Positions 1 to 64,000 of a stretch of 64,000 bases of DNA are shown here, piece by piece. The stretch's first letter is position 1; each line of letters begins with the position of its first letter. The stretch is from Bernardetiaceae bacterium (lineage in GTDB: Bacteria > Bacteroidota > Bacteroidia > Cytophagales > Thermoflexibacteraceae), in the NCBI GenBank assembly GCA_025057115.1, contig JANWWZ010000002.1, positions 124,001 to 188,000 of the forward strand. The letters are read 5' to 3'. The position numbers and the translations under genes are program-made. The notes under the pieces are model-generated. The model was not told the DNA's origin, made no database searches, and saw nothing but the letters and a program-made list of their open reading frames with translations.

Positions 1-26
1 AAATGTAATCAATGCACAAGTTTTGT

Positions 27-34
27 AACTTTGC
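27..34 (+). promoter_or_regulatory. Promoter -7 box for the first gene
   Basis: TAACTTTG matches the Bacteroidota -7 consensus TAnnTTTG. It lies 17 nt before an ATG at 52, which supports that ATG over the TTG at 31. The -33 element would fall near the window edge and cannot be judged. Confidence 0.55.
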
Positions 35-51
35 TCACTATTTCAAACCTT

Positions 52-471
52 ATGTTGCTACAAAAGATTAGAAGATACTTTATTGGCGGAAAAGCAAATC
101 CGCAAGAACAACGCACTGCTTTTGCCTCGTGGGAAATAATACAAAACCGCAAGTGTTTAGTACTTACTTTCAATGGCATATTTACGGAAGCAGAAGCAGA
201 AAAATTTACCCAACAGCTTAGCCAAGAAATGCAATCATGCAAAGAGGACGAAAAGGTGCCTATTGTATGCCGCTGTTACCACATGGTAGATTACGAAGCC
301 CATGCAAGAATTATTTTCCAAAATTTTTTGCAAACTTATCTAGATAAAATAGATAGCCTCTGGATTATTACTGAATCTGTTGTCATTAGATATGGGGGCA
401 AATTAATTGGCATGTTTGTAGAAATTCCCGTTAGAGTTGTCAATGAAGAAAGCAAAGTTTTGCTGTATTGA
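52..471 (+). CDS. Small STAS/SpoIIAA-like protein, unknown role
   Basis: This 139-residue protein has no signal peptide or membrane segment. Its mix of a central hydrophobic strand (CLVLTFNG), amphipathic helices and a closing strand (IPVRVVNEE) resembles small SpoIIAA/STAS-like proteins that are common and poorly characterised in Bacteroidota. The reading frame is open to the window start, but the ATG at 52 sits just behind a good -7 box, so I take that as the start. The gene ends 23 nt before the end of the convergent permease gene. The gene at 59945 has a broadly similar size and fold pattern. The family call rests on pattern only and could be wrong; no function is claimed. Confidence 0.55.
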   Translation: MLLQKIRRYFIGGKANPQEQRTAFASWEIIQNRKCLVLTFNGIFTEAEAEKFTQQLSQEMQSCKEDEKVPIVCRCYHMVDYEAHARIIFQNFLQTYLDKIDSLWIITESVVIRYGGKLIGMFVEIPVRVVNEESKVLLY

Positions 472-494
472 ACCAAAATTACATGAGCTTAATT

Positions 495-2198
495 TTAGGG
501 GGATTGGCTTTTTGCTAGCTTGCTGTGTTGATAGCTGTAGCCGAAATAAATGACAACACCTGCAAAAGTCCATACTAAAAAGCGTACCCAATTGGTAGTG
601 CCTAGCTCGCTCATTAAGTAGAGGTTGCATAATAGCCCTAACATGGGAATGAGAGAGGGTTTTGTTATAAAACTATAAACAGCTGCTACAAGACACACGA
701 CAATAAAACCATAAGTTGGAATTTTTTGCTTAAAACTCTCCCAATTATCATAGGTGAAAAAGGCTTTTACATTTTCAGGGGAATAAAGATAAATGCCTAA
801 AGCAAGCAATAAAAGTAGAGGAGGGACAATCCAACGGCTATTAATGTAAGGTATTTTGAATCGAGCGTTTTTATTCAGTCCGTGCTGTTCCATGTAAAGT
901 ACTCCTCCACATACAATGACAAAGGCAAACAAGGTTCCGATGCTGGTCAAGTCAGTAACTTCGGTAAGGTTCATAAAAAGGGCAGGGATGGCAACTACCA
1001 GTCCTGTAACAATAGTAGCGAAGGAAGGCGTTTTATACCTAGCGTGAATTTGTGCAAACTTAGGGGGCAGCAATCCATCGCGGCTCATGACCATCCAAAT
1101 ACGCGGCTGACCCATTTGAAAGACTAACAAAACTCCCGCCATAGCTATGACCGCGCTTAGGGCAACTAGTCCAGACATGAAGTCCAAGTCTACTAAAGTG
1201 AAAATATGGGCTAAAGGATCGCCTACGGCAAGCTCAGTATAAGGCACTACCCCTGTGAGAATCAGAGCAATAAGCACGTATAAAACCGTACAAATCAGCA
1301 AGGAGAGAAACATAGATCGCGGCAAATCGCGTTGGGGATTTTTGCACTCTTCTGCAGTGGTAGAAATGGCATCAAATCCTATGTAGGCAAAAAACACCGC
1401 CGAAACGCCTTTTAGCACTCCCGCAACGCCATTGGGAGCAAAAGGTAGCCAGTTTTCTGGCTTTACATAAAAAGCTCCCACGACAATCACTGCCGCAATC
1501 ACAGAGAGTTTAAAAATTACCATGAGGTTGGCTGTTTGTTTAGTTTCGCGAATGCCAATGTAAACTAACCACGTGATAATGATGACAATGGCTAAGGCTG
1601 GCAAGTCTGCAATGATGCGAACCCCTGCTATTTGGGGTGCATGTTCCCAAGCTAGATAGGCTTCTTGCTCTGAAAGAGGAAAGTCACTAAGGGCTTTACC
1701 TGCCTCAAGTCCTTGTGCCACAAGGGAATGAGTGCGAAAAGCCGTAAGGTAATCCATCGAAAAGTAATAGGGGATTTCCCAGCCAAATCCTGCCAACAGC
1801 CCTGTGAAATAGTCACTCCACGAAATGGCTACCGCGATATTTCCAATGGCATACTCCATGAGCAAATTCCAGCCGATAATCCAAGCTATTAACTCGCCAA
1901 AAGAAGCATACGCATAGGTGTAAGCACTTCCCGAAACAGGAATAGTGCTTGCAAACTCTGCGTAGCACATGGCAGAAAAGCCACATGCAACAGCGGTAAA
2001 AATGAATAAAAAGACTACTGCTGGTCCTCCCGCTGCACTGGCGTTGCCAATAGTGCTGAAAATGCCCGCTCCCACAATGGCAGCAATGCCAAAAGCAGTA
2101 AGGTCCAGCAGGGAGAGATTCTTTTGCAAAGAAGAGTGCGTGGCTTCTGGGTGTACTTCCTTTAGGCTTTTGCGGCGAAAAAGTGTATGCAAATTCAT
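495..2198 (-). CDS. APC-family amino acid permease
   Basis: This is a cytoplasmic-membrane transporter of the amino acid-polyamine-organocation family, probably proton-coupled uptake or exchange of amino acids. The N-terminus carries the family signature in the first helix (FGIAAIVGAGIFS, about residues 35-47), followed by roughly twelve hydrophobic segments, and the first half is richer in conserved glycines. The C-terminal extra helices resemble the CAT (cationic amino acid) subgroup such as YfnA. The start used is the ATG giving MNLHTLFRRK, which matches relatives; a GTG 24 nt upstream is possible. The substrate cannot be read from sequence. The next gene on the same strand, an ABC permease, ends about 80 nt upstream, so co-transcription is possible but unproven. 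Confidence 0.88.
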   Translation of the reverse strand: MNLHTLFRRKSLKEVHPEATHSSLQKNLSLLDLTAFGIAAIVGAGIFSTIGNASAAGGPAVVFLFIFTAVACGFSAMCYAEFASTIPVSGSAYTYAYASFGELIAWIIGWNLLMEYAIGNIAVAISWSDYFTGLLAGFGWEIPYYFSMDYLTAFRTHSLVAQGLEAGKALSDFPLSEQEAYLAWEHAPQIAGVRIIADLPALAIVIIITWLVYIGIRETKQTANLMVIFKLSVIAAVIVVGAFYVKPENWLPFAPNGVAGVLKGVSAVFFAYIGFDAISTTAEECKNPQRDLPRSMFLSLLICTVLYVLIALILTGVVPYTELAVGDPLAHIFTLVDLDFMSGLVALSAVIAMAGVLLVFQMGQPRIWMVMSRDGLLPPKFAQIHARYKTPSFATIVTGLVVAIPALFMNLTEVTDLTSIGTLFAFVIVCGGVLYMEQHGLNKNARFKIPYINSRWIVPPLLLLLALGIYLYSPENVKAFFTYDNWESFKQKIPTYGFIVVCLVAAVYSFITKPSLIPMLGLLCNLYLMSELGTTNWVRFLVWTFAGVVIYFGYSYQHSKLAKSQSP

Positions 2199-2277
2199 TT
2201 TTTCATTTTCTGGCTTTTCCACTCAGGCAAAAAAAGCCAAACTTTACAGCAAATCCAAGTTTGAAATATTTTGCCTT

Positions 2278-3420
2278 CTAGTGCATAATCTCAGCAGGAT
2301 CGGCAATAGCGCTGCGCCATGCAGGCACTAAAGTAGCCACTAAGTAAGGCACTACCGACAAAAGTATGATGAAAAAGAGACTGGTAAGGGATACGTAAGG
2401 CTGCAAATGAAAGGAAGGGTAAAGCACGGACCAGCCTGCAAGCAAAGGCTTCAAAAAAGCAGCATCTGCTATGAAAACGTGCCCCCAAGCTAGGATAATG
2501 CCCAACCCAGTAGCTGAAAAGGAAATCAAGAACGCTTCTACAAGCCTAAGGCGCAGGACTTCTTCAACATGCCAACCACATGCCTTTAGCACTGCTGTTT
2601 CGTAGCGCTCCTGGGTAGAACTGCCTGCGGCCCGTTCCCAAGCCAGTACGAGCATGGAAAGAAAGGCAAAAAGTCCAGCGTACATTACCAAGCCGCCGCG
2701 CCAGCCAAACAAAGTTTGATAAGTAGCCATGAGTTGAGACTTAGTTACAACGCGCAAAGAGGGAAACATCCAATCGATTTTTCTGCCGATGTTATCCACT
2801 TCTAGGGGATTGTGTATCCTTATAGCAATATCAGTACATTGATTTTGAGCATATTGCAAGATTTTTCGCGCCTGTTGGGCTTGCAAGGCTATCATGTCGC
2901 GGGTAAGAAGGGAAGTTTCAACAGGAAACTGACCCACAATTTCAAATTGATAGGGATGCTCTCCCACATCAGTAAGGGCTAAAAAATCTCCTACTTGAAG
3001 ATTGCGCAATTGAGCTACTCCACTGCCGATAATTACTTGCCCACTATCCAAGTTAGGAATGGAAATTCCATTTAATAAAGGCAAACCCGTGAGGGTAGTA
3101 TCCACTGCTACAAGGGTGAATACGGCTCCTGTGGCGGCGTCGTACCAATATCCCCATGTGCGCTGGTGAATGCTCTTAATGCCGCGAATTTTCCGCAGAG
3201 AATCTATAAGAGTTTGTTCTATCGGGACGAGCCTACCTCCTGCCAGGCGCTGGACCCATAGTTCGGGCAGGTGATGCAGTATAACCCCTGCCTCTCTTTG
3301 AACGGCATCACTGAACAATATTGCCGAAGAGAAAACCGCTACCGTAAAAGCATAAATGCTAAGTGTGAAGAGGTACTTCCGCCATTTTCTGGCTAAGGAA
3401 AGCAAAGCGTAGGCAAGCAA
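2278..3420 (-). CDS. FtsX/MacB-type ABC transporter permease, orphan
   Basis: This 380-residue protein has one N-terminal membrane helix (about residues 14-38), a large extracytoplasmic domain (about 40-235) and three C-terminal helices. That is the layout of FtsX/LolE-type permease subunits that move lipoproteins or other envelope substrates, or act mechanically. A motif in the soluble domain (WVQRLAGGR) may be diagnostic of a subfamily. The gene starts 6 nt after dnaJ stops, so it is probably read from the grpE-dnaJ transcript. No ATP-binding partner lies next to it. The only nearby ATPase, at 6550, is on the other strand and looks GldA-like. The partner and substrate are unknown. Confidence 0.75.
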   Translation of the reverse strand: MLAYALLSLARKWRKYLFTLSIYAFTVAVFSSAILFSDAVQREAGVILHHLPELWVQRLAGGRLVPIEQTLIDSLRKIRGIKSIHQRTWGYWYDAATGAVFTLVAVDTTLTGLPLLNGISIPNLDSGQVIIGSGVAQLRNLQVGDFLALTDVGEHPYQFEIVGQFPVETSLLTRDMIALQAQQARKILQYAQNQCTDIAIRIHNPLEVDNIGRKIDWMFPSLRVVTKSQLMATYQTLFGWRGGLVMYAGLFAFLSMLVLAWERAAGSSTQERYETAVLKACGWHVEEVLRLRLVEAFLISFSATGLGIILAWGHVFIADAAFLKPLLAGWSVLYPSFHLQPYVSLTSLFFIILLSVVPYLVATLVPAWRSAIADPAEIMH

Positions 3421-3426
3421 GGCACA

Positions 3427-4566
3427 TTAACTAAAATATTCCTTCATCCGTCCGAAAAAACCCCTTTCACTTCTTTCAGGTTGTGGCTTAAAGTTAGGAG
3501 AATGGCGAAGTTTTTCTAACAATGCTTTTTCTTCTTTTGTCAGGTTTTGAGGCGTCCACACATTCACATGAATGATTTGGTCGCCTACGTTGGGACCATT
3601 GAGTTCCTTAATGCCTTTGCCTTTGAGCCGAAGGACTTTCCCGCTCTGAGTGCCAGGGGCAATCTCTATTTTAGCTTTGCCATCAATTGTAGGTACTTCT
3701 AGGGTAGTTCCTAAAGCCACGTCTATAAAACTAACGTAAAGGTCGTAGTGCAGGTGAATGCCTTCGCGCTTGAAAAGAGGGTTTTCCTCCTCCTCTATTA
3801 CAATGAGTAAGTCGCCTGGAACGCCGCCGCGAGGAGGAAAATTCCCCTTGCCGTTCATTTGCAGTTGCATGCCGTCTTCTACTCCCGCGGGGACTTTAAT
3901 AGTAATTACTTCGTCTTCAGAAATAGTGCCGTTGCCTGCGCAACTCAAGCAGCGCTCGTTGATGGTCTTGCCTTCGCCGCCACAAGCCGGACAAGTACTA
4001 GTAGAAACCATTTGCCCCAACATGGTATTGACTATTTTTCTCACTTGTCCAGTGCCATTGCAACTATAGCAATTGCTAAAAGAAACGCCATTTTTAGCTC
4101 CTGTTCCGTTGCAACTGCTACAGGCTACTTGGCGACGCACCTTGACCTTCTTTTCTACCCCGTGGGCAATTTCCTGCAAAGTAAGTTTGAGCTTAATGCG
4201 CAAGTTAGTACCCTTGCGACGGCTGGATCTACTGCCACCTGTACGACTGCCAAAGAAATCGCCGAAAATAGTATCTTCAAAGATGCTACCGAAGCTGGAG
4301 AAAATGTCTTCAACTGTAACTCCGCCACTAAAGCTGCTATTTACTCCTTCGTGTCCGTAGCGGTCGTAGCGAGCTCTTTTTTCGGGGTCGCTTAGCACTT
4401 CGTAAGCTTCAGCAGCTTCTTTAAACTTTTCCTCCGCTTCCTTATCACCAGGATTTTTGTCGGGGTGATACTTGATGGCAGTTCGGCGATAGGCTTTTTT
4501 GATTTCCTCTGGCGTTGCATTACGGTCCACGCCAAGAATGTCATAGTAGTCCCTCTTAGTTGCCAT
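3427..4566 (-). CDS. dnaJ: Chaperone DnaJ (Hsp40)
   Basis: DnaJ is a co-chaperone that delivers unfolded proteins to DnaK and stimulates its ATPase. The order is classical type I: J domain (residues 1-70) with the catalytic HPD in YHPDKNPGD, a Gly/Phe-rich linker, four zinc-finger repeats ([32 protein letters not shown]; about 148-215), then the C-terminal substrate-binding domains. The 379-residue length is normal. It lies 15 nt downstream of grpE and 6 nt upstream of an ABC permease, forming a grpE-dnaJ-permease unit. dnaK is not in the window. No CIRCE or other heat-shock operator was recognised upstream of grpE. Confidence 0.98.
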
Positions 4567-4581
4567 AGCTACTAATTTCTA

Positions 4582-5193
4582 TTAGGTACCTACAACTACC
4601 TTTGCAAAACGAATGACTTTTTCTCCCAGTATATAACCTTTTTCTACTTCTTCTACTACTTTGCCCTTCATTTCCTCTGAGGGAGCCGCCACTTGAGTAA
4701 TAGCTTCGTGCAAATCTGGATTGAACACCTCTCCTTGAGCGGAGAAAGATTTCAGCCCTTTGCTTTCCAGTACTTTAAGCAATTTCGTGTAAATAAGCTC
4801 AAAGCCTTGCCGCATGGCTTGATTACTTTGCGTATCAGTGGTAAGGGATTTTTGAGCTCGCTCAAAGTCATCTAATACTGGCAAGAGTTTCAATATTAGC
4901 TCTTCATTAGCCATTACCAGAAATTCTTGCCGTTCTTTGGCTACTCGCTTGCGATAATTTTCAAAATCGGCGTAAAGACGCAAATACTTATCTTTTACCT
5001 CGTTGAGTTCTTCTTTGAGCTTTTGAATAGGTTCTGGTTCAGGCATGTGAGGAGGTATATGTTCATGATGTTCTGCTTGGGCTGCAGTTGAGTTAGAAGC
5101 CTCCCCATGCGTATTGTTGTTGCTTTCCTGAGCCTGTGAATCTGCCTGCTGGTCAAGGGAATTGGATAGGTTGTTAGTGTTTTGTTCTTCCAT
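4582..5193 (-). CDS. grpE: Nucleotide exchange factor GrpE
   Basis: GrpE releases ADP from DnaK and acts with DnaJ in the cytoplasm. The 203-residue protein has a low-complexity Gln/Asn/Glu-rich N-terminal tail (about 1-60), a long helical dimerisation region containing KDKYLRLYADFENYRKR (about 70-90), and the C-terminal beta-wing domain with HEAITQVAAP. All are hallmarks of GrpE. It is the first gene of the grpE-dnaJ unit. A candidate promoter lies about 90 nt upstream. Confidence 0.97.
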   Translation of the reverse strand: MEEQNTNNLSNSLDQQADSQAQESNNNTHGEASNSTAAQAEHHEHIPPHMPEPEPIQKLKEELNEVKDKYLRLYADFENYRKRVAKERQEFLVMANEELILKLLPVLDDFERAQKSLTTDTQSNQAMRQGFELIYTKLLKVLESKGLKSFSAQGEVFNPDLHEAITQVAAPSEEMKGKVVEEVEKGYILGEKVIRFAKVVVGT

Positions 5194-5281
5194 ATGCTTG
5201 GTTATTAATTTAGCAACTTCTTGTCATCAATTCACCTGCCAAAAGCGACAAAGCTGCCAAAATGGCACTGAATTGCCCTTA

Positions 5282-5312
5282 CAAAACTAATGCTTTTAAA
5301 CAAAAACCAACA
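5282..5312 (-). promoter_or_regulatory. Candidate promoter of the grpE-dnaJ operon
   Basis: On the minus strand, TAGTTTTG (5289-5282) matches TAnnTTTG, with a TTG about 18 nt further upstream. Transcription would begin near 5276, giving an untranslated leader of about 80 nt before grpE. That is long for this window. Confidence 0.4.
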
Positions 5313-5325
5313 GCTTGAATCATGG

Positions 5326-5724
5326 CTATGGTTGCTTTAATGTATATTCCACTAGGCTCAGTAGTGTTTCTTTGCTCAAGGGTTTGCGGCAAAATGCGTT
5401 AAAATGTGCCTCTTTACAGGCTTGTTCGTATTCTTCTTCGGTGAAGGCAGTCAAAGCAATAGCTTTGAAGCGTTGGGTAGGATAGTCTTTTCGAAGGTTG
5501 ACAAGCAGGTCAATGCCGTTTCCTTCGCAATTATCTAAATTAATATCCATGATGATCAAATCAATAGAGATTTTTCGCAAAATGTTTGCAAGCTCTGCTC
5601 GACTATCTGCACAATACACATTGTAATAATCCGACAAGTACTGGCGAAAGAGAAAGGCATTAATTTTATCATCCTCTACTATTAGTATATTAGCCTTAGG
5701 CGTTTCAGATGGCAGGTCAATCAT
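5326..5724 (-). CDS. Single-domain response regulator (CheY-like)
   Basis: This is a stand-alone receiver domain of 132 residues with no output domain. The acidic pocket is EDD (17-19), the phospho-acceptor is Asp60 in IIMDINLD, the switch threonine is Thr92 in ALTAF, and the conserved lysine is Lys114 in RKP. It probably relays phosphate or signals by protein contact. No histidine kinase lies beside it; the hybrid kinase at 23617 has its own receiver and a separate partner. The ATG start is followed by a short variable tail before the first strand, as is normal. Confidence 0.92.
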   Translation of the reverse strand: MIDLPSETPKANILIVEDDKINAFLFRQYLSDYYNVYCADSRAELANILRKISIDLIIMDINLDNCEGNGIDLLVNLRKDYPTQRFKAIALTAFTEEEYEQACKEAHFNAFCRKPLSKETLLSLVEYTLKQP

Positions 5725-6549
5725 AGGTAAGATTAAAGGTGAACTATACCAATATACTAACCTACTTGCTTTTTGGCAACTTAAGATAGTTTGAATGCCA
5801 CCCCTTAAGTGGCGAAAGTAAAGCAGATTTTTTGCAAAAAATCAGCAGTAACTATTTCCAAGTCGTTAGCAGATAATGCTAGTAGGAGCAGAACGTTTAA
5901 AAAGATTCATCGCTTTGGCAACCTTCAGTTTTTTTACTCTAGCAAAAAATTTGACTTTCCTGCAGAACTCCATCCTAAGTTTTCTTTCATCGGCTGATTT
6001 TACAGTGCAAGAAAACTGCACTGCACATTTTCTCAATTTTACATTCAAATTTTTTGGTTGAGCAGGTAAGTTAATTGTTTTGCTGCCTTTTTATTCCCTG
6101 ATTTACAAAAGGTTATTAACAAAAGTGCACAAAAAAACTCCCAAAATTGAAAATGGAAATTCAAAAAAATTTCCAATTCGCTTGCTTGAATTCTAATAGG
6201 CTCAAGTAAAGATAGTTTTGCGCTTTGTGCTCTTTATTGTTAGATGCAACCACAGTAGTAGCTTTATAGCAAATGCAAAAATTTGCGTTTTAGCGATCTT
6301 GGAAAATTTACCCAAGGTAGATATACCTTTCACTTCAACCTGTTCTTTTACAGCGCAAAGATCAACACAAACAACCTCAGTTAATTACTCGCCTTAAGTG
6401 GTTTTGGCAAACAATTGCAAAATCAAACATTTTACGTTTGCCTTTGCGTCCATTCACAAGCGGTTTTGCAAGTAGTTGCCAGGCAAACTCGCCCATTGAT
6501 GGTAAACTTTTTATTTACTTTTGCAAGTGCCTAAGAAACGTACAAATCC
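5725..6549. other. Non-coding stretch with several inverted repeats
   Basis: These 825 nt have no convincing gene; the short open frames overlap one another and lack known motifs. Visible structure: a perfect 18-bp palindrome at 5826-5843, a hairpin with arms CAGTGCA/TGCACTG at 6003-6023, another with arms TGGAAATT/AATTTCCA at 6154-6175, and GCAAAT/ATTTGC at 6269-6286. A -7-like TAGTTTTG lies at 6213-6220, so a short transcript could be made from here, but no T-tailed terminator was found. Confidence 0.45.
6496..6523 (+). promoter_or_regulatory. Promoter of the GldA-like ATPase gene
   Basis: TTG (6496-6498), a 17-nt spacer and TACTTTTG (6516-6523) fit the Bacteroidota TTG-N17-23-TAnnTTTG promoter. 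The start codon is 26 nt downstream. Confidence 0.6.
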
Positions 6550-7275
6550 ATGTCAGTAATAGTGTCGGAACTGGTCAAGCAGTATGGTAGCCAGTTAGCA
6601 GTCAATAAAGTTTCCTTCAAAGCCAACAAAGGCGAAATTGTAGGTTTTTTAGGACCCAATGGCGCTGGCAAATCCACTACTATGAAAATTGCTACGGGCT
6701 ATTTGCCTGCCACTTCGGGCAGTGTTACCATTTGCGGCTATGATATTGCTCAGCAGAGTTACAAAGCAAGGCGACAAATTGGCTACCTCCCTGAACATAA
6801 TCCGCTTTATTTGGATATGTACGTACAAGAACACCTAGCTTTTGCTGGCAAACTATATGGACTGAAAGGCAATTATCTTCAACGGCGCATTGAAGAAATG
6901 ATAGAACGCTGCGGACTGGAGCGCGAACGGCATAAAAAAGCAGGTGCTCTCTCTAAAGGCTATCGGCAGCGGCTCGGATTAGCTCTTGCCCTTATCCACG
7001 ATCCTGCAGTACTTATCTTAGATGAGCCTACTACTGGGCTGGACCCTAACCAAATTATCGAAATTCGGCAGTTAATAGCCAGCGTAGCAGAACACAAAAC
7101 AGTAATTCTTTCCACTCACATCATGCAAGAAGTGCAAGCCATTTGCCACCGCGTAGTGATTATCCATTTAGGGAAGGTGGTGGCTGATGCTCCTGTAAAC
7201 CAGCTTACTGCCCATGCAAGCATGGAAGAAATCTTCCGCCAATTCACCCAATCGCTTGCAGAAGAATCTCAATAA
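6550..7275 (+). CDS. ABC transporter ATP-binding protein, GldA-like
   Basis: This is a cytoplasmic ATPase subunit of an ABC-2-type transporter. It has Walker A (GPNGAGKST, about residues 35-43), the ABC signature (LSKGYRQR, about 135) and Walker B (LILDEP, about 157-162), followed by the switch histidine in LSTHIMQE. The sequence resembles GldA of the Bacteroidota gliding system. At 241 residues it is clearly shorter than the roughly 300-residue GldA I know, the C-terminal extension being missing. GldF and GldG, the permease partners, are not in the window. It could equally be another ABC-2 drug or polysaccharide exporter ATPase, so no symbol is given. It ends in a 7-bp convergent overlap with the next gene. 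Confidence 0.8.
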   Translation: MSVIVSELVKQYGSQLAVNKVSFKANKGEIVGFLGPNGAGKSTTMKIATGYLPATSGSVTICGYDIAQQSYKARRQIGYLPEHNPLYLDMYVQEHLAFAGKLYGLKGNYLQRRIEEMIERCGLERERHKKAGALSKGYRQRLGLALALIHDPAVLILDEPTTGLDPNQIIEIRQLIASVAEHKTVILSTHIMQEVQAICHRVVIIHLGKVVADAPVNQLTAHASMEEIFRQFTQSLAEESQ

Positions 7276-8117
7276 ACAGCTTCTACGACAAACCCCTTTT
7301 TGCGCAGCAAGTGAATCAGCCCTTCTTCTCCTGCTAAGTGTCCTGCTCCTACGGCATAAAAAGTCGGTTTTTCAGCACTAAAATGAGCGATGCGTTCTAC
7401 CCAGTTGCGATTGCGCTGAACCAGTAACGATTGCTGATATTCCTTAAAAGCAGCGTCGGATTGTTGAATGAGTTGGTACAGAGCGCTAATGTCTTGGTTC
7501 TTATATGCATTTATCAATTGGCTTATTTGGTCGGAAGGCTGGTCGAGCAGTTGCATTAGAAGGGCTGCCTGTTGTTCTAACGAAATGGCATCTAATGCCT
7601 TTAACTGGTCAGCAACGGTTTCAATACCAGCTATTTCTTTTTGCTGTTGCTTGGCTATTTTGATTAGTTCCACCTCGTAAGACACCGTAGGGCAGTTGAT
7701 GGCACGGGGCGTAACCAGCCAGGAAAGAAAAATAGGTTTAACAATGCCTAAAAAAGTCAGGTCTAGCCCAACGGAGTCGCGGAAAAACTTATCAAGGCGA
7801 GCATAATCAGTTGCAGCAAGCAAATCCTTGAGATGCTTTCCGTTGGGCATAGCAATTCCATGCATGGCTTGCAGAAAAACGGTAGGATCGCTGAGGTTGA
7901 GTTCTGTTACCAGGCGTTGGCATTCTTGCAAGGCAGTAGGAACCGCAGGCGGCAAAAAGAAGTCTTGTTTGCAAAGTAAGTGGATAGTGCCGAACAAATA
8001 GGAGCTTTTTTCCAATCCATTGCCTGAAATGCGCCAAAGCAAAGCATTTTCTTGCTGCTGGGCATCTACAAAGCGCAAAACCAGCAAAAAGAAAGCTAAG
8101 AATGCAGTTTTTTTCAT
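7269..8117 (-). CDS. TraB/GumN family protein, exported
   Basis: This 282-residue protein has an N-terminal signal peptide (cleavage likely near residue 20, FVDAQQQ). It carries the two conserved family motifs, GTIHLL near the start and GAGHLAG near the end, which in the TraB/Tiki clan are proposed to form a metal-dependent peptidase-like site. The enzymatic role of bacterial members is not established. It probably acts in the periplasm or outside. It lies downstream of a TlpA-like gene on the same strand with a 65-nt gap. Confidence 0.82.
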   Translation of the reverse strand: MKKTAFLAFFLLVLRFVDAQQQENALLWRISGNGLEKSSYLFGTIHLLCKQDFFLPPAVPTALQECQRLVTELNLSDPTVFLQAMHGIAMPNGKHLKDLLAATDYARLDKFFRDSVGLDLTFLGIVKPIFLSWLVTPRAINCPTVSYEVELIKIAKQQQKEIAGIETVADQLKALDAISLEQQAALLMQLLDQPSDQISQLINAYKNQDISALYQLIQQSDAAFKEYQQSLLVQRNRNWVERIAHFSAEKPTFYAVGAGHLAGEEGLIHLLRKKGFVVEAVY

Positions 8118-8182
8118 ATGCCCCGCGAAGAGGTCAAGAAAGTTGATTTCTATTTTTTGGTTTTAACCTCAAGTTTTTTAGC

Positions 8183-8728
8183 TTAACTTTTGGCAAGGAG
8201 TTTTTCAATGTCTTTTAAGAGGGCTTCTTTGCTGCTAGGTCGCTTAGCATTGTCATCTACCACTTTGCCATTTTTATCTATTAGCATGTAGCGCGGAATG
8301 CCCACCACTTGAAAGCGATTGTACAAGGCTTGCTTTTGTTCGTCAGTAGGAAGGAGATGATACCCTGGCATGGCAAACCTTTCCACTGTCTTGCGCCACG
8401 CATTTTCGCTGTCGTCAAAAGAAATGTAGAGGAAAACTACGTCTTTACCATTGAGCAGTTGGTGCAATTCTTTGGAATAAGGGAACTGCTGTCGGCAAGG
8501 TCCGCACCAAGAAGCCCAAAAGTCCACGTAAATCACCTTGCCCTTAAATTCACTGATGATTTCCTCAAAAGTTTTAGGTTTGCCTTGTTCATTAAGCGGA
8601 TTGATAAACTTTACATCATCAGATAGTTGCGCATCGCCATTTTCTTCAGAATAGTTAGCACTGGTTTCTGTAGGTTGGCAAGCAGTTAGCCAAAGTGCGC
8701 TTACCACAGTGATGAAATATTTGAACAT
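8183..8728 (-). CDS. TlpA-like thiol-disulfide oxidoreductase, lipoprotein
   Basis: This is a thioredoxin-fold protein of 181 residues with a lipoprotein signal (LWLTAC, Cys17), so it is probably membrane-anchored in the periplasm. The active site is WCGPC in YVDFWASWCGPCRQ (about residues 74-78). The cis-proline region reads GIPRYMLID. This TlpA/ResA type reduces or isomerises disulfides, often in cytochrome maturation, but no cytochrome genes are nearby. It follows an unknown membrane protein by 34 nt and may share its transcript. Confidence 0.88.
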   Translation of the reverse strand: MFKYFITVVSALWLTACQPTETSANYSEENGDAQLSDDVKFINPLNEQGKPKTFEEIISEFKGKVIYVDFWASWCGPCRQQFPYSKELHQLLNGKDVVFLYISFDDSENAWRKTVERFAMPGYHLLPTDEQKQALYNRFQVVGIPRYMLIDKNGKVVDDNAKRPSSKEALLKDIEKLLAKS

Positions 8729-8762
8729 ATGCTTAACAAGGGTTTAGGATTTATTTCAAAGT

Positions 8763-9749
8763 TTACAAAGTTCCGCCAGTCCATGAAAAGTAGTATGCCA
8801 GTGGCAAGAACAAGCTCAATAACAATGCCATAAACTGCAATCGGCTCCAGCCTTGCAGGAATGACTCTTTTGCCTTCACTTTAGTAGAAAATATACCCGC
8901 TGTTAGTGGTACCATAGCGCTAATGATCAACGCGTAATAAATGGCAAACAACCCGTAGCCTATATAGTGGTAATGAGGCAAAAACAAGTCAAACAAACAC
9001 AAGTGCGAAGGCAGCCCATAGATGTATTTGACAAAGAAATATTTGAGAGTAAATACGCTCAGCCCCGTATAAATTCCTACCAGCAGTGCATTAAGCCACG
9101 TCGGCAAATGCCGTTTGTTCCAGTGAAAAGCCATTAGTGCAAATCCTAAAGCTATCCAAATCCCTATTGCAGGCTGAAGTATTTCTTGCCTTGACAAAAG
9201 ACCAATGTGCTGTAAAGAATCACTTATAAAATTTAAGCTGCAACAGGTAACTATGACATTAGGAGAAATGTTGGCAAAATAGGCAACCGTAAGCCCTGTT
9301 TCAGCCATAGCCACTACCGCAATAGGTATCAAGAAATAGTACTTCAAGGGAGTGAGCCGATAGCCAGGCTGGCAGTTTTCTAAGTATTGCAGCAACAAAT
9401 AGAATGTAGATAATAACGGCATGCACATTTTTAGATAAAGCAGGGGATATCCGTACACGTTCGCTTGAAGAGTGCCTGTCCCACACATAGCACCCCGTAT
9501 AAGAGAAGGCAAGTAGTTATTAATCAACCATACAAATAGAGCCAATCCTGCCAGTTGGGCTCCCATTGCCACTTGCACTACTGCACCCAGCAAATAGTGC
9601 TCTTGTTCAAGGCGAAGTTGTAAGGCGGAATGCGAAACCGCTGACCAAAACCGAATGGCATACCCGCCCTTCCATGCAGCATAGAGCAGTATCAAACTTA
9701 TAGCTAGTTGGTTTACCACGAAAGTAATTACAAAAGGATGCACTAACAC
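8763..9749 (-). CDS. Unknown multi-spanning membrane protein
   Basis: This 328-residue protein has about eight hydrophobic segments and no recognised domain. A stretch near residues 85-115 (RGAMCGTGTLQANVYG) has a conserved look, with a cysteine next to a glycine-rich turn between helices, and could be a functional loop. The start is a GTG one nucleotide after the stop of the DppB-like permease, so translation is probably coupled. It lies between that permease and a TlpA-like thioredoxin. The cysteines (MCGTG, ENCQ, TCCS) would allow redox or metal handling, but that is speculation. Confidence 0.6.
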   Translation of the reverse strand: MLVHPFVITFVVNQLAISLILLYAAWKGGYAIRFWSAVSHSALQLRLEQEHYLLGAVVQVAMGAQLAGLALFVWLINNYLPSLIRGAMCGTGTLQANVYGYPLLYLKMCMPLLSTFYLLLQYLENCQPGYRLTPLKYYFLIPIAVVAMAETGLTVAYFANISPNVIVTCCSLNFISDSLQHIGLLSRQEILQPAIGIWIALGFALMAFHWNKRHLPTWLNALLVGIYTGLSVFTLKYFFVKYIYGLPSHLCLFDLFLPHYHYIGYGLFAIYYALIISAMVPLTAGIFSTKVKAKESFLQGWSRLQFMALLLSLFLPLAYYFSWTGGTL

Positions 9750-9750
9750 G

Positions 9751-10803
9751 TTATTTAAGTTTAATGCGCGGGTCTAGGTAAGCGTAAAGGATATCCACAA
9801 AGATGTTTATTACAACGAAGACCGAAGCCACCATCACAGTAGCGCCCATGACAATGGGAAAATCTTTATCGGTAACGGCTTGCATGGTGTCGTACCCAAT
9901 ACCGCGATATTTAAAGATGAACTCCACAAAGAAGGCTCCTGCCATTAAAGAAGCCAACCACCCTGTAACAGCGGTAATTACTGGATTGAGGGCATTTTTG
10001 AGAGCATGCTTAAAAATGATTCGATATCTAGGCACGCCCTTAGCACGCGCTGTGCGAATGTAATCTTGGGACATTACTTCTATCATGGAATTGCGCGTCA
10101 GCTGAACGATGATTGACATTGGACGGATGCCTAAGGTAAGAGCTGGCAAAATGAGGTTCTTAAAATGGTATTCTCTTCCGTATTCGGTTTTGACTACTAA
10201 AGAACCTTGTAACTCTAACCCTGTCCAATCTGCCCAGTAGTAAGCAAATAGCAACTGGGCAACGATGGCACTAATAAAAGAAGGGGTTGAAATGCCAAAC
10301 ACCGAAATGCCTAATATAGCAGTATCTAACCGCGTACCTTGATTAAGCGCACTTACCAGCCCCATGCTAATGCCTACCACAGAGGCAAACAACATTGCTG
10401 TAACAGCAAGCCAGATGGTTCCTTCCATGTCCTCCAGCAAAATTTCGCTCACTCGCCTACCACGAACAATGGAATGTCCCAAATAGGGAAACTTAGCTAC
10501 TAATATTTTATCTCCTATTTGCAGCAACTCGAGGTAGTCAAACTTCAACCGATTTTTTTCCGAGTGCAAATGCAAGGAAATGGGTGAAAGGTCGTTTAAA
10601 TAAAGTATGAGTTGCAAGGGCAATGGCTGGTCAAAGCGGTATTCTTTCATGATGCGCTGCCGATTTTCCTCTGACTTGTCGCGTCCCATTAGGCTATCTA
10701 CGGGATTACCAGGCAAGACGTGAAAAATAAAAAACACTACTATTATCACTCCTATAATCACCATCAAACCTGAAAAGCAGCGCCATAAAATGTACTTGAG
10801 CAT
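9751..10803 (-). CDS. DppB/OppB-type ABC permease, orphan
   Basis: This is an inner-membrane permease of the peptide/nickel/oligopeptide ABC family (BPD_transp_1). The N-terminal helix and loop read VVFFIFHVLPGNPVD, typical of DppB. The cytoplasmic EAA-type loop is YIRTARAKGVPRYRIIFKHA (about residues 245-264), which docks the ATPase. Six helices are expected and seen. DppC, the ATPases and the substrate-binding protein are not adjacent; the neighbours are a BT_3928-like protein upstream and an unknown membrane protein downstream. Split dpp systems are common in Bacteroidota, so partners are probably elsewhere. The substrate is unknown. Confidence 0.9.
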   Translation of the reverse strand: MLKYILWRCFSGLMVIIGVIIVVFFIFHVLPGNPVDSLMGRDKSEENRQRIMKEYRFDQPLPLQLILYLNDLSPISLHLHSEKNRLKFDYLELLQIGDKILVAKFPYLGHSIVRGRRVSEILLEDMEGTIWLAVTAMLFASVVGISMGLVSALNQGTRLDTAILGISVFGISTPSFISAIVAQLLFAYYWADWTGLELQGSLVVKTEYGREYHFKNLILPALTLGIRPMSIIVQLTRNSMIEVMSQDYIRTARAKGVPRYRIIFKHALKNALNPVITAVTGWLASLMAGAFFVEFIFKYRGIGYDTMQAVTDKDFPIVMGATVMVASVFVVINIFVDILYAYLDPRIKLK

Positions 10804-10810
10804 GATAGGA

Positions 10811-11905
10811 CTATTTTAGTAAAGTCAAAACTGTTGAAGCCTGGGGAATATCATTGTAGTGCCACTTGCCTACCACTGTCCCATTTTTCATTAGCCAAAT
10901 GCCTGGGTCAGAGCGCATAATGGTTTTCAGTACTGTTCCATCTGCAAAGTAGTAGGGAATTTCTAGGCGCACTTTGCGGCTAAACTGCTCGAATTCCCTT
11001 TGTGAAGAAGCCGTAAAAGCCAGGGCTTGAACTTGTCTTTCCAGCCCTGTTATGAGCCGATTAATAGCTGGGAAGACTTCCAAAGGCACTTTTTTTACAT
11101 CTCTAATAATTACGATGAGCTTGTTGCCTTCGAAAGTACTTTGCGTTACGTCGTTGCCTTGGCTGTCCCAAATGCTGTAGTCCAATATTTTAGGTTTGCA
11201 CGCGGCTTCGTTTTCAGCTACCATTTGAAGCAGTTTATAGGAAGGGTCGGTGGGATACTCGCGCAGCCTTACCTGCTTTCCTTCTTTTTCCATGATGTAA
11301 ATATACCGACAAGGCTCTTGCGGACGCATCAGCGTGGGAAGGTGATTGCCTATTTTGTACGGACGAAAATCTATAAAAGGCAAATGCTCAACTGCGTAAT
11401 ATGCCAGCCCTGCTGTTACTGCTACGCTTGCTAACACAACAACACTTTGCAAGGCATTGGCTGTATTTTTCCAGCTATTCCATGATAGTACTAAAGTAAA
11501 AATCATTGCCAGCAATATGACATCCTTTATAAAGGATTGCCAAGGAGTGAGTTTAATCGCATCGCCGAAACAGCCGCAGTCAGTAACTTTGTTGAAGTAA
11601 GCAGAATAAAAGGTAAGAAAAGTGAAAAAAACAATCATAGCCAGCAATAGGCTTAAAGTAAGGCGTATTCGGTAACCTATCAGCAGTGCAACGCCTAAAG
11701 TTACTTCCAATACGCAAAGAAGTACTGCCAAAGGCAAGGCATAAGGAATGAAATGATGGAAAAAGGGAGAAAAATCGCTGCTAAATACTTCAAAATACTC
11801 TTCTAACTTAATGGCGGTGCCTACGGGGTCATTTACTTTTATCAGTCCTGAGAAAATGAATAGTCCTCCTACTAAGATGCGAAAAATCAAGCGGATGTAG
11901 TGCAT
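10811..11905 (-). CDS. BT_3928-type DoxX/MauE membrane protein with thioredoxin-like tail
   Basis: This 364-residue protein has four or five helices in its first 160 residues (DoxX/MauE-like; FSGLIKVNDPVG near the start). A conserved loop, TDCGCFGD, may be redox-active. The C-terminal half (about 200-364) looks like a thioredoxin fold (KLIVIIRDV, GIWLMKNGTVVGKWH) without a CxxC. The same order DUF1599-BT_3928-like is widespread in Bacteroidota. It overlaps the end of the DUF1599 gene by 19 bp, indicating one transcript. By analogy with MauE it may handle quinone-linked electrons or disulfides, but no activity is known. Confidence 0.82.
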   Translation of the reverse strand: MHYIRLIFRILVGGLFIFSGLIKVNDPVGTAIKLEEYFEVFSSDFSPFFHHFIPYALPLAVLLCVLEVTLGVALLIGYRIRLTLSLLLAMIVFFTFLTFYSAYFNKVTDCGCFGDAIKLTPWQSFIKDVILLAMIFTLVLSWNSWKNTANALQSVVVLASVAVTAGLAYYAVEHLPFIDFRPYKIGNHLPTLMRPQEPCRYIYIMEKEGKQVRLREYPTDPSYKLLQMVAENEAACKPKILDYSIWDSQGNDVTQSTFEGNKLIVIIRDVKKVPLEVFPAINRLITGLERQVQALAFTASSQREFEQFSRKVRLEIPYYFADGTVLKTIMRSDPGIWLMKNGTVVGKWHYNDIPQASTVLTLLK

Positions 11906-12477
11906 AGCTGAAGGTTTTTTTCTTTGCCAGGAAATCCCATCAAAATAAGGGCATATACTGCATAGTTGACAATGTCGCAGTAGCTAGATTGAACGCCTTC
12001 TGAGGCGATGGTTTTGCCTTGATTGTCTTCTATTTGCTTGATTCTAAGCAATTTCATCAAGATAATATCCGTAATGCTCTCCAGGCGCATCTCTCGCCAA
12101 GCCTCTCCGTAGTCGTGGTTTTTTGCCATCAATAGCTCTAAAGTTTCTTGGACAGCGCAGTCGTAGTCAGCAAGGACTTTTTCCAACGGCAATTGCAGCG
12201 GAGTGGCGGGGTCATAACGGGATTGCATCAGGGCAATCAAACCATAATTGACCATGGCAACAAAGTCGCTGGCAATGCTGTCGCTTACTTTCTGTTGACC
12301 TTTTTCTTGAATGGAGCGAATGCGTTTAGCTTTGATATACAGTTGGTCGGTAAGGGAAGGCAAGCGCAAAATTCGCCATGCAGAGCCATAGTCGCGAGTT
12401 TTAGTAGCAAATACCTCGCGGCAAGCGGCAACAACAGCGCGGTATTCTTTAATAGTTTGCTCAGACAACTTTAGCAA
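11887..12477 (-). CDS. DUF1599 domain protein
   Basis: This protein has two copies of a DUF1599-like helical unit, visible as paired motifs KTRDYGSAWRILRLPSLTD and NHDYGEAWREMRLESITD about 95 residues apart, each followed by IKAKRIRSIQE / MKLLRIKQIED. The function is unknown; nucleotide handling has been suggested for related folds, but I cannot support it here. I place the start at a TTG (MLKLSEQT) because a minus-strand -7 box ends 15 nt before it. A longer frame to 12555 would run through the promoter and into folP, so I reject it. It is divergent from folP. Confidence 0.78.
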   Translation of the reverse strand: MLKLSEQTIKEYRAVVAACREVFATKTRDYGSAWRILRLPSLTDQLYIKAKRIRSIQEKGQQKVSDSIASDFVAMVNYGLIALMQSRYDPATPLQLPLEKVLADYDCAVQETLELLMAKNHDYGEAWREMRLESITDIILMKLLRIKQIEDNQGKTIASEGVQSSYCDIVNYAVYALILMGFPGKEKNLQLCTTSA

Positions 12478-12491
12478 GTGTAATTTTTGGG

Positions 12492-12499
12492 CAAATTTA
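12492..12499 (-). promoter_or_regulatory. Promoter -7 box for the DUF1599 operon
   Basis: Reading the minus strand, TAAATTTG matches TAnnTTTG and ends 15 nt before the proposed TTG start. It decides the start of the DUF1599 gene. It lies in the 30-nt space shared with the divergent folP start. Confidence 0.55.
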
Positions 12500-12507
12500 G
12501 CCAAACA

Positions 12508-13353
12508 ATGCAAGAGATTCGTTTTTCTCCAGTGCCTACCTTGCGAGTGGGTCAACGCCTAATAAGGCTGCTACCTCCCAAAGTGATGGGTATTATCAAT
12601 GCTACTCCTGACTCGTTTTATGCTGGCAGTCGCGTACTTTCTGTAGACAAAGCCCTTGAACAAGTAGAACAAATGCTAGCAGAAGGAGCCTCGTTCATTG
12701 ACGTAGGGGGATATTCCACTCGTCCAGGAGCTCAAGAAGTACCTTTAGAAGAAGAACTTCGGCGAGTAGTTCCAATTGTATCGGCAATTGCAAAGCGTTT
12801 TCCAGAGGCAATTATTTCTATTGATACTTTCCGTGCTTCGGTGGCGAGAGCAGCCATTCAAGAAGGAGCCCATATGATCAATGACGTTTCAGGAGGACAA
12901 GCCGATGAGCAAATCTTTGCAGTGGCAGGTCAATTAAAAGTGCCATATGTGTTGATGCACTTGCGCGGCAATCCCCAAACTATGCAACAACTCACTCATT
13001 ACCAGAACATTTTCACAGAGTTAATGAATTTTTTTCAACAGCGAATTTTACAGCTCCATGCGGCAGGCTGTCATGATATCGTTCTCGACCCTGGCTTTGG
13101 TTTTGCCAAGACAGTAGAACAAAATTACACCTTGTTAAAAAATTTAGCTGTATTTAGCAATTTAGGCAAACCAATATTAGTAGGGCTTTCGCGCAAGTCT
13201 ATGATCTGGAAAAAGCTAGGCAACTCGCCGCAAGAAGCCCTCAATGGTACTACGGTGCTTAATACCATGGCTATTCTACAAGGAGCTCATATTTTGCGCG
13301 TTCATGATGTGCGCCCAGCGGTAGAAATTATTTCTTTACTAAGCAACGGTTGA
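12508..13353 (+). CDS. folP: Dihydropteroate synthase
   Basis: This enzyme condenses p-aminobenzoate with hydroxymethyl-dihydropterin diphosphate in folate synthesis and is the sulfonamide target. It is a TIM barrel of 281 residues with the pterin site MGIINATPDSF (about residues 24-34), the pABA/sulfa loop GGYSTRPGA, the Asp/Asn site SIDTFRA and MINDVSGG, DPGFGFAKT, and the C-terminal phosphate motif GLSRKS. The ATG at 12508 is preferred over an in-frame TTG 21 nt upstream. It is divergent from DUF1599, a Bacteroidota-wide arrangement. Confidence 0.97.
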   Translation: MQEIRFSPVPTLRVGQRLIRLLPPKVMGIINATPDSFYAGSRVLSVDKALEQVEQMLAEGASFIDVGGYSTRPGAQEVPLEEELRRVVPIVSAIAKRFPEAIISIDTFRASVARAAIQEGAHMINDVSGGQADEQIFAVAGQLKVPYVLMHLRGNPQTMQQLTHYQNIFTELMNFFQQRILQLHAAGCHDIVLDPGFGFAKTVEQNYTLLKNLAVFSNLGKPILVGLSRKSMIWKKLGNSPQEALNGTTVLNTMAILQGAHILRVHDVRPAVEIISLLSNG

Positions 13354-13411
13354 AAAAAATTGCGCGATTTTTGCCCCAAAACAATAGTAGGTTTTTAACA
13401 AAAGTTGCTTT

Positions 13412-14539
13412 ATGGCAAAGCTAACACTACCTGGCAGCATTGCATGGCCAATTCTATACATAGTTCTTCTTGCCAGTGCGCAAGCTCAAACCAAAGATTT
13501 TATCTATACTTTAGAGCGGCTCAGCCAAGAACCGATTAAAATTACTAAGAAGCCCGTGCCCGATATGCCTAAAATGTCAGGCGATACTACGTTTACTATC
13601 TTCAAAAACGCCTCCGTTTCTATAGTGCACTACTTTGTAGAAGGGGAACAGTACACCCCCTTGTTTAACCCTAATCCTACGGGCGTATACTTGAATAACC
13701 AACACTTTTTATACTTCTGCGATGTAGAAAAGTCCTTTCGCCAAAGCGTGAGCAACTACTTGGATGTATACGAATTCACTTATCTAGGTCGGAATTATTT
13801 GAACATCGTTAGCTTGCGCGAAGACTGCGGGGGAAAGGCATGTAATTACCGCTGCTATAACTTATTTGACATTACCAACCCCAAAGCCATTACACAGGTC
13901 TCCTTTTCTAGCATTTTCCACGGCAGTGAAAGTTACGGAGATTTCAACATGGATGGACAGATGGACTTTGTTAGGCTCATTCCCAAACTACCCGAAAACG
14001 CACCCAAAGGCACTAAACTCACGGGAGAGACCTACTTAATTACTGCCTATACAGTCAATGGAAGCAAAGCCGTACAACTGCGCAACGAACAAAGCATGCC
14101 CCACTACATCTTTGCACGCGGCGATACAGAAGGCAAACAGTTTAAAGTACTCTTTCACGACTGGATGCTTCCTCTTAAAGATAGCACGGGCACCGTCGCA
14201 AAACCAGTTTCTTATTTTCAACCGTATGTACCTTTTGACCCCAGAGACTCCCAGCTTTATGATATCAAAGGCAATAAGGTAGAAAAAAATAAATGGTCCC
14301 TTGTGGTGAAGAAATTTAGAGACTTGGAAGGTGCCCAAGCATTTTGTGAAGAATTAGTTACCCATAAGTTTGAAAATATCTTCATTCTTACGGACCAGTA
14401 TGGCAAAGACATTTCATTTTTGGTTTTAGTGGGCAACTACCTGACTAAAGAACAAGCACAAACAGATGCGGAAAGGCTCAAAGGAATGGGCTTCCCTCCC
14501 TCCCTCCACGACCTTAAAACAGCTTACTACACTCGGTAA
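13412..14539 (+). CDS. Exported protein with C-terminal SPOR-like domain
   Basis: This 375-residue protein has an N-terminal signal peptide (cleavage after ASAQA, about residue 27). Its middle part is of unknown family and includes FNMDGQMDFVRLI, which resembles an FG-GAP-type repeat. The last 75 residues (WSLVVKKFRDLEGAQAFCEE ... FLVLVGNYLTKEQAQ) have the alternating strand-helix pattern of a SPOR domain, which binds denuded glycan strands of peptidoglycan. It is therefore probably periplasmic and cell-wall associated. It is followed by a strong terminator. Overall function unknown. Confidence 0.7.
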   Translation: MAKLTLPGSIAWPILYIVLLASAQAQTKDFIYTLERLSQEPIKITKKPVPDMPKMSGDTTFTIFKNASVSIVHYFVEGEQYTPLFNPNPTGVYLNNQHFLYFCDVEKSFRQSVSNYLDVYEFTYLGRNYLNIVSLREDCGGKACNYRCYNLFDITNPKAITQVSFSSIFHGSESYGDFNMDGQMDFVRLIPKLPENAPKGTKLTGETYLITAYTVNGSKAVQLRNEQSMPHYIFARGDTEGKQFKVLFHDWMLPLKDSTGTVAKPVSYFQPYVPFDPRDSQLYDIKGNKVEKNKWSLVVKKFRDLEGAQAFCEELVTHKFENIFILTDQYGKDISFLVLVGNYLTKEQAQTDAERLKGMGFPPSLHDLKTAYYTR

Positions 14540-14601
14540 ACCATAAAGCAACCATTTTTAACTTTCTACAAAACTTGCTGATTCAAATTCCTGCCTTTGC
14601 T

Positions 14602-14640
14602 AAAACTTACTGCGAAATAGTCATTAGCAGTAAGTTTTTT
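14602..14640 (+). terminator. Rho-independent terminator after the SPOR-domain gene
   Basis: A 12-bp perfect stem (AAAACTTACTGC / GCAGTAAGTTTT) with a 13-nt loop is followed by T-rich sequence on the plus strand, 62 nt after the stop codon. Confidence 0.8.
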
Positions 14641-14645
14641 ATTTT

Positions 14646-15071
14646 TTCACTTGTGCTAAAGTGAGAGCATGTCTAGGGAGGCAAAAATTGTGGATAAAAA
14701 GGGAATCGGCTAATCTTAGCAGGCTAACCTATCAGCAACATATGATGGTGGATGCACCGGGGGTGCTACGTGCCATCCTGGTTATAGAAACCCACGTAAA
14801 GAATGCCAAAGTAAGGTTGAAGCCACTTGAAAAGTACAAAACCTTACTACAGATTGCCCTCCATGGTGGGGGAGCATTTCTCGATTCCATCAAAATGTGT
14901 GGACGGGGAGGAAAAATTAGCACAAAAGTCTGAATCTCAAGTTTTTATTCTTCAAAAAGGAAGGTGGCAGGTTGGGCAAAGATCAAGCCAAGCTCTGCGT
15001 GGTTTAACTTGCTTTTAAGACTAATTAGACTATTCTGAGTTTATTACGCCAGAAGTGCAAGGCAAAGCAAA
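14646..15071. other. Intergenic region with RNA-like structure, no supported gene
   Basis: About 425 nt without a recognisable protein; the open frames overlap and match nothing I know. Local G+C is higher than in other gaps. It holds nested pairing potential: GATGG...CCATC enclosing GCACC-GGG-GGTGC at about 14744-14777, GTAAGGTT (14811-14818) with AACCTTAC (14840-14847) enclosing ACTT-GAA-AAGT, and a near-palindrome around CCATGG at about 14860. It could be an uncharacterised RNA or decayed coding sequence. It does not match tmRNA, RNase P RNA, SRP RNA or a common riboswitch by eye. Confidence 0.35.
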
Positions 15072-17138
15072 TTAAAGTTTGATTAACAAGAGTGAAAAAT
15101 CATCGCCATTGTTTTTGCTTTGCGAAAAATTAGTTAGATGTGCGTGAATTACTTGCAGCAATTCCTCTATTGGAAGACGGCAATGCTCTTGCAAAAGGCG
15201 TTGTAAACGCTCAATGCCAAACTCTTCTCCGTTTGCATGGGAACGAGTTTCAATGACTCCATCTGTATAGAGCAGTATTACATCTCCTTGCTGGTAAGAA
15301 ACACCGTAGGAGTGGATGTATTTGTCAAAATCAGCGGTGCGGAGGATGCCTAGCCCGATTCCTTGCCCTTCTAGTAGTTGTACTTGACCAGTGGAAGGGC
15401 GAAGGTACATAGGTGGGCAATGACCTGCTCTTGCGTAACAAAACTGCTGTTTTTGCAAATCTACCATTAGGTAAACTGCGGTAACAAACACTTGCGCTGG
15501 CAAACAATTGGCAAGAGCGCGATTGGCATATGCCATAAACTGCTCAGGAGGTAAATTCATTTGAACCAGGCTTTGAAAAATGCCTTTCATTTGCCACATG
15601 TAAAAAACTGCTGCCGTGCCCTTACCCGCTACATCGCCCATGATAAAGGCAAGGCGATGGTTAGAAAAGCGGTAATAATCGTAAAAATCCCCGCCGATGA
15701 TTTCTTGAGAATAAGTTCGCGCCAAGACCTGCAAGCTGCCCTGTTGGAACTGCAGGGGTGGCATCAATGCTTCCCGAAACTTTTTAGCAGCGGCAATTTC
15801 TGCCTGAAAGCGTTCGTTATCTACCGCCTCGGCAAGCAAACGAAGATTATCCAATGCTAAAGCTGCCTGCGCTGCATAGTGAGCTAAGGTAGAGTTAGGC
15901 AGCAATACGTTGTCAAAAATACTTACATTTTTACCCAATAAAACCAACTTCCCCATGAGGTGGCTTTGTCTTTTAAACGGCACTACTAAAACGCTGGCAA
16001 ATGGCATTTCTTGGGGGGAAAGTGGTAACTGCTTGCGAAAAAATCTTTGAACGTGCTCAAAACTAGAACCGATCTTATGAAGTGCGTTTTGAATTCCTTC
16101 TACCTTGGACTTGTCGATATTGCGAGTGATTAACTTATTGGCTTCTTTTATCTCCAGCCAGGCTGCATCAGCTTTGAAAGTATTGACAGCAATGTCTAAA
16201 ATTTTGTCAAAAAATTGTTCTTCGTGTCGAAATTCGTGAGTTAGTAAGTTGTTCAGTTGTGAAAGTTCAGCAAATTTGCGCTCAATGACGTTGGAAGTAG
16301 GCAAGTTAAACAATACAGTCAGAAAGGAAAACACACTATAGACAGTGATAAATACCAGCAGGGCGGTCAGAAACACGCTTTCGGTTAAATCAAAGTAAAA
16401 AGGACTGCTATTGAGGTCCTCATAGCGCACTTCAAAAAAATATCCTAAGCACAAAAACAGCGACAAAATGACAAAGATGGCGAACCATTTTTCTCGATAG
16501 CGCAGCAGGGCAACCCAGTCTAAATTGAAAGAAGCCAGAATAGCAAGCAAAAGAGAAAGAATAAACAGTCCTTGTTCAATCCACTCGTAGTAAGGCTGTC
16601 GCTGTAAGTACAAGCGCGGAAGGGCATGAAAGAGTAAACTTAGAAACAAAAATGCCTCAAAAAAGCGCCAAATAGTAATCACGTACAGGGAGCGACCAAA
16701 GAAAATTAGTTTGCGCCAAACAACGTACACCCAGAGTACAAATATCACCACAGCTGCAAGCTCGAGCTTGTAAATCCACGCCTGCCCTAACCAGTTAGCC
16801 CATTGAGCTAAAGTAGTTTGTTGATACACTTGAAAAAGAAAAGCAGAAAGACTAGTACCTACAAGGCTTGCAAAAAAAATTTGCAATAACTCACCGTTAA
16901 AACTGCCAGCATAGCCATGAGGAGAAAAATTGTGCTGCAACAATGCCAAAAATGAAAACAAAATAAAACCATTCAGCAAGAACGACTCCAAAGCATAGGA
17001 GAGAGAAAAGGCGTTTTGAGGAAAACCTGGCATTTCAGGAGGAATTTCCCACAAAAACCAGCAGAGAGCAGCAATAAGAAACAAGCTATTCTGGCTAACA
17101 AAGTGCTTTAACTGTTCTAAAAACTCACTGTGTTGCAT
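15072..17138 (-). CDS. Membrane-bound SpoIIE-type PP2C phosphatase with GAF domain
   Basis: This 688-residue protein has seven or eight membrane helices in its first 290 residues, then a GAF-like sensor region (about 305-450) and a C-terminal SpoIIE/PP2C serine phosphatase (about 490-688). The metal-binding motifs are GGDFYDYY and MGDVAGKGT, with TDGVIETR near the end. Such proteins usually dephosphorylate an anti-sigma-factor antagonist (STAS protein). Two small STAS-like proteins occur in the window (52-471 and 59945-60388) but not adjacent. It lies 12 nt after a methyltransferase gene and is probably the last gene of that transcript. Confidence 0.9.
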   Translation of the reverse strand: MQHSEFLEQLKHFVSQNSLFLIAALCWFLWEIPPEMPGFPQNAFSLSYALESFLLNGFILFSFLALLQHNFSPHGYAGSFNGELLQIFFASLVGTSLSAFLFQVYQQTTLAQWANWLGQAWIYKLELAAVVIFVLWVYVVWRKLIFFGRSLYVITIWRFFEAFLFLSLLFHALPRLYLQRQPYYEWIEQGLFILSLLLAILASFNLDWVALLRYREKWFAIFVILSLFLCLGYFFEVRYEDLNSSPFYFDLTESVFLTALLVFITVYSVFSFLTVLFNLPTSNVIERKFAELSQLNNLLTHEFRHEEQFFDKILDIAVNTFKADAAWLEIKEANKLITRNIDKSKVEGIQNALHKIGSSFEHVQRFFRKQLPLSPQEMPFASVLVVPFKRQSHLMGKLVLLGKNVSIFDNVLLPNSTLAHYAAQAALALDNLRLLAEAVDNERFQAEIAAAKKFREALMPPLQFQQGSLQVLARTYSQEIIGGDFYDYYRFSNHRLAFIMGDVAGKGTAAVFYMWQMKGIFQSLVQMNLPPEQFMAYANRALANCLPAQVFVTAVYLMVDLQKQQFCYARAGHCPPMYLRPSTGQVQLLEGQGIGLGILRTADFDKYIHSYGVSYQQGDVILLYTDGVIETRSHANGEEFGIERLQRLLQEHCRLPIEELLQVIHAHLTNFSQSKNNGDDFSLLLIKL

Positions 17139-17149
17139 TAGTTTTCCTA

Positions 17150-18034
17150 CTAGCCGAACAAATAGACAATAGACGAGGCGCGATTGACCTGGTAATAACC
17201 CTGCAGAAAAGATATCAAACCTTGCACCATGGCATTAATCACTCCTAAACGCTTACCGCGATACTTTTCACTCAACAAGGCAACGTAAAAGGAATCAAAA
17301 GGCAAGGGTTGTTTGTGATACAATCTAAATCCTGCTGCGTTCATGAGCCTTTCTATGTGAGGAGGAGCAAAATGCCACAGATGCCGCGGCACGTCCCAGG
17401 CTGCCCAGTAGCGCCCATAATACCAAGCATCATAACTTTGCTGGTTGGGCAAGGCGATCACTGCTATTCCTCCTGGAGCAAGTAAACGCTTTAGCTCAGC
17501 AAGCGTATTCTCCAAATGGTGCAAATGCTCAAGCACGTGCCAAAAAGTAACGCAATGGTAGTGATGAGATGGCAAATGGACAATTTCGGCAGGAGACACT
17601 ACAGGCACGCCAAATTTTTCTCGGGCATAAGCTCGCGCTTGATCACTGACTTCAATACCTTGCACTTGCCAGCCTGCTTGCTGCATTGCATTGAGAAAAT
17701 AGCCCGTTCCGCAACCCCAGTCTAATAAGTTTCCCTTTTCCTTGCCAGTGGCTTGTATGACCAGTTTTCGTTTTGCACCAAGCATTACCTTGCGCACAAA
17801 GTGATAGGTTTTAAAGAACAGTCCTCTTTGTAGATCGCTATGGGAGATGTAATTTTCTGACTGGTAGTATTTTGGCATTTCTTCAGGGCTGGGGGGCTGC
17901 AAGGTAACCACCATTCCACAGCTACGACACTTGCCAAGTGCAAATAATTCACCACTTACAAGGTAGTCGCGGCAAGTATAAAAAGGGGCAAAATTTTCTC
18001 CTTCACAGTCAGGGCAAGGGTAGCGCAGCGACAT
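17150..18034 (-). CDS. Class I SAM-dependent methyltransferase with N-terminal zinc ribbon
   Basis: The N-terminus has two cysteine pairs (CPDC near residue 6 and CRSC near 37), typical of the zinc-binding head of this methyltransferase group. The SAM-binding motif follows (LLDWGCGTGYFL), then the VLEHLHHLENTL segment and a C-terminal part with GRYWAAWDVPRHLWHF. Relatives act on sugars or other small molecules in cell-surface or lipid biosynthesis, but the substrate here is unknown. The start MSLRYPCPDC is preferred over a start 33 nt upstream because the zinc ribbon begins at once. Confidence 0.87.
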   Translation of the reverse strand: MSLRYPCPDCEGENFAPFYTCRDYLVSGELFALGKCRSCGMVVTLQPPSPEEMPKYYQSENYISHSDLQRGLFFKTYHFVRKVMLGAKRKLVIQATGKEKGNLLDWGCGTGYFLNAMQQAGWQVQGIEVSDQARAYAREKFGVPVVSPAEIVHLPSHHYHCVTFWHVLEHLHHLENTLAELKRLLAPGGIAVIALPNQQSYDAWYYGRYWAAWDVPRHLWHFAPPHIERLMNAAGFRLYHKQPLPFDSFYVALLSEKYRGKRLGVINAMVQGLISFLQGYYQVNRASSIVYLFG

Positions 18035-18076
18035 AAATGCGTTAGTTAGTAGTCTTACTGCCTGCACTAAAATACT

Positions 18077-18562
18077 TCACTCAAAACTGCGATAGCTCAC
18101 CAAGGTGCCGCACTTTTGTTGCACCTGGTTCCAGTGCTCAATGTTGAGAACAACGTGAGCCAAGCTGCAAGTACTCATCACACCAATGTCGTAATTGCCA
18201 GTAAGCCACTGGGCAAGATAGCTCACCCCAGGATTGTGTCCTACTAACATTACTTTACTGTACTGGGGGCTTAGTTGGGCGATGAACTCCACCAATAAGC
18301 GCAGGGAAGAATTATACAGCCCATCATATAAGGACACCGATGCACTTAGAGCTAGCTGTTCTGCCAATAGTTCAGCGGTGCGGCGAGTCCTGACTGCTGG
18401 ACTGGCAATAATTAACTCAGGAAAAAGCCCTTCAGCAGCCAATTGTTTGCCCACGCGAACAGCTTTTGAAGCGCCTTGATGGGTAAGGTCGCGGTCAAAG
18501 TCATTGTCGTGCAAGTAAGGATCTTCCGCCTGCGCATGGCGTAGAATAAAAAGCGTTTTCAT
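18077..18562 (-). CDS. SixA-like phosphohistidine phosphatase
   Basis: This is a histidine phosphatase of 161 residues with the catalytic LRHAQAED at the N-terminus (His9 is the phospho-acceptor), Arg in SPAVRTRRTAELLAE, and the second histidine in VGHNPGV. E. coli SixA dephosphorylates phosphohistidine proteins of phosphotransfer chains; short members like this are generally assigned to that subfamily. Its ATG overlaps the stop of the upstream HAD gene (ATGA), so translation is coupled. A target among the histidine-kinase systems is possible but not shown. Confidence 0.85.
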   Translation of the reverse strand: MKTLFILRHAQAEDPYLHDNDFDRDLTHQGASKAVRVGKQLAAEGLFPELIIASPAVRTRRTAELLAEQLALSASVSLYDGLYNSSLRLLVEFIAQLSPQYSKVMLVGHNPGVSYLAQWLTGNYDIGVMSTCSLAHVVLNIEHWNQVQQKCGTLVSYRSFE

Positions 18563-19221
18563 ACCAAGTCAAGTTGTCTACAAAGAGCTTCGGGCTGCAA
18601 GTTAGTGAAATCTGCAATAGTGATTTGGGCTTCAGTCAGTTCCTCTGCACGGTGGGTAGTAAGGACGCCTACCACCTTGCAGCCTGCTGCTCGAGCAGCT
18701 CTTACTCCTGCTAAAGAATCTTCAAACACGATACACTGACTAGGTGGCAACCCTAGTGCAGCGGATGTCTTGAGATAAATTTCTGGGTGCGGTTTTCCCT
18801 TGCTTACATGACTTTGGTCCAATACAAGCTCAAAGAAATGGCTTAATCCTGTGTGTTGTAAAGTAAAATCTACATTCATGCGCGGAGCTGAAGTGGCTAC
18901 TGCACAGGGAAATTTTCTTTCAGTGAGCAACTGAAGAAACTGGAACAAACCAGGCACAGGACGTATGTAAGGGCGATAGAGCTGCTGGTAAAGAAGTTCT
19001 TTTTCAGTGCCGTAGTGCTCTATTTCTTCTTCGGAAAGTTCTTTGCCAAGAAGTTCAGGCAGCCATTCCTTGTTTGCTCTGCCATACACTTTGTGCAGTA
19101 GCACTTCTTGAGTGATTGAAATGCCTACCTGTTGGCAAAACTGCTCTAGAGCCATTTTGTGATAGGGATTGCTGTCCACTATCACTCCATCCATGTCAAA
19201 AATAAAACCGATGTGTTTCAT
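18559..19221 (-). CDS. HAD-superfamily phosphatase/phosphoglucomutase-like
   Basis: This is a HAD-IA hydrolase with motif I FDMDGVIVDSN (nucleophile Asp about residue 9), a helical cap, motif II TSAP, motif III lysine in KGKPHPEIY, and motif IV FEDSLAGVRAA. The family includes beta-phosphoglucomutase, phosphoglycolate phosphatase and sugar-phosphate phosphatases; the exact substrate cannot be read. The start MKHIGFIFD is used instead of one 15 nt upstream. It is coupled to the sixA-like gene by a 4-bp overlap. Confidence 0.88.
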   Translation of the reverse strand: MKHIGFIFDMDGVIVDSNPYHKMALEQFCQQVGISITQEVLLHKVYGRANKEWLPELLGKELSEEEIEHYGTEKELLYQQLYRPYIRPVPGLFQFLQLLTERKFPCAVATSAPRMNVDFTLQHTGLSHFFELVLDQSHVSKGKPHPEIYLKTSAALGLPPSQCIVFEDSLAGVRAARAAGCKVVGVLTTHRAEELTEAQITIADFTNLQPEALCRQLDLV

Positions 19222-19281
19222 AGCCCAACCAATCATGTACCACCAAAGCCAGAAGGGACTGAATCGGCTGTACGGTTTTAA

Positions 19282-20088
19282 TTAATCTTCTACAAGAGGA
19301 GGAATATCCGTGCCTTCTGGGACCTGTTCTATCAACCGTGCAATTTCTTCCTTGATTTCCTCTATGGTGTAACTGTCATCAAAAACAATAGGCGGTTTAA
19401 AGCGCACTGACAGAGTCACTCCTCGCTTTTTAATCTTCAATCCTTTTTTGTCGAAGGCTCGCCTAAAGCCATCGAGCACCACTGGGACTACAATAGGCTT
19501 AAAATCGCGAATGATATGGGCTGTGCCTTTGCGAACAGGTGCGTAGGGCTTCGTAGTACCTTGAGGGAAGTTAATTACCCAGCCATAACCCAATGCTTTT
19601 TTAATTTTTTCTGGAGCGCGGCGATCTGGTGGCCGCTGAATGTCTTGCCCCTTGCTTCGCCATGAACGACGCACTGTAATTGCACCCGTATAACTAAACA
19701 AGCGAGGCAAAAATCCGCTCTCCAACATGGTTTCCTCTGCTGCTACGTAAAAATTTCTCGCTCGCGGCATAAGGAAGTAAATCGGGAAGCGAATCGTGTT
19801 TTTCATGCGCCATTTGACACTGCAAAAAATGTGATACATGGCAATGACATCGGCGTAATAAGTCTGGTGATTAGAGATAAAGAGCACATTGCAGTCGGGC
19901 AGGTCCATTAGGTATTCTGTGCCTTCTATTTTGAGCTTGTTGATGATATTGAAACGAGGATAAGTAGTAAGGGCGAAAATGCTCATCAAGGCGCGCTTGA
20001 CAATGAGCCAATTGCCAAAGGGGTCGCGAGAAAAAAGCCCTATGCGTGGTAGCTTAACCTTTTGAAGGTTGGGAATGCGAAGCACCAT
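19282..20088 (-). CDS. PlsC-like lysophospholipid acyltransferase, atypical motifs
   Basis: This 268-residue protein resembles 1-acyl-glycerol-3-phosphate acyltransferases, which make phosphatidic acid at the inner membrane. The acyltransferase box reads SNHQTYYAD (His74 to Asp80), one residue longer than the usual HX4D. The second box reads NFPQGTT (residues 173-179) where FPEGTR is normal. I believe this variant recurs in Bacteroidota relatives. One hydrophobic segment lies near residues 28-45. It precedes the HAD-sixA-methyltransferase genes on the same strand. Confidence 0.78.
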   Translation of the reverse strand: MVLRIPNLQKVKLPRIGLFSRDPFGNWLIVKRALMSIFALTTYPRFNIINKLKIEGTEYLMDLPDCNVLFISNHQTYYADVIAMYHIFCSVKWRMKNTIRFPIYFLMPRARNFYVAAEETMLESGFLPRLFSYTGAITVRRSWRSKGQDIQRPPDRRAPEKIKKALGYGWVINFPQGTTKPYAPVRKGTAHIIRDFKPIVVPVVLDGFRRAFDKKGLKIKKRGVTLSVRFKPPIVFDDSYTIEEIKEEIARLIEQVPEGTDIPPLVED

Positions 20089-20218
20089 AGAGTTATTAGC
20101 ATTTTTAGCAATTCATATCTGCAAAATGGCAAAAAAAATAGGGCACTTCTAGCCAGCAAGTTGCCTTGAGTACAGTAGCGCTCATTAAAATGCAAACAGC
20201 GGTTGGATTGCTGGATCG

Positions 20219-21574
20219 TCATGCTTGTAAGCGTGCTTGTAGTTGAGCAGCGAGCTTTTCGTAGCCAGGCTTGCCCAGCAAAGCAAACATGTTATTTTTA
20301 TAGGCTTCTACCCCGGGCTGATCAAAAGGATTAACGCCCAAAATATAGCCACTAATGGCACAGGCTTTTTCAAAAAAGTAAAACAACTGCCCTAGACTAT
20401 ATTCGTTAATAGTTGGAATTTGGATGACTAAGTTAGGGACCCCGCCTGCTACGTGAGCCAGCAAAGTGCCTTTCTCTGCCATTTTATTGACTGTTTGCAT
20501 GTCTTTGCCTGCCAAGTAGTTGAGTTTGTCCAGGTCTTCTTCGTCCAAAGGAACGGGCAAAGCGCTACGGGTATGAGCAACGGAAATAACAGTTTCAAAC
20601 AGATTCCGTTCCCCTTCTTGAATGAGTTGCCCTAAGGAATGCAAATCCGTAGTAAAGCTAACTCCTACTGGAAAGATAGCCTTAAAGTCTTTGCCTTCGC
20701 TTTCTCCGAAGAGCTGTTTCCACCATTCTACCAAGTATTGCAAACGGGGATGATAAGTAACTAAAATTTCGATGCATTTGCCGCGTTTGTAAAGGGCATT
20801 GCGCACGGCTGCATACATAGAGATGGGATTGTCTTGAATTTGGGTAGAGCGGTAGGAAAGTTCTTCCATTTCTTTTGCCCCTGCCATTAATCGCCCAATG
20901 TCAAAGCCTGCCACGGCAATGGGTAACAAACCTACAGGAGTAAGGACAGAAAACCTTCCTCCTACATCAGGGGGAATGTCAAAAGTTTGATAGCCTTCCT
21001 GCTGAGCCATTTTGCGCAGAGCTCCTGAGGAAGGATCCGTAATAGCAACGATGCGTTGGCGTGCTTGGGCTTTTCCGTAGCGCTGTTCTAGATGTTGCTT
21101 GAGCAAGCGGAAAGCAATAGCTGGTTCAGTAGTAGTGCCAGATTTAGAAATGACGGCTACTGCATAGCTTTTATCTTGTAAAATATCCATCAAGTCAGCG
21201 TGATAATCTGCACAGATGTTCTGCCCCGCAAATAAAATAAGCGGTCCTTGCCGCCTTTCTTTGCTTAACATTGAGCTAAAGTGATGTGAGAGAGCTTCAA
21301 TGACTGCTTTGGCACCCATGTAAGAACCACCAATGCCTACTACGACGAAAATTTCAGCCATTTCCCGCAGGCGGCTGGCAGTGGTTTCTATTTCTCTCAG
21401 CAAGTCAGGACTTGTTTGGCTAGGCAGGTTCATCCATCCGAGAAACTGGTTGCCCTTGCCCGTGCGGTTGTGCAGGGCTTTGTAATGAGCATCAATTTCC
21501 TCTTGGTAGCGCGCAATGTCTTCATAGAGCAAAAACTCCAGTACTTGGCTGATATCTATTTTGAGACTTTCCAT
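20219..21574 (-). CDS. pgi: Glucose-6-phosphate isomerase
   Basis: This enzyme interconverts glucose-6-phosphate and fructose-6-phosphate in glycolysis and gluconeogenesis. Visible are the phosphate-binding VGIGGSYMGAKA, SKSGTTTEP, the sugar-isomerase signature around DVGGRFSVLTPVGLLP, the catalytic Glu region GESEGKDFKAIFP, and the C-terminal FDQPGVEAYKNNM with the catalytic Lys. The length of 451 residues fits the short bacterial form. The ATG at 21574 is chosen because a -7 box at 21599-21606 excludes the longer frame. Confidence 0.97.
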   Translation of the reverse strand: MESLKIDISQVLEFLLYEDIARYQEEIDAHYKALHNRTGKGNQFLGWMNLPSQTSPDLLREIETTASRLREMAEIFVVVGIGGSYMGAKAVIEALSHHFSSMLSKERRQGPLILFAGQNICADYHADLMDILQDKSYAVAVISKSGTTTEPAIAFRLLKQHLEQRYGKAQARQRIVAITDPSSGALRKMAQQEGYQTFDIPPDVGGRFSVLTPVGLLPIAVAGFDIGRLMAGAKEMEELSYRSTQIQDNPISMYAAVRNALYKRGKCIEILVTYHPRLQYLVEWWKQLFGESEGKDFKAIFPVGVSFTTDLHSLGQLIQEGERNLFETVISVAHTRSALPVPLDEEDLDKLNYLAGKDMQTVNKMAEKGTLLAHVAGGVPNLVIQIPTINEYSLGQLFYFFEKACAISGYILGVNPFDQPGVEAYKNNMFALLGKPGYEKLAAQLQARLQA

Positions 21575-21598
21575 GACGATCCAAACTGTGGCAATGGG

Positions 21599-21606
21599 CA
21601 AATATA
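21599..21606 (-). promoter_or_regulatory. Promoter -7 box for pgi
   Basis: TATATTTG on the minus strand, ending 24 nt before the ATG of pgi. It overlaps the longer possible reading frame and so fixes the start. Confidence 0.55.
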
Positions 21607-21682
21607 GAAGTTTAAGCTAAAGTTTGGAGTAAATGCACGCCCATTTTGCCAGTTCAAGGCAAAAGGTGCTAGGTTTGCTTGG

Positions 21683-22312
21683 TTACTTTGCAGGACTACA
21701 CCACTTATTTCCCTTAATGCGAAATCGCCAAGGCAGCAGGGCATCTTCTCCCGCATAGCTTACTCCTACGCGAGGACTTTTGATGATGTATTCAGGCGAA
21801 ACTGATTCAAAATCAATGATCCAAATAGCTGTTTTATCTGTCAGAGAAACTCCGTAGTGAGCGGTGGTGATGCCCATGGCTTTTGCCAGAGCGCCAGGTC
21901 CAGCTGTTAGGCGAAAGTCATCGAGGTTGGAAATGCCCCGGCGCTGCCTCATGGCAGGTAAGTTATACAATGGCTCTCCAGCGCGAATGAGCACCGCATC
22001 GGCATTGCCTTCTTGATTAGTTACAATATTAAAAAGCGAATGAATGCCATAGCATAAATAAACATAAGCCACCCCGCCTGCAGCAAACATAATTTCAGTC
22101 CGTTTAGTGCGGCGGTTCATATGCGCATGGCAGGCTTTATCCGTAGCTCCGCAGTAGGCTTCTGTTTCCACAATTTTAGCAGCACAAAGCTGACCCTCAA
22201 TATAAGTAACAAGCACTTTGCCTAGCAGTTCTTGGGCTATCTGCACCACATCACTGCGCTGGTAAAATTGGCAAGGCAAGGGAGCCGCCAAACGGAGAAA
22301 ATCTTCGCTCAT
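21683..22312 (-). CDS. DNA-3-methyladenine glycosylase (AAG/Mpg type)
   Basis: This is a base-excision repair enzyme that removes alkylated purines. The 209-residue protein has AQELLGKVLV, the catalytic/base-flipping region ETEAYCGATDKACHA, RTEIMFAAGGVAYVYLCYG (intercalating Tyr), and the late motif TAGPGALAKAMGI. All are characteristic of the mammalian-type AAG family rather than AlkA. A -7 box lies only 5 nt before the ATG, suggesting a leaderless transcript. It is divergent from the Ohr gene. Confidence 0.95.
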   Translation of the reverse strand: MSEDFLRLAAPLPCQFYQRSDVVQIAQELLGKVLVTYIEGQLCAAKIVETEAYCGATDKACHAHMNRRTKRTEIMFAAGGVAYVYLCYGIHSLFNIVTNQEGNADAVLIRAGEPLYNLPAMRQRRGISNLDDFRLTAGPGALAKAMGITTAHYGVSLTDKTAIWIIDFESVSPEYIIKSPRVGVSYAGEDALLPWRFRIKGNKWCSPAK

Positions 22313-22317
22313 GGTTG

Positions 22318-22325
22318 CAAAATTA
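22318..22325 (-). promoter_or_regulatory. Promoter -7 box touching the Mpg start
   Basis: TAATTTTG on the minus strand; only 5 nt separate its last base from the ATG at 22312. If transcription starts 4-6 nt after the box, as is usual, the mRNA begins at or next to the ATG. Confidence 0.5.
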
Positions 22326-22445
22326 CTACTGCATTATTGGATGGTTCCTTATCTCAGGCAACTTTAGCACTACGGCTGATTGAGATATCACTTTTGCAAA
22401 ACAGGCAATAAATTCACGGATATAGACTGTAAAATTTGTCAAGCT

Positions 22446-22880
22446 ATGAGCAAAAAAGTTCTCTATCGCACTAGCGTAACCAACGTGGGAGGGCGCAGTG
22501 GAAAAGTACAATCCGATGACGGCGCACTCAGTCTACAAGTACGCCAACCTACTTCCTTAGGTGGACCCGAAGGCAATTACACCAATCCAGAACAATTATT
22601 TGCCGCTGCTTATGCGGCGTGTTTTGGAGGTACTTTAGAAGCACTCGGCAAAGGTAAAAATCTTAGCCATGCTAGTGTCACTGTGGAAGTAGCCGTTTGC
22701 CACCAAGAAGGAAGCGGCTATGTGCTCTCAGTTACTATCTTTGCCCACTTGCCTGAATTAAGCCCAGAAGAGGCAAGCGCACTTGTTAAGCGGGCACATC
22801 AGGTATGCCCTTACTCTAAAGCTGTTCGAAACAATATTGAAGTGTTGTTATTTGCAAACCAAGTGCAAGTTGCATCTTAA
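22446..22880 (+). CDS. Organic hydroperoxide resistance protein (Ohr/OsmC family)
   Basis: This is a thiol peroxidase that reduces organic hydroperoxides, cytoplasmic and dimeric. The 144-residue protein carries both redox cysteines in family context: FAAAYAACFGGTLEAL (peroxidatic) and VCPYSKAVRNN (resolving). The spacing and NPEQL are Ohr-like rather than OsmC. The ATG giving MSKKVLYRTSV is chosen over a longer frame starting 66 nt upstream. No OhrR-type regulator lies next to it. A metallo-beta-lactamase-fold gene follows 11 nt later and is probably co-transcribed. Confidence 0.93.
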   Translation: MSKKVLYRTSVTNVGGRSGKVQSDDGALSLQVRQPTSLGGPEGNYTNPEQLFAAAYAACFGGTLEALGKGKNLSHASVTVEVAVCHQEGSGYVLSVTIFAHLPELSPEEASALVKRAHQVCPYSKAVRNNIEVLLFANQVQVAS

Positions 22881-22891
22881 ATTTTTACGAC

Positions 22892-23536
22892 ATGGCAATT
22901 AAAATACATCGGTTTACTTTCAACGAGTTTCAAGAAAACACTTACTTGCTCTCTGACCCACAAGGCAAAACAGTCATCATAGATCCAGGATGCTACCACA
23001 GGCGTGAAAAGGCTCTTTTACAGCAGTTCATTGCCGAACACGGACTGGAGGTTGTTCTGGTAGTGAATACTCACTGCCACATAGACCATGTACTGGGAAA
23101 TTACTTCATTCAAAAAACCTATCGCGTGGCTTTGCTCATTCCCGAAAAAGAACAAACCATGCTAGAAGCCGTTCCGCAGTATGCCCATTTATATGGTTTT
23201 GAAGGCTACGAGCCTACCGTTCCAGATGGTTTTTTAACAGAGAACGATACACTCCAGTTCGGTACGGCGCAAATGCAAATTCGCTTCGTGCCAGGACACT
23301 CTCCAGGACATCTGGTATTTTACAGCCCCTCTGAAGGATTTTGCATCGGCGGGGATGTGCTGTTTCTAAACAGCATCGGCAGAACAGACCTGCCTGGTGG
23401 CAATCACGAACAACTTTTGGAAAGCATTCGCACACAGCTTTACACTCTTCCCCCAGAAACAGTAGTCTATCCAGGTCACGGTCCTCAAACCACTATCGAC
23501 TATGAACGGCGAACTAATCCATTTTGCCGCCTGTGA
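22892..23536 (+). CDS. MBL-fold hydrolase (glyoxalase II-like, YcbL type)
   Basis: This is a metallo-beta-lactamase-fold hydrolase of 214 residues with the metal motif THCHIDHVLGN, the third histidine in VPGHSPGHLVF, the bridging Asp in CIGGDVLFLNSIGRTDLPGG, and the last His in YPGHGPQTT. It lacks the C-terminal glutathione-binding domain of true glyoxalase II, as YcbL-type proteins do. A thioester or related substrate is likely. Its pairing with Ohr suggests a role in detoxification, which is inference. Confidence 0.88.
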   Translation: MAIKIHRFTFNEFQENTYLLSDPQGKTVIIDPGCYHRREKALLQQFIAEHGLEVVLVVNTHCHIDHVLGNYFIQKTYRVALLIPEKEQTMLEAVPQYAHLYGFEGYEPTVPDGFLTENDTLQFGTAQMQIRFVPGHSPGHLVFYSPSEGFCIGGDVLFLNSIGRTDLPGGNHEQLLESIRTQLYTLPPETVVYPGHGPQTTIDYERRTNPFCRL

Positions 23537-23616
23537 TTGCGAGAAAGGCTGAAAAAATGATATTTTTTGCCAAATTTTTCCTAATTTACAGAGTCTTTTG
23601 ACCCACCCCCAGTCAT

Positions 23617-26600
23617 ATGACGGATGCCACACCAGATAAAAATAGCCGCCCATTACTTGAAGAAATTGAGCAATTAAAAAATCAACTCAAGGAGTTAGAA
23701 AGTAAACTACAAAGCCAACTTCCCCAGCAAGAAGATCTCTTCCGAGAACAAATTGCTCAATTGCACGGGGCTGTAACAGACCTTGAAAATCTTAGCAAGG
23801 CTAAAGAAACTTTTGGCAACCTCCAATTGCTCAACCGCGAAAAAAAAGAAGTAACAGATAAAGGCGTCCAGCTACCCCAAATGAGTTTTGAACTTGTGCA
23901 GGAAAACAGTGAAAACGGTCATGGCACCCATGCACATCAACAAAATTCCTTTTCTTCCAGTGCTTTACCTGCTCAAGGAGAACTCTATCAAGCAATTTTT
24001 GAGAACCATCCTCAGCCCATTGTATTGCTGGAAAACAGCGGAAGAATCTTGTCCATCAACAGGGCGGCAATGCAACTGCTGCAAAAAAAATCATCAAAAG
24101 AAATTGTTGGAGAACTGCTTGGCGAAATTTTACCCCTTAGCGTTTCAGGAAAGGAACAACTTCAAAAATGCATTCAACAAAACAAAAAAACGGTTTACCA
24201 GTGCAGTGAAAAAAATAGCAGCGGAGAGCCTTTTCAACTTTCTCAAATCGGAATTGAGCCAATTGAGTTGCCTGGCAAAACCGTGTTAGTGGCTTACCTA
24301 TATGAAGCCCCTAAACAAGAAAAATCCACGATAGATAATGAATTAAAAATTATCAAAGAAGTCGCCAGGTCAGTAGCGGGCATGCACCGCATTGATGAAA
24401 TTTTAATCAACACTATTGCCCGACTCTACGAAAAAAATTACATATTAGGAGGCGGATTTTACCAAGTAAGCAAAGATTGGCACTATGCCTTATTGCGCTT
24501 TCATTTCAACATCCACAACCAGCTTTTGCATCTGCTTCGCGAAATTCCAACCGAGCACTTTGCTGCTGTTTTTCAAGAACGCCAATGGATAGAGTTGCCT
24601 CCTAACACCTTACTATCCACTCAGCACGATCACCTCCTACTTGTTCCTATTGTTGTAGAAAACAAAGTTGCTTACGCATTTCTCTTTGTTCTTGCCCCTT
24701 CTAGCCAGCAAGCCAGCTTGCTGCTCAACCTGCTAGGAACAGAAATAAGCTACTTCGTTACTCACAGACAACTTGCCAGTAGGCTAATCCAAAGCGAAAA
24801 CCGCTTTCGCATTCTTGCAGATAATTCGCCTTTATTGCTGCGGATTTGTGATGCCGAAGGTCATTTTACTTTTTTCAATCAACGATGGTATAAGTTAGTG
24901 GGAATAGATAGACACCAATCCTTGCCCTGGCTGGAATACCTTCACCCTGAGGATCGCATGGAAATAGCAGCCACATTTGAGAAAAAACTCGCCTCTAAAA
25001 ATAGTTTTGAGATTACATACCGAGTGCGCAAGTTCAACGGCGAATATCGATGGCTGTTAGAAAACGCCATTCCTTACTTTGGCAGTCACAACGAATTCAA
25101 AGGGTTGGTATTGTATGCAAGCGATATTACCGATGGCAAAGCTTACGAACAAGAAATTGTTCGAGCTCAAGTGCCCAAGTATTCCCGCCAAAGTTTACAA
25201 AATACCCTGCAAACGGTTGAGTTATTAGCCCTTACTGTAGAAGCTGACGGCACTATCTCCTATTCCAACGATTTTTTGCTCAAAACTACGGGCTGGCATG
25301 CCGAAGAGCTCCTCGGCAAGGCATTGTCCGAAGTTCTTGTCCTACACCATCACGACTACGCCCATTTGCCATTTCACCAACAGCTATTGAGTTCCTTCTG
25401 TGGGCAACTGCGCTGCGCTAATGGAGCACATCTGCACATCCGATTCCATACTATTACATGGAACGATGCCCAAGGACAAGCCATTGCTGTCACTTTGATA
25501 GGAGAAGACATATCCGAAACCCTTCGAGCCCAACAAGCCCTTGAGCAAAGCAATGCCCTGCTGAAAGACTTGTTTGACAATGCTACTGATTTGATTCAAA
25601 TCACTGATGCGGAAGGCAATTTCGTGTTTGTCAATAAATCTTGGTGCAATCTTCTTGAGTATAGGCCAGAAGAGATTCGCTTATTGCACCTGTATCAAGT
25701 AGTTTATCCCGAGGACAGAGCTTTGATGAATCACCTGCTCTACCGGGCTATTGCCGAAGGTTCGGTAAATAATGTTGAAATATGTTTCATCAGCCGCAGT
25801 GGTCGAAAAATTCACCTGCGGGGTAGCATTAGTTATGGCCATAGTTTTGAAGAAGGCAAGCCACCCGTTTATCGGGCTGTCTTTCAAGACATTACCGAAC
25901 AGATGCGAGCAGAAAAAGCCCAAATGCTCTATCACAACCTTTCTCGGCTCACCATCAACAGCCCCAACCTGGAAACGCTGTACCACAATTTTTACACTGA
26001 ACTCAAAAAGGCTATTGAAGTAGAAGGCTTTCTCATTGCCCTGCGAAATGAAAAAGATCAAAGTATATATTTTCCTTATTACATCAATTCGCCTTATGCG
26101 CCTGATGAGGGCATTCAAGGACGTGCCTTTGCCGAGTATGCCTTTGCTTTCGAACGCACTATGATTTTTCACCAAGACATGCTCCGGCGCATTATCCAGA
26201 CAAACGACCTGCCAGCAGAAGAACCCCTGCCCCAAACATGGATAGGCATTCCCCTAAAAATCGACCAAAAAGTAATAGGCATTATTGTACTGCAATCCTA
26301 CAAAGAGCGCAAAACCTACCACAAACGCGACCTAGACTTGCTCAACTTCATTTCAGGACAGCTGGCTACTGCCATTCAACGAGTGCAAAATCAAGAAAAA
26401 ATTAATGAACAAAACTCCCGCTTACAAGCCATCTTTGAAAGCGGTCAGCATTTGATGTGGTCAGTAAACAAGGATTTAATCCTAACTCGTTTTAATGGCA
26501 ATTATGCCAACACAATGCGCCTGCTGTACAACATCAACATTACTGCTGGCATGTCCCTTGCCGAACTCTACCGACAAAATGACCCTGAGCAAGTTTACTT

Positions 26601-28398
26601 CTGGCTAGACAAATACAAACTCGCTCTTTCTGGCTATCCTCAGCAGTTTGAGCGCAAAATGAGAGGCATCAGCGGCGAAGAATACTGGTACGAAGTATTT
26701 CTAAGCCCTATTGTTACTGCAAACAGTTTTGAAGTGGATGAAGTGGCAGGTGTGGCACATAACATCACCGTTAAAAAGAAAGCCGCTGATGAATTGCGCA
26801 TGGCAAAAGAATTAGCCGAACACTCCCTCGAAGTGAAAAAGCGCTTCCTTTCTAACATGAGCCACGAGATCCGCACACCTATGAACGGCATCATCGGCAT
26901 GATTGACCTCCTTGCCGAGGCGGAAAATCTAGAGCCCGAGTATCGCCAGTACATCAACACAATTAAAAAATCCTCTGAAACCTTATTGCATATCCTTAAC
27001 GACATCTTAGATCTTTCCAAGATAGAGGCCGGCAAGATGGAATTGCGCAAAGCACCTCTATCGCTAGTAAATATGATGGATAAGCTCATTGCACTTTTCC
27101 AACAGCGGGCTATGCAAAAAGACATAGAATTTGGCTATCACATTGCCGCTGAGGTGCCGCCTTACATCATCGCCGATGAAACGCGCTTGCTGCAAATTTT
27201 GTCCAATCTTACCTCTAACGCGCTCAAATTCACTGAGAAAGGCAGTATTAAAATCCAAGTAGAGGTAGCTCAACCTCCTGATTTCCTTCTAGAGGAATCC
27301 CAGCAGGAATACTTGCTCAAAGTGAAAGTAATAGACACAGGTATTGGCATTGCTCCACAACACCAAGAATTACTTTTCCAGAAGTTTAGCCAATTGGACA
27401 ATAGCTATACCAAATCTCACGGAGGCACGGGGCTAGGGCTTGCTATTTCCCAAGAACTTTGCAAGCTCATGCAAGGCGATATTGGCGTAGAGTCAGAATT
27501 GGGCAAGGGCAGTACTTTTTGGTTTACCTTCCGCGCCAAAGCTTGCAAAGCTGAAGAGGTGTCTGTTAAAGAGAGCCATGCCCTTCAGCAAGAAACTCTT
27601 ATTAGCGGACAAATACAAAACAATCCCCATATTTTGATCGTAGATGACAACAGTGTCAATTTAAATGTAGCAAGGAGCATTCTCAAGCGCGCTGGCTGTC
27701 AAGTGAGTGTTGCTCGCAGCGGCAAAGAGGCAATTGCCATGGTACAGCAACAACCTTTTGACCTCATTTTCATGGATGTGCAAATGCCTGTCATGAACGG
27801 TCTGGAGACTACGCGCTACATCAAAGAACTCCAATTACCTCACCTTCCTCCTATCGTTGCCATGACAGCATTTTCCATGCAGGAAGAACGCGAAACCTTT
27901 CTGCAAGCTGGCATGGATGATTTCATCGCCAAACCCATCAAAGCTCAAGCCCTTATTTCCAAAGTGAAACAGCTACTTGATCAACCCCTTGAAAGCAATG
28001 CTAACCAGCCCAAAGAAGATAAGCAAGAAGCGCCTTTGCCAGCCACTCAATTGCCTATTGTTAATCCAGAAGTAGTGGAGCAGATGGCTAAGTATGGAGG
28101 AAGAGAAATGATTCAAGAAACTTACCTGGAATTTGAACAGGAAAGCCGACAACTGCTAGAAAACCTCGCCCTGAGCATCTCTGAACAAAATTTCTCCCAA
28201 GCCAAAAGCATTCTTCATACTTTAAAGGGAAATGCAGGCACATTAGGCATAGAAAGACTTTACGCTGCTGCTGCTCATTTTGAAGCTCTTTTGAAACAAG
28301 GGCAAACAAGTCGCTCTGAGGAAGAATTCGCCAATCTCATACGGCTTTTCACCGAGTTCCAGCAACATTATAAGACCTATTTGCAAATTAATGCTTAA
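23617..28398 (+). CDS. Multi-PAS/GAF hybrid sensor histidine kinase with receiver and HPt
   Basis: This soluble 1593-residue hybrid kinase has no membrane segment. By eye the order is: N-terminal coiled coil (10-60), PAS (120-230), GAF-like (245-390), PAS (390-510), PAS (525-640), PAS (645-765), GAF (770-925), PAS (935-1055), HisKA with His1083 in MSHEIRTPMNG, HATPase with Asn1201 and DTGIGI (1240-1245), receiver with Asp1387 in FMDVQMP and Lys1439, and HPt with His1534 in HTLKGNAG. It thus contains a complete internal phosphorelay. The following stand-alone response regulator, 26 nt downstream, is its likely partner. The signal is unknown; six or seven sensor modules suggest several cytoplasmic inputs. 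Confidence 0.95.
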   Translation: MTDATPDKNSRPLLEEIEQLKNQLKELESKLQSQLPQQEDLFREQIAQLHGAVTDLENLSKAKETFGNLQLLNREKKEVTDKGVQLPQMSFELVQENSENGHGTHAHQQNSFSSSALPAQGELYQAIFENHPQPIVLLENSGRILSINRAAMQLLQKKSSKEIVGELLGEILPLSVSGKEQLQKCIQQNKKTVYQCSEKNSSGEPFQLSQIGIEPIELPGKTVLVAYLYEAPKQEKSTIDNELKIIKEVARSVAGMHRIDEILINTIARLYEKNYILGGGFYQVSKDWHYALLRFHFNIHNQLLHLLREIPTEHFAAVFQERQWIELPPNTLLSTQHDHLLLVPIVVENKVAYAFLFVLAPSSQQASLLLNLLGTEISYFVTHRQLASRLIQSENRFRILADNSPLLLRICDAEGHFTFFNQRWYKLVGIDRHQSLPWLEYLHPEDRMEIAATFEKKLASKNSFEITYRVRKFNGEYRWLLENAIPYFGSHNEFKGLVLYASDITDGKAYEQEIVRAQVPKYSRQSLQNTLQTVELLALTVEADGTISYSNDFLLKTTGWHAEELLGKALSEVLVLHHHDYAHLPFHQQLLSSFCGQLRCANGAHLHIRFHTITWNDAQGQAIAVTLIGEDISETLRAQQALEQSNALLKDLFDNATDLIQITDAEGNFVFVNKSWCNLLEYRPEEIRLLHLYQVVYPEDRALMNHLLYRAIAEGSVNNVEICFISRSGRKIHLRGSISYGHSFEEGKPPVYRAVFQDITEQMRAEKAQMLYHNLSRLTINSPNLETLYHNFYTELKKAIEVEGFLIALRNEKDQSIYFPYYINSPYAPDEGIQGRAFAEYAFAFERTMIFHQDMLRRIIQTNDLPAEEPLPQTWIGIPLKIDQKVIGIIVLQSYKERKTYHKRDLDLLNFISGQLATAIQRVQNQEKINEQNSRLQAIFESGQHLMWSVNKDLILTRFNGNYANTMRLLYNINITAGMSLAELYRQNDPEQVYFWLDKYKLALSGYPQQFERKMRGISGEEYWYEVFLSPIVTANSFEVDEVAGVAHNITVKKKAADELRMAKELAEHSLEVKKRFLSNMSHEIRTPMNGIIGMIDLLAEAENLEPEYRQYINTIKKSSETLLHILNDILDLSKIEAGKMELRKAPLSLVNMMDKLIALFQQRAMQKDIEFGYHIAAEVPPYIIADETRLLQILSNLTSNALKFTEKGSIKIQVEVAQPPDFLLEESQQEYLLKVKVIDTGIGIAPQHQELLFQKFSQLDNSYTKSHGGTGLGLAISQELCKLMQGDIGVESELGKGSTFWFTFRAKACKAEEVSVKESHALQQETLISGQIQNNPHILIVDDNSVNLNVARSILKRAGCQVSVARSGKEAIAMVQQQPFDLIFMDVQMPVMNGLETTRYIKELQLPHLPPIVAMTAFSMQEERETFLQAGMDDFIAKPIKAQALISKVKQLLDQPLESNANQPKEDKQEAPLPATQLPIVNPEVVEQMAKYGGREMIQETYLEFEQESRQLLENLALSISEQNFSQAKSILHTLKGNAGTLGIERLYAAAAHFEALLKQGQTSRSEEEFANLIRLFTEFQQHYKTYLQINA

Positions 28399-28424
28399 AA
28401 TTGCACTATTAATCATTTTCGCCT

Positions 28425-28799
28425 ATGCCCAAACAAGTACTCATTGCAGAAGATAGTTCCGTAATCCAAAACATTACCCGCCGAGTGCTCCAGTTTCAAA
28501 ACTTTGACATTGTAGCTGTCAAGAATGGGCAGCAAGTACTGGATTACTTGGAAAACCATTCCTGTGACATCATTCTAATGGATATTAGCATGCCAATCAT
28601 GGATGGCATGGAATGTGCCACGCGCGTGCGCAGCCTGCCAGATGCCAAAAAAGCCTCCATTCCCATTGTGGCTATCACAGGCAATGCCAAAAATTATACC
28701 ATGGAAGACTTCCAAAAAGTAGGCATTAACGACTACATCCAAAAACCCATCAATTTTGATGTGCTAGTAGAAACTGTTCGCCGCTTGACTAACTCCTAA
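28425..28799 (+). CDS. Single-domain response regulator
   Basis: This is a stand-alone receiver of 124 residues with the acidic pair ED (9-10), phospho-acceptor Asp53 in IILMDISMP, Thr85 in AITGN and Lys107 in QKP. It has no output domain, so it probably acts by protein interaction or as a shuttle from the HPt domain of the kinase encoded just upstream. Only 26 nt separate the two genes and 6 nt separate it from the next small gene, so all three look like one operon. Confidence 0.93.
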   Translation: MPKQVLIAEDSSVIQNITRRVLQFQNFDIVAVKNGQQVLDYLENHSCDIILMDISMPIMDGMECATRVRSLPDAKKASIPIVAITGNAKNYTMEDFQKVGINDYIQKPINFDVLVETVRRLTNS

Positions 28800-28805
28800 T
28801 GCAAG

Positions 28806-29036
28806 ATGCGCTACAGTAAGCAACTGCTTGCCTTACTGGAAGAAGTAATCACAGAACAGGGGTACGCACTGCGCTACGAAAAAGGAAATTTCAAGCCAGG
28901 CTACTGCATTGTCAAAAACAACCGCATTGTGTTGGTTAATCAATTTTTTACCTTGGAAGGAAAAATCAACTGCCTTATTGAAATTATCCGCCAATTAGGA
29001 ATCGAATCGGAAAAGTTAAGCCGAATAAGAAAATAA
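28806..29036 (+). CDS. Small conserved protein of unknown function
   Basis: This 76-residue protein has the pattern LRYEKGNFKPGYCIVKNNRI then NQFFTLEGKINCLIEII, which I recognise as a recurrent small Bacteroidota protein without assigned function. It has no signal or membrane segment. It begins 6 nt after the response regulator stop, so it is probably translated from the same mRNA. It could be an accessory factor of the kinase system or simply a passenger; relatives in other genomes often sit elsewhere, so I do not claim a link. Confidence 0.72.
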   Translation: MRYSKQLLALLEEVITEQGYALRYEKGNFKPGYCIVKNNRIVLVNQFFTLEGKINCLIEIIRQLGIESEKLSRIRK

Positions 29037-29257
29037 CCGCTCAAAGCGTTGAAAGCCAGCAACGTGGATGGCTCACAATGTTAACCAGCATTCTTATTGA
29101 CTAGTGGGTAAGGTTGCCTGCTTAAGGGTACGTACTTTCTTTTGCTGGTTTCTCTCCCTTCTGCCCTTCTAAATTTTTGCCGATTAATACTAAGCAAACC
29201 TGCGGTAACGTTGTGGCAAAAAGTGGTATAAACCTACGCGCAAAATATGTATATGCC

Positions 29258-29914
29258 ATGCTAATTAGCCAATTTGCCATCCCGATTCTCTCATATTCAT
29301 TTTGCAACCAACAAAAGCTGATTTCAGAGGAAAGCTATTGCAGGGCAATGGTGTTTCTTCAACGCAAGTACTTGATAATCGCCAGGATTATTCCTAATCG
29401 GCAGAAGGCCAGGTTGCTTACTGCCCTAGCCTTTCCGGGCATTGTCAGAGGCATTGAATTCGCTACCTACCCCACCTTGCACTTTATTGAGCAAAAATAC
29501 ATTCGCACTGGAAAATTGCCCATAGACTACACCATCGGCGATTTACAAATGCGTCTGCGGCTTGTTGAACAAATAGATGAGTTATTGAAAAAAAATCCAA
29601 ATTTTTCTCATCAAACGGGCATAGTTTCTTATCCAGCAGGGTTATCCGAGCAACAGATAAGGCGCAGGCGTTTAGAGCGCATGCAACAATTTCACTGGCA
29701 ATTAAAATATCTCCATGCTTTCTACAAAATCGTCATGCAAAACGCTCCTGGGCAGTTTGACGATGAACTGCAAAAGCTCTATTTCTTTGCCAGTGCTTAC
29801 TATAGCAGCAATGCAGTAGTAGAGCGGGAAGTTTCCCAGTTTAATGTGCCACCTGAATACTTAGCCCTAATTGGCAATTTTTACTTTTACGAAGCACCAA
29901 AAATGTTTGCCTAG
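29258..29914 (+). CDS. Uncharacterised helical protein
   Basis: About 218 residues from the first ATG; an in-frame TTG at 29177 would give 245. The protein is rich in Arg, Tyr, Gln and Phe and is predicted mostly helical (QQIRRRRLERMQQFHWQLKY near the middle). It has one short hydrophobic stretch at the N-terminus (AMLISQFAIPILS) that could be a membrane anchor. I recognise no domain. Codon use looks like its neighbours. It stands alone between the kinase operon and a DJ-1-like gene. Confidence 0.55.
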   Translation: MLISQFAIPILSYSFCNQQKLISEESYCRAMVFLQRKYLIIARIIPNRQKARLLTALAFPGIVRGIEFATYPTLHFIEQKYIRTGKLPIDYTIGDLQMRLRLVEQIDELLKKNPNFSHQTGIVSYPAGLSEQQIRRRRLERMQQFHWQLKYLHAFYKIVMQNAPGQFDDELQKLYFFASAYYSSNAVVEREVSQFNVPPEYLALIGNFYFYEAPKMFA

Positions 29915-30067
29915 CAAATTGTCTGCTTTTAAAACGGTAATAGGACAGATGGTAAAAATATTTGACAAACTCCCTAAAGGGCAAAAAGTATTGCACCAAC
30001 TGGTAAGTTTGCTTGACAATGAGTTTTGAAATAGTTAGCTTGCAGAGATAAGCAACACCAGTAAATT

Positions 30068-30646
30068 ATGAAAAAGATCCTCTTCCTTACAGGCGATTAT
30101 GCCGAGGACTACGAAACAATGGTGCCGTTCCAGATGCTATCTATGGTCGGCTTTGAAGTGCATGCCGTTTGTCCAGGAAAGAAAAAAGGCGAGAAAGTGC
30201 GCACTGCTATCCATGATTTTGAAGGGGAACAAACCTACAGCGAAAAACCAGGTCATTACTTCACCCTTACTTATGATTTTGACCAAGTACAGCCAGAAAA
30301 CTACGACGGCTTGTATATTGTCGGTGGGCGCGCTCCCGAATATCTGCGGCTTAATGAGCGCTTGCTGGAGATGGTAAAACACTTTTTCCAAACCCAGAAA
30401 CCTGTTGCAGCTATTTGTCATGGCATTCAGATATTAACAGCAGCAGGTGTGGTCAATGGACGGTATTTAACTGCTTATCCCGCTGTTGCTCCTGAAGTTA
30501 CCCTTGCTGGAGGAAAATTTCAAAACGTCCCTATGGATGCAGTAGTGGTAGATGCTAATTTAGTAACCGGTCCAGCCTGGCCTGCACACCCTGCTCTTAT
30601 GCGGTCATATCTCCAACTCTTGAAAGTTCAAATAACGACTTCGTAG
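30068..30646 (+). CDS. DJ-1/PfpI family protein
   Basis: This 192-residue protein of the class I glutamine amidotransferase-like fold has the nucleophile elbow [10 protein letters not shown] (catalytic Cys about residue 119) and the upstream [14 protein letters not shown]-1/PfpI members include intracellular proteases, chaperones and glyoxalase III/deglycase-type enzymes; the substrate cannot be assigned. It is cytoplasmic and has a strong terminator 35 nt after its stop, so it is probably a single-gene transcript. Confidence 0.9.
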
Positions 30647-30680
30647 AGCAAGCCTTATCTTTTGACTGAGCCAGACAGGT

Positions 30681-30718
30681 ACGTGCATGGCGGTAAAAGC
30701 CGTCATGCGCGTTTTTTT
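30681..30718 (+). terminator. Strong Rho-independent terminator after the DJ-1-like gene
   Basis: A 14-bp stem (30681-30694 with 30699-30712, a few G-U pairs), AAAA loop and seven Ts. Very clear on the plus strand. Confidence 0.9.
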
Positions 30719-30724
30719 AGCAGT

Positions 30725-31891
30725 TTACCGAAAATCCCACTTTAGTTCGGGAAGGTTTCTCAAATAGTGGCGCGTGTCCGTAGCATATTGCATGAGCTTA
30801 ACAGAATCCAGAGAAGTTAAATCAAATGTCTTAGGCAGGGCTTCAAATAACTGCACGGGAATGATGGTATAACTTGTCTTAGGCGTCTGTTTGCAATGCA
30901 CCCAAGTGAGGTGGTAACCTATCTTAGTGATAACTGTGCGATTAAATTTTTTTAACAGGGTAAGTTCTGCTATAATGCCGCCATCGCGGTAGCGCGTGCG
31001 CTGGTTGGAAAGAAAATTCCCCAGTGAAAAAAATATCGGTACTTTTTTGGTAGTATCTGAAGAAGGCGAAAAATATTCTACTGGTTGCACTACGTGCGGA
31101 TGCGTTCCTACAATAGCATCTGCACCTAAATCTACACAAAATTGAGCTAATTGACGTTGTTGTAAGTTTTCTTGTCGTTGATACTGCTCGCCCCAGTGAA
31201 ATGTTACCAGTATGAAATCTGCTTTCATGTGATGCGCTTTTTGTATATCGGTGCGTATTTGAAATGTATCAATTAAATTGACCACGTTAGGCGAAAATAC
31301 TCTAATGCCATTGGTGTCATAGGTATAGTTGAGAATTGCCAAGCGCAAACCGCGATACTCCCAAATAAAAGGATAAGCGCGCTGGCGTTCTGCAGTGTCC
31401 CGAAAAGTACCCGTGTGCATTATTTGAAGGCTATCCAATATGTGCAAAGTGCGTTCCATGCCCTTTTTGCCCCTGTCATAAGCGTGATTATTAGCCGTGA
31501 GCAAGAAATTATAGCCCGATGCCTTCAAATCTGCCGCTAACTGATCAGGGCTGGAAAACAAAGGATAGCCCTTGTACGGTGGACCTCCCAAGGTAACTTC
31601 TAAGTTGCCTATCACCAAATGGCAAGATCGAAAATAAGGCGCTACGTACCGAAAAATAGGCGCATAGTGATAAGTATTCTTGCTTTTGTCATACGCTGAT
31701 TGCACAATAGGATCGTGCCCCATGATATCACCCGTAAGTGCTAGCTTGACACTCACCGAGTCATCAGTCGATGGAGTAAGTACAGAATCACCTAAAGGCA
31801 GTTCTTGGGTTGAACTGCATTGGATAGAGTCGGTTAAATAAAACGCAATAAGCGCAAAGACGATAAGTAAGAGAAAATGCGCTTTTTTCAT
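30725..31891 (-). CDS. CapA-family protein (PgsA-like metallophosphatase fold)
   Basis: This protein resembles CapA/PgsA of poly-gamma-glutamate capsule systems, a calcineurin-like phosphoesterase fold. The metal-site motifs are LTGDIMGHDP, GNLEVTLGG, TANNHAYDRG, TFHWGEQY and VGTHPHVVQ. An N-terminal hydrophobic segment (LLLIVFALIAFYL) anchors or exports it. The start MKKAHFLLL is used; the frame stays open for another 89 codons upstream only because the repeat array at 31937-32108 has no stops in that frame. Other pgs/cap genes are not nearby, so a capsule role is uncertain. Length from this start is 388 residues, normal for the family. Confidence 0.88.
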   Translation of the reverse strand: MKKAHFLLLIVFALIAFYLTDSIQCSSTQELPLGDSVLTPSTDDSVSVKLALTGDIMGHDPIVQSAYDKSKNTYHYAPIFRYVAPYFRSCHLVIGNLEVTLGGPPYKGYPLFSSPDQLAADLKASGYNFLLTANNHAYDRGKKGMERTLHILDSLQIMHTGTFRDTAERQRAYPFIWEYRGLRLAILNYTYDTNGIRVFSPNVVNLIDTFQIRTDIQKAHHMKADFILVTFHWGEQYQRQENLQQRQLAQFCVDLGADAIVGTHPHVVQPVEYFSPSSDTTKKVPIFFSLGNFLSNQRTRYRDGGIIAELTLLKKFNRTVITKIGYHLTWVHCKQTPKTSYTIIPVQLFEALPKTFDLTSLDSVKLMQYATDTRHYLRNLPELKWDFR

Positions 31892-31936
31892 GCAACAAAG
31901 GTCAAATAAAAACACCAAAAGCGCCAACGGTAAGGG

Positions 31937-32108
31937 TTGTTCGTGAGGACACGAACAACGGCAAGGAGTTGTTCGTGAGGACACGAACAACGGCAAGGAG
32001 TTGTTCGTGAAGACACGAACAACGGTAGAGGTCGTGAAGACACGAACAACGGCGAGGAGTTGTTCGTGAAGACACGAACAACGGCAGAGGTCGTGAGGAC
32101 ACGAACAA
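31937..32108. repeat. Six-unit tandem hairpin repeat array
   Basis: There are six consecutive inverted repeats. Units start at 31937, 31969, 32001, 32031, 32060 and 32090. Four are complete: arms TTGTTCGTG / CACGAACAA around a 4-nt loop AGGA or AAGA. Units 4 and 6 have a shortened left arm (GTCGTG). Units are joined by 8-10-nt linkers of the type CGGCAAGGAG. The first three repeat exactly every 32 bp. The array lies between the capA-like start and the pyrE promoter. It is too regular for chance and has no coding potential I would accept. Confidence 0.93.
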
Positions 32109-32242
32109 CGGTAAGAATAGCTTCTGACTTCCAGCCAGAGTAATATTTTGTCAAACAAACGAATCGAAAATCTAATTCGGCTTTAATAGCAGTTGAATAA
32201 TTTTCGGCTTACATCACTAGCTTTACCCGATATAAAAAGTCC

Positions 32243-32250
32243 TAAATTTG
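32243..32250 (+). promoter_or_regulatory. Promoter -7 box of pyrE
   Basis: TAAATTTG, a perfect TAnnTTTG, with only three nucleotides before the ATG of pyrE. A transcript starting 4-6 nt after the box would begin at the start codon. Confidence 0.55.
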
Positions 32251-32253
32251 GTC

Positions 32254-32895
32254 ATGGATTTGCAAAGAGCCAGAACCATTGCAGCCATGTTGCTGCAAAG
32301 CGGTGCAGTAAAATTAAGCCCAGAAAAACCCTTTACTTGGTCATCAGGTTGGAAAGCTCCTATTTACTGCGACAACAGAGTAACCCTCTCCTTCCCAGAG
32401 ATTCGCACTTATATCAAAAATGCCTTAGCTAGTGCTGTTAAGCAGTATTTTCCTCAAGGACAGGTGATTGCAGGGGTGGCTACCGCTGGCATTCCACAAG
32501 GTACATTAGTAGCTGACCTTCTCGAACTGCCTTTCATTTATGTCCGCACCAAGCCCAAAGAACACGGGCTAGAAAATTTGATTGAAGGCAAGGTAACTGC
32601 CGGAGCTAATGTGGTCGTCATAGAAGATTTGATCTCTACCGGAAAGAGTAGCCTTCAGGTAGTGCAGGCTATTCGCCAAGTGGGTATGTGCGTAAGTGGT
32701 TTGCTAGCAGTTTTCAGCTATGATTTTGACATTGCTCGTCAACATTTCCAGCAAGAAGGTGTTCGTTTTGAAGCACTTTGCACCTATCCCATCTTAATTG
32801 AACAAGCCATAGAACAAAATTACATTAGTCAGGAACACATGGCTACTTTGCAACAATGGCGGCAATCACCTCAGACTTGGAAAGCCCTAGAGTAA
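32254..32895 (+). CDS. pyrE: Orotate phosphoribosyltransferase
   Basis: This enzyme makes orotidine-5'-phosphate from orotate and PRPP in pyrimidine synthesis. The 213-residue protein has FTWSSGWKAPIYCDNR (orotate/PRPP site), GVATAGIPQG, the lysine-rich loop RTKPKEHGLEN, and the PRPP motif VVVIEDLISTGKSS. The ATG at 32254 fits homologues; the TTG 6 nt earlier lies inside the promoter box. The 3' end overlaps the convergent DCC gene by 9 bp. The repeat array lies 135 nt upstream. Confidence 0.97.
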   Translation: MDLQRARTIAAMLLQSGAVKLSPEKPFTWSSGWKAPIYCDNRVTLSFPEIRTYIKNALASAVKQYFPQGQVIAGVATAGIPQGTLVADLLELPFIYVRTKPKEHGLENLIEGKVTAGANVVVIEDLISTGKSSLQVVQAIRQVGMCVSGLLAVFSYDFDIARQHFQQEGVRFEALCTYPILIEQAIEQNYISQEHMATLQQWRQSPQTWKALE

Positions 32896-33309
32896 AAAGC
32901 GCGTTTTCAGTTCTGGACTAGGGAGGCGACATTGTGGGCTTTTCCCAAACCAGCGGTATCGGTTGGCGGCTATCCATGCATAAAGTCTGTCGCGCAAGCA
33001 ACTAGGCACTAAAAGCCCTATGTAAAAGCACATTTTCCATACCTTGCCCATAGTGCGCAGTACTTCAAGAGCTGCCCGAGAGCGAGTGTAAACCTTACCT
33101 TCAGCGTAAAAAACGAAAGTATTCAATTCAGTAGGGTTCATCTTAAAGCGACGCAAAATTTGCTGCCCCACTTGCGATTGCAAAGAGGCAAATTTGAGGC
33201 GTTTGTCAGTATCCATTCTAATCAATACATTCACAACAGTATTACACAAGTTGCAAACGCCATCAAAAAGAACTACCGATTCTTTTTCCCAGACTTCCAC
33301 TTGGTGCAA
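32887..33309 (-). CDS. DCC-family thiol-disulfide oxidoreductase (DUF393)
   Basis: This 140-residue protein has the hallmark DGVCNLC near the N-terminus (residues 16-22), the motif that names the DCC family, followed by MDTDKRLKFASLQS and a YTRSRAALEVLRTMG segment. Family members are thought to be redox-active but no reaction is settled. The start appears to be TTG; a GTG 9 nt downstream is an alternative. No ATG is suitably placed. Convergent with pyrE. Confidence 0.87.
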   Translation of the reverse strand: MHQVEVWEKESVVLFDGVCNLCNTVVNVLIRMDTDKRLKFASLQSQVGQQILRRFKMNPTELNTFVFYAEGKVYTRSRAALEVLRTMGKVWKMCFYIGLLVPSCLRDRLYAWIAANRYRWFGKSPQCRLPSPELKTRFLL

Positions 33310-33411
33310 ATTACTCTCATTTTGATAGTAGTTAAACTCCTAGCAACTTGCTTTTGGGTTCAGGTGGTTGGATGCACTTTTTTTCTAGCATTTCACAAAA
33401 GTAAATCAAAC

Positions 33412-33436
33412 AAAAAAGCCCGGACCTTTGCCGGGC
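33412..33436 (-). terminator. Terminator of the sigma-factor gene
   Basis: On the minus strand, GCCCGG / CCGGGC with a 7-nt loop is followed by six Ts, 20 nt after the sigma-factor stop codon. Confidence 0.85.
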
Positions 33437-33456
33437 AGTTCATAACACCTTGAAAG

Positions 33457-33972
33457 CTAATTCACATTTGTGGCGTAAACACTCAGTTTTTCTTTAAGCT
33501 CCTTGCGAGCAATGTGAATGCGGTTTTTTACTGTACCAATCGGAATTCGCAATTTGTCGGCAATTTCGTGGTACTTAAAGCCGCGAAAGTGCATGACAAA
33601 GGGCACGCGATAGGCTTCATCCAAACTATCAATTGCCCGCTGAATATCTTCCAATGCAAAAGCAGAGAAAGCTAGATTCTGCGTAATGCTAGAGGAAGAG
33701 TTGATATAGTGAAGATTATCAGTAGTATCTATGAACGTATTACGTCGTACCAGGCGCTGATAATTGGTAATGAAAGTGTTTTTCATAATTGTATAAAGCC
33801 ATGCCTTCAGGTTAGTTCCTTCAGCAAACTTTTCGCGATTGATAAAGGCTTTCAGCATTGTTTCTTGGAGTAGGTCATTTGCCTCCTCCGCGTCTTTGGT
33901 CAGCTTCATGGCAAAGGGCTTGAGAGAGGCTGTCATGTCCTTAACGGACCGACTGAATTCTTTAATGGTCAT
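33457..33972 (-). CDS. ECF-like RNA polymerase sigma-70 factor
   Basis: This is a sigma factor of 171 residues with region 2 (DLLQETMLKAFINREKF, LKAWLYTIMKNTFITNYQR; about 33-80) and region 4 with its helix-turn-helix (YHEIADKLRIPIGTVKNRIH; about 137-156). It lacks regions 1 and 3, as extracytoplasmic-function factors do. This compact, highly conserved type is found across Bacteroidota. No anti-sigma gene is adjacent. It has its own promoter and terminator, so it is monocistronic. Target promoters cannot be inferred. Confidence 0.93.
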   Translation of the reverse strand: MTIKEFSRSVKDMTASLKPFAMKLTKDAEEANDLLQETMLKAFINREKFAEGTNLKAWLYTIMKNTFITNYQRLVRRNTFIDTTDNLHYINSSSSITQNLAFSAFALEDIQRAIDSLDEAYRVPFVMHFRGFKYHEIADKLRIPIGTVKNRIHIARKELKEKLSVYATNVN

Positions 33973-33997
33973 GGCTATGGTGATTTTTTTGTTTAAG

Positions 33998-34028
33998 CAA
34001 ATGTATTATAAAGTTCAACAAAATGCAA
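33998..34028 (-). promoter_or_regulatory. Promoter of the sigma-factor gene
   Basis: On the minus strand, TTG (34028-34026), a 20-nt spacer and TACATTTG (34005-33998) match the Bacteroidota housekeeping promoter. The ATG is 25 nt downstream of the box. Confidence 0.65.
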
Positions 34029-34057
34029 GAGTTGTTTAAGTTTTTTTATGCACATGT

Positions 34058-35290
34058 TTAACAAAAATTTGCATAAATGCCTTGCTTGCCCAATCGGCTT
34101 AAACTAAAAAGAGGCTCTAACGGGGCTGCACCAGTGAGAATATTAGCTGCTAACTCGCCTAAGGCAGGTCCATGCTTAAAGCCGTGCCCACTGCCTCCCC
34201 CTAAAAGCCAGCAATTCTCTGCTAAGGGGTGTTGGTCTAAAATAAAATTGCCGTCAGGTGAATTTTCGTACTGGCATACTCTTGCCTCTAGTAAAGGAGC
34301 ATTTGCCATTTTCGGAAATCGGTGTGCTAAAAACTGCCGAGATTTGGATATCAAGTCAGCAGTGGGTTGCCTATCTAAATAAGTAGGATGCACTACTTGA
34401 CCGCGCTTGTCGTAAGCTACTTTAAATCCTCGGTGTGCATTGCCAGGAATGCCGTAAAAAAATTCATCGCTTTCCATATGCCAATCTATCCACACAGGCA
34501 TGGCTTCCCATGCGGCTGCTTGTTGCTCAGGTGGACCGAAGTAATACACTTCTTGGCGCGTAGGAGTAATTATCTGAGCTAACAACTCTGGAAATAGGTA
34601 TCCTAGCCATGCTCCACAAGCCCATACATATGCTTGAGCGCATAGCGTAGTGCCGTCAGAGAGTTGTATTCCTGAAAGCTGATTGTTTTCAATTTTCATG
34701 GGGCGGGCTTGTTGTTGTATATAGCGCCCGCCTCCTTGTACAAATGCTTCCTTTACTGCCTGACAACTTTCACGCGCCATTAAGTAGCCTCCTTCTGCGT
34801 CGTAAACTGCATGATGAAGGTCTGAAAAGTTGATAAGTGGATAGCGGTAACAAGCCTCTTGTGCTGAAATGTATTCATAAACAAGTCCATACTGTTGCAT
34901 AAAAGGCAAAGTAGCCTCCAGAAAAGGCATCTTTTCACTGTAGCAAAGCCATAGCAGGCCAGTTTTGTGCAGTAGAGTTTTTCCCCATTGAGCTTGATAG
35001 TCTTGCCAGAGTTGCAGAGCCCGGCGATTAAGGTGAAAATAAGTAGCATTGCTTCCATAAGCGCTGCGAATAACTCGCGTTTCATCTCCTGAGCTTGAGC
35101 GCGAATTACCCGCCCCGAACATGTCTATTAGCGTTACTCGGTAGCCTTTTTGTTGGAGTTGAAGTGCAGTCCAACCACCAAAAGCACCTGCCCCTATCAC
35201 AATAATTTCAGCATGAGGCTGCAACACAAAAACTGATTTGCCTCCACTGGTTATTTCTACTGCCGGCGGAGAAAGCGTTCTAGTATCCAT
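34058..35290 (-). CDS. FAD-dependent amine/sarcosine oxidase-like protein
   Basis: This flavoprotein of the DAO family most resembles monomeric sarcosine oxidase and N-methyltryptophan oxidase, which oxidise N-methyl amino acids with O2. The dinucleotide site is VIGAGAFGGW (about residues 31-40), then the SSSGDETRVIRSAYG segment. The C-terminal VCQYENSPDGNFILD contains a cysteine at the place used for covalent FAD attachment in that group, followed by GGGSGHGFKHGP. A 30-residue N-terminal leader precedes the Rossmann fold; the true start could be later. The substrate is unknown. Confidence 0.82.
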   Translation of the reverse strand: MDTRTLSPPAVEITSGGKSVFVLQPHAEIIVIGAGAFGGWTALQLQQKGYRVTLIDMFGAGNSRSSSGDETRVIRSAYGSNATYFHLNRRALQLWQDYQAQWGKTLLHKTGLLWLCYSEKMPFLEATLPFMQQYGLVYEYISAQEACYRYPLINFSDLHHAVYDAEGGYLMARESCQAVKEAFVQGGGRYIQQQARPMKIENNQLSGIQLSDGTTLCAQAYVWACGAWLGYLFPELLAQIITPTRQEVYYFGPPEQQAAAWEAMPVWIDWHMESDEFFYGIPGNAHRGFKVAYDKRGQVVHPTYLDRQPTADLISKSRQFLAHRFPKMANAPLLEARVCQYENSPDGNFILDQHPLAENCWLLGGGSGHGFKHGPALGELAANILTGAAPLEPLFSLSRLGKQGIYANFC

Positions 35291-35705
35291 TGTTTTTTGG
35301 TCAATTTGGTTAGGCAGTTTACAATTTAACCAATAGAATGTGGCATTAGGTAAAGAAAAGCCTTTTGCAGCAATTTTCTTTGGTAAGGCAAGGGTGCATT
35401 AGACAATATTCAATTTGCCCGCTGTTGTTCTTTTTATGGCAGCAAGTATTTTCTTTGGAAGGTGCAAAATAAAAGCGGGCTTTTTGAGCTAGCTCGATTT
35501 TACAAGTAGCTGATCATCAGGCTGATTTTAGGTAATTTGAACGGGCTTGACGCGCAAGTGCTCAAGTGTTTTTCTAAATAGTGGATAGCTCCAGGATAGA
35601 TAGCTTCTATGGAAGGCAAGCTAATTGGCACGAACAAAAAAAACTAAGCCATCCTACTGTTTAGCAGAATGGCTGTGCACCCACAAAAAGGTTGCTGAAA
35701 AATTT
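35291..35705. other. Intergenic region between nqrE and the flavin oxidase
   Basis: There is no gene in these 415 nt. The nqr terminator occupies 35636-35674. On the plus strand GCCCGCT (35417-35423) can pair with AGCGGGC (35474-35480), which is followed by five Ts, a long-loop terminator-like structure with no obvious gene in front of it. This is also where nqrF would be expected in a standard nqr operon, and nothing resembling it is present. Confidence 0.5.
35636..35674 (-). terminator. Terminator of the nqr operon
   Basis: On the minus strand the hairpin AGCCAT...ATGGCT (with inner pairs and two mismatches) is followed by TAG and eight Ts, 32 nt after the nqrE stop. It indicates that the operon ends at nqrE. 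Confidence 0.75.
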
Positions 35706-36317
35706 TTATAAAGTAATGCCCATGAAGCTCAAAAAGCCAAGCGACATAAGTCCTACGAGAATAAAGGTGATTCCCAGGCCTCTAAGCGGTTTGGGCACGT
35801 TGGAGTAGCGCATCTTTTCGCGAATAGCTGCCAGTGCTACAATTGCCAGCAGCCAGCCTATGCCCGAACTAAAACCGTACACAGCAGACTCTACAAATGA
35901 GTAAGAGCGACCCTGCATAAAAAGGGCAGCTCCTAAAATGGAGCAGTTGACAGCAATAAGCGGCAGAAAAATGCCCAGTGCACTGTAGAGAGCTGGTGTG
36001 AATTTTTCTACTACCATTTCAACCAGTTGCACAAAACTGGCTATAACAGCAATAAAAACGATGAAGGAAAGAAAAGATAAATCTACTTGCGCTAAGGCAG
36101 GACTGATCCACTGTAGTGCACCAGGCTTAAGCAAATAATTTACAATCAACCAGTTAAGAGGTACAGTAAGAGTAAGCACAAAAGTTACTGCCAACCCCAG
36201 CCCTAAGGCAGTAGAAACTTTCTTAGAAACAGCCAGGTAAGAACACATGCCTAGAAAATAGGCAAAAATCATGTTGTCTATGAAAATGGAGCGAACTCCT
36301 AAGCTAATCAGGTCCAT
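35706..36317 (-). CDS. nqrE: Na+-translocating NADH:quinone reductase subunit E
   Basis: NqrE is an integral membrane subunit of 203 residues with six helices. With NqrD it holds the intramembrane [2Fe-2S] centre; the expected cysteines are present at Cys25 ([10 protein letters not shown]) and Cys125 ([11 protein letters not shown]). It is the last gene of the cluster, 22 nt after nqrD, and is followed by a terminator rather than nqrF. It could be confused with RnfA, but the neighbouring nqrA-C settle the identity. Confidence 0.97.
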
Positions 36318-36339
36318 AGTTGCTTAACGGTTTAAAAGT

Positions 36340-37014
36340 TTAGTGGTCTTCGTAGTAGCCATTGCGTGCGCGTTGAGCCCAAATCAGTAACCCGATGACA
36401 ATGCAAGCTCCTGCAGGTAACATCATCAGCCCATTGCCCTGATAAGGCAACCCTGTAAGGCTATCAGTTCCCAATATCTTGATGCCAAATACAGAGCCAG
36501 AGCCCAGTAACTCGCGGAAGAAAGATACGAGTATGAGAATGAGTCCATATCCCAGACCATTACCGACGCCATCAAGGAAAGAAGGCCAAGGTTTATTGCC
36601 TAGCGCAAATGCTTCTAAACGCCCCATAATGATGCAGTTGGTAATAATTAGCCCTACAAATACGGAAAGCTGTTTAGAAACGTCATACACATAAGCCTTT
36701 AAAAACTGATCCACAATAACTACCCAGCTTGCTACCACAGCCAGTTGCACAATAATGCGCACCCGCACCGGAATAGTATTGCGAAGCAAAGAGATGAATA
36801 AACTCGAAAAACTAGCAACAAAGGTTACCCCCAATGCCATGACTAAGGCAGGTTTCATTTGCACCGTTACAGCTAAGGCAGAACAAATGCCTAGCACTTG
36901 CACGGTGATAGGGTTGTTGCTATCTAGCGGATCGACAAGCAGTTTGCGATTTTTCTTAGAGAATAATGGCTCTGCAGGTTGTACTTTAACTGCCGTTTCA
37001 GTTTGTGCGCTCAT
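36340..37014 (-). CDS. nqrD: Na+-translocating NADH:quinone reductase subunit D
   Basis: NqrD is a membrane subunit of 224 residues with about six helices and the iron-sulfur cysteines Cys44 (LGICSALAV) and Cys127 (IITNCIIMG). It has an N-terminal cytoplasmic extension of about 30 residues. It pairs with NqrE to pass electrons across the membrane. It lies 11 nt after nqrC. Confidence 0.97.
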
Positions 37015-37025
37015 TGTTTTCAGGA

Positions 37026-37757
37026 TTATTGATTAAAACTCATCTTGTTGCCGCGTTTGGATTTAATAAAGTTCTGATATCCACTCAGATACTCAGCCAA
37101 CATCGCATTTAACCCTTTGCCCGTAATAGTGGCTCCTGACATGCCATCTACCTGATGAGGGTTGTTGCTATAGTCTTGTCCTTCACCTTTTTGCATCACT
37201 ACGGAAACGATGCTATCACCTTCAAAGATTTTTTTACCTACGTAGCGAGCTTGAATCTCTTCGGTAGCGATACGAGCTCCTAGTCCAGGAGTTTCTCCCT
37301 TATGGTCAAACTTAACGCCCTTGATGGTATTTAAGTCATTTTCCAAGGCTACAAAGCCCCAGATATTATCCCACAGCCCGAATCCGTACACTGGAAAGAC
37401 GTAGTACTCGGTTTTGTTGGGATTGTTCTCGGCTACAATCTCATAAACTGGATATAGCCGCTCTACCTTGGGCTTTTTGTACTCATTAGCTACTGACACT
37501 TCTTCAGCCTTCATGCCTTGCTTCACCTCGCCTTCAAAATCGATCACGTAGGATTTTACGCGTTTCTCGTAAATGGCTCTTACATCGTCTGTATTTCGTA
37601 ACTTCATTACTGAAGCGAGGATGTTTTTCTTCTGCTCTAGGGCGATATTTTCTTGTTGCTTGGATTTCAATCCCGTCGCAGTGACGGATAGCAATAAACC
37701 GCAAATAACAGTAAGGGCAGCGGTATAGGTGATGATGTAAAAATTAGACTGTTGCAC
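37026..37757 (-). CDS. nqrC: Na+-translocating NADH:quinone reductase subunit C
   Basis: NqrC has one N-terminal membrane helix (about residues 7-28) and a periplasmic FMN domain. The flavin is attached to the threonine of the SGAT motif, seen here as DGMSGATIT (Thr210). The length of 243 is normal. Its start overlaps the nqrB stop by 14 nt, so translation is coupled. Confidence 0.97.
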
Positions 37758-38958
37758 GGCTCAATCTTCTATTTTTATTGGCTTGAACTACGTAATAATC
37801 TATCAAAGGAGCAAATACATTCATCAGCAAAATGGCAAGCATAATGCCTTCAGGATAAGCGGGGTTGAATACGCGAATTACGATGGTAAAAAATCCTATT
37901 AGGAAGCCATAAATCCACTTGCCTGTTTCAGTGTGAGCAGCGGAGACGGGGTCGGTAGCCATGTACACTGCTCCGAAAGCCAGCCCTCCAATCACCAAGT
38001 GATAGTGTGCAGGCAAGTCCATGTAAGCATTTAGCGGGAAAGCATTCAGCAGCAAGCCAGTGAGATAGGCGCCAGCAAAAACGCTAAGGATGATTTTCCA
38101 ACTCCCCACGCCAGTGATAATTAAGATAGCCGCTCCGATGAGGCACATTAAGGTAGAAGTTTCTCCAATGGAGCCTGGAATTGCCCCAAAGAAGAGGTTT
38201 TCGAAGGAAAACAGTCCAGGTGCCCAAGCTACTTTATTTAATGCCTCTACTGCAGCTCCATGAGTAAAGTTGCTTTTCAAATTAGCAGAAGTTTCGGCGA
38301 TGATAGCCAGGGCTGTAGCGCCAGAATAGCCATCTACCGTTTTAGCTTCTTGGCCTAAATAGGTCCAAACAGAGCCAGAAATATCAGTAGGATAGGCAAA
38401 GTACAGAAAAGCTCTTGCAGTAAGGGCTACGTTGAGAATGTTCATGCCCGTTCCACCAAAGACTTCTTTGGCAACCAATACTGCAAAAACAGTAGCTAAG
38501 GCTACTTGCCATAAAGGAATAGTTACGGGCATGACCAGCGGAATAAGCATGCCTGTAACCAAAAAACCTTCATTGATGGGATGCTTGCGCATGATGGCAA
38601 AAATCACTTCTACCAAACCACCAGAAGCATAAGCTACCAAGATAATAGGCAAAACCAGCTTAAAGCCTAACAGGAATTTTTCAGCAAAGGTGGCAGTTTG
38701 ACCGATGGCGAGAAAATGTTGATGACCTACGTTCCACATGCCGTAAAACAAGCAGGGCAGTAGAGCAATGACCACCGTCATCATCATGCGCTTGAGGTCT
38801 ATGGCATCGCGGATTTGCACACCGCGAGCAGGAGTCGTAGTCGGTGGTGTGAACAAGAAGGTTTCCAATGCCTCAAAGACGTAATAGAAACGCTCTAGTT
38901 TGCCTCCTTTGGCAAACAAGGGTCGTTGTTTTTCCAAAAGTTGATGGAGAAAGTTCAT
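37744..38958 (-). CDS. nqrB: Na+-translocating NADH:quinone reductase subunit B
   Basis: NqrB is the large membrane subunit (404 residues, about ten helices) that forms the sodium channel and binds riboflavin and a covalent FMN. The FMN threonine is Thr215 in DGYSGATAL. GMWNVGHQHF and HPINEGFLVTGMLIPL are typical. It follows nqrA by about 20 nt in a single transcript. Confidence 0.97.
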   Translation of the reverse strand: MNFLHQLLEKQRPLFAKGGKLERFYYVFEALETFLFTPPTTTPARGVQIRDAIDLKRMMMTVVIALLPCLFYGMWNVGHQHFLAIGQTATFAEKFLLGFKLVLPIILVAYASGGLVEVIFAIMRKHPINEGFLVTGMLIPLVMPVTIPLWQVALATVFAVLVAKEVFGGTGMNILNVALTARAFLYFAYPTDISGSVWTYLGQEAKTVDGYSGATALAIIAETSANLKSNFTHGAAVEALNKVAWAPGLFSFENLFFGAIPGSIGETSTLMCLIGAAILIITGVGSWKIILSVFAGAYLTGLLLNAFPLNAYMDLPAHYHLVIGGLAFGAVYMATDPVSAAHTETGKWIYGFLIGFFTIVIRVFNPAYPEGIMLAILLMNVFAPLIDYYVVQANKNRRLSRATV

Positions 38959-38978
38959 AGCTATGGTTAGTTAATCAT

Positions 38979-40352
38979 TTAAGATTCGCGCATCATGTTA
39001 ATGCCTTGGCGAATAATCTGCTGAATAGGTTGCTTGGAAACATCTATAAATTCGCACAAAGCCAGGTCTTCTTCTATGACTTCATAAATGCCTAGGGCTT
39101 CCATGCCATCGTAATCGTTGGCAAGGATGGCTTTGATCAAGTGCAAGGGCAGTATATCCATTGGAACTACTTGCTCAAAAGCTCCTGTCATGACAAAAGC
39201 TCTTTCCTCGCCATTGGTGCTAGTGTCCAAAACGTATTCTTTAGTTTTGCTGTTAAGAAAAGAAAGCAACCCAAAGGCGCGGTGAAAGCTAAGGCGATTA
39301 GTAACAGGGGCTAGCCAACCTTCTGTAAGGAAAAATCGCGGTTTATCGCCTTCGGGAATTACGGTAAGCAGGTGGTCGTAAAAGCCTAAATGTCCGTTGG
39401 CTTCGATTTTGCAACCCGTCAGTACGTTTCCACTTATAAAGCGCACATGTTGGCTTTTTAAGTTGTTGGCTACCAACTTACTAATGTTAGCTCCTGTAAA
39501 AGTTTTGTAGTACTGCGGTTGTTTTACTTCCGAGCCTGCTACGGCAATTATTTTAGAGGCGTCGTAGCGCCCTTCCAAGAAGAGCTTTCCAATTTGAATA
39601 ACGCCGTAAGGATGAAGAGTCCACACAATGTCACCCTTATTAATAGGGGCAATGTGATGAATCTGCACTCCGACATTGCCAGCCGGGTGCGGACCCATGA
39701 ACTTGTGTATCCTTACGTTATTGACACTGCCAAATACTTTAGAAACTTCAGCAGCAGCATTGATACCCAAGTGAATATCGCACTTGCCTACTTTGCGAAG
39801 GATTTCTATTCCTACTTGAAAATACTGCTCTTGTCCTTTGAAAATAAATTCATAGTCGGGAGCCAAAGGACTGGTGTCAAAGGTAGAAATAAATATGTCG
39901 CGCGGTGCCAGGTGAGGATTAGCTACAATGCCAAAGGGTCGTTGAATGACTTGCACCCATACACCGCTTCCCACCATATGGGTAAGGGCATCTTCTGCGC
40001 TCAGGTTAGCTATCTCGGAGATGGTAAACTTGCGATGTTCTTGGTATTGAATTGTTCTATCACAAAGAATGACAATTTCTATTGGTTTGCGCTTCTCACC
40101 TCGATGGACTGCAATCACTTCTCCGCTCACGGGTGAAGCATAAATGACATCTTCCATTGCCTTGTCAAAAAATAAAGCGGAGCCTGCTTTTACTGTATCG
40201 CCTTCCTTTACTACAATCTTGGGACGATACATGCCAGGAAAGTCGTCAAATTTAATTGCTACAGTCTCTGGGTGATGTTCAGTAAGTTGAAGCGCTGCTT
40301 TTCCTGCCAAATTAATGTCGAAACCTTTTTTGAGCTTGATTACTTTTGACAT
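38979..40352 (-). CDS. nqrA: Na+-translocating NADH:quinone reductase subunit A
   Basis: NqrA is the cytoplasmic subunit (457 residues) that binds quinone and docks on NqrB. The N-terminus MSKVIKLKKGFDINLAGKA is the standard form in Bacteroidota, so I take this ATG rather than one 24 nt upstream. The middle contains GPHPAGNVGVQIHHI, conserved in NqrA. It is the first gene of nqrABCDE and has a good promoter 22 nt upstream. Confidence 0.97.
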   Translation of the reverse strand: MSKVIKLKKGFDINLAGKAALQLTEHHPETVAIKFDDFPGMYRPKIVVKEGDTVKAGSALFFDKAMEDVIYASPVSGEVIAVHRGEKRKPIEIVILCDRTIQYQEHRKFTISEIANLSAEDALTHMVGSGVWVQVIQRPFGIVANPHLAPRDIFISTFDTSPLAPDYEFIFKGQEQYFQVGIEILRKVGKCDIHLGINAAAEVSKVFGSVNNVRIHKFMGPHPAGNVGVQIHHIAPINKGDIVWTLHPYGVIQIGKLFLEGRYDASKIIAVAGSEVKQPQYYKTFTGANISKLVANNLKSQHVRFISGNVLTGCKIEANGHLGFYDHLLTVIPEGDKPRFFLTEGWLAPVTNRLSFHRAFGLLSFLNSKTKEYVLDTSTNGEERAFVMTGAFEQVVPMDILPLHLIKAILANDYDGMEALGIYEVIEEDLALCEFIDVSKQPIQQIIRQGINMMRES

Positions 40353-40373
40353 TGCAAATTGATTTTCAACTCG

Positions 40374-40406
40374 CAAATCTACTAAACGGTCCCTATCTAA
40401 ACCAAA
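40374..40406 (-). promoter_or_regulatory. Promoter of the nqr operon
   Basis: On the minus strand TTTG (40406-40403), a 21-nt spacer and TAGATTTG (40381-40374) match the consensus; the nqrA ATG is 21 nt after the box. Confidence 0.65.
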
Positions 40407-40430
40407 AGTTACAGAGATATGTTTAGCCTG

Positions 40431-42143
40431 CTATCCTTTCTGCCCAATGCGTTTTCTCCTTGAAAGCCAGTCTTGTAGCTGTTCTAATGAAAAAGCATTG
40501 AGAATGTGCCTGCTTTCCGCTCCTCCTTTCCGAGCCATTAGCAATCCGTAGCGCATGTGATAGAGCCCTTCTGTTTCATGGGCATCGGGGTTGATGCAAA
40601 GCAAACATCCCGCTTCAATAGCGCGGCGCACCCATCGCCAGTCTAGATCCAAACGCCACGGGTTAGCATTGATTTCAATGGCTACTTGATGGGCGGCACA
40701 AGCACTTATTACTGCCTCGTAGTCAATGGGATACCCCTCTCGGCGCAGCAAAAGCCTACCTGTGGGATGCCCTAAAATGGTAGTATAAGGATTTTCAATT
40801 GCCTTTATTAGGCGTTGCGTAGCTTTGGAGATATCCATTTTCAAACCCGAGTGCACGGAGGCAACCACATAGTCAAAAGTAGCTAAGATTTCTTCAGGAT
40901 AGTCTAGACTGCCGTCTGCCAAAATATCTGCTTCAATGCCTTTGAGGATTCTGAAGGGGGCAAGCTCCCTGTTGAGTTGATCTATTTCTCGGTGCTGCTG
41001 CTTGATTTGCTCTATGGTCAAACCATTGGCATAATAGGCTGAAACTGAGTGATCTGCTATACCAAAATACTGCAAACCCATCAAGTGGGCTGCTTGAGCC
41101 ATTTGCCGCAGGGAATCCTTGCCATCGGAGTAAGTAGAATGGTTGTGCAAGGTACCTTTAAGATCGTTCCAAGTTACTAACGTGGGAAGACTTTGTTGCT
41201 TTGCCAGAAGAACTTCAAAAGAACCCTCCCGAAGTTCTGCAGGCACAAAAGGCACGCCAAGAGCTTGATAAATGCTTTCTACCGATTCAAAAGCAGTCTG
41301 TTTTTTGATCAGTTCCAGAAAGCCCAAAGCGCTCAAATGCAAAGGCGAGGCAGTATTTTTAAGTGTTACAACGGGAAAATTTTCTAGACTTGTCCAATGG
41401 ATTTGCGCTGCAATCAGTCGATGAGCGTTGTGGGGGTCCAGCAGCCAGCCACGCCACACAAAAGGCGAACAGGCAACGAGATCGGTTTCAACAAGGGGAT
41501 TATTGTGGACCCAGTTTTCAAAAGCTAGCTCAACATTGCTCACGGCAGCAGTAACCTGAAGGCAGTCAATTACTTCCCAACAACGAGCTACTTGCCCTGT
41601 AAGTTCGGCTTTTAGGGGAGCTACCTTTTCCTGCACAGCTTTTAACAAATGCGCCGCTAATGTTTCTGCTTCTGCGTACAATATTTTGCCCTGATTGGAT
41701 TGCAAAAAGGCAATTTGCTCTAAAATACGAGCTTGTGTTTTTTCGCCAAAGCCTTTTAAAGTAGCTATTTTGCCTGCTTGGCAGGCTTCTGCCAATTCAT
41801 AAAGGGTAGTAATGCCTAGCTCTTGCCAAATGGCTTGGACCTTTTTAGCTCCTAATCCTTTGATGCTTAGCATTTCAATAACTCCTGGTGGAGTCTTGGC
41901 TTTTAGTTCTTCTAATTCTTGAAAAGTGCCACTGCGCAGCAGGCTAAGTGCTTTCCCAGCCATGTTATCCGTGAGCCCAGAGGCAATAAGACTTGCGGCA
42001 GTAAGGTCATCATCTGCAATTTCTGCCCTTTCTAGGGCTGCTATGGCATTTTGATAGCCGCGAATTTTGAAAGGATTTTCTTGGTGCAACTCCATCAAAG
42101 TTGCTGCAAGCCGAAAGCCTTTAATGATTTCTTTTTTAGACAT
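40431..42143 (-). CDS. PolX-like protein: HhH + degenerate polymerase palm + PHP domain
   Basis: This 570-residue protein has family X polymerase architecture: N-terminal 8-kDa-like domain with helix-hairpin-helix units (MLSIKGLGAKKVQAIW, LKGFGEKTQARI; about 1-150), palm (about 160-310) and a C-terminal PHP phosphoesterase domain (about 330-570). The PHP metal motifs are intact: LHNHSTYSDG (His333, His335, Asp340), GIEADILADG, SVHSGL, GHPTGR and NPDAH. The palm motif that should read GSxRR...DxD is instead TGQVARCWEVIDC (182-194), so polymerase activity is probably lost while the nuclease or phosphoesterase may remain. A repair role is likely. Confidence 0.88.
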   Translation of the reverse strand: MSKKEIIKGFRLAATLMELHQENPFKIRGYQNAIAALERAEIADDDLTAASLIASGLTDNMAGKALSLLRSGTFQELEELKAKTPPGVIEMLSIKGLGAKKVQAIWQELGITTLYELAEACQAGKIATLKGFGEKTQARILEQIAFLQSNQGKILYAEAETLAAHLLKAVQEKVAPLKAELTGQVARCWEVIDCLQVTAAVSNVELAFENWVHNNPLVETDLVACSPFVWRGWLLDPHNAHRLIAAQIHWTSLENFPVVTLKNTASPLHLSALGFLELIKKQTAFESVESIYQALGVPFVPAELREGSFEVLLAKQQSLPTLVTWNDLKGTLHNHSTYSDGKDSLRQMAQAAHLMGLQYFGIADHSVSAYYANGLTIEQIKQQHREIDQLNRELAPFRILKGIEADILADGSLDYPEEILATFDYVVASVHSGLKMDISKATQRLIKAIENPYTTILGHPTGRLLLRREGYPIDYEAVISACAAHQVAIEINANPWRLDLDWRWVRRAIEAGCLLCINPDAHETEGLYHMRYGLLMARKGGAESRHILNAFSLEQLQDWLSRRKRIGQKG

Positions 42144-42310
42144 ATAAAGCCAATGTTTCGGACATACAAAGCCAAAATAGCAATTGCTGCAGTCAAAGAG
42201 TGCATTTTTTTCAACTGCGTTCTAATCTTCCTTTTTCAGGTACTCAGATACCGGTTAGTGTTCGAGCTTCAAGAGATGGTTTAAGCATTTGTTTATGCAA
42301 ATAAACGGTT

Positions 42311-42340
42311 TTGTTTTCCTAAAAAGCGAATATATCTTTG
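42311..42340 (+). promoter_or_regulatory. Orphan promoter of a candidate small RNA
   Basis: TTG (42311-42313), a 19-nt spacer and TATCTTTG (42333-42340) form one of the best-matching promoters in the window. No protein gene follows on this strand for 3 kb. Confidence 0.65.
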
Positions 42341-42345
42341 CAGCG

Positions 42346-42424
42346 GTGATTGAGAGCAAATAGTTTTTTCATTTTCATATTTACTGGTGAGACTAAAGGA
42401 CGCGGCTTTGCGGCGTCCTTTTTT
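42346..42424 (+). ncRNA. Candidate small RNA, about 80 nt
   Basis: A transcript starting about 5 nt after the TATCTTTG box would end at the T-tract of the terminator 42395-42424, giving about 80 nt. The longest ATG or GTG frame inside is only a few codons, so it is unlikely to encode a protein. Its 5' half is A/T-rich and mostly unpaired (with TTTTTTCATTTTCAT), its 3' half is the terminator hairpin, a layout typical of trans-acting regulatory RNAs. I do not recognise a known family. The exact ends are inferred. Confidence 0.55.
42395..42424 (+). terminator. Rho-independent terminator of the candidate small RNA
   Basis: A 9-bp stem AAAGGACGC / GCGTCCTTT with a 9-nt loop, followed by six Ts on the plus strand. 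No plus-strand protein gene precedes it; the nearest upstream gene is on the other strand. Confidence 0.88.
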
Positions 42425-42581
42425 AGTTTTGGCGCAGGGTAGCTTCTTTTTGCTCTTTGGAGTTGTTGAAAAATCGCAACTTAGGTGAAATTATTAGTAA
42501 AGTTTTAATATTTTTACCAACACGGCTTGCTAAAGACCCGTTTTTGTAAATCCTCCTATCTGCATAAAGTAACTTTCAAAC

Positions 42582-42616
42582 AAAAAAGCTCGCCTGAAGA
42601 CAGGCAAGCTTTTTTC
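42582..42616 (-). terminator. Bidirectional terminator after the DUF697 gene
   Basis: The hairpin AGCT-GCCTG-AAGA-CAGGC-AGCT has one mismatch and is flanked by A6 and T6, so it can stop transcription on both strands. It lies about 150 nt past the stop of the minus-strand DUF697 gene. Confidence 0.8.
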
Positions 42617-42766
42617 ACTTCTACAACTTAACCCTATTGATTTTGAAAAAGTGTCATCGATACCACTTTACAAGCTCCAGCAAGCTCTCTATGGCGACTT
42701 ATCGCCAGTGGCACTATGCAGTACCAAAGGTAGGCCAAAAAAAGTGCTTGCGTATCTTAATTTGTG

Positions 42767-43429
42767 TTAAATATTTTTAAGCAAGTTTTCTTTGAGCAAC
42801 TTAAATTCTTCAGCAGTAATAAGCCCTTTCTCCAATAACTCAGAGAGTTCTTTGAGTTTGGTTACCAGGTCGGGGTTTTTGGCTCCTTCAGAGGCTGATT
42901 GCTGCGGCGAGCTATCAGTAGTTGCCTTTTCTGCCTGGGTAGGGTTCTTTTCTTTGCGCAACTCTTCTACAAATGTTTTGCCGCGCTCTAGTTGTTTTTT
43001 GTAAAATTCTTTAAATGCTTCCGCATCTAAGTTTTGCAACGTGCCACCATTTTCAAAATGAGTTAAAAAAACTTGCCCTACTGCATAGGTAGTAGCTCCT
43101 GAAAGAACTGCCATGCTCACCCCGCCAATCACACTGCCCAGCCCAGGAATGATTTTGATAGCCTCGGCTCCTATGCGCGAAAGAGCACTTCCCGTTAAGG
43201 CGGTCAAAATCGTTTTCAGTTGTGATTCAGAGAAATTTATCTCATAAATGCTACATAGCTGCTTTATCATATCCGTTTGAATAGCGGAAACGGCAACCAT
43301 ATCGGCTATCGGAACGGGAATGAGCCCCGCTCCCATCGACCATATGACGCTATTGCGAATCACTGTTTGGCCCCTTTCTCTGCGGCTACTCATAACTTCC
43401 TTGATTTTGCTGATGAAAAAGTCTATCAT
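42767..43429 (-). CDS. DUF697-like membrane protein with C-terminal SHOCT motif
   Basis: About 220 residues. The N-terminal two-thirds has two hydrophobic glycine-rich segments (VIWSMGAGLIPVPIADMVAVS and the IIPGLGSVIGGVSMAVLSGATTY part) as in DUF697/YcjF-type proteins, which are linked to GTPases or membrane stress. The C-terminus (LKELSELLEKGLITAEEF) is a SHOCT motif, a short helical hairpin seen at the ends of many oligomeric proteins. A Ser/Gln/Lys-rich linker joins them. The ATG at 43429 lies one nucleotide after the stop of the small gene upstream, so translation is coupled and a start at 43537 is rejected. Function unknown. Confidence 0.75.
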   Translation of the reverse strand: MIDFFISKIKEVMSSRRERGQTVIRNSVIWSMGAGLIPVPIADMVAVSAIQTDMIKQLCSIYEINFSESQLKTILTALTGSALSRIGAEAIKIIPGLGSVIGGVSMAVLSGATTYAVGQVFLTHFENGGTLQNLDAEAFKEFYKKQLERGKTFVEELRKEKNPTQAEKATTDSSPQQSASEGAKNPDLVTKLKELSELLEKGLITAEEFKLLKENLLKNI

Positions 43430-43430
43430 A

Positions 43431-43640
43431 TCAGTTTGCTTTGTCTTTGTTTTGCGCTCTTGCCTTTCTGTTCTTTTTGCCAGGCATGTGCCTGTCCAAA
43501 AAAGCATTGATTTCGTCGATGCTTTTGGTAGAAACAATTTCGCCGAAAGAGTTGATGCTCACTTCAAAACCTTCTAGCTCCTTGTGCACTTTGGGTTTGG
43601 CAGGGGTACTTGATGTTTTTTTGTTGGTTTTCTTGGCCAT
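43431..43640 (-). CDS. Small conserved basic protein of unknown function
   Basis: 69 residues: a lysine-rich N-terminal tail (MAKKTNKKTSS), then LEGFEVSINSFGEIVSTKSIDEINAFLD, and a basic C-terminus. The middle segment matches a pattern I have seen in small Bacteroidota proteins of unknown role. It is translated just ahead of the DUF697/SHOCT gene (1-nt gap). It could bind RNA or a membrane partner, which is speculation. Its length is below usual annotation comfort but the tight coupling supports it. Confidence 0.65.
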   Translation of the reverse strand: MAKKTNKKTSSTPAKPKVHKELEGFEVSINSFGEIVSTKSIDEINAFLDRHMPGKKNRKARAQNKDKAN

Positions 43641-43802
43641 CGGAATATGCGTTTTATGGCTTTAAAGTAAGAAAAAAATTCCCAAAATCCTATTGCTGCA
43701 GACAGGGCACCCTTGCATCTGGTCAACGCTATCCACCTGCTAACCCGGTGTGCATTTCTGAAAGTAGCCTTACAAGCCGCAAGAAATATTTTTTACAAAA
43801 AC

Positions 43803-43829
43803 AAAAAAGCCGTTTCGCTCGGAAACGGC
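43803..43829 (-). terminator. Terminator of the superoxide dismutase gene
   Basis: On the minus strand, GCCGTTTC / GAAACGGC with a 5-nt loop followed by six Ts, 24 nt after the sod stop codon. Confidence 0.88.
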
Positions 43830-43852
43830 ATTGGAAAAATTTCTTTGTTGGA

Positions 43853-44569
43853 CTACTTTTTGATAGCTGCTTCGTACTTTGCTCCTACAGCGTCCCAATT
43901 AATTACATTCCAGAAAGCAGCTACGTAGTCAGCGCGTTTGTTTTGATACTTAAGATAGTAGGCATGCTCCCATACGTCCAGCCCCAGCACAGGAGTACCT
44001 TTAATAGGCACTTCTGGCAAGTCCATCAGAGGATTGTCTTGGTTGGCAGTGGAGCCTATTTTTAGCTCGCCATTATCCACTACTAGCCATGCCCAGCCAG
44101 AGCCAAAGCGTCCCATTGCGGCTTTGGTAAATTCTTCTTTGAAAGCGGCAAAAGAACCGAACTTTTTGTTAATTGCCTCGGCGAGAGCGCCCTTAGGTTC
44201 GCCTCCACCGGTGGGGCTCATAATCTCCCAAAAAAAGGTGTGGTTCCAATGCCCACCGCCATTGTTGCGCACTGCTACGGAAAATTTGCTAATATTTTTG
44301 CAAATTTCTTCGATAGTCATTTTTTCGCCTTCGGTGCCAGCAATAGCGGCGTTAAGATTGTTTACATAAGTTTGGTGGTGACGACTGTAGTGGATTTCCA
44401 TCGTCATTGCATCGATATGGGGCTCGAGCGCATTGTATGCGTAAGCCAGCTTAGGAAGTTCAAATGCCATTGGTCTAGCAGTTTTAGGTTTGGAGGAAAA
44501 ACAGCTCAAAGTTAAGCAAAATAAAAACGCACTTGCGGCTCTGAGTGTTTGCTTAGCAAATGGTTTCAT
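43853..44569 (-). CDS. Superoxide dismutase (Mn-type), with N-terminal lipoprotein-like leader
   Basis: This enzyme converts superoxide to O2 and H2O2. Metal ligands are seen in [19 protein letters not shown] and LDVWEHAYY. Glycine in NGGGHWNH together with the Gln of STANQDNPL points to the manganese or cambialistic type rather than iron. The first 33 residues form a signal ending in LTLSC (Cys23), so the protein may be a periplasmic lipoprotein. An internal ATG (MAFELPKL, 44470) would give a normal cytosolic enzyme, so both forms are possible. It has its own promoter and terminator. Confidence 0.93.
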
Positions 44570-44616
44570 AGGAGAGACATTTTAAGTGCATAACTCTTAC
44601 AAGTTAGAATGGTTGC

Positions 44617-44624
44617 CAAAAGTA
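44617..44624 (-). promoter_or_regulatory. Promoter -7 box of the superoxide dismutase gene
   Basis: TACTTTTG on the minus strand, giving a leader of about 40 nt to the first ATG at 44569. No well-placed -33 TTG was found. Confidence 0.45.
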
Positions 44625-44662
44625 GCACTTTTGCACCAAAACTTTTAAGCAAAAAATTGCGC

Positions 44663-45280
44663 CTAATCTTCTTCTATTTCCAACGCTTCCAGAATGGCAG
44701 CCATTTCGTCAAAATCTTTGAGCCCTGGCTTGATTTCAAACCCTCCTTGCAAGGCAATTCCATAAGGCTGAAAAGAGTGAATATGCTCTAATACACAAGC
44801 AGGACTAAAACGAAGGCCTAGCAAGGTAGGATACTGTCGGCAAATTTGTTTCAAAAGTGTTTGAACTGTTTCAACTTCAGGGGAGAGATTGCCCTCCAGC
44901 AAAAAGAATTCTACCCAATGAGCATTTTCCGACATGATTTGTTGAGCCTTGAGCAGATCGGCAGGAGTATGAGCAGGCAAGCGAAGCACAAGAGGCAGCC
45001 CATAGCTTTGCAACAGAGGAAGTTTTTCGGGACAATCGGTTTGCAGATAATCTAAAGGATAACGGTGTATGTCAGAGGGAGGCAGCTCTCGATATAACTC
45101 ACCAATAAAAGCTACCCCTGAAAGCCAGCTAGCAATTTCGAGAGCCTTAGAGAAGGGCAAATAAGCTGGCTCAGTAGCATCAAGGCAAAACCCTATCCAG
45201 CGCACTCCCATTCCCGCACAATAACGAGCATCGCTCAAATTATTCACCCTGCTCACTTTTACCGCCGTGCACAACCCCAT
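44663..45280 (-). CDS. TrpF-like protein (phosphoribosylanthranilate isomerase homologue), catalytic residues replaced
   Basis: This is a TIM-barrel protein of 205 residues related to TrpF: the N-terminus VKVSRVNNLSDARYCAGMG parallels the TrpF start and the end IKPGLKDFDEM matches its last helix. However the catalytic Cys of KICG is Ser10 here, the catalytic Asp is replaced in FFLLEG (Glu129), and the GGSGKTFDW phosphate loop is absent. It therefore probably does not isomerise phosphoribosylanthranilate. Similar divergent paralogues seem common in Bacteroidota. No other trp gene is nearby. It is divergent from a lipoprotein gene. Confidence 0.7.
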   Translation of the reverse strand: MGLCTAVKVSRVNNLSDARYCAGMGVRWIGFCLDATEPAYLPFSKALEIASWLSGVAFIGELYRELPPSDIHRYPLDYLQTDCPEKLPLLQSYGLPLVLRLPAHTPADLLKAQQIMSENAHWVEFFLLEGNLSPEVETVQTLLKQICRQYPTLLGLRFSPACVLEHIHSFQPYGIALQGGFEIKPGLKDFDEMAAILEALEIEED

Positions 45281-45333
45281 GGCTGATAAAGTTAAATTTC
45301 TGCAAAGTTGCCTTTTTCAACTGCTAGATTGCA

Positions 45334-45341
45334 TAATTTTG
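45334..45341 (+). promoter_or_regulatory. Promoter -7 box for the lipoprotein-ribH genes
   Basis: TAATTTTG, ending 16 nt before the TTG start at 45358. It supports that start. Confidence 0.5.
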
Positions 45342-45357
45342 CTCAAAAATAATTGCT

Positions 45358-45915
45358 TTGAGACAGTTGAATGCCTTATTGCCGGTGATTGTCTTGCTGG
45401 CAGTAAGTTGTCAGCTTGCTAATGATCACTTGCCCGAAAACCCATCACACGCTTACTTCCCCCTTGCCGACCTGGTTGACCGCCAAATAGCTTTACTTTC
45501 GGCGCAGCAGCGGCAAGTGCTCAAAATAGTTCAAACAGGCGATCAAAAGCCTGATACCGTAGTTCAACAGAGAGTTAATTGGCAAAATGAGCTAGATCTT
45601 TTCAAAGAAGCAGATATCAACAAACCTGCTTGGATAGGCGAATATGCCATTTTGGCAGATAGCAATACTACCATTTACAGAGCTAAAGAAAATCAACCTG
45701 TGAAGGAACTTCGCCTCATAGGTCAGGGGCAGGCTGGGGAAGTTCCCCTTGCTATAGAAGCGCATATTTTTCAGTCCAACCTACTTTATACTGCCGAAAA
45801 GCACATGACCCTGCAATTTGACAACAACCTATTAAAAAGTTACCACATAAAAGGCTGGCAGAAGATTATTTTTGCCGATACGATGCAGTATGCAATGCAC
45901 ACCTATCTGCGTTGA
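45358..45915 (+). CDS. Predicted lipoprotein of unknown function
   Basis: 185 residues from a TTG start. The N-terminus is a short hydrophobic signal ending in a lipobox (LLAVSC, Cys18), so it should be a membrane-anchored lipoprotein. The rest has no recognised domain; predicted beta strands in the second half (IYRAKENQPVKELRLIG, HMTLQFDNN) suggest a soluble beta-rich domain. It precedes ribH by 18 nt and may be co-transcribed with it. I see no functional link to riboflavin. Confidence 0.65.
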   Translation: MRQLNALLPVIVLLAVSCQLANDHLPENPSHAYFPLADLVDRQIALLSAQQRQVLKIVQTGDQKPDTVVQQRVNWQNELDLFKEADINKPAWIGEYAILADSNTTIYRAKENQPVKELRLIGQGQAGEVPLAIEAHIFQSNLLYTAEKHMTLQFDNNLLKSYHIKGWQKIIFADTMQYAMHTYLR

Positions 45916-45933
45916 TTTATTAACTGCTTGCTT

Positions 45934-46410
45934 ATGGCTTCTGAACTAAAGGACTTAAGTATTTTCTCTAACAAAAATTTGAGCGACATTTCCACGCGCA
46001 AGTTTGTCATTGTAGTATCTCAATGGAACAGCCAAGTTACTGAGCGGCTTTACAACGGAGCTTATAGTACGTTGCTCAATGCTGGCGCTCGAGAAGAAAA
46101 CATCATTCGCAAGGAAGTACCAGGCAGTTTCGAACTGAGTCTAGGGGCTCAATATGCTGCCCAATGGGAGGATGTTGATGCAGTCATTTGTTTAGGTTGC
46201 TTGATAAAAGGCGAAACACCCCATTTTGACTACATTGCACAAGCAGTAGCGCACGGAATTACTCAAGTGGGGCTCAAGTACAACAAGCCAGTAACTTTTG
46301 GCGTGCTAACCACTCTTACTCTCGAGCAAGCCCTTGAACGCGCAGGAGGCAAATACGGCAACAAAGGCGATGAAGCTGCTATTGCGGCTATCAAGATGTT
46401 AAACTTTTAA
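45934..46410 (+). CDS. ribH: 6,7-dimethyl-8-ribityllumazine synthase
   Basis: This enzyme performs the penultimate step of riboflavin synthesis. The 158-residue protein has VVSQWNSQVTERLYNGA (substrate site Trp/Asn), VPGSFELS, CLGCLIKGETPHFDYIA with the catalytic His, and PVTFGVLTT. All are strongly conserved. The ATG giving MASELKDLS is used. It supplies flavin that Nqr, the flavin oxidase and others need. Other rib genes are elsewhere. Confidence 0.97.
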   Translation: MASELKDLSIFSNKNLSDISTRKFVIVVSQWNSQVTERLYNGAYSTLLNAGAREENIIRKEVPGSFELSLGAQYAAQWEDVDAVICLGCLIKGETPHFDYIAQAVAHGITQVGLKYNKPVTFGVLTTLTLEQALERAGGKYGNKGDEAAIAAIKMLNF

Positions 46411-46433
46411 CCAAGCAACACCAGCCCAGTCCC

Positions 46434-48803
46434 ATGTGGGAAAAAACAGCAGAAATAATTTTAAAATATCGCCTTTGGTTAGTGGGGATATTGGCACTTG
46501 GTACCGCTGCAATGGGCTATCAAGCGCGCAAAGCGGAACTTTCCTATGATTTTGTCAAGGTAGTGCCACAAAAAGACCCCGAAATGATTTTTTTTAAATA
46601 TTTTCTACAAACCTTTGGCGAAGATGGAAATTTATTTGTCATTGGCTTGAAAGATAGCGCTCTCTATCGCTGGAACAACTTTCAACACTTTTACAATTTA
46701 GCTGAACAAATCCAGTTACTCCAGGGGGTAAGCCAAGTGCTCTCACTGCCTACATTGCAAGAGTTATACAAAAATGAATCCGCAAAGCGCTTTGAATTGC
46801 ATCGGGTGTTTAAAACGATGCCGCGCAGTCAGGAAGAAGTGGATAGTTTATTAACCCAAGTGCGCCTTATCAAGTTTTACGAGGGGCAAATTTGGAATCC
46901 CCATAATGGTGCTACTATGATAGTAGTAGCCATTGAGCGGAAAACTCTAGGCAGTGCTGCGCGAGACCCCCTCATATTCAAAATCATTCGCCTTGCCAGT
47001 GAATTTAGCGCCAAAACTGGCATTCAAGTGCACTACAGCGGCATCCCTTACATTCGCACCATAGTAGCAAAAAGTGTCAAAGAAGAACTCAACTTTTTTT
47101 TAGTGCTTTCTCTGGCGGTCACTTTCGCGGTCATGTACCTGTTTTTTCGCTCTGGCCTGCCTGCTTTCTTTTCCATGCTGCTTATCGGCATTGTGGTAAC
47201 CTGGACCTTAGGCACTTTAGGATTGCTAGGTTACAAGATTACAATGCTCACTGGATTGCTACCGTCCATTTTAGTAGTCATTGGCATTCCCAATTGCATC
47301 TACCTGCTCACAAAATACCATCAAGAGTACCTTCAAACCCATGACCAAAATCAAGCCTTAAAAAATGTAGTCAAGAAAATTGGCGTTGTAACTCTTATTA
47401 CCAACACCACTACTGCCGTTGGGTTTTTAGCGCTGCTTGCGGTGGACGTTGCCATTTTGCGCGAGTTTGGCATTGTTGCCGGCATCAACATTTTCAACAC
47501 TTTTCTTATCAGTTTGATCTTTATTCCGACGGTTTTTTCTTATCTGCCGCCGCCTTCTTTGCAAAATACAGGGCATTTACAGCGGCGCCGTATGCGTCAG
47601 TTGCTAGAATGGTTCGTTCAAATTGCTGACAATCACCGCTCAAAAGTATATGCCATTTGCTTGATAGTGGTAGTGGTTTCCTTTGTAGGCTTGCTCAAAA
47701 TTAAAGCGGTCTCCTACATGGTGGACGATTTGCCCAACGACAGCCAAGTAATTAGCGACCTTTTATTTTTTGAAGAAAATTTTGCTGGGGTAATGCCTTT
47801 GGAAATTGTCGTAAATGCGGGCAAGCCCAAAGCAATGCGCGACCTAAAACGACTGCGAGCTCTGGGCGCTCTGGAAGATTCCCTTAGAAAATTGCCTTAT
47901 TTATCCCCCCCACTTTCTTTGATAACATTTCTCAAAGCTGCTAATCAAGCTCTAGGAACGGTCAAAACAGCTTCTACGTATGCTTTGCCTGCTAGCTCAG
48001 GGGAACTACTTACCATAGAGCGATATACGCGCGGACATCAAGGAAAAGCCGCCGCCCTTGCCAGTAGTTTCTCCGACAGCACGGGGCAACACTTGCGCAT
48101 TTCCCTCAAAATGGCTGATTTGGGTTCTGTGCGCACCGATTCGCTCATGAAAGCAGCCATACTGCCTTGTATTGAAAAGGCGTTGGAAGGGACTTCCATG
48201 ACTGCACGCGTTACTGGCACTACTTTGCTCTTTCTCAAAGGCAATCAATACCTAATTGCTAACATGCGCCAAAGCCTTTTTATTGCCGTTGGTCTCATTG
48301 GACTTATCATCGGGCTTTTGTTTAAAAACATGCGCATCATGCTGCTAACTGTGATTACTAACTTGGTACCTATCCTAATTACAGCAGGCATGATGGGCTA
48401 CTTAGGCATTCCTCTGAAGCCCAGCACAGCCCTTATCTTCAGCATCGCCTTCGGAATTGCGGTGGATGATGCAGTGCACTATTTGGCGCGCTATCGCCAA
48501 GCCTTGAAAGTCACTGGGTTTAATGTAGCCCAAAGTGTTCGCATTGCCATTTACGAAACTGGCATTAGCATGATTTACACTTCCTTAGTTTTGCTAGCTG
48601 GCTTTGTGCTCTTTACCTGGTCTGATTTTGGGGCAACGCAAGCCCTAGGCGCCCTTACTTCTTCCACCTTGCTCATGGCTATGCTCACCAATTTGATTTT
48701 ACTGCCCTGCTTGCTGAACACTTTCAGTAAAGGAACAGAAGACAAAGCAGAAACGGGAGAAATTGCCGAAGCAATAGATGCTTACATCAATGGCAAACCA
48801 TGA
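46434..48803 (+). CDS. RND/MMPL-family exporter
   Basis: This 789-residue membrane protein has two similar halves: a membrane helix near residue 20, a large extracytoplasmic loop, then five or six helices, repeated from about residue 410. Family motifs include GIPNCIYLLTKYHQE (first half) and AFGIAVDDAVHYLARYRQ (second half), the helix that carries the proton-relay aspartates in RND pumps. The MMPL group exports lipids or hydrophobic compounds, and members are often linked to hopanoid or lipid transport. The substrate is unknown. It follows ribH by 23 nt. Confidence 0.9.
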   Translation: MWEKTAEIILKYRLWLVGILALGTAAMGYQARKAELSYDFVKVVPQKDPEMIFFKYFLQTFGEDGNLFVIGLKDSALYRWNNFQHFYNLAEQIQLLQGVSQVLSLPTLQELYKNESAKRFELHRVFKTMPRSQEEVDSLLTQVRLIKFYEGQIWNPHNGATMIVVAIERKTLGSAARDPLIFKIIRLASEFSAKTGIQVHYSGIPYIRTIVAKSVKEELNFFLVLSLAVTFAVMYLFFRSGLPAFFSMLLIGIVVTWTLGTLGLLGYKITMLTGLLPSILVVIGIPNCIYLLTKYHQEYLQTHDQNQALKNVVKKIGVVTLITNTTTAVGFLALLAVDVAILREFGIVAGINIFNTFLISLIFIPTVFSYLPPPSLQNTGHLQRRRMRQLLEWFVQIADNHRSKVYAICLIVVVVSFVGLLKIKAVSYMVDDLPNDSQVISDLLFFEENFAGVMPLEIVVNAGKPKAMRDLKRLRALGALEDSLRKLPYLSPPLSLITFLKAANQALGTVKTASTYALPASSGELLTIERYTRGHQGKAAALASSFSDSTGQHLRISLKMADLGSVRTDSLMKAAILPCIEKALEGTSMTARVTGTTLLFLKGNQYLIANMRQSLFIAVGLIGLIIGLLFKNMRIMLLTVITNLVPILITAGMMGYLGIPLKPSTALIFSIAFGIAVDDAVHYLARYRQALKVTGFNVAQSVRIAIYETGISMIYTSLVLLAGFVLFTWSDFGATQALGALTSSTLLMAMLTNLILLPCLLNTFSKGTEDKAETGEIAEAIDAYINGKP

Positions 48804-48814
48804 AGGTAATTGTG

Positions 48815-48822
48815 TAATTTTG
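48815..48822 (+). promoter_or_regulatory. Promoter -7 box of the ornithine aminotransferase gene
   Basis: TAATTTTG, 23 nt before the ATG at 48846 and just after the stop of the exporter gene. It excludes the longer frame from 48810. Confidence 0.5.
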
Positions 48823-48845
48823 ACCATAGAAGAAATGCCACTTAT

Positions 48846-50078
48846 ATGCTTGCCACTGTTTCTAGCCACCATTTCATCGCCCTTGAAGAGCGCTACGGAG
48901 CGCACAACTATCATCCCTTGCCTGTAGTGCTTTCCAAAGGGCGCGGCGTTTATGTATGGGATGTAGAAGGGCGCTGCTATTTTGATTTTTTATCCGCCTA
49001 CAGTGCTGTAAATCAAGGGCATTGCCATCCTCGCATCATTGCAGCCCTCATTGAACAAGCCCAAACACTCACTCTTACTTCGCGAGCTTTTTACAATGAC
49101 AAACTAGGACCTTACGAAAAATTCATCACTGAATTCTTTGGCTATGACCGCGTGTTGCCCATGAACACAGGAGTAGAAGGCGGTGAGACAGCCATAAAAA
49201 TATGCCGCAAGTGGGGCTATGAGGTCAAGGGCATTCCCTCTAACAAAGCCAAAGTCATTTTTGCTCAAGGCAACTTCTGGGGGCGCACGATGGCTGCTAT
49301 CTCTAGCTCTACAGACCCCAAAAGCTACACGAACTTCGGTCCCTACATGCCTGGTTTTGAAATTATTCCCTATAACAATATACCGGCTTTGGAAAAGGCT
49401 CTTCAAGACCCTTGCGTGGCAGGCGTCATGTTAGAACCCATTCAAGGGGAAGCAGGTGTTATCGTTCCTGATGAGGGGTATTTGCAACAGGTAAGCCAAC
49501 TATGCCGACAGCACAATGTACTTTTCATAGCCGATGAAATACAAACTGGCATTGGGCGCACTGGAAAAATGCTCGCCTGCGACCACGAAAATGTAAAACC
49601 CGACATTCTCATCTTAGGCAAGGCACTTTCTGGAGGAGTATATCCAGTATCAGCTGTACTGACCAGCCACGAAATAATGAGCTGCATTCGTCCAGGAGAG
49701 CATGGCTCTACCTACGGCGGCAATCCACTGGCTTGTGCCGTTGCAATGGCTGCCCTGCAAGTGGTTAGAGATGAACACCTAGCAGAAAATGCAGAAAAAA
49801 TGGGCGTTATCTTTCGCCAGCGCATGAAGGCTATTATCGAAAAAACGAATACCATTGTCTTAGTGCGCGGCAAAGGGTTGCTCAATGCTATTGTAGTCAA
49901 TGACACCCCAGAAGGCGATACTGCCTGGAACTTATGCCTAGCCATGAAGGAACGCGGTTTGCTTGCCAAACCCACTCATGGCAATATTATTCGCCTTGCT
50001 CCTCCCCTTGTCATTACTGAAGAAGAACTACACCAGTGCTGCGATATTATTGAAGATGCTGTCAAGAGCATAAACTAG
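48846..50078 (+). CDS. rocD: Ornithine-oxo-acid aminotransferase
   Basis: This PLP enzyme converts ornithine and 2-oxoglutarate to glutamate semialdehyde and glutamate, feeding arginine and ornithine breakdown or proline synthesis. The 410-residue protein has the start [16 protein letters not shown] typical of ornithine aminotransferase, [30 protein letters not shown], and the PLP lysine in [15 protein letters not shown]. The choice of ornithine over acetylornithine is based on the N-terminus and [13 protein letters not shown]. It is probably read from its own promoter. Confidence 0.95.
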
Positions 50079-50085
50079 TGCCATT

Positions 50086-50532
50086 ATGATTACCTGTCGA
50101 CCTAAACCGGTGTTTATCAACACCATATTTGCCCTCTCAGGGCTGTGTTGGGGCATCTGGTTGTATCAGATTTTTCATTTTCGACTCCAGGAAGGCTTTT
50201 GGGGACAACTAACAGGTATTGCTGTGGTCTTACTGCTTGCTGTGTTGCTGCTAACAATAGCTGTGCGTAAATATTTTACCTTGCAAGTAAGTGCTAAGGG
50301 GATTGAGTTGGTATATGCCTTGCCGCATAAACGCGTCATTCAGATGGCTCGGACGGATTTAAAACAGTGGCGAGAAATTCGCACAGGAGTTGGACAAAGA
50401 TATAGGCAATTGCAACTCAACTTTGGCAGCCGACAAATTTCAATTGCCAACCTTGAACACACCGACTATGAAAAACTGCTGGCATGGCTTCAAAAAAATG
50501 CTGCTGACAAGCGAAGGGCTGCAACCATTTGA
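50086..50532 (+). CDS. Small membrane protein with PH-like domain
   Basis: 148 residues with two membrane helices (about 12-30 and 40-62) followed by a beta-rich domain (YFTLQVSAKGIELVYALP, LQLNFGSRQISIAN) resembling bacterial PH-like domains. It starts 7 nt after the ornithine aminotransferase stop and is probably co-transcribed. No function known. Confidence 0.65.
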   Translation: MITCRPKPVFINTIFALSGLCWGIWLYQIFHFRLQEGFWGQLTGIAVVLLLAVLLLTIAVRKYFTLQVSAKGIELVYALPHKRVIQMARTDLKQWREIRTGVGQRYRQLQLNFGSRQISIANLEHTDYEKLLAWLQKNAADKRRAATI

Positions 50533-50593
50533 GAGAAATCCCCTAAATTCGCTACCACCAACTTGAAAAGTTTTACAAAACCACCAAAGTATA

Positions 50594-51871
50594 ATGTCAA
50601 AATTTGCGGAGCTTCACTACGAAGGCAAGGTGTATAAGTTGCCTATAGTGGAAGGAAGTGAACACGAACTTGCGCTAGACATTAGCAAGTTGCGCGATGA
50701 AACGGGGCTCATTACGCTAGACATTGGCTACAAAAATACGGGCTCAACCAAAAGCGCTATCACATTTTTGGACGGCGAACGCGGCATTCTTCGCTATCGA
50801 GGCTATCCTATTGAGCAACTGGCAGAACACTCCACCTTTCTAGAGGTCGCCTATTTACTCATTTATGGCGAGCTTCCTACCCAAGCTCAGCTAGCCCATT
50901 TTGAACGGCAAGTAACCTTGCACACCCTTGTTCATGAAGACTTGCGCAAAATCTATGACGCCTTTCCAGCTTCTGCTCACCCTATGGCTGTACTGGCTTC
51001 GCTAGTGTGCGCCTTGGGTACTTTCTACTCCGATAGCCGCACCCCAGCAGGCATTGACTTGAATATCATACGCCTGCTGGCAAAAATGCCTACCCTTGCT
51101 GCCTGGAGCTACAAAAACGAAATGGGACATCCCCTTAATTACCCTAACAATGCTCTGGACTACTGCTCCAATTTTCTGCACATGATGTTTGCCTATCCTA
51201 CAGAAACCTATACAGCAGACCCTGTAGTAGTAGATGCCCTTAATAAATTGTTCATCCTCCATGCCGACCATGAGCAGAACTGTTCTACTTCTACTGTGCG
51301 CATCGTAGGTTCCTCCCAAGTGGGTTTGTTTGCTTCCGTAGCGGCGGGTATCAATGCCCTCTGGGGACCCTTACACGGAGGAGCTAATCAAGAAGTGATT
51401 GAAATGCTAGAGCGCATCAAAGCTGATGGAGGTAATGTAAAAAAGTACATCGAAATGGCAAAAGACAAAAAGAGCAACTTCCGCTTGATGGGATTTGGTC
51501 ACCGAGTGTACAAAAACTTTGATCCGCGCGCCCGCATTATCAAAGAAGCCTGCGATAAAGTACTGGCTAAACTCGGCATTCACGATCCTACCTTAGAAAT
51601 CGCGAAGGAACTAGAAGAGCATGCCCTCAAAGATGAATATTTCATTAGCCGCCGCCTGTATCCCAACGTGGACTTTTACTCAGGCATCATTTACCGAGCC
51701 ATCGGCATTCCTACGGATATGTTTACGGTTATGTTTGCCATCGGAAGGCTGCCTGGCTGGATTGCTCAATGGAAAGAAATGATAACCAATAAAGAACCTA
51801 TAGGACGCCCAAGACAGATATACGTAGGAGCCACAGAGCGCCAATACATACCCATCAGCCAACGAGGATAA
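50594..51871 (+). CDS. gltA: Citrate synthase
   Basis: Citrate synthase condenses oxaloacetate with acetyl-CoA, the first TCA cycle step. The 425-residue protein of the hexameric type II form has catalytic histidines in DHEQNCSTSTVR and LHGGANQEVIEML, GFGHRVYKNFDPRA, and the Asp in YPNVDFYSG. The ATG start is unambiguous. A strong terminator follows. With mdh (56010) it gives two TCA enzymes in the window. Confidence 0.98.
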   Translation: MSKFAELHYEGKVYKLPIVEGSEHELALDISKLRDETGLITLDIGYKNTGSTKSAITFLDGERGILRYRGYPIEQLAEHSTFLEVAYLLIYGELPTQAQLAHFERQVTLHTLVHEDLRKIYDAFPASAHPMAVLASLVCALGTFYSDSRTPAGIDLNIIRLLAKMPTLAAWSYKNEMGHPLNYPNNALDYCSNFLHMMFAYPTETYTADPVVVDALNKLFILHADHEQNCSTSTVRIVGSSQVGLFASVAAGINALWGPLHGGANQEVIEMLERIKADGGNVKKYIEMAKDKKSNFRLMGFGHRVYKNFDPRARIIKEACDKVLAKLGIHDPTLEIAKELEEHALKDEYFISRRLYPNVDFYSGIIYRAIGIPTDMFTVMFAIGRLPGWIAQWKEMITNKEPIGRPRQIYVGATERQYIPISQRG

Positions 51872-51890
51872 TCACCATCCAAACCCAATG

Positions 51891-51931
51891 ACAGGCGGAA
51901 GAACACAACAAATTCTTTCGCCTGTTTTTTT
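51891..51931 (+). terminator. Rho-independent terminator of gltA
   Basis: A 13-bp stem (ACAGGCGGAAGAA with TTCTTTCGCCTGT, one G-U pair) with a 9-nt loop and seven Ts, 20 nt after the gltA stop. Confidence 0.9.
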
Positions 51932-52007
51932 GTCTATCTTTAAAGTGCTTGCCAAGCATATCAACCCCTCACTCCTTTTTTCTTATTTCTATAAACTTAA
52001 CACGCCT

Positions 52008-53912
52008 ATGACATCGCTCAAGACTGCTTTTTCGTGGTGGATTGCCTTTGGGATTGCAACCAGTGCTTTTGCTCAAAACCCCGATTCCCTTTTCATTCGC
52101 GAAAATTACCAAAAGTACGAGTACTACATTCCCATGCGCGATGGGGTGAGGCTTTTTACCCATGTTTACGTGCCCAAAGATGCCTCAGAAAAAAACAAAT
52201 ATCCCATCATGATGATGCGCACTTGCTACAGCGTAGCCCCCTATGGACTGGATAGGTATCCTACGCGCTTAGGTCCTTCTCCAGTGATGATGAGAGAGAA
52301 ATACATTTTCGTTTATCAAGATGTGCGCGGTCGCTACATGTCAGAAGGGCAATGGACCAATATGACCCCACACATTCCCAACAAGAAAGGAAAAACAGAA
52401 GTGGACGAGGCTTCTGATACTTACGATACCATTGAGTGGTTGCTCAAAAACATCAAGTTTAACAATGGCAGAGTAGGGCTATGGGGTATTTCTTACCCAG
52501 GATTTTACGCTGCGGCTAGTGCCTTGTGCAACCACCCCGCCTTGAAAGCAGTTTCGCCACAAGCTCCCATTGGGGATTTCTTCTTCGATGACTTTCACCA
52601 CAACGGGGCTTTTACCCTGAGCTATATTCATACTTTTCCCGTGTTTGGGGTGCAGAAAAAAGAAAATACTCCTGAAAGTTGGTTCACTCACCAGAACCTC
52701 AAACCCAGTACGCGCGATATTTACCAATGGCTACTGGACTTAGGACCCCTCAAAAACATCACTGAAAAAATTTATCCCGACAATTTTTTCTGGCGGGAAA
52801 TTGTAGAGCACCCTAACTACGATGAATTCTGGCAAAAGCGCGATATTGTCCGCCATATGAAAAACCTCAAACCTGCTATGATGGTAGTGGGAGGTTGGTT
52901 TGATGCCGAAGACCTTTACGGACCTCTTAGTATCTACAAAGCCAATGAAAAAGGCAGTCCTAAAGCCTACAACACCATTGTAATGGGTCCCTTTGGGCAT
53001 GGAAGGTGGGCTCGCGATCTTCCCGGTCCTACCACCCATACCAATGTTTACTTTGGAGATAATATTGCCCAATTTTATCAGCAAGAAATAGAAGCCAAAT
53101 TCTTTCGCCATTTTTTGAAAGAGTCTGGCAATGGAAAAACAGGCTTGCCAGAGGCGTATATGTTTGACACAGGAGCTAAAAAATGGCAACAGTTTGACGC
53201 ATGGCCTCCTAAAAAATCGCGCGCTTTAGTGTTTTACTTGCGCGAAAATGGCAAACTCAGCAAAGAAGAACCCACTGCTACCGAAAGCTATTCCGAATAC
53301 ATTAGCGACCCCGCCAAGCCTGTGCCTTACACGGAAAACTACGTCCAAATGAGCCGTTTTTCCATTTTTGACTACATGAGCGAAGATCAGCGCTTTGCCG
53401 CCCGCCGTCCTGATGTACTTGTCTTTCAAACAGAGGAACTGACAGAAGACCTAACCCTGGCAGGAGATATTCAGGTAAAACTTCGAGTAAGTACTACTGG
53501 TAGCGATGCAGATTTTTTTGTCAAACTCATAGACGTTTACCCAGGTGATGAACCAGATCATCCCCACATGTCTGATAAGCGCATGATTTTGGGAGGCTAT
53601 CAGCAAATGGTCCGCAGTGAAATTATGCGGGCGCGTTTCCGCAATAGTTTCGAAAAACCTGAACCCATGCAACCTGGTCAAATCACTGAAGTCAATTTCC
53701 GCCTTCAAGACGTGCTACACACCTTCAAAAAAGGTCACCGCATCATGATTCAAGTACAAAGCACAGCCTTTCCCTTGTTTGACCGCAATCCTCAAAAATA
53801 TGTTGAAAATATTTACAAAGCCAATGCAGAAGATTTCATCAAAGCAACGCATCGGGTTTACCATCAAAAAGGAGCCGCTTCAGCTATTGAGGTGAGAATA
53901 CTCCCAGAGTAG
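52008..53912 (+). CDS. CocE/NonD-family hydrolase (X-Pro dipeptidyl-peptidase S15 type), exported
   Basis: 634 residues with a signal peptide (cleavage after TSAFAQ, about residue 23). The alpha/beta-hydrolase domain follows (MRDGVRLFTHVYVP, MMMRTCYS), with the nucleophile in GLWGISYPGFYA, then a C-terminal jelly-roll domain (about 450-634) as in X-Pro dipeptidyl-peptidase, cocaine esterase and glutaryl-7-ACA acylase. A secreted acylase or peptidase is likely; the substrate is unknown. The ATG at 52008 is chosen because the signal peptide begins there; a longer frame would start inside the gltA terminator. It has its own terminator. Confidence 0.9.
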   Translation: MTSLKTAFSWWIAFGIATSAFAQNPDSLFIRENYQKYEYYIPMRDGVRLFTHVYVPKDASEKNKYPIMMMRTCYSVAPYGLDRYPTRLGPSPVMMREKYIFVYQDVRGRYMSEGQWTNMTPHIPNKKGKTEVDEASDTYDTIEWLLKNIKFNNGRVGLWGISYPGFYAAASALCNHPALKAVSPQAPIGDFFFDDFHHNGAFTLSYIHTFPVFGVQKKENTPESWFTHQNLKPSTRDIYQWLLDLGPLKNITEKIYPDNFFWREIVEHPNYDEFWQKRDIVRHMKNLKPAMMVVGGWFDAEDLYGPLSIYKANEKGSPKAYNTIVMGPFGHGRWARDLPGPTTHTNVYFGDNIAQFYQQEIEAKFFRHFLKESGNGKTGLPEAYMFDTGAKKWQQFDAWPPKKSRALVFYLRENGKLSKEEPTATESYSEYISDPAKPVPYTENYVQMSRFSIFDYMSEDQRFAARRPDVLVFQTEELTEDLTLAGDIQVKLRVSTTGSDADFFVKLIDVYPGDEPDHPHMSDKRMILGGYQQMVRSEIMRARFRNSFEKPEPMQPGQITEVNFRLQDVLHTFKKGHRIMIQVQSTAFPLFDRNPQKYVENIYKANAEDFIKATHRVYHQKGAASAIEVRILPE

Positions 53913-53928
53913 TTTGAATGCACTACCT

Positions 53929-53956
53929 CCTGCCTTTCCAAAGGCAGGAATTTTTT
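53929..53956 (+). terminator. Terminator of the CocE-like gene
   Basis: An 8-bp stem CCTGCCTT / AAGGCAGG with a 4-nt loop and a following T6, 16 nt after the stop. It lies between two convergent genes. Confidence 0.85.
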
Positions 53957-53958
53957 GT

Positions 53959-55083
53959 CTATCGAGTAGCGGTAACTACATTCACTTGCATTTCCAGCCT
54001 TCGGCGTGGATTTAGTTCATCGTTGCTAATAATGGTAAAATACCTCGTTTGCTTCCCTAAAGTACCGTTGTGAATAAATCGCACCTGAACAATGGCAAAC
54101 TCTTGAGGAGCAAGTACTATTTGCCTTTCAGAAAGAATTTCGCAGCCCTCTTCTGGTTGGATGTCCGATATTTCTAGCAATTTGCCTCCTTCGTTGTAAA
54201 TCACAAACTCGGTAGTAAGTGGCACATTTAGGTATAAGTCGCCTAGCACTTGTACTTCTTCGCTGACTTGCAAACGCGGACCTAGTTGCATATCCACAGA
54301 ACGCACAGAAGGCAAGGATTTCTCTTCTTCAAACAACCATACTCCTGCTGTAGGTTGTATGTTAGCTATCATATTGACTTCTACGCGTGGCTGAGTGGGA
54401 TTTTTGGTAAAAAGCACCACATTTTCCTGAAAAAATCCCGTTGCGCCTTTGAGCTTGGGGTCATAAGTAACTACAATAGAGCCTATCTTGCCCGGCGGAA
54501 TTACTAGCGAAGAGTCGAAATAAACGCGAATATGAGTAGGGGTCTCTATGCGGTTGGTAAAAAAAACAGTGTCCTTGCCCGCGTTGTATATTTCAAAGCG
54601 CTTGCTCACTACTGCTTCATTGGTAATAGTGCCAAAGTTGAGGTTTTTGCGCCGAAAGCGAAGTGTACCACTAACATAGGGAAAGGAAGTTTCAGGGGTA
54701 TCTACTAAGGAAGGAGCTATATAGCCTTCTAATTTCAAGGTAAACATTCGAGGCTGTGGATCGGCAATGTAAACGGTAAAAATCTTCTGGAAAGGACCTA
54801 ACCGATAAGGAGAGAACATCACTTTAACGCTGCCTACATTGCCCGGTGCAATGGGAGTTTGCGTATAGGAAACCGTACTACAAGCACAATCGGGGATGAC
54901 TTTTTGAATAACCAGCGGCGAGGAACCTTGATTTTTAATAATAAACTCGTGAGTAATTGGAGTTTGTTGCTTGGTGATTTTTCCCACATTGTGCACCACC
55001 TCAGAAAGTTGAATTTGAGCAAGGAGAAAGTTTGCGTAAACAAAACTACACAAGCAGAATGCTACCCCTCTGCTGGTTTTCAT
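53959..55083 (-). CDS. DUF1573-domain exported protein with Ig-like repeats
   Basis: 374 residues with a signal peptide (AFCLCSFVYANFLLAQ) and three or more Ig-like beta domains. The first is a DUF1573 domain with the signature CACSTVSYTQTPIAPG, a Cys pair followed by a beta-sandwich; the later ones resemble it (LNFGTITNEAVVSKRFEIYN). Such proteins are surface or periplasmic structural or adhesive proteins in Bacteroidota, mostly uncharacterised. The start at 55083 is preferred because a -7 box precedes it; it is divergent from the SDR gene. Confidence 0.83.
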   Translation of the reverse strand: MKTSRGVAFCLCSFVYANFLLAQIQLSEVVHNVGKITKQQTPITHEFIIKNQGSSPLVIQKVIPDCACSTVSYTQTPIAPGNVGSVKVMFSPYRLGPFQKIFTVYIADPQPRMFTLKLEGYIAPSLVDTPETSFPYVSGTLRFRRKNLNFGTITNEAVVSKRFEIYNAGKDTVFFTNRIETPTHIRVYFDSSLVIPPGKIGSIVVTYDPKLKGATGFFQENVVLFTKNPTQPRVEVNMIANIQPTAGVWLFEEEKSLPSVRSVDMQLGPRLQVSEEVQVLGDLYLNVPLTTEFVIYNEGGKLLEISDIQPEEGCEILSERQIVLAPQEFAIVQVRFIHNGTLGKQTRYFTIISNDELNPRRRLEMQVNVVTATR

Positions 55084-55099
55084 GAGCCGTTTTTGCTTG

Positions 55100-55107
55100 C
55101 AAACATA
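55100..55107 (-). promoter_or_regulatory. Promoter -7 box of the DUF1573 gene
   Basis: TATGTTTG on the minus strand, ending 16 nt before the ATG at 55083. It excludes the longer frame to 55113. Confidence 0.5.
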
Positions 55108-55147
55108 CGCCAATTTTTGATTGGTTTTCTTGGTAACTTGCCTCAGT

Positions 55148-55155
55148 TAAATTTG
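55148..55155 (+). promoter_or_regulatory. Promoter -7 box of the SDR gene
   Basis: TAAATTTG, ending 1 nt before one ATG (55157) and 7 nt before the next (55163). Transcription would begin at or next to the coding start. Confidence 0.5.
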
Positions 55156-55162
55156 CATGCCT

Positions 55163-55951
55163 ATGAACCTAAACCTACATCACAAAAGAGCAGTAGTATG
55201 CGGAAGCACTCAAGGCATCGGCAAAGCCATCGCCATAGGGTTAGCCCATCTGGGAGCTACTGTCACTTTGTTTGCCCGCAATGAAGAAGCATTAAGAGCT
55301 ACTCTTGCGGAACTTCCCTGCCCTCATCACCAACCCCATGACTTTCTCTGCGCCGATTTTGCTCACCCTGAACAAGTACAAACGGTTATTCACCAGTGGG
55401 TAGCTCTACACGGAGGGGCTCACATCCTGATCAACAACACAGGAGGTCCTCCTGGTGGACAAGCAATTGACGCTGCCCCTAAAGAATACTTAGACGCCTT
55501 TAGCAAGCATTTAATTTGCAACCAAATACTTGCCCAAGCACTTATTCCTTTCATGAAGCAGCACCACTACGGCAGAATTGTAAACGTCATTTCCACAAGT
55601 GTCCGCGAACCTATTCCAGGGCTTGGGGTTTCCAATACTATTCGCGGAGCGGTAGCAAGTTGGGCTAAAACTCTTTCCTTCGAATTAGCCCCTTTGGGCA
55701 TTACAGTAAACAACATTCTACCTGGCTATACCAAAACAGCTCGTTTAGCAAGCCTGATTAAAGCGCGCGCAGAAAAGCAAGGCAAAACCGAAGAGGAAAT
55801 TACCCATGCTTTACTTGCCGAAGTACCTGCAGGTCGTTTTGCAGAGCCTGAGGAAATAGCCCATGCGGCAGTATTTCTGTGCACGCCAGCAGCTGCCTAT
55901 ATTACTGGCGTGAGCATTCCAGTAGATGGAGGCAAAATAAGAGCTTTGTAA
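55163..55951 (+). CDS. Short-chain dehydrogenase/reductase, catalytic Tyr-Lys replaced
   Basis: About 262 residues with a Rossmann fold of the SDR family: cofactor motif GSTQGIGKAIA, ARNEEALRA, NNTGG (usually NNAG), and the active-site strand VNVISTSV with the serine. The YxxxK motif is replaced by VSNTIRG, so the usual catalytic Tyr is absent and Lys is Arg. A C-terminal TGVSIPVDGGKIRAL is normal for the family. It is annotated as 3-oxoacyl-ACP reductase-like in many genomes, but the missing residues make that uncertain. ATG 55163 is chosen; 55157 is possible. Confidence 0.82.
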   Translation: MNLNLHHKRAVVCGSTQGIGKAIAIGLAHLGATVTLFARNEEALRATLAELPCPHHQPHDFLCADFAHPEQVQTVIHQWVALHGGAHILINNTGGPPGGQAIDAAPKEYLDAFSKHLICNQILAQALIPFMKQHHYGRIVNVISTSVREPIPGLGVSNTIRGAVASWAKTLSFELAPLGITVNNILPGYTKTARLASLIKARAEKQGKTEEEITHALLAEVPAGRFAEPEEIAHAAVFLCTPAAAYITGVSIPVDGGKIRAL

Positions 55952-55963
55952 GCAACCAGTAGA

Positions 55964-55996
55964 GGCAGTAATCTTCTCTGGCTCAAGATTACTGCC
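55964..55996. terminator. Perfect 12-bp hairpin between convergent SDR and mdh genes
   Basis: GGCAGTAATCTT pairs perfectly with AAGATTACTGCC around a 9-nt loop, in the space between the SDR stop and the mdh stop. No T-tract follows on either strand, so it may stabilise both 3' ends rather than act as a classic terminator. Confidence 0.5.
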
Positions 55997-56009
55997 CTAT
56001 TGCTACGGC

Positions 56010-56966
56010 TTAGCTTGCTGCAGGTTGTTGTTTTTCAGCGCGGAGCTTGTCAAAGGCATTCATGACCTCCTTAACATGTCCACGAGAAATTTCAAGAAGT
56101 TGTTTTTCTTCTTCGTTGAGTTGCAGCTCAATAATTTGTTCGATTCCGTTGCGTCCTAGCAGACACGGAACACCTAAATAGCAATCGTGAATGCCATACT
56201 CTCCTTCTAGCTTGACGCAAACGGGAAGAATGCGCCTTTGATCTCGCAAGATGGCTTCTACCATTTGTGCAGCAGCAGAGCCAGGTGCGTACCATGCAGA
56301 AGTACCCATGAGTTTAACTAACTCACCCCCTCCTACCTTGGTGCGCTCTACAATGGCATTGAGCCGCTGGCTATCAATCAGTTCAGTAATCGGAATGCCG
56401 CTGACAGTAGTATATCTTGGCAAAGGGACCATTGTATCGCCATGGCCGCCCAAGATCATGGCTTGGATATCTTTGGGCGAAATGTTTAGTGCTTCGGCTA
56501 AAAAAGCCCGATAGCGTGCAGTGTCTAAAATGCCAGCCATGCCCATTACGCGTGTGCGCGGCAACTGCGAAGTAATGTGCGCGGCGTATGTCATCACATC
56601 CAGCGGATTGGAAACAACAATAATGATGGCTTCTGGCGAGTACTTAACAACATTTTCGGTAACTGAAGTAACTATATCTGCATTAACAGAAATGAGGTCA
56701 TCGCGGCTCATGCCAGGTTTGCGTGGCAAGCCAGAGGTAATTACTACCACGTCAGAGCCTTCTGTTCGGGTATAGTCGTTAGTTACGCCAATAGTGCGGC
56801 TGTCGTACAAATCTATTGGTGCTTTTTGCCAGATGTCTAAAGCTTTGCCCTGAGCCAGTCCTTCTTTGATGTCAAGAAGCACAATTTCGTTGGCAATTTC
56901 TTTGTAAGCCAGTACATCGGCGCAGGTAGCTCCTACGTTTCCTGCACCTACAACGGTTACTTTCAT
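56010..56966 (-). CDS. mdh: Malate dehydrogenase (LDH-like type)
   Basis: This enzyme oxidises malate to oxaloacetate with NAD+. The 318-residue protein has VTVVGAGNVGATCA (NAD site), Asp in VLLDIKEG (NAD preference), the substrate arginines in SGLPRKPGMSRDDL and DTARYR, and the catalytic His in LGGHGDTMVP. The Arg-containing loop and TSAWYAPG identify it as malate rather than lactate dehydrogenase. It works with citrate synthase (50594). It is convergent with the SDR gene. Confidence 0.97.
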   Translation of the reverse strand: MKVTVVGAGNVGATCADVLAYKEIANEIVLLDIKEGLAQGKALDIWQKAPIDLYDSRTIGVTNDYTRTEGSDVVVITSGLPRKPGMSRDDLISVNADIVTSVTENVVKYSPEAIIIVVSNPLDVMTYAAHITSQLPRTRVMGMAGILDTARYRAFLAEALNISPKDIQAMILGGHGDTMVPLPRYTTVSGIPITELIDSQRLNAIVERTKVGGGELVKLMGTSAWYAPGSAAAQMVEAILRDQRRILPVCVKLEGEYGIHDCYLGVPCLLGRNGIEQIIELQLNEEEKQLLEISRGHVKEVMNAFDKLRAEKQQPAAS

Positions 56967-57279
56967 AGCAGTGCGGTTGATTTAATAGTTGAACAATCTG
57001 GTTGCAAGTTAAAATGCCGATGGCAAAAGGGAAACGCAAAGTGAGCTAAAGTTTGCATGAATCGGGTTAGAATCTGTCAAACAATTCAGTTTTTGCAAAC
57101 CTACCCAGTTTGAGAGAGTTGAAGTGCCTTCCCCTGCACGGGGCTGAAATATTTTTCTCTGTTCTGCTTGGCTTTTCACAGCGCTAGCGCCAAGTATTTT
57201 GATGAAATGCGTCTGCAAGACTTAAATTCTTGTAAAGCAACCCTAACCTTGTGTAAATTTGCAAGGATTTCGCATTTTT
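56967..57279. other. Divergent intergenic region mdh / AAA ATPase
   Basis: About 310 nt without a supported gene. It carries a perfect palindrome GCGCTAGCGC (57181-57190) and the promoter of the AAA ATPase at its right end. No clear mdh promoter of the TAnnTTTG type was found. Confidence 0.5.
57254..57261 (+). promoter_or_regulatory. Promoter -7 box of the AAA ATPase gene
   Basis: TAAATTTG, 18 nt before the ATG at 57280. It excludes the longer frame from 57259. Confidence 0.55.
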
Positions 57280-58419
57280 ATGCATCAGCCCACTAATAAC
57301 GAGGAGACTTTTCTGCGCTCTTTATACACAAGATTGCCTTACGAAAATCCCGAAGAGCGAGACCAACTGCTGCACAGAACACTTCAAAGCGAAGGCATGG
57401 CAGTAATAAACGAAATTTATCTGCATGACTATCGCTTATATTATAATCTCTTCGGCAAATTTCCCAACCTCTACCTGATCAACGGACTGGATATTTCCAA
57501 AGCAATTGAATTTTTCAAAGAACACTTTGCCAGCCAAATTGTCAATTCTTACTTCAAAAAAGAGTACCGCTGGCGCAGAAAGCGTTTTGAGTACAGCGAA
57601 ATTTTTTTCGTGCTCAATGATGATACGGTAGTTTCCTTCAACGAAGGTTCTAATTGCAGAATCATGCACCACCAGCCTGAGGCAAGTTGTTATGAAGAGA
57701 TATCTAAAAAACTCTTACCGTTTAAAATTAAGGAGCGATATCGCCACTCTCATGAAATCAACCTCATTACTGTTTCTCACTCAGGCTTAGAACTGCATAG
57801 TGTAGATATCAAACGCACCAAGTTAGATCTGACCAAAAATTACAACGACGACTTTTTGCCCATTCACCAACTTATTTTGCGCAGGCTTAATCGGCGCAAC
57901 GACAAAGGCATCGTTCTGCTGCATGGCATTCCTGGAACAGGCAAAACTACTTACTTGCGCTACCTAATCGGGCTTTTGAAAAAAAATATGCTCTTTGTAC
58001 CGCCCAACGTAGCTGCTAACCTGGCCAATCCCGATTTCATTAATATTCTCATCAATAACCCCAATTCTATTTTAATCATCGAGGATGCTGAGAATATTAT
58101 CACAGAGCGCGTGCAAAGCCAAAACTCGGCAGTTTCTACCTTGCTCAACCTTTCTGATGGACTGCTATCGGATTGTTTAAATATTCAAATCATTTGTACG
58201 TTCAACATGCCCATTCACCGAATTGACGAGGCTTTGCTAAGAAAAGGCAGACTCATTGCCAAATACGAATTCAAAGAACTGTCGATAGAAAAAGCCCAGC
58301 GCATTTCCGATGAACTGGGTTACAAGCGCATCATTACCAAACCCATGACACTAAGCGACCTCTACAACCAAGAAGAGCTTGATTTTACCATGCAGAGACC
58401 TGCTAAAATTGGATTTTAG
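57280..58419 (+). CDS. AAA-family ATPase (BCS1-like) with DUF5925-type N-terminal region
   Basis: 379 residues. The N-terminal half (about 1-190) is a mixed alpha/beta domain of unknown role that I associate with DUF5925. The C-terminal half is an AAA ATPase with Walker A GIPGTGKTT, Walker B SILIIEDAE, sensor 1 CTFNMP and an arginine-finger region in ALLRKGRLIAKYEF. The arrangement is like AAA proteins that remodel or unfold partners. It is the first gene of a run leading to DUF6913-dapA. The partner is unknown. Confidence 0.8.
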   Translation: MHQPTNNEETFLRSLYTRLPYENPEERDQLLHRTLQSEGMAVINEIYLHDYRLYYNLFGKFPNLYLINGLDISKAIEFFKEHFASQIVNSYFKKEYRWRRKRFEYSEIFFVLNDDTVVSFNEGSNCRIMHHQPEASCYEEISKKLLPFKIKERYRHSHEINLITVSHSGLELHSVDIKRTKLDLTKNYNDDFLPIHQLILRRLNRRNDKGIVLLHGIPGTGKTTYLRYLIGLLKKNMLFVPPNVAANLANPDFINILINNPNSILIIEDAENIITERVQSQNSAVSTLLNLSDGLLSDCLNIQIICTFNMPIHRIDEALLRKGRLIAKYEFKELSIEKAQRISDELGYKRIITKPMTLSDLYNQEELDFTMQRPAKIGF

Positions 58420-58495
58420 TATCATGCGCGCAAATGGCAATTTACCCCTTGCCCATAATGTACCTAAAGGTGGTTCACTGCTATGTGCTGAGCTA

Positions 58496-59020
58496 ATGAA
58501 TTTCGTAAAGCGTTTATTTATGCAAAGAAGGCTTAACAAATTGCTCAAAGTTTCTCGCAAGCGATCAATGCCTAGTTTCACAGCATCGCGTCATATAGGC
58601 GTGTTGTTCAATGGAAACAATCACACTATAAAAGAACCTTTGGCAAGCATCGTTCAAGGGCTGCAGAAAGAAGGCAAAGACGTTTCCCTACTTGCTTATT
58701 TTGAAGATAATATTCCCCATTTTCATTTTCCCTTTGAGGCATTTACCAGCCGCCAAATGGACTGGTTAGGCAACATTCGTTCAGAAAAAGTGCACCAGTT
58801 CATAGAAAAGAAATTTGACTTTTTATTTTGCTTTAACGAGCAACCTTGCCAAGTTACCGACTTGATCCTTGCCCAAAGCAACGCCCACTGCCGCGTTGGG
58901 CTGTATCAGAAAGGCAAGGAGCCTTTTTATGAACTCATGTTCATTCCTGATCAGCAAGCCAGCTATGAACAAGTGATACATCAGGTGATAGAATACACCA
59001 AAATGATTTGCCAGAACTAA
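58496..59020 (+). CDS. DUF6913 protein
   Basis: About 174 residues. Pattern: HIGVLFNGNNHTIKEPLASIV, VSLLAYFEDN, KFDFLFCFNEQPCQVTDLIL and YELMFIP. It matches a conserved Bacteroidota family that lies directly upstream of dapA, as it does here (10 nt). No enzymatic motif is visible. The ATG giving MNFVKRLFMQ is preferred; a longer frame would overlap the AAA gene. Function unknown, though the fixed neighbourhood suggests a role tied to dapA or cell-wall synthesis. Confidence 0.8.
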   Translation: MNFVKRLFMQRRLNKLLKVSRKRSMPSFTASRHIGVLFNGNNHTIKEPLASIVQGLQKEGKDVSLLAYFEDNIPHFHFPFEAFTSRQMDWLGNIRSEKVHQFIEKKFDFLFCFNEQPCQVTDLILAQSNAHCRVGLYQKGKEPFYELMFIPDQQASYEQVIHQVIEYTKMICQN

Positions 59021-59029
59021 TCTCTGCAT

Positions 59030-59941
59030 ATGAAAACAACCCTTGAACAACTCATCGGAACGGGAGTAGCATTAGTTACCCCTTTTGATGCTGCTGGTCA
59101 AATTGACTGGGAAGCCTTGCACAAATTGCTAGAGTTCACTGCTAAAGGAGTAGATTACTGGGTGGTCAATGGCACTACGGGAGAAGCTCCTGTTCTTTCC
59201 AAAGAAGAACGAAAACACCTACTAGCCTTTGTCAAATCTCACAATCCTAAACATCTGCCTATTGTCTGGGGAATAGGAGGTAATAACACCAGAGAAGTCA
59301 TCGCACAAATCAAAGAAACTGACTTTGAAGGGGTGGCAGCCATTCTCTCCGTATCGCCGTATTACAACAAACCCTCTCAAGAAGGCATTTATCAACATTA
59401 CTTAGCCATTGCCGAGACCAGTCCCGTACCTGTATTGCTTTACAATGTTCCCAGCAGAACGGGTGCCAACGTATCGGCTTCTACGGTTATTCGGCTGGCT
59501 GCCCATCCCAATATTATTGGGATAAAGGATGCCGCAGGGGACTTTGAACAATATGTACAAATTGCCAAAAATGCTCCAGCTAATTTTTTGCTCATCTCTG
59601 GCGATGATATGCTTACCGTTCCGCTGATTTCCATAGGGGGCAAAGGCGTTATTTCAGTGCTTGCCAATGCTTTCCCTGTTTCCTTTTCCCATATGACGCG
59701 CCAAGCCCTACAGGGTAACTTTGCGCAGGCTGCTGCTCTCCTGTATCAATTCGCTGGAATTAATCCCTTGCTTTACAAGGAAGGCAGTCCTGCAGGCATT
59801 AAATACGTGCTCAGCCAGCTTGGAATTTGTTCGCCTTATTTGCGTTTGCCTCATGTAATGCCTTCAGAAAATCTTCGTTCCTTACTGGAGGCAGCCTTAG
59901 AAACTATACCTGCCGATGTAGTAATAGAAAAACTCCCTTGA
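59030..59941 (+). CDS. dapA: 4-hydroxy-tetrahydrodipicolinate synthase
   Basis: This enzyme catalyses the first committed step of lysine and diaminopimelate synthesis, condensing pyruvate and aspartate semialdehyde. The 303-residue protein has GTGVALVTPF, NGTTGEAPVLSKEE, the Tyr of LLYNVPSRTG, and the Schiff-base lysine in IIGIKDAAGDF. Standard length. It is followed after 3 nt by a small STAS-like gene. Confidence 0.97.
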   Translation: MKTTLEQLIGTGVALVTPFDAAGQIDWEALHKLLEFTAKGVDYWVVNGTTGEAPVLSKEERKHLLAFVKSHNPKHLPIVWGIGGNNTREVIAQIKETDFEGVAAILSVSPYYNKPSQEGIYQHYLAIAETSPVPVLLYNVPSRTGANVSASTVIRLAAHPNIIGIKDAAGDFEQYVQIAKNAPANFLLISGDDMLTVPLISIGGKGVISVLANAFPVSFSHMTRQALQGNFAQAAALLYQFAGINPLLYKEGSPAGIKYVLSQLGICSPYLRLPHVMPSENLRSLLEAALETIPADVVIEKLP

Positions 59942-59944
59942 AAT

Positions 59945-60388
59945 ATGTCCATATCAACCTTAAGCTACGAGCAGTTGCATTTGCAAATGGTGTTTAACCA
60001 GCCAGGCTACCAAATCGCCTATGATGCGGAAAAACAGCTGCTTATTGTAACTGACTCCCTCCAAACAGCCGATCCAAGTTGCATCATGGAAACCATTGAA
60101 GCGTTGGAAAAAGCTATTTTAGAGTACAAGCCAGTATATTTTTTAGCCGATAGTAGCGCTCGCAGCTCTGTTTTTCCGATAGAACTTCATTGGTGGATTG
60201 CAGAAAAGTTGCTCAAGGCTTGCTTAACGGTAAATATGAAAAAGGCTGCCTTTGTGCAACCAAGCGACCCTATAGCAAGCATTTCTAGCCATCAAGTAGC
60301 TGATCAAGTTAGCATGGAGGAGATACCTATTGAGGCTGGATTTTTTTCCAATTACGAGGAAGCATTCGAATGGCTATTTAGACCATGA
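59945..60388 (+). CDS. Small STAS/SpoIIAA-like protein, unknown role
   Basis: 147 residues with an alternating strand-helix pattern, LIVTDSLQTADP and PVYFLADSSARSSVFP, resembling SpoIIAA/STAS-like proteins. It is broadly similar in size and pattern to the protein at 52-471, though I could not align them directly. It starts 3 nt after dapA and overlaps the next gene by 4 nt (60385-60388), so it is part of this operon. Function unknown. Confidence 0.55.
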   Translation: MSISTLSYEQLHLQMVFNQPGYQIAYDAEKQLLIVTDSLQTADPSCIMETIEALEKAILEYKPVYFLADSSARSSVFPIELHWWIAEKLLKACLTVNMKKAAFVQPSDPIASISSHQVADQVSMEEIPIEAGFFSNYEEAFEWLFRP

Positions 60389-61302
60389 AAGAATGGTTAG
60401 GGCTCTCTCGGCAAGAAATGAAAGGGTTTGTCCTTGCTATGCTATTGATGACCATTGTTCTCTCTCTGCCGTATGTAATAAAATCTTTTCAAGAGGTAGC
60501 AACCTACGACAAAAGGCGCGATGAAGCAGCGCTGGATAGCTTAGTAGCTCAACTGCAAAAAACTAATCAGGCTTCAAGCCAAGAAACAGCCCTGACTATA
60601 CAAGACTACTTGCCTAAGGGAGAGCCCTTTGCATTAAAGCCTTTTGATCCCAATCAGCTCACTGCCAAAGAATGGGAAGCTTTAGGGCTGAAGCCTTATT
60701 TGGCAGAACGGATAGTAAAATACCGCACTAAGGTGGCGCCTTTTCGCATTAAAAGCGACTTGCTGAAAGTATATGGCTTTTCTGAAAAACTTTACAACCG
60801 CTTTGCGCCTTTCATACTGCTTCCTGAAAATATTGAGCCGAGTTCAATGGCCAAAAACCCTTCGAAGCCAAAGACTGAAGAAAATACTCCTACAAAGCCC
60901 AAACTGCAAAAATTTGACCTCAATCTTGCTGATAGTGCTCAGTTAGTTGCTTTGCAAGGGGTTGGAGCAGTGCTAGCCATGCGCATCATTCGCTTTCGGG
61001 AGGCATTAGGTGGATTTTACAGCCTGGAGCAGCTCAAGGAAGTATACGGCATTACTGATCAAGCCCTTCAATCCCTTACCACATGGGCAGAAATTACTCC
61101 CAATTCTCACCGCCGCATTCCTATCAACCGCGCTGAGGTAGAAACGCTAAAACGACATCCTTACATTAGCCCTAAATTAGCTCAGGTAATAGTGAATTAT
61201 CGCCAGCAACACGGGGACTATAAAAACGCAGCTGACTTGCAAAAAATTCGCATTTTGCAGCCTGCAACTTTAGAAAAACTACTCCCTTACATAGAATTTT
61301 AA
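60385..61302 (+). CDS. Membrane-anchored protein with three helix-hairpin-helix motifs (ComEA-like)
   Basis: 305 residues. One N-terminal helix (about 14-32, FVLAMLLMTIVLSLPYVI) anchors it. Three HhH units follow at about 85-145, 190-240 and 245-305 (SAQLVALQGVGAVLAMRII, LKRHPYISPKLAQVIVNYR). ComEA-type HhH proteins bind DNA for uptake in natural transformation, but most Bacteroidota members of this size are uncharacterised. It overlaps the previous gene by 4 nt. Confidence 0.82.
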   Translation: MKEWLGLSRQEMKGFVLAMLLMTIVLSLPYVIKSFQEVATYDKRRDEAALDSLVAQLQKTNQASSQETALTIQDYLPKGEPFALKPFDPNQLTAKEWEALGLKPYLAERIVKYRTKVAPFRIKSDLLKVYGFSEKLYNRFAPFILLPENIEPSSMAKNPSKPKTEENTPTKPKLQKFDLNLADSAQLVALQGVGAVLAMRIIRFREALGGFYSLEQLKEVYGITDQALQSLTTWAEITPNSHRRIPINRAEVETLKRHPYISPKLAQVIVNYRQQHGDYKNAADLQKIRILQPATLEKLLPYIEF

Positions 61303-61761
61303 CTCTTTGCCGCAATTTTTCCTTGATTTATGCAAATTCTTAAAGCACAACTTAGTTTCCAAAAGCACGTGGTTTAATTTTGACCAGAAGAGGTAAAAAA
61401 ACTTACCATTACAGCAATTTTTAGCAGCTGTTGCAGTTTTTTTTACAGAACTCCAGAAAAAAGTCTACTGGAAAAAAAACGCGAACTTGATCGACTGTAG
61501 CTTTTTCAACAATCCCCAACAATACCAAATCGCAAAGTGAATGCGATGACTTGGGTAATGGGAGGGCTTTTTAGTATGTTTCCATCAAAATAACAAGAGG
61601 GCGGCTCACGCCTACCCTCCTGTCTCTTTCAACCAGCTATGAAAAGAAATATCTAAAGCACAGCTTTAAATATTTACTGCCTTGTTACAAAAGTATAGTT
61701 TTTGCCTTAATTTGAGTGCGTTTTTGCAAGTTTTAACATATTTTAACGAAACAAGAAACCT
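61303..61761. other. Intergenic region with no supported gene
   Basis: About 460 nt between convergent genes. It has A/T-rich runs and a hairpin GAGGG...CCCTC at 61597-61619 (with an inner GCG/CGC) but no T-tract next to it. I see no protein gene, tRNA or promoter pair that I would defend. Confidence 0.45.
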
Positions 61762-63087
61762 TCACTTGCGTTTTTTTGCAGCTTTGCGGTGGGCTATCTT
61801 ACGCGCGTTAGATTTATGAGGTTTTTGTGCCTTAGATGATTTTTTCTCGTGAAAAGCACCTTGATAATCAGGGTTTTCACGGCGTTTTTGGCGGTCTATT
61901 TCCCGCGCTATGGCTTGTTGCTCTTCAAAGGGCGTTGGAGGAATATCGATGTTTTCCGGTAGCGGCACAACAGGAATAGCTTGCCTGATGAGTTGTTGAA
62001 TTTTTTCGATGTGATATTTCTCCGCTGGATTGCAGAAAGTAATAGCAATGCCTTCTTGCCCTGCTCTGCCTGTTCGCCCAATGCGGTGCACATAATCTTC
62101 GTACACCAAAGGCACGTCAAAATTAATTACATGACTTACCTGACTGATGTCAATACCACGAGCAGCTACGTCAGTAGCCACCAGTACGCGCAAACTGCCT
62201 TCCCTAAACTGTTTCATGGCATTGATCCGCGCATTTTGCCCTTTATTGGCATGAATAATGCGCAGGTGAGGAGTAATTTTTCGGGCAATAAATTTGCCAA
62301 TATTTTCTGCATTTTGTCTAGTTCGGCAAAAAATAATGACGCGTTCTAATTTTTCATGCTCAAACAAGTATGCCAACAGATTGACTTTGGTTTTCAAGTT
62401 GGGAACGTAGTAGAGCTGTTGGGCAATTGTCTCGGCAGTGGTGGCTGAGGGAGTAATTTCTACTTGCACGGGGGCTTCTAAAAACTCCTCTGAAAGCCGT
62501 ACTACCTTTTCGGGCATGGTGGCAGAAAACAAAAGATTTTGGCGCTTACGAGGTAAAATTTCTAACATGCGGCGAATTTGCGGCATAAAGCCCATATCCA
62601 TAAGCTTATCGGCTTCATCTAACACAAAGATTTTAATTTCCTTCACCACCATCTCCCCTGTTCGGTAAATATCCATCAATCGTCCTGGAGTAGCCACTAC
62701 CGCATCTGTACCCGCTTTAATAGCTTCTAGTTGAGCTTTCATGCCTACGCCACCGTAAAGAGCCACACAGCGCAAGTCAGTGTAAGCAGCCAGTTGCTTA
62801 AAATGATCGGCAATTTGCATGACCAGCTCGCGCGTAGGAGCCACGATCAAAGCTCTGGGAAAAGGGCTCTGGGCATATTTAAGCCGCGCAAGCAAGGGCA
62901 ACAAATAAGCAGCCGTTTTCCCCGTTCCTGTTTGGGCGATGCCGAGCACGTCGTGCCCTTCTAATGCCAGGGGGATTACTTTTTCTTGCACCGGCGTGGG
63001 TTGATGCCACCCCAGCTGCTCAATAGCCGCTAGCAGTGGCTTATTTAGCTTAAAGGCAGCAAATCCGTTTTTGGACTCTTCTTCCAT
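61762..63087 (-). CDS. DEAD-box RNA helicase
   Basis: About 441 residues with all helicase motifs: Q motif (FAAFKLNKPLL...PTPVQ), I AQTGTGKT, Ia PTREL, II VLDEADKL, III FSAT, IV VIIFCRTRQ, V ATDVAARGIDI and VI HRIGRTGR. The C-terminal tail after about residue 390 is strongly basic (KAQKPHKSNARKIAHRK), as in RhlE-type helicases, and probably binds RNA. The ATG at 63087 is chosen because its promoter lies immediately upstream. It is probably involved in ribosome assembly or RNA decay. Confidence 0.95.
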   Translation of the reverse strand: MEEESKNGFAAFKLNKPLLAAIEQLGWHQPTPVQEKVIPLALEGHDVLGIAQTGTGKTAAYLLPLLARLKYAQSPFPRALIVAPTRELVMQIADHFKQLAAYTDLRCVALYGGVGMKAQLEAIKAGTDAVVATPGRLMDIYRTGEMVVKEIKIFVLDEADKLMDMGFMPQIRRMLEILPRKRQNLLFSATMPEKVVRLSEEFLEAPVQVEITPSATTAETIAQQLYYVPNLKTKVNLLAYLFEHEKLERVIIFCRTRQNAENIGKFIARKITPHLRIIHANKGQNARINAMKQFREGSLRVLVATDVAARGIDISQVSHVINFDVPLVYEDYVHRIGRTGRAGQEGIAITFCNPAEKYHIEKIQQLIRQAIPVVPLPENIDIPPTPFEEQQAIAREIDRQKRRENPDYQGAFHEKKSSKAQKPHKSNARKIAHRKAAKKRK

Positions 63088-63108
63088 CGCCGGCCTGGAT
63101 GATGGGTG

Positions 63109-63141
63109 CAAAGTTACACCTTGCCGGCGTTGGAAATCAAA
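63109..63141 (-). promoter_or_regulatory. Promoter of the DEAD-box helicase gene
   Basis: On the minus strand TTTG (63141-63138), a 21-nt spacer and TAACTTTG (63116-63109) match the consensus. It lies just after the upstream gene and shows that the helicase has its own promoter. Confidence 0.65.
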
Positions 63142-63146
63142 CAAGT

Positions 63147-64000
63147 TCAACCTTTGTAGGCGATTCGGTAAATTACATTGGCTTTGTCATCCGAAACAAG
63201 CATGGAGCCATCGGGCAAGAATTGCACGTCTACAGGGCGCCCCCAGGCTTCATCAGTGGCTTGGTTGAGCCATCCTTCAGCAAATACTTCGTAGCCTGCA
63301 GAACGGTTATCAGGGGTAATGCGCACTAGCGTTATGCGATAGCCAATTTTTTTAGAGCGATTCCATGAACCGTGTTCGGCAATAAACAATTGATTTTTGT
63401 AAGAGGCGGGAAACATATCGCCTGTGTAGAAACGGCAGCCCAAAGCAGCCACGTGAGGACCCAGCACCTGAGTAGGAGGCGTAAAATCGGAACAAGGGCG
63501 CTTTTTGCCAAATTCTGGGTCGGGGATGTTGCCTTGATGGCAATAAGGATAGCCAAAATGCATTCCTGGACGTGGCGCGTGATGCAATACATCCCCTGGG
63601 ATATCGTCTCCCATCATGTCGCGTCCATTGCTAGTAAACCACAAATCCCCTGTAACTGGATGCCAAGTAAATCCTACGCTGTTGCGAACTCCGTGAGCAT
63701 AAATTTCAAAGCCCGTTCCATCTGGGTTGAGCCGAGTAATGGTAGAATAGACGGGATTGTCTAGCCGCTCGCAAATATTGCACGGTGCCCCTACGGGCAC
63801 ATAGAGTTTGCCATCCGGTCCGAAAGCGATGAATTTCCAGCCGTGGTGCTTGTCTTTGGGAAATTTATCGTACACTACAACGGGTTTGGGAGGGTTGTCC
63901 AAGTTAGCTTCAATATTGTCAAAGCGAAGGATGCGGCTTACTTCCGCTACATAAAGGCTACCGTTGCGAAATGCTACCCCATTGGGCATATCCAACCCCG
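63147..64000 (-). CDS. Sorbosone/glucose dehydrogenase-like beta-propeller protein, 5' end missing
   Basis: The last 284 residues of a gene running past the window. The sequence has the beta-propeller repeats of PQQ-dependent sugar (sorbosone) dehydrogenases: GLDMPNGVAF, HHGWKFIAFGPDGKLYVPVG, HGVRNSVGFTWHP, IAEHGSWNRS and GRPVDVQFLPDGSMLVSDD. Arg and His of the RNSVGF and WHP motifs are family-conserved. The N-terminal part, with any signal peptide or cytochrome domain, lies beyond base 64000. Cofactor use is inferred from family; substrate unknown. Confidence 0.88.
   Translation of the reverse strand, partial: GLDMPNGVAFRNGSLYVAEVSRILRFDNIEANLDNPPKPVVVYDKFPKDKHHGWKFIAFGPDGKLYVPVGAPCNICERLDNPVYSTITRLNPDGTGFEIYAHGVRNSVGFTWHPVTGDLWFTSNGRDMMGDDIPGDVLHHAPRPGMHFGYPYCHQGNIPDPEFGKKRPCSDFTPPTQVLGPHVAALGCRFYTGDMFPASYKNQLFIAEHGSWNRSKKIGYRITLVRITPDNRSAGYEVFAEGWLNQATDEAWGRPVDVQFLPDGSMLVSDDKANVIYRIAYKG

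Follow-up and report, generated by a model that had tools for sequence, protein, structure and literature searches.

A tandem array of hairpins between capA and pyrE in a Bernardetiaceae genome probably consists of REP sequences of an atypical Bacteroidota RAYT class

We propose that the array of hairpins lying between a capA-like gene and pyrE in a Bernardetiaceae bacterium is very probably a tandem run of REP sequences, belonging to an atypical class that accompanies the RAYT transposases of Bacteroidota. RAYTs (TnpA-REP) are single-strand transposases of the HUH/Y1 type, which recognise a REP hairpin in single-stranded DNA and cut beside it. From comparison of sequences, the hairpin described here is probably of the kind that flanks RAYT genes, and is copied by their products, in related bacteria, and the array is probably not a local control element. 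It was found in a window of 64,000 nucleotides, the whole stretch of DNA that was analysed, which comes from contig C22, one of the 86 that make up the 3.0-Mb assembly of the genome. The array and its neighbours are laid out as follows, with positions counted from the start of the window.

31925..32115, plus strand: the entire array of tandem REP-type hairpins, whose plus-strand loop is NRGA (TRF, sequence, repeats)
31936..31959, plus strand: unit 1, perfect 10-bp stem, loop AGGA (sequence, pattern match)
31968..31991, plus strand: unit 2, perfect 10-bp stem, loop AGGA (sequence, pattern match; 53.2 bits with the covariance model R1 described below)
32000..32023, plus strand: unit 3, perfect 10-bp stem, loop AAGA (sequence, pattern match)
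32032..32050, plus strand: unit 4, left arm shortened to TCGTG, loop AAGA (sequence, repeats, pattern match)
32059..32082, plus strand: unit 5, perfect 10-bp stem, loop AAGA (sequence, pattern match; R1 52.0 bits)
32091..32109, plus strand: unit 6, left arm shortened to TCGTG, loop AGGA (sequence, repeats, pattern match)
30725..31891, minus strand: capA-like neighbour (PGA_cap; Pfam PF09587, 5e-66), start codon 33 bp from the array
32254..32895, plus strand: pyrE neighbour (phosphoribosyltransferase; Pfam PF00156, 3.5e-8), start codon 138 bp from the array

An earlier, sequence-only reading of this DNA had described six tandem hairpin units, and the sequence, the repeats and TRF agree, the last of these widening the array to 31925-32115. 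Its further observations also stand: the array lies between divergent gene starts (capA, minus strand, at 31891; pyrE, plus strand, at 32254), each of the six loops is either AGGA or AAGA, units 1-3 repeat with a period of exactly 32 bp, and units 4 and 6, where the spacing is 27, are missing an identical outer stretch of the left arm. The four palindromes that it called perfect are so, with arms of 10 bp (GTTGTTCGTG/CACGAACAAC) rather than the claimed 9 bp, and the perfect units read GTTGTTCGTG-ARGA-CACGAACAAC. Expansion of the array by duplication, as it had suggested, is likewise supported. By pattern match all six units have the same orientation, and the window array itself is not a REPIN. 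At up to three mismatches the window holds six matches to the unit, as against 0.03 expected and at most one in window shuffles, and Rfam gave no match at gathering score within the window.

The hairpin is dispersed throughout the genome and the family. The 18-mer TCGTGARGACACGAACAA, allowed one mismatch, occurs at 52 places per strand in the whole genome, while a reversed-pattern control occurs at none, and 36 stretches around copies were examined. From 45 of the 128 distinct units of this source genome, selected for at least seven of nine pairs, which favours pairing, we built a covariance model of the hairpin (R1). This model has matches in all 13 sampled genomes of the family, the source genome included, ranging from at least 1 to at least 136 per genome; at E<=1e-5 and with stricter filters it has matches in 6 of the 198 genomes of a phylum sample, the source genome again included. 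Five assembly contigs (C11, C12, C15, C25 and C86) start or stop in or near such arrays, so that unit numbers may have been collapsed and copy and unit counts are lower bounds. Across 26 loci (the window and 25 others) surveyed by their ORFs, with no annotation, none of the clusters is seen to break a longer ORF. Instead, clusters overlap ORFs of about 90-200 aa that enter or cross the arrays. The window array overlaps an N-terminal extension of capA, and at one further locus (L046) the overlap arises from a called cluster end that is a stray match.

Units of the family follow the consensus GCC-[RTTGnnnGTG]-loop-[CACnnnCAAY]-GGC, in which a stem of 10 bp, covarying between units, is topped by a near-constant apex GTG..CAC and flanked at the foot by the tag GCC/GGC. 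Among the 45 units of the model, 30 cells hold double changes, compared with 6.6 in shuffles (none of 500 as high) and at most 7 in structures slid along the same units. The outermost (tenth) pair, which played no part in unit selection, is G-C in 91 of the 128 units, A-T in 27, C-G in 3, G-T in 5 and A-G in 2. Matches from other genomes, aligned by fitting to R1 (89 rows, 82 of them distinct), show 90 double changes against 18.0 in shuffles. The middles of the arms vary by genome (TTC, TTT, TCC, TCT, GCG, CTT and others), and the apex, the foot and the adjoining GGC are mostly kept across genomes. The earlier suggestion that the palindrome is what is maintained is thus borne out by covariation between copies and between genomes. 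It may not extend to each copy: among 14 diverged long copies, 7 have a 5' hairpin that looks imperfect by eye, which is evidence against steady selection acting on each copy. When the array is folded as single-stranded DNA, each unit forms a hairpin of its own (z -12.3).

Two other repeats were seen in relatives. A congener (G002) carries a second flavour of palindrome with the same apex, GCGGTGTGTG-AGGA-CACACACCGC, at 1299-1332 and 1456-1489 of locus L086 (G002:C11). At locus L106 (G006:C3), a tandem repeat of another, GTGCGGACT-type sequence adjoins REP units at about 850-1010.

Hairpins of the same build flank RAYT genes in other families of Bacteroidia, the arrangement known as a REPtron. 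At two loci, L133 and L135, an ORF with an HUH/Y1 signature lies between hairpins. These ORFs match the NCBIfam model NF047646 (REP_Tyr_transpos) at 1e-17 and 2e-19, below its curated cut-off, whereas Pfam Y1_Tnp (PF01797) gives 0.0038 and nothing, respectively, and is therefore nearly blind to the class. With the L133 protein as query, matches at E<=1e-8 occur in 144 of 395 Bacteroidia genomes. Hairpins with the apex GTG..CAC, at least eight of nine pairs and a distance of at most 250 bp from the gene stand on both sides of 15 of 30 RAYT loci (control windows 1.0-1.25 kb away, 0 of 28) and on at least one side of 21 of 30 (controls, 1 of 27), under an apex rule set after viewing those same loci; nine of the 30 are without such a hairpin. 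Judged by eye, the upstream hairpin, present in 18 loci, has GCC immediately before it in 10 of them, and GGC comes after the downstream hairpin in 12 of 18. The exact tag is missing from about half of the RAYT-flanking hairpins, and no RAYT was found that combines exactly the arms of the window units with the tag. A RAYT gene with an internal TAA at locus L238 (G288:C29) lies between hairpins GTTCGTG-AGGA-CACGAAC; these have the arms and loop of the window units, lack the GCC tag, and are the nearest to them in sequence.

These genes resemble a group already known from Bacteroidetes. Subclass 2.6, equivalent to RAYT group 5 and mostly found in Bacteroidetes, is said in the available text of Quentin et al. 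(2018, PMC6006769) to have 'atypical secondary structures' around its genes, with no GT[AG]G and with copies elsewhere. The motif YIH[QN]NP, given there for subclass 2.6 in Bacteroidetes, is present in 17 of the 26 readable RAYT loci (30 in total), and the RAYT catalytic motifs resemble those that the same text gives for the subclass (PMC6006769). The classical 5' guide, GTAG or GTGG, is missing from the hairpins described here, whose foot is GCC. Since subclass 2.6 is itself reported without GT[AG]G in this part of the source (PMC6006769), the missing guide excludes the classical subclasses only. RAYT genes with same-apex hairpins, taken together with that report as far as it describes them (PMC6006769), lead us to read the hairpins of the window as REPs of this class. 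The earlier reading had offered a mobile palindromic element of REP or MITE type as one possibility, and its dispersal and the same-build hairpins at RAYT genes elsewhere lend this support.

A RAYT sharing the arms was looked for in the source genome and none was found, either with PF01797 or with a single distant RAYT query (L133) at E<=1e-8, and such arms do stand at RAYTs in other families. The source genome thus appears to be without a detectable RAYT, an absence that rests on two imperfect searches and is not firmly shown. We rejected the PF01797 negatives, in the genome and in the family, as evidence against a RAYT, given that this profile barely scores the class. The sole RAYT relative seen in the family (L125, in G008; 34-35% identity) has no such hairpin nearby. 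In eleven other Y1 loci of the family, any match to the hairpin-flanked RAYTs is no better than E 0.008, and one of these loci (L120) has a weak hairpin of 27.7 bits.

Most likely, it was in an ancestor that a RAYT of this class would have spread REPs as well as inverted pairs of them, and the source genome would now keep REPs with no detectable RAYT; these REPs are probably orphans or mobilised in trans. One REP would have landed between capA and pyrE, where local tandem duplication and a single 5-bp deletion in one arm may have produced the six-unit array. A host function is unnecessary to explain it, and a secondary, acquired effect of the array on capA is possible.

Further, the hairpins of relatives can lie inside genes. 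Among the fetched loci, 12 of 31 units in G004 and 14 of 22 in G011 (26 of 53 together) fall within long ORFs, as do 0 of 41 in G006. Such units encode peptides such as VVREDTNNG or PPLFVSSQTT, and their host genes include EutC, a ketoacyl synthase (ketosynthase) and AroE. At the hairpin, the AroE of G011 exceeds its G012 counterpart by eight residues, which the other nine aligned orthologues lack as well; with a hairpin in G011 and none in ten aligned orthologues, it follows that a single hairpin can be gained in frame. At another G011 locus (L192, G011:C301), a tandem coding repeat (SRQSLKPEEKMEG-like) lies beside two REP-encoded peptides in one ORF.

Many copies in the source genome form part of a longer REPIN-like element of about 190 bp. 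This element opens with a 5' piece of 38 bp, continues with an inverted REP whose loop is TCTT and then a body of about 95 bp, and closes with a REP whose loop is AGGA and which ends in AACGGCGAG. Full elements elsewhere in the source genome hence carry the inverted pair of REPs by which REPINs are recognised. Its frequent ends, with a slash at the boundary, are ...TA/GYAGTTGCTTAGG... on the 5' side and AACGGCGAG/ on the 3' side. Matches to the body number 36, spread over 19 of the first 27 sources, and at least 43 by search of the source genome; among eight relatives searched the body has only a weak match, in G002. Parts of the element have been amplified in tandem, plainly so at L043, L048, L060 and L061. 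One whole-element copy folds with a z of -5.3. A reading of the body as structured RNA was dropped, as 14 aligned diverged copies give no consensus pair.

Direct repeats of neighbouring DNA surround a good part of these clusters. We compared the left and right flanks of 33 of the 37 clusters, those with at least 400 bp on both sides (four with shorter flanks were left out), against 1056 control pairs, the best of which scored 34.6 bits owing to REP sequence left at an edge; the best non-REP control scored 29.2. On this basis, 13 of the 33 clusters lie between direct repeats of 23-190 bp. Nine repeats are strong, at 68-237 bits (L060 190 bp, L057 98, L050 76, L054 83, L048 62, L150 75, L063 55, L148 47 and L061 76 bp), and four are modest, at 37-46 bits (L066 30 bp, L049 28, L229 23 and L053 35). 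A 40-bp repeat at L059 is itself REP sequence and was left out, the repeat at L045 (34.6 bits) ties with the best control and is uncounted, and that at L230 (31.0 bits) falls below the 34.6-bit line. A first run had placed 10 of 22 clusters over 31.0 bits, the highest score among 462 mismatched control pairs. The repeats stand at the element ends, as seen at 14 junctions, for example ...GCTTTA/GTGGTTGC...GGCGAGGTG/TGGTAGCG. The cluster of the window has no flanking direct repeat in these flank comparisons. Of 105 hairpins of relatives, 6 have a flank repeat beyond the 99% control line, several of these 6 lying inside tandem arrays, and 3 exceed all controls; with only 6 of 105, long duplications cannot be claimed as general.

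Two further pairs of source-genome clusters share flanking sequence. Inverted clusters at L043 and L044 (G000:C2, about 27.6-28.4 kb and 58.4-58.8 kb) lie 30 kb apart with their flanks shared crosswise: 133 bp of the end of aroE at 97.7% and 69 bp of the end of a second gene at 94.2%. This pattern is the expected trace of a 30-kb inversion, and suggests recombination between two elements that were once repeat-flanked. Two clusters of one contig (L055 and L226, G000:C55) each have, some 250 bp away, a shared stretch of 333 bp at 86% identity, which is probably a paralogous flank.

The long direct repeats may have arisen from target duplication at insertion, or from tandem duplication followed by the precise loss of one element. 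The latter may plausibly be correct, at somewhat less than an even chance: flank and element would have been duplicated in tandem and one element precisely excised, leaving flank-element-flank, so that the repeats would not be target duplications at all. This account can be combined with the REP/RAYT explanation, and accommodates the variable length of the repeats by a RAYT-compatible route. It also fits the tandem amplification of element parts noted above, and the excision of REPINs and tandem f1-REPIN-f2 clusters reported in Pseudomonas in the text available of PMC3116915. However, no flank-element-flank-element intermediate was seen in the clusters viewed, and the 3' end of the element falls within 10 bases after GGC in 8 of the 14 junctions, where varied downstream pieces would be expected. 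The former route, by which the REP-type elements of this lineage would insert through a pathway that duplicates a target of 23-190 bp and leaves repeated gene ends, we regard as rather unlikely. Were it true, REPINs could spread with long and variable target duplications, unlike the single-strand peel-and-paste of IS200 and RAYT elements, and could do so in a genome with no detected RAYT or RVT_1 reverse transcriptase.

It is improbable that the elements are instead non-autonomous DDE transposons (MITEs) or retroposed elements, with the hairpins as palindromic ends and the repeats as target duplications. The long copies do have recognisable ends with direct repeats of 23-190 bp at them, and single-strand HUH transposition is not known to make target duplications, which counts in favour of this alternative. 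However, MITEs would leave target duplications of fixed length, ordinary DDE transposition not being known to vary the length of its duplication, and the repeats here range from 23 to 190 bp. Retroposition is not helped by the source genome, in which no RVT_1 was found at E<=0.001. Against both, the REP units of relatives mostly lack flank repeats, and RAYT loci bear the same kind of hairpin.

Least probable of all, and very unlikely, is local regulation, whether as a tandem operator for a repressor or as an attenuator or mRNA-stability element in the capA 5' leader (both raised by the sequence-only reading): the array does lie upstream of both gene starts, by 33 bp for capA and 138 bp for pyrE, and its RNA folds strongly on either strand (z -8.5 and -12.2), but in the predicted minimum-energy RNA structure adjacent units pair together instead of folding into six individual hairpins, the array contains no terminator-like site and one lies beside it (32123-32139, minus strand, against 0.5 expected from shuffles), and the hairpin unit recurs at dozens of other loci while R1 finds none at pyrE of three congeners (G001, G002 and G003) or at the capA orthologue of G002. 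The G002 contig reaches only about 120 bp upstream of pyrE, and the nearest hairpin on that stretch is some 5.3 kb beyond the gene. A hairpin family present at many other loci, and unfound at the pyrE and capA orthologues that were checked, leaves local control unsupported.

Reading the array as REP sequences supplies a testable motif, GCC-RTTGnnnGTG-loop-CACnnnCAAY-GGC, for a poorly described REP class of Bacteroidota RAYTs. A literature search, in the texts available, found no description of this motif and no paper containing the six oligonucleotides tried. Palindromes of the class occur in coding genes (AroE, EutC, ketosynthase) and may act as recombination sites, and the question is posed of how REPIN-like elements come to lie between long direct repeats of neighbouring DNA.

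Several known systems invite comparison. Like the GTAG and CGTC REP super-families, as described in the text available of PMC3733652, the hairpins are small palindromes that form clusters and lie in some cases inside genes. Unlike them, they carry neither tag, and their stem starts with RTTG, whereas the stem of the CGTC super-family, which has no known transposase according to the same portion of that source (PMC3733652), is AT-first. No CGTC (or TGTC or CCTC) tag accompanies the units, the tag here being GCC/GGC. With the Rickettsia palindromic elements, so far as PMC10969869 describes them in its accessible part, the family shares palindromes in frame within protein genes, and differs in having about 27 bp per unit against about 150 bp (PMC10969869). 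REPINs, in the corresponding text of Bertels and Rainey (2011, PMC3116915), are two inverted REPs around a short body, dispersed and also found in tandem clusters, and the long elements of the source genome similarly have an inverted REP pair around a body, are dispersed, and are clustered in tandem. Unlike REPINs, they have a conserved body of about 95 bp, a 5' extension of about 38 bp and another tag sequence, and 13 of 33 source-genome clusters lie between long direct repeats. A further likeness is to subclass 2.6, as it appears in the available text of PMC6006769. GTG-apex hairpins, frequently tagged with GCC, stand around RAYTs whose motifs are similar to those of the subclass, and the hairpins seem to fit the structures described for it. 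The source genome differs in that no RAYT was found in it.
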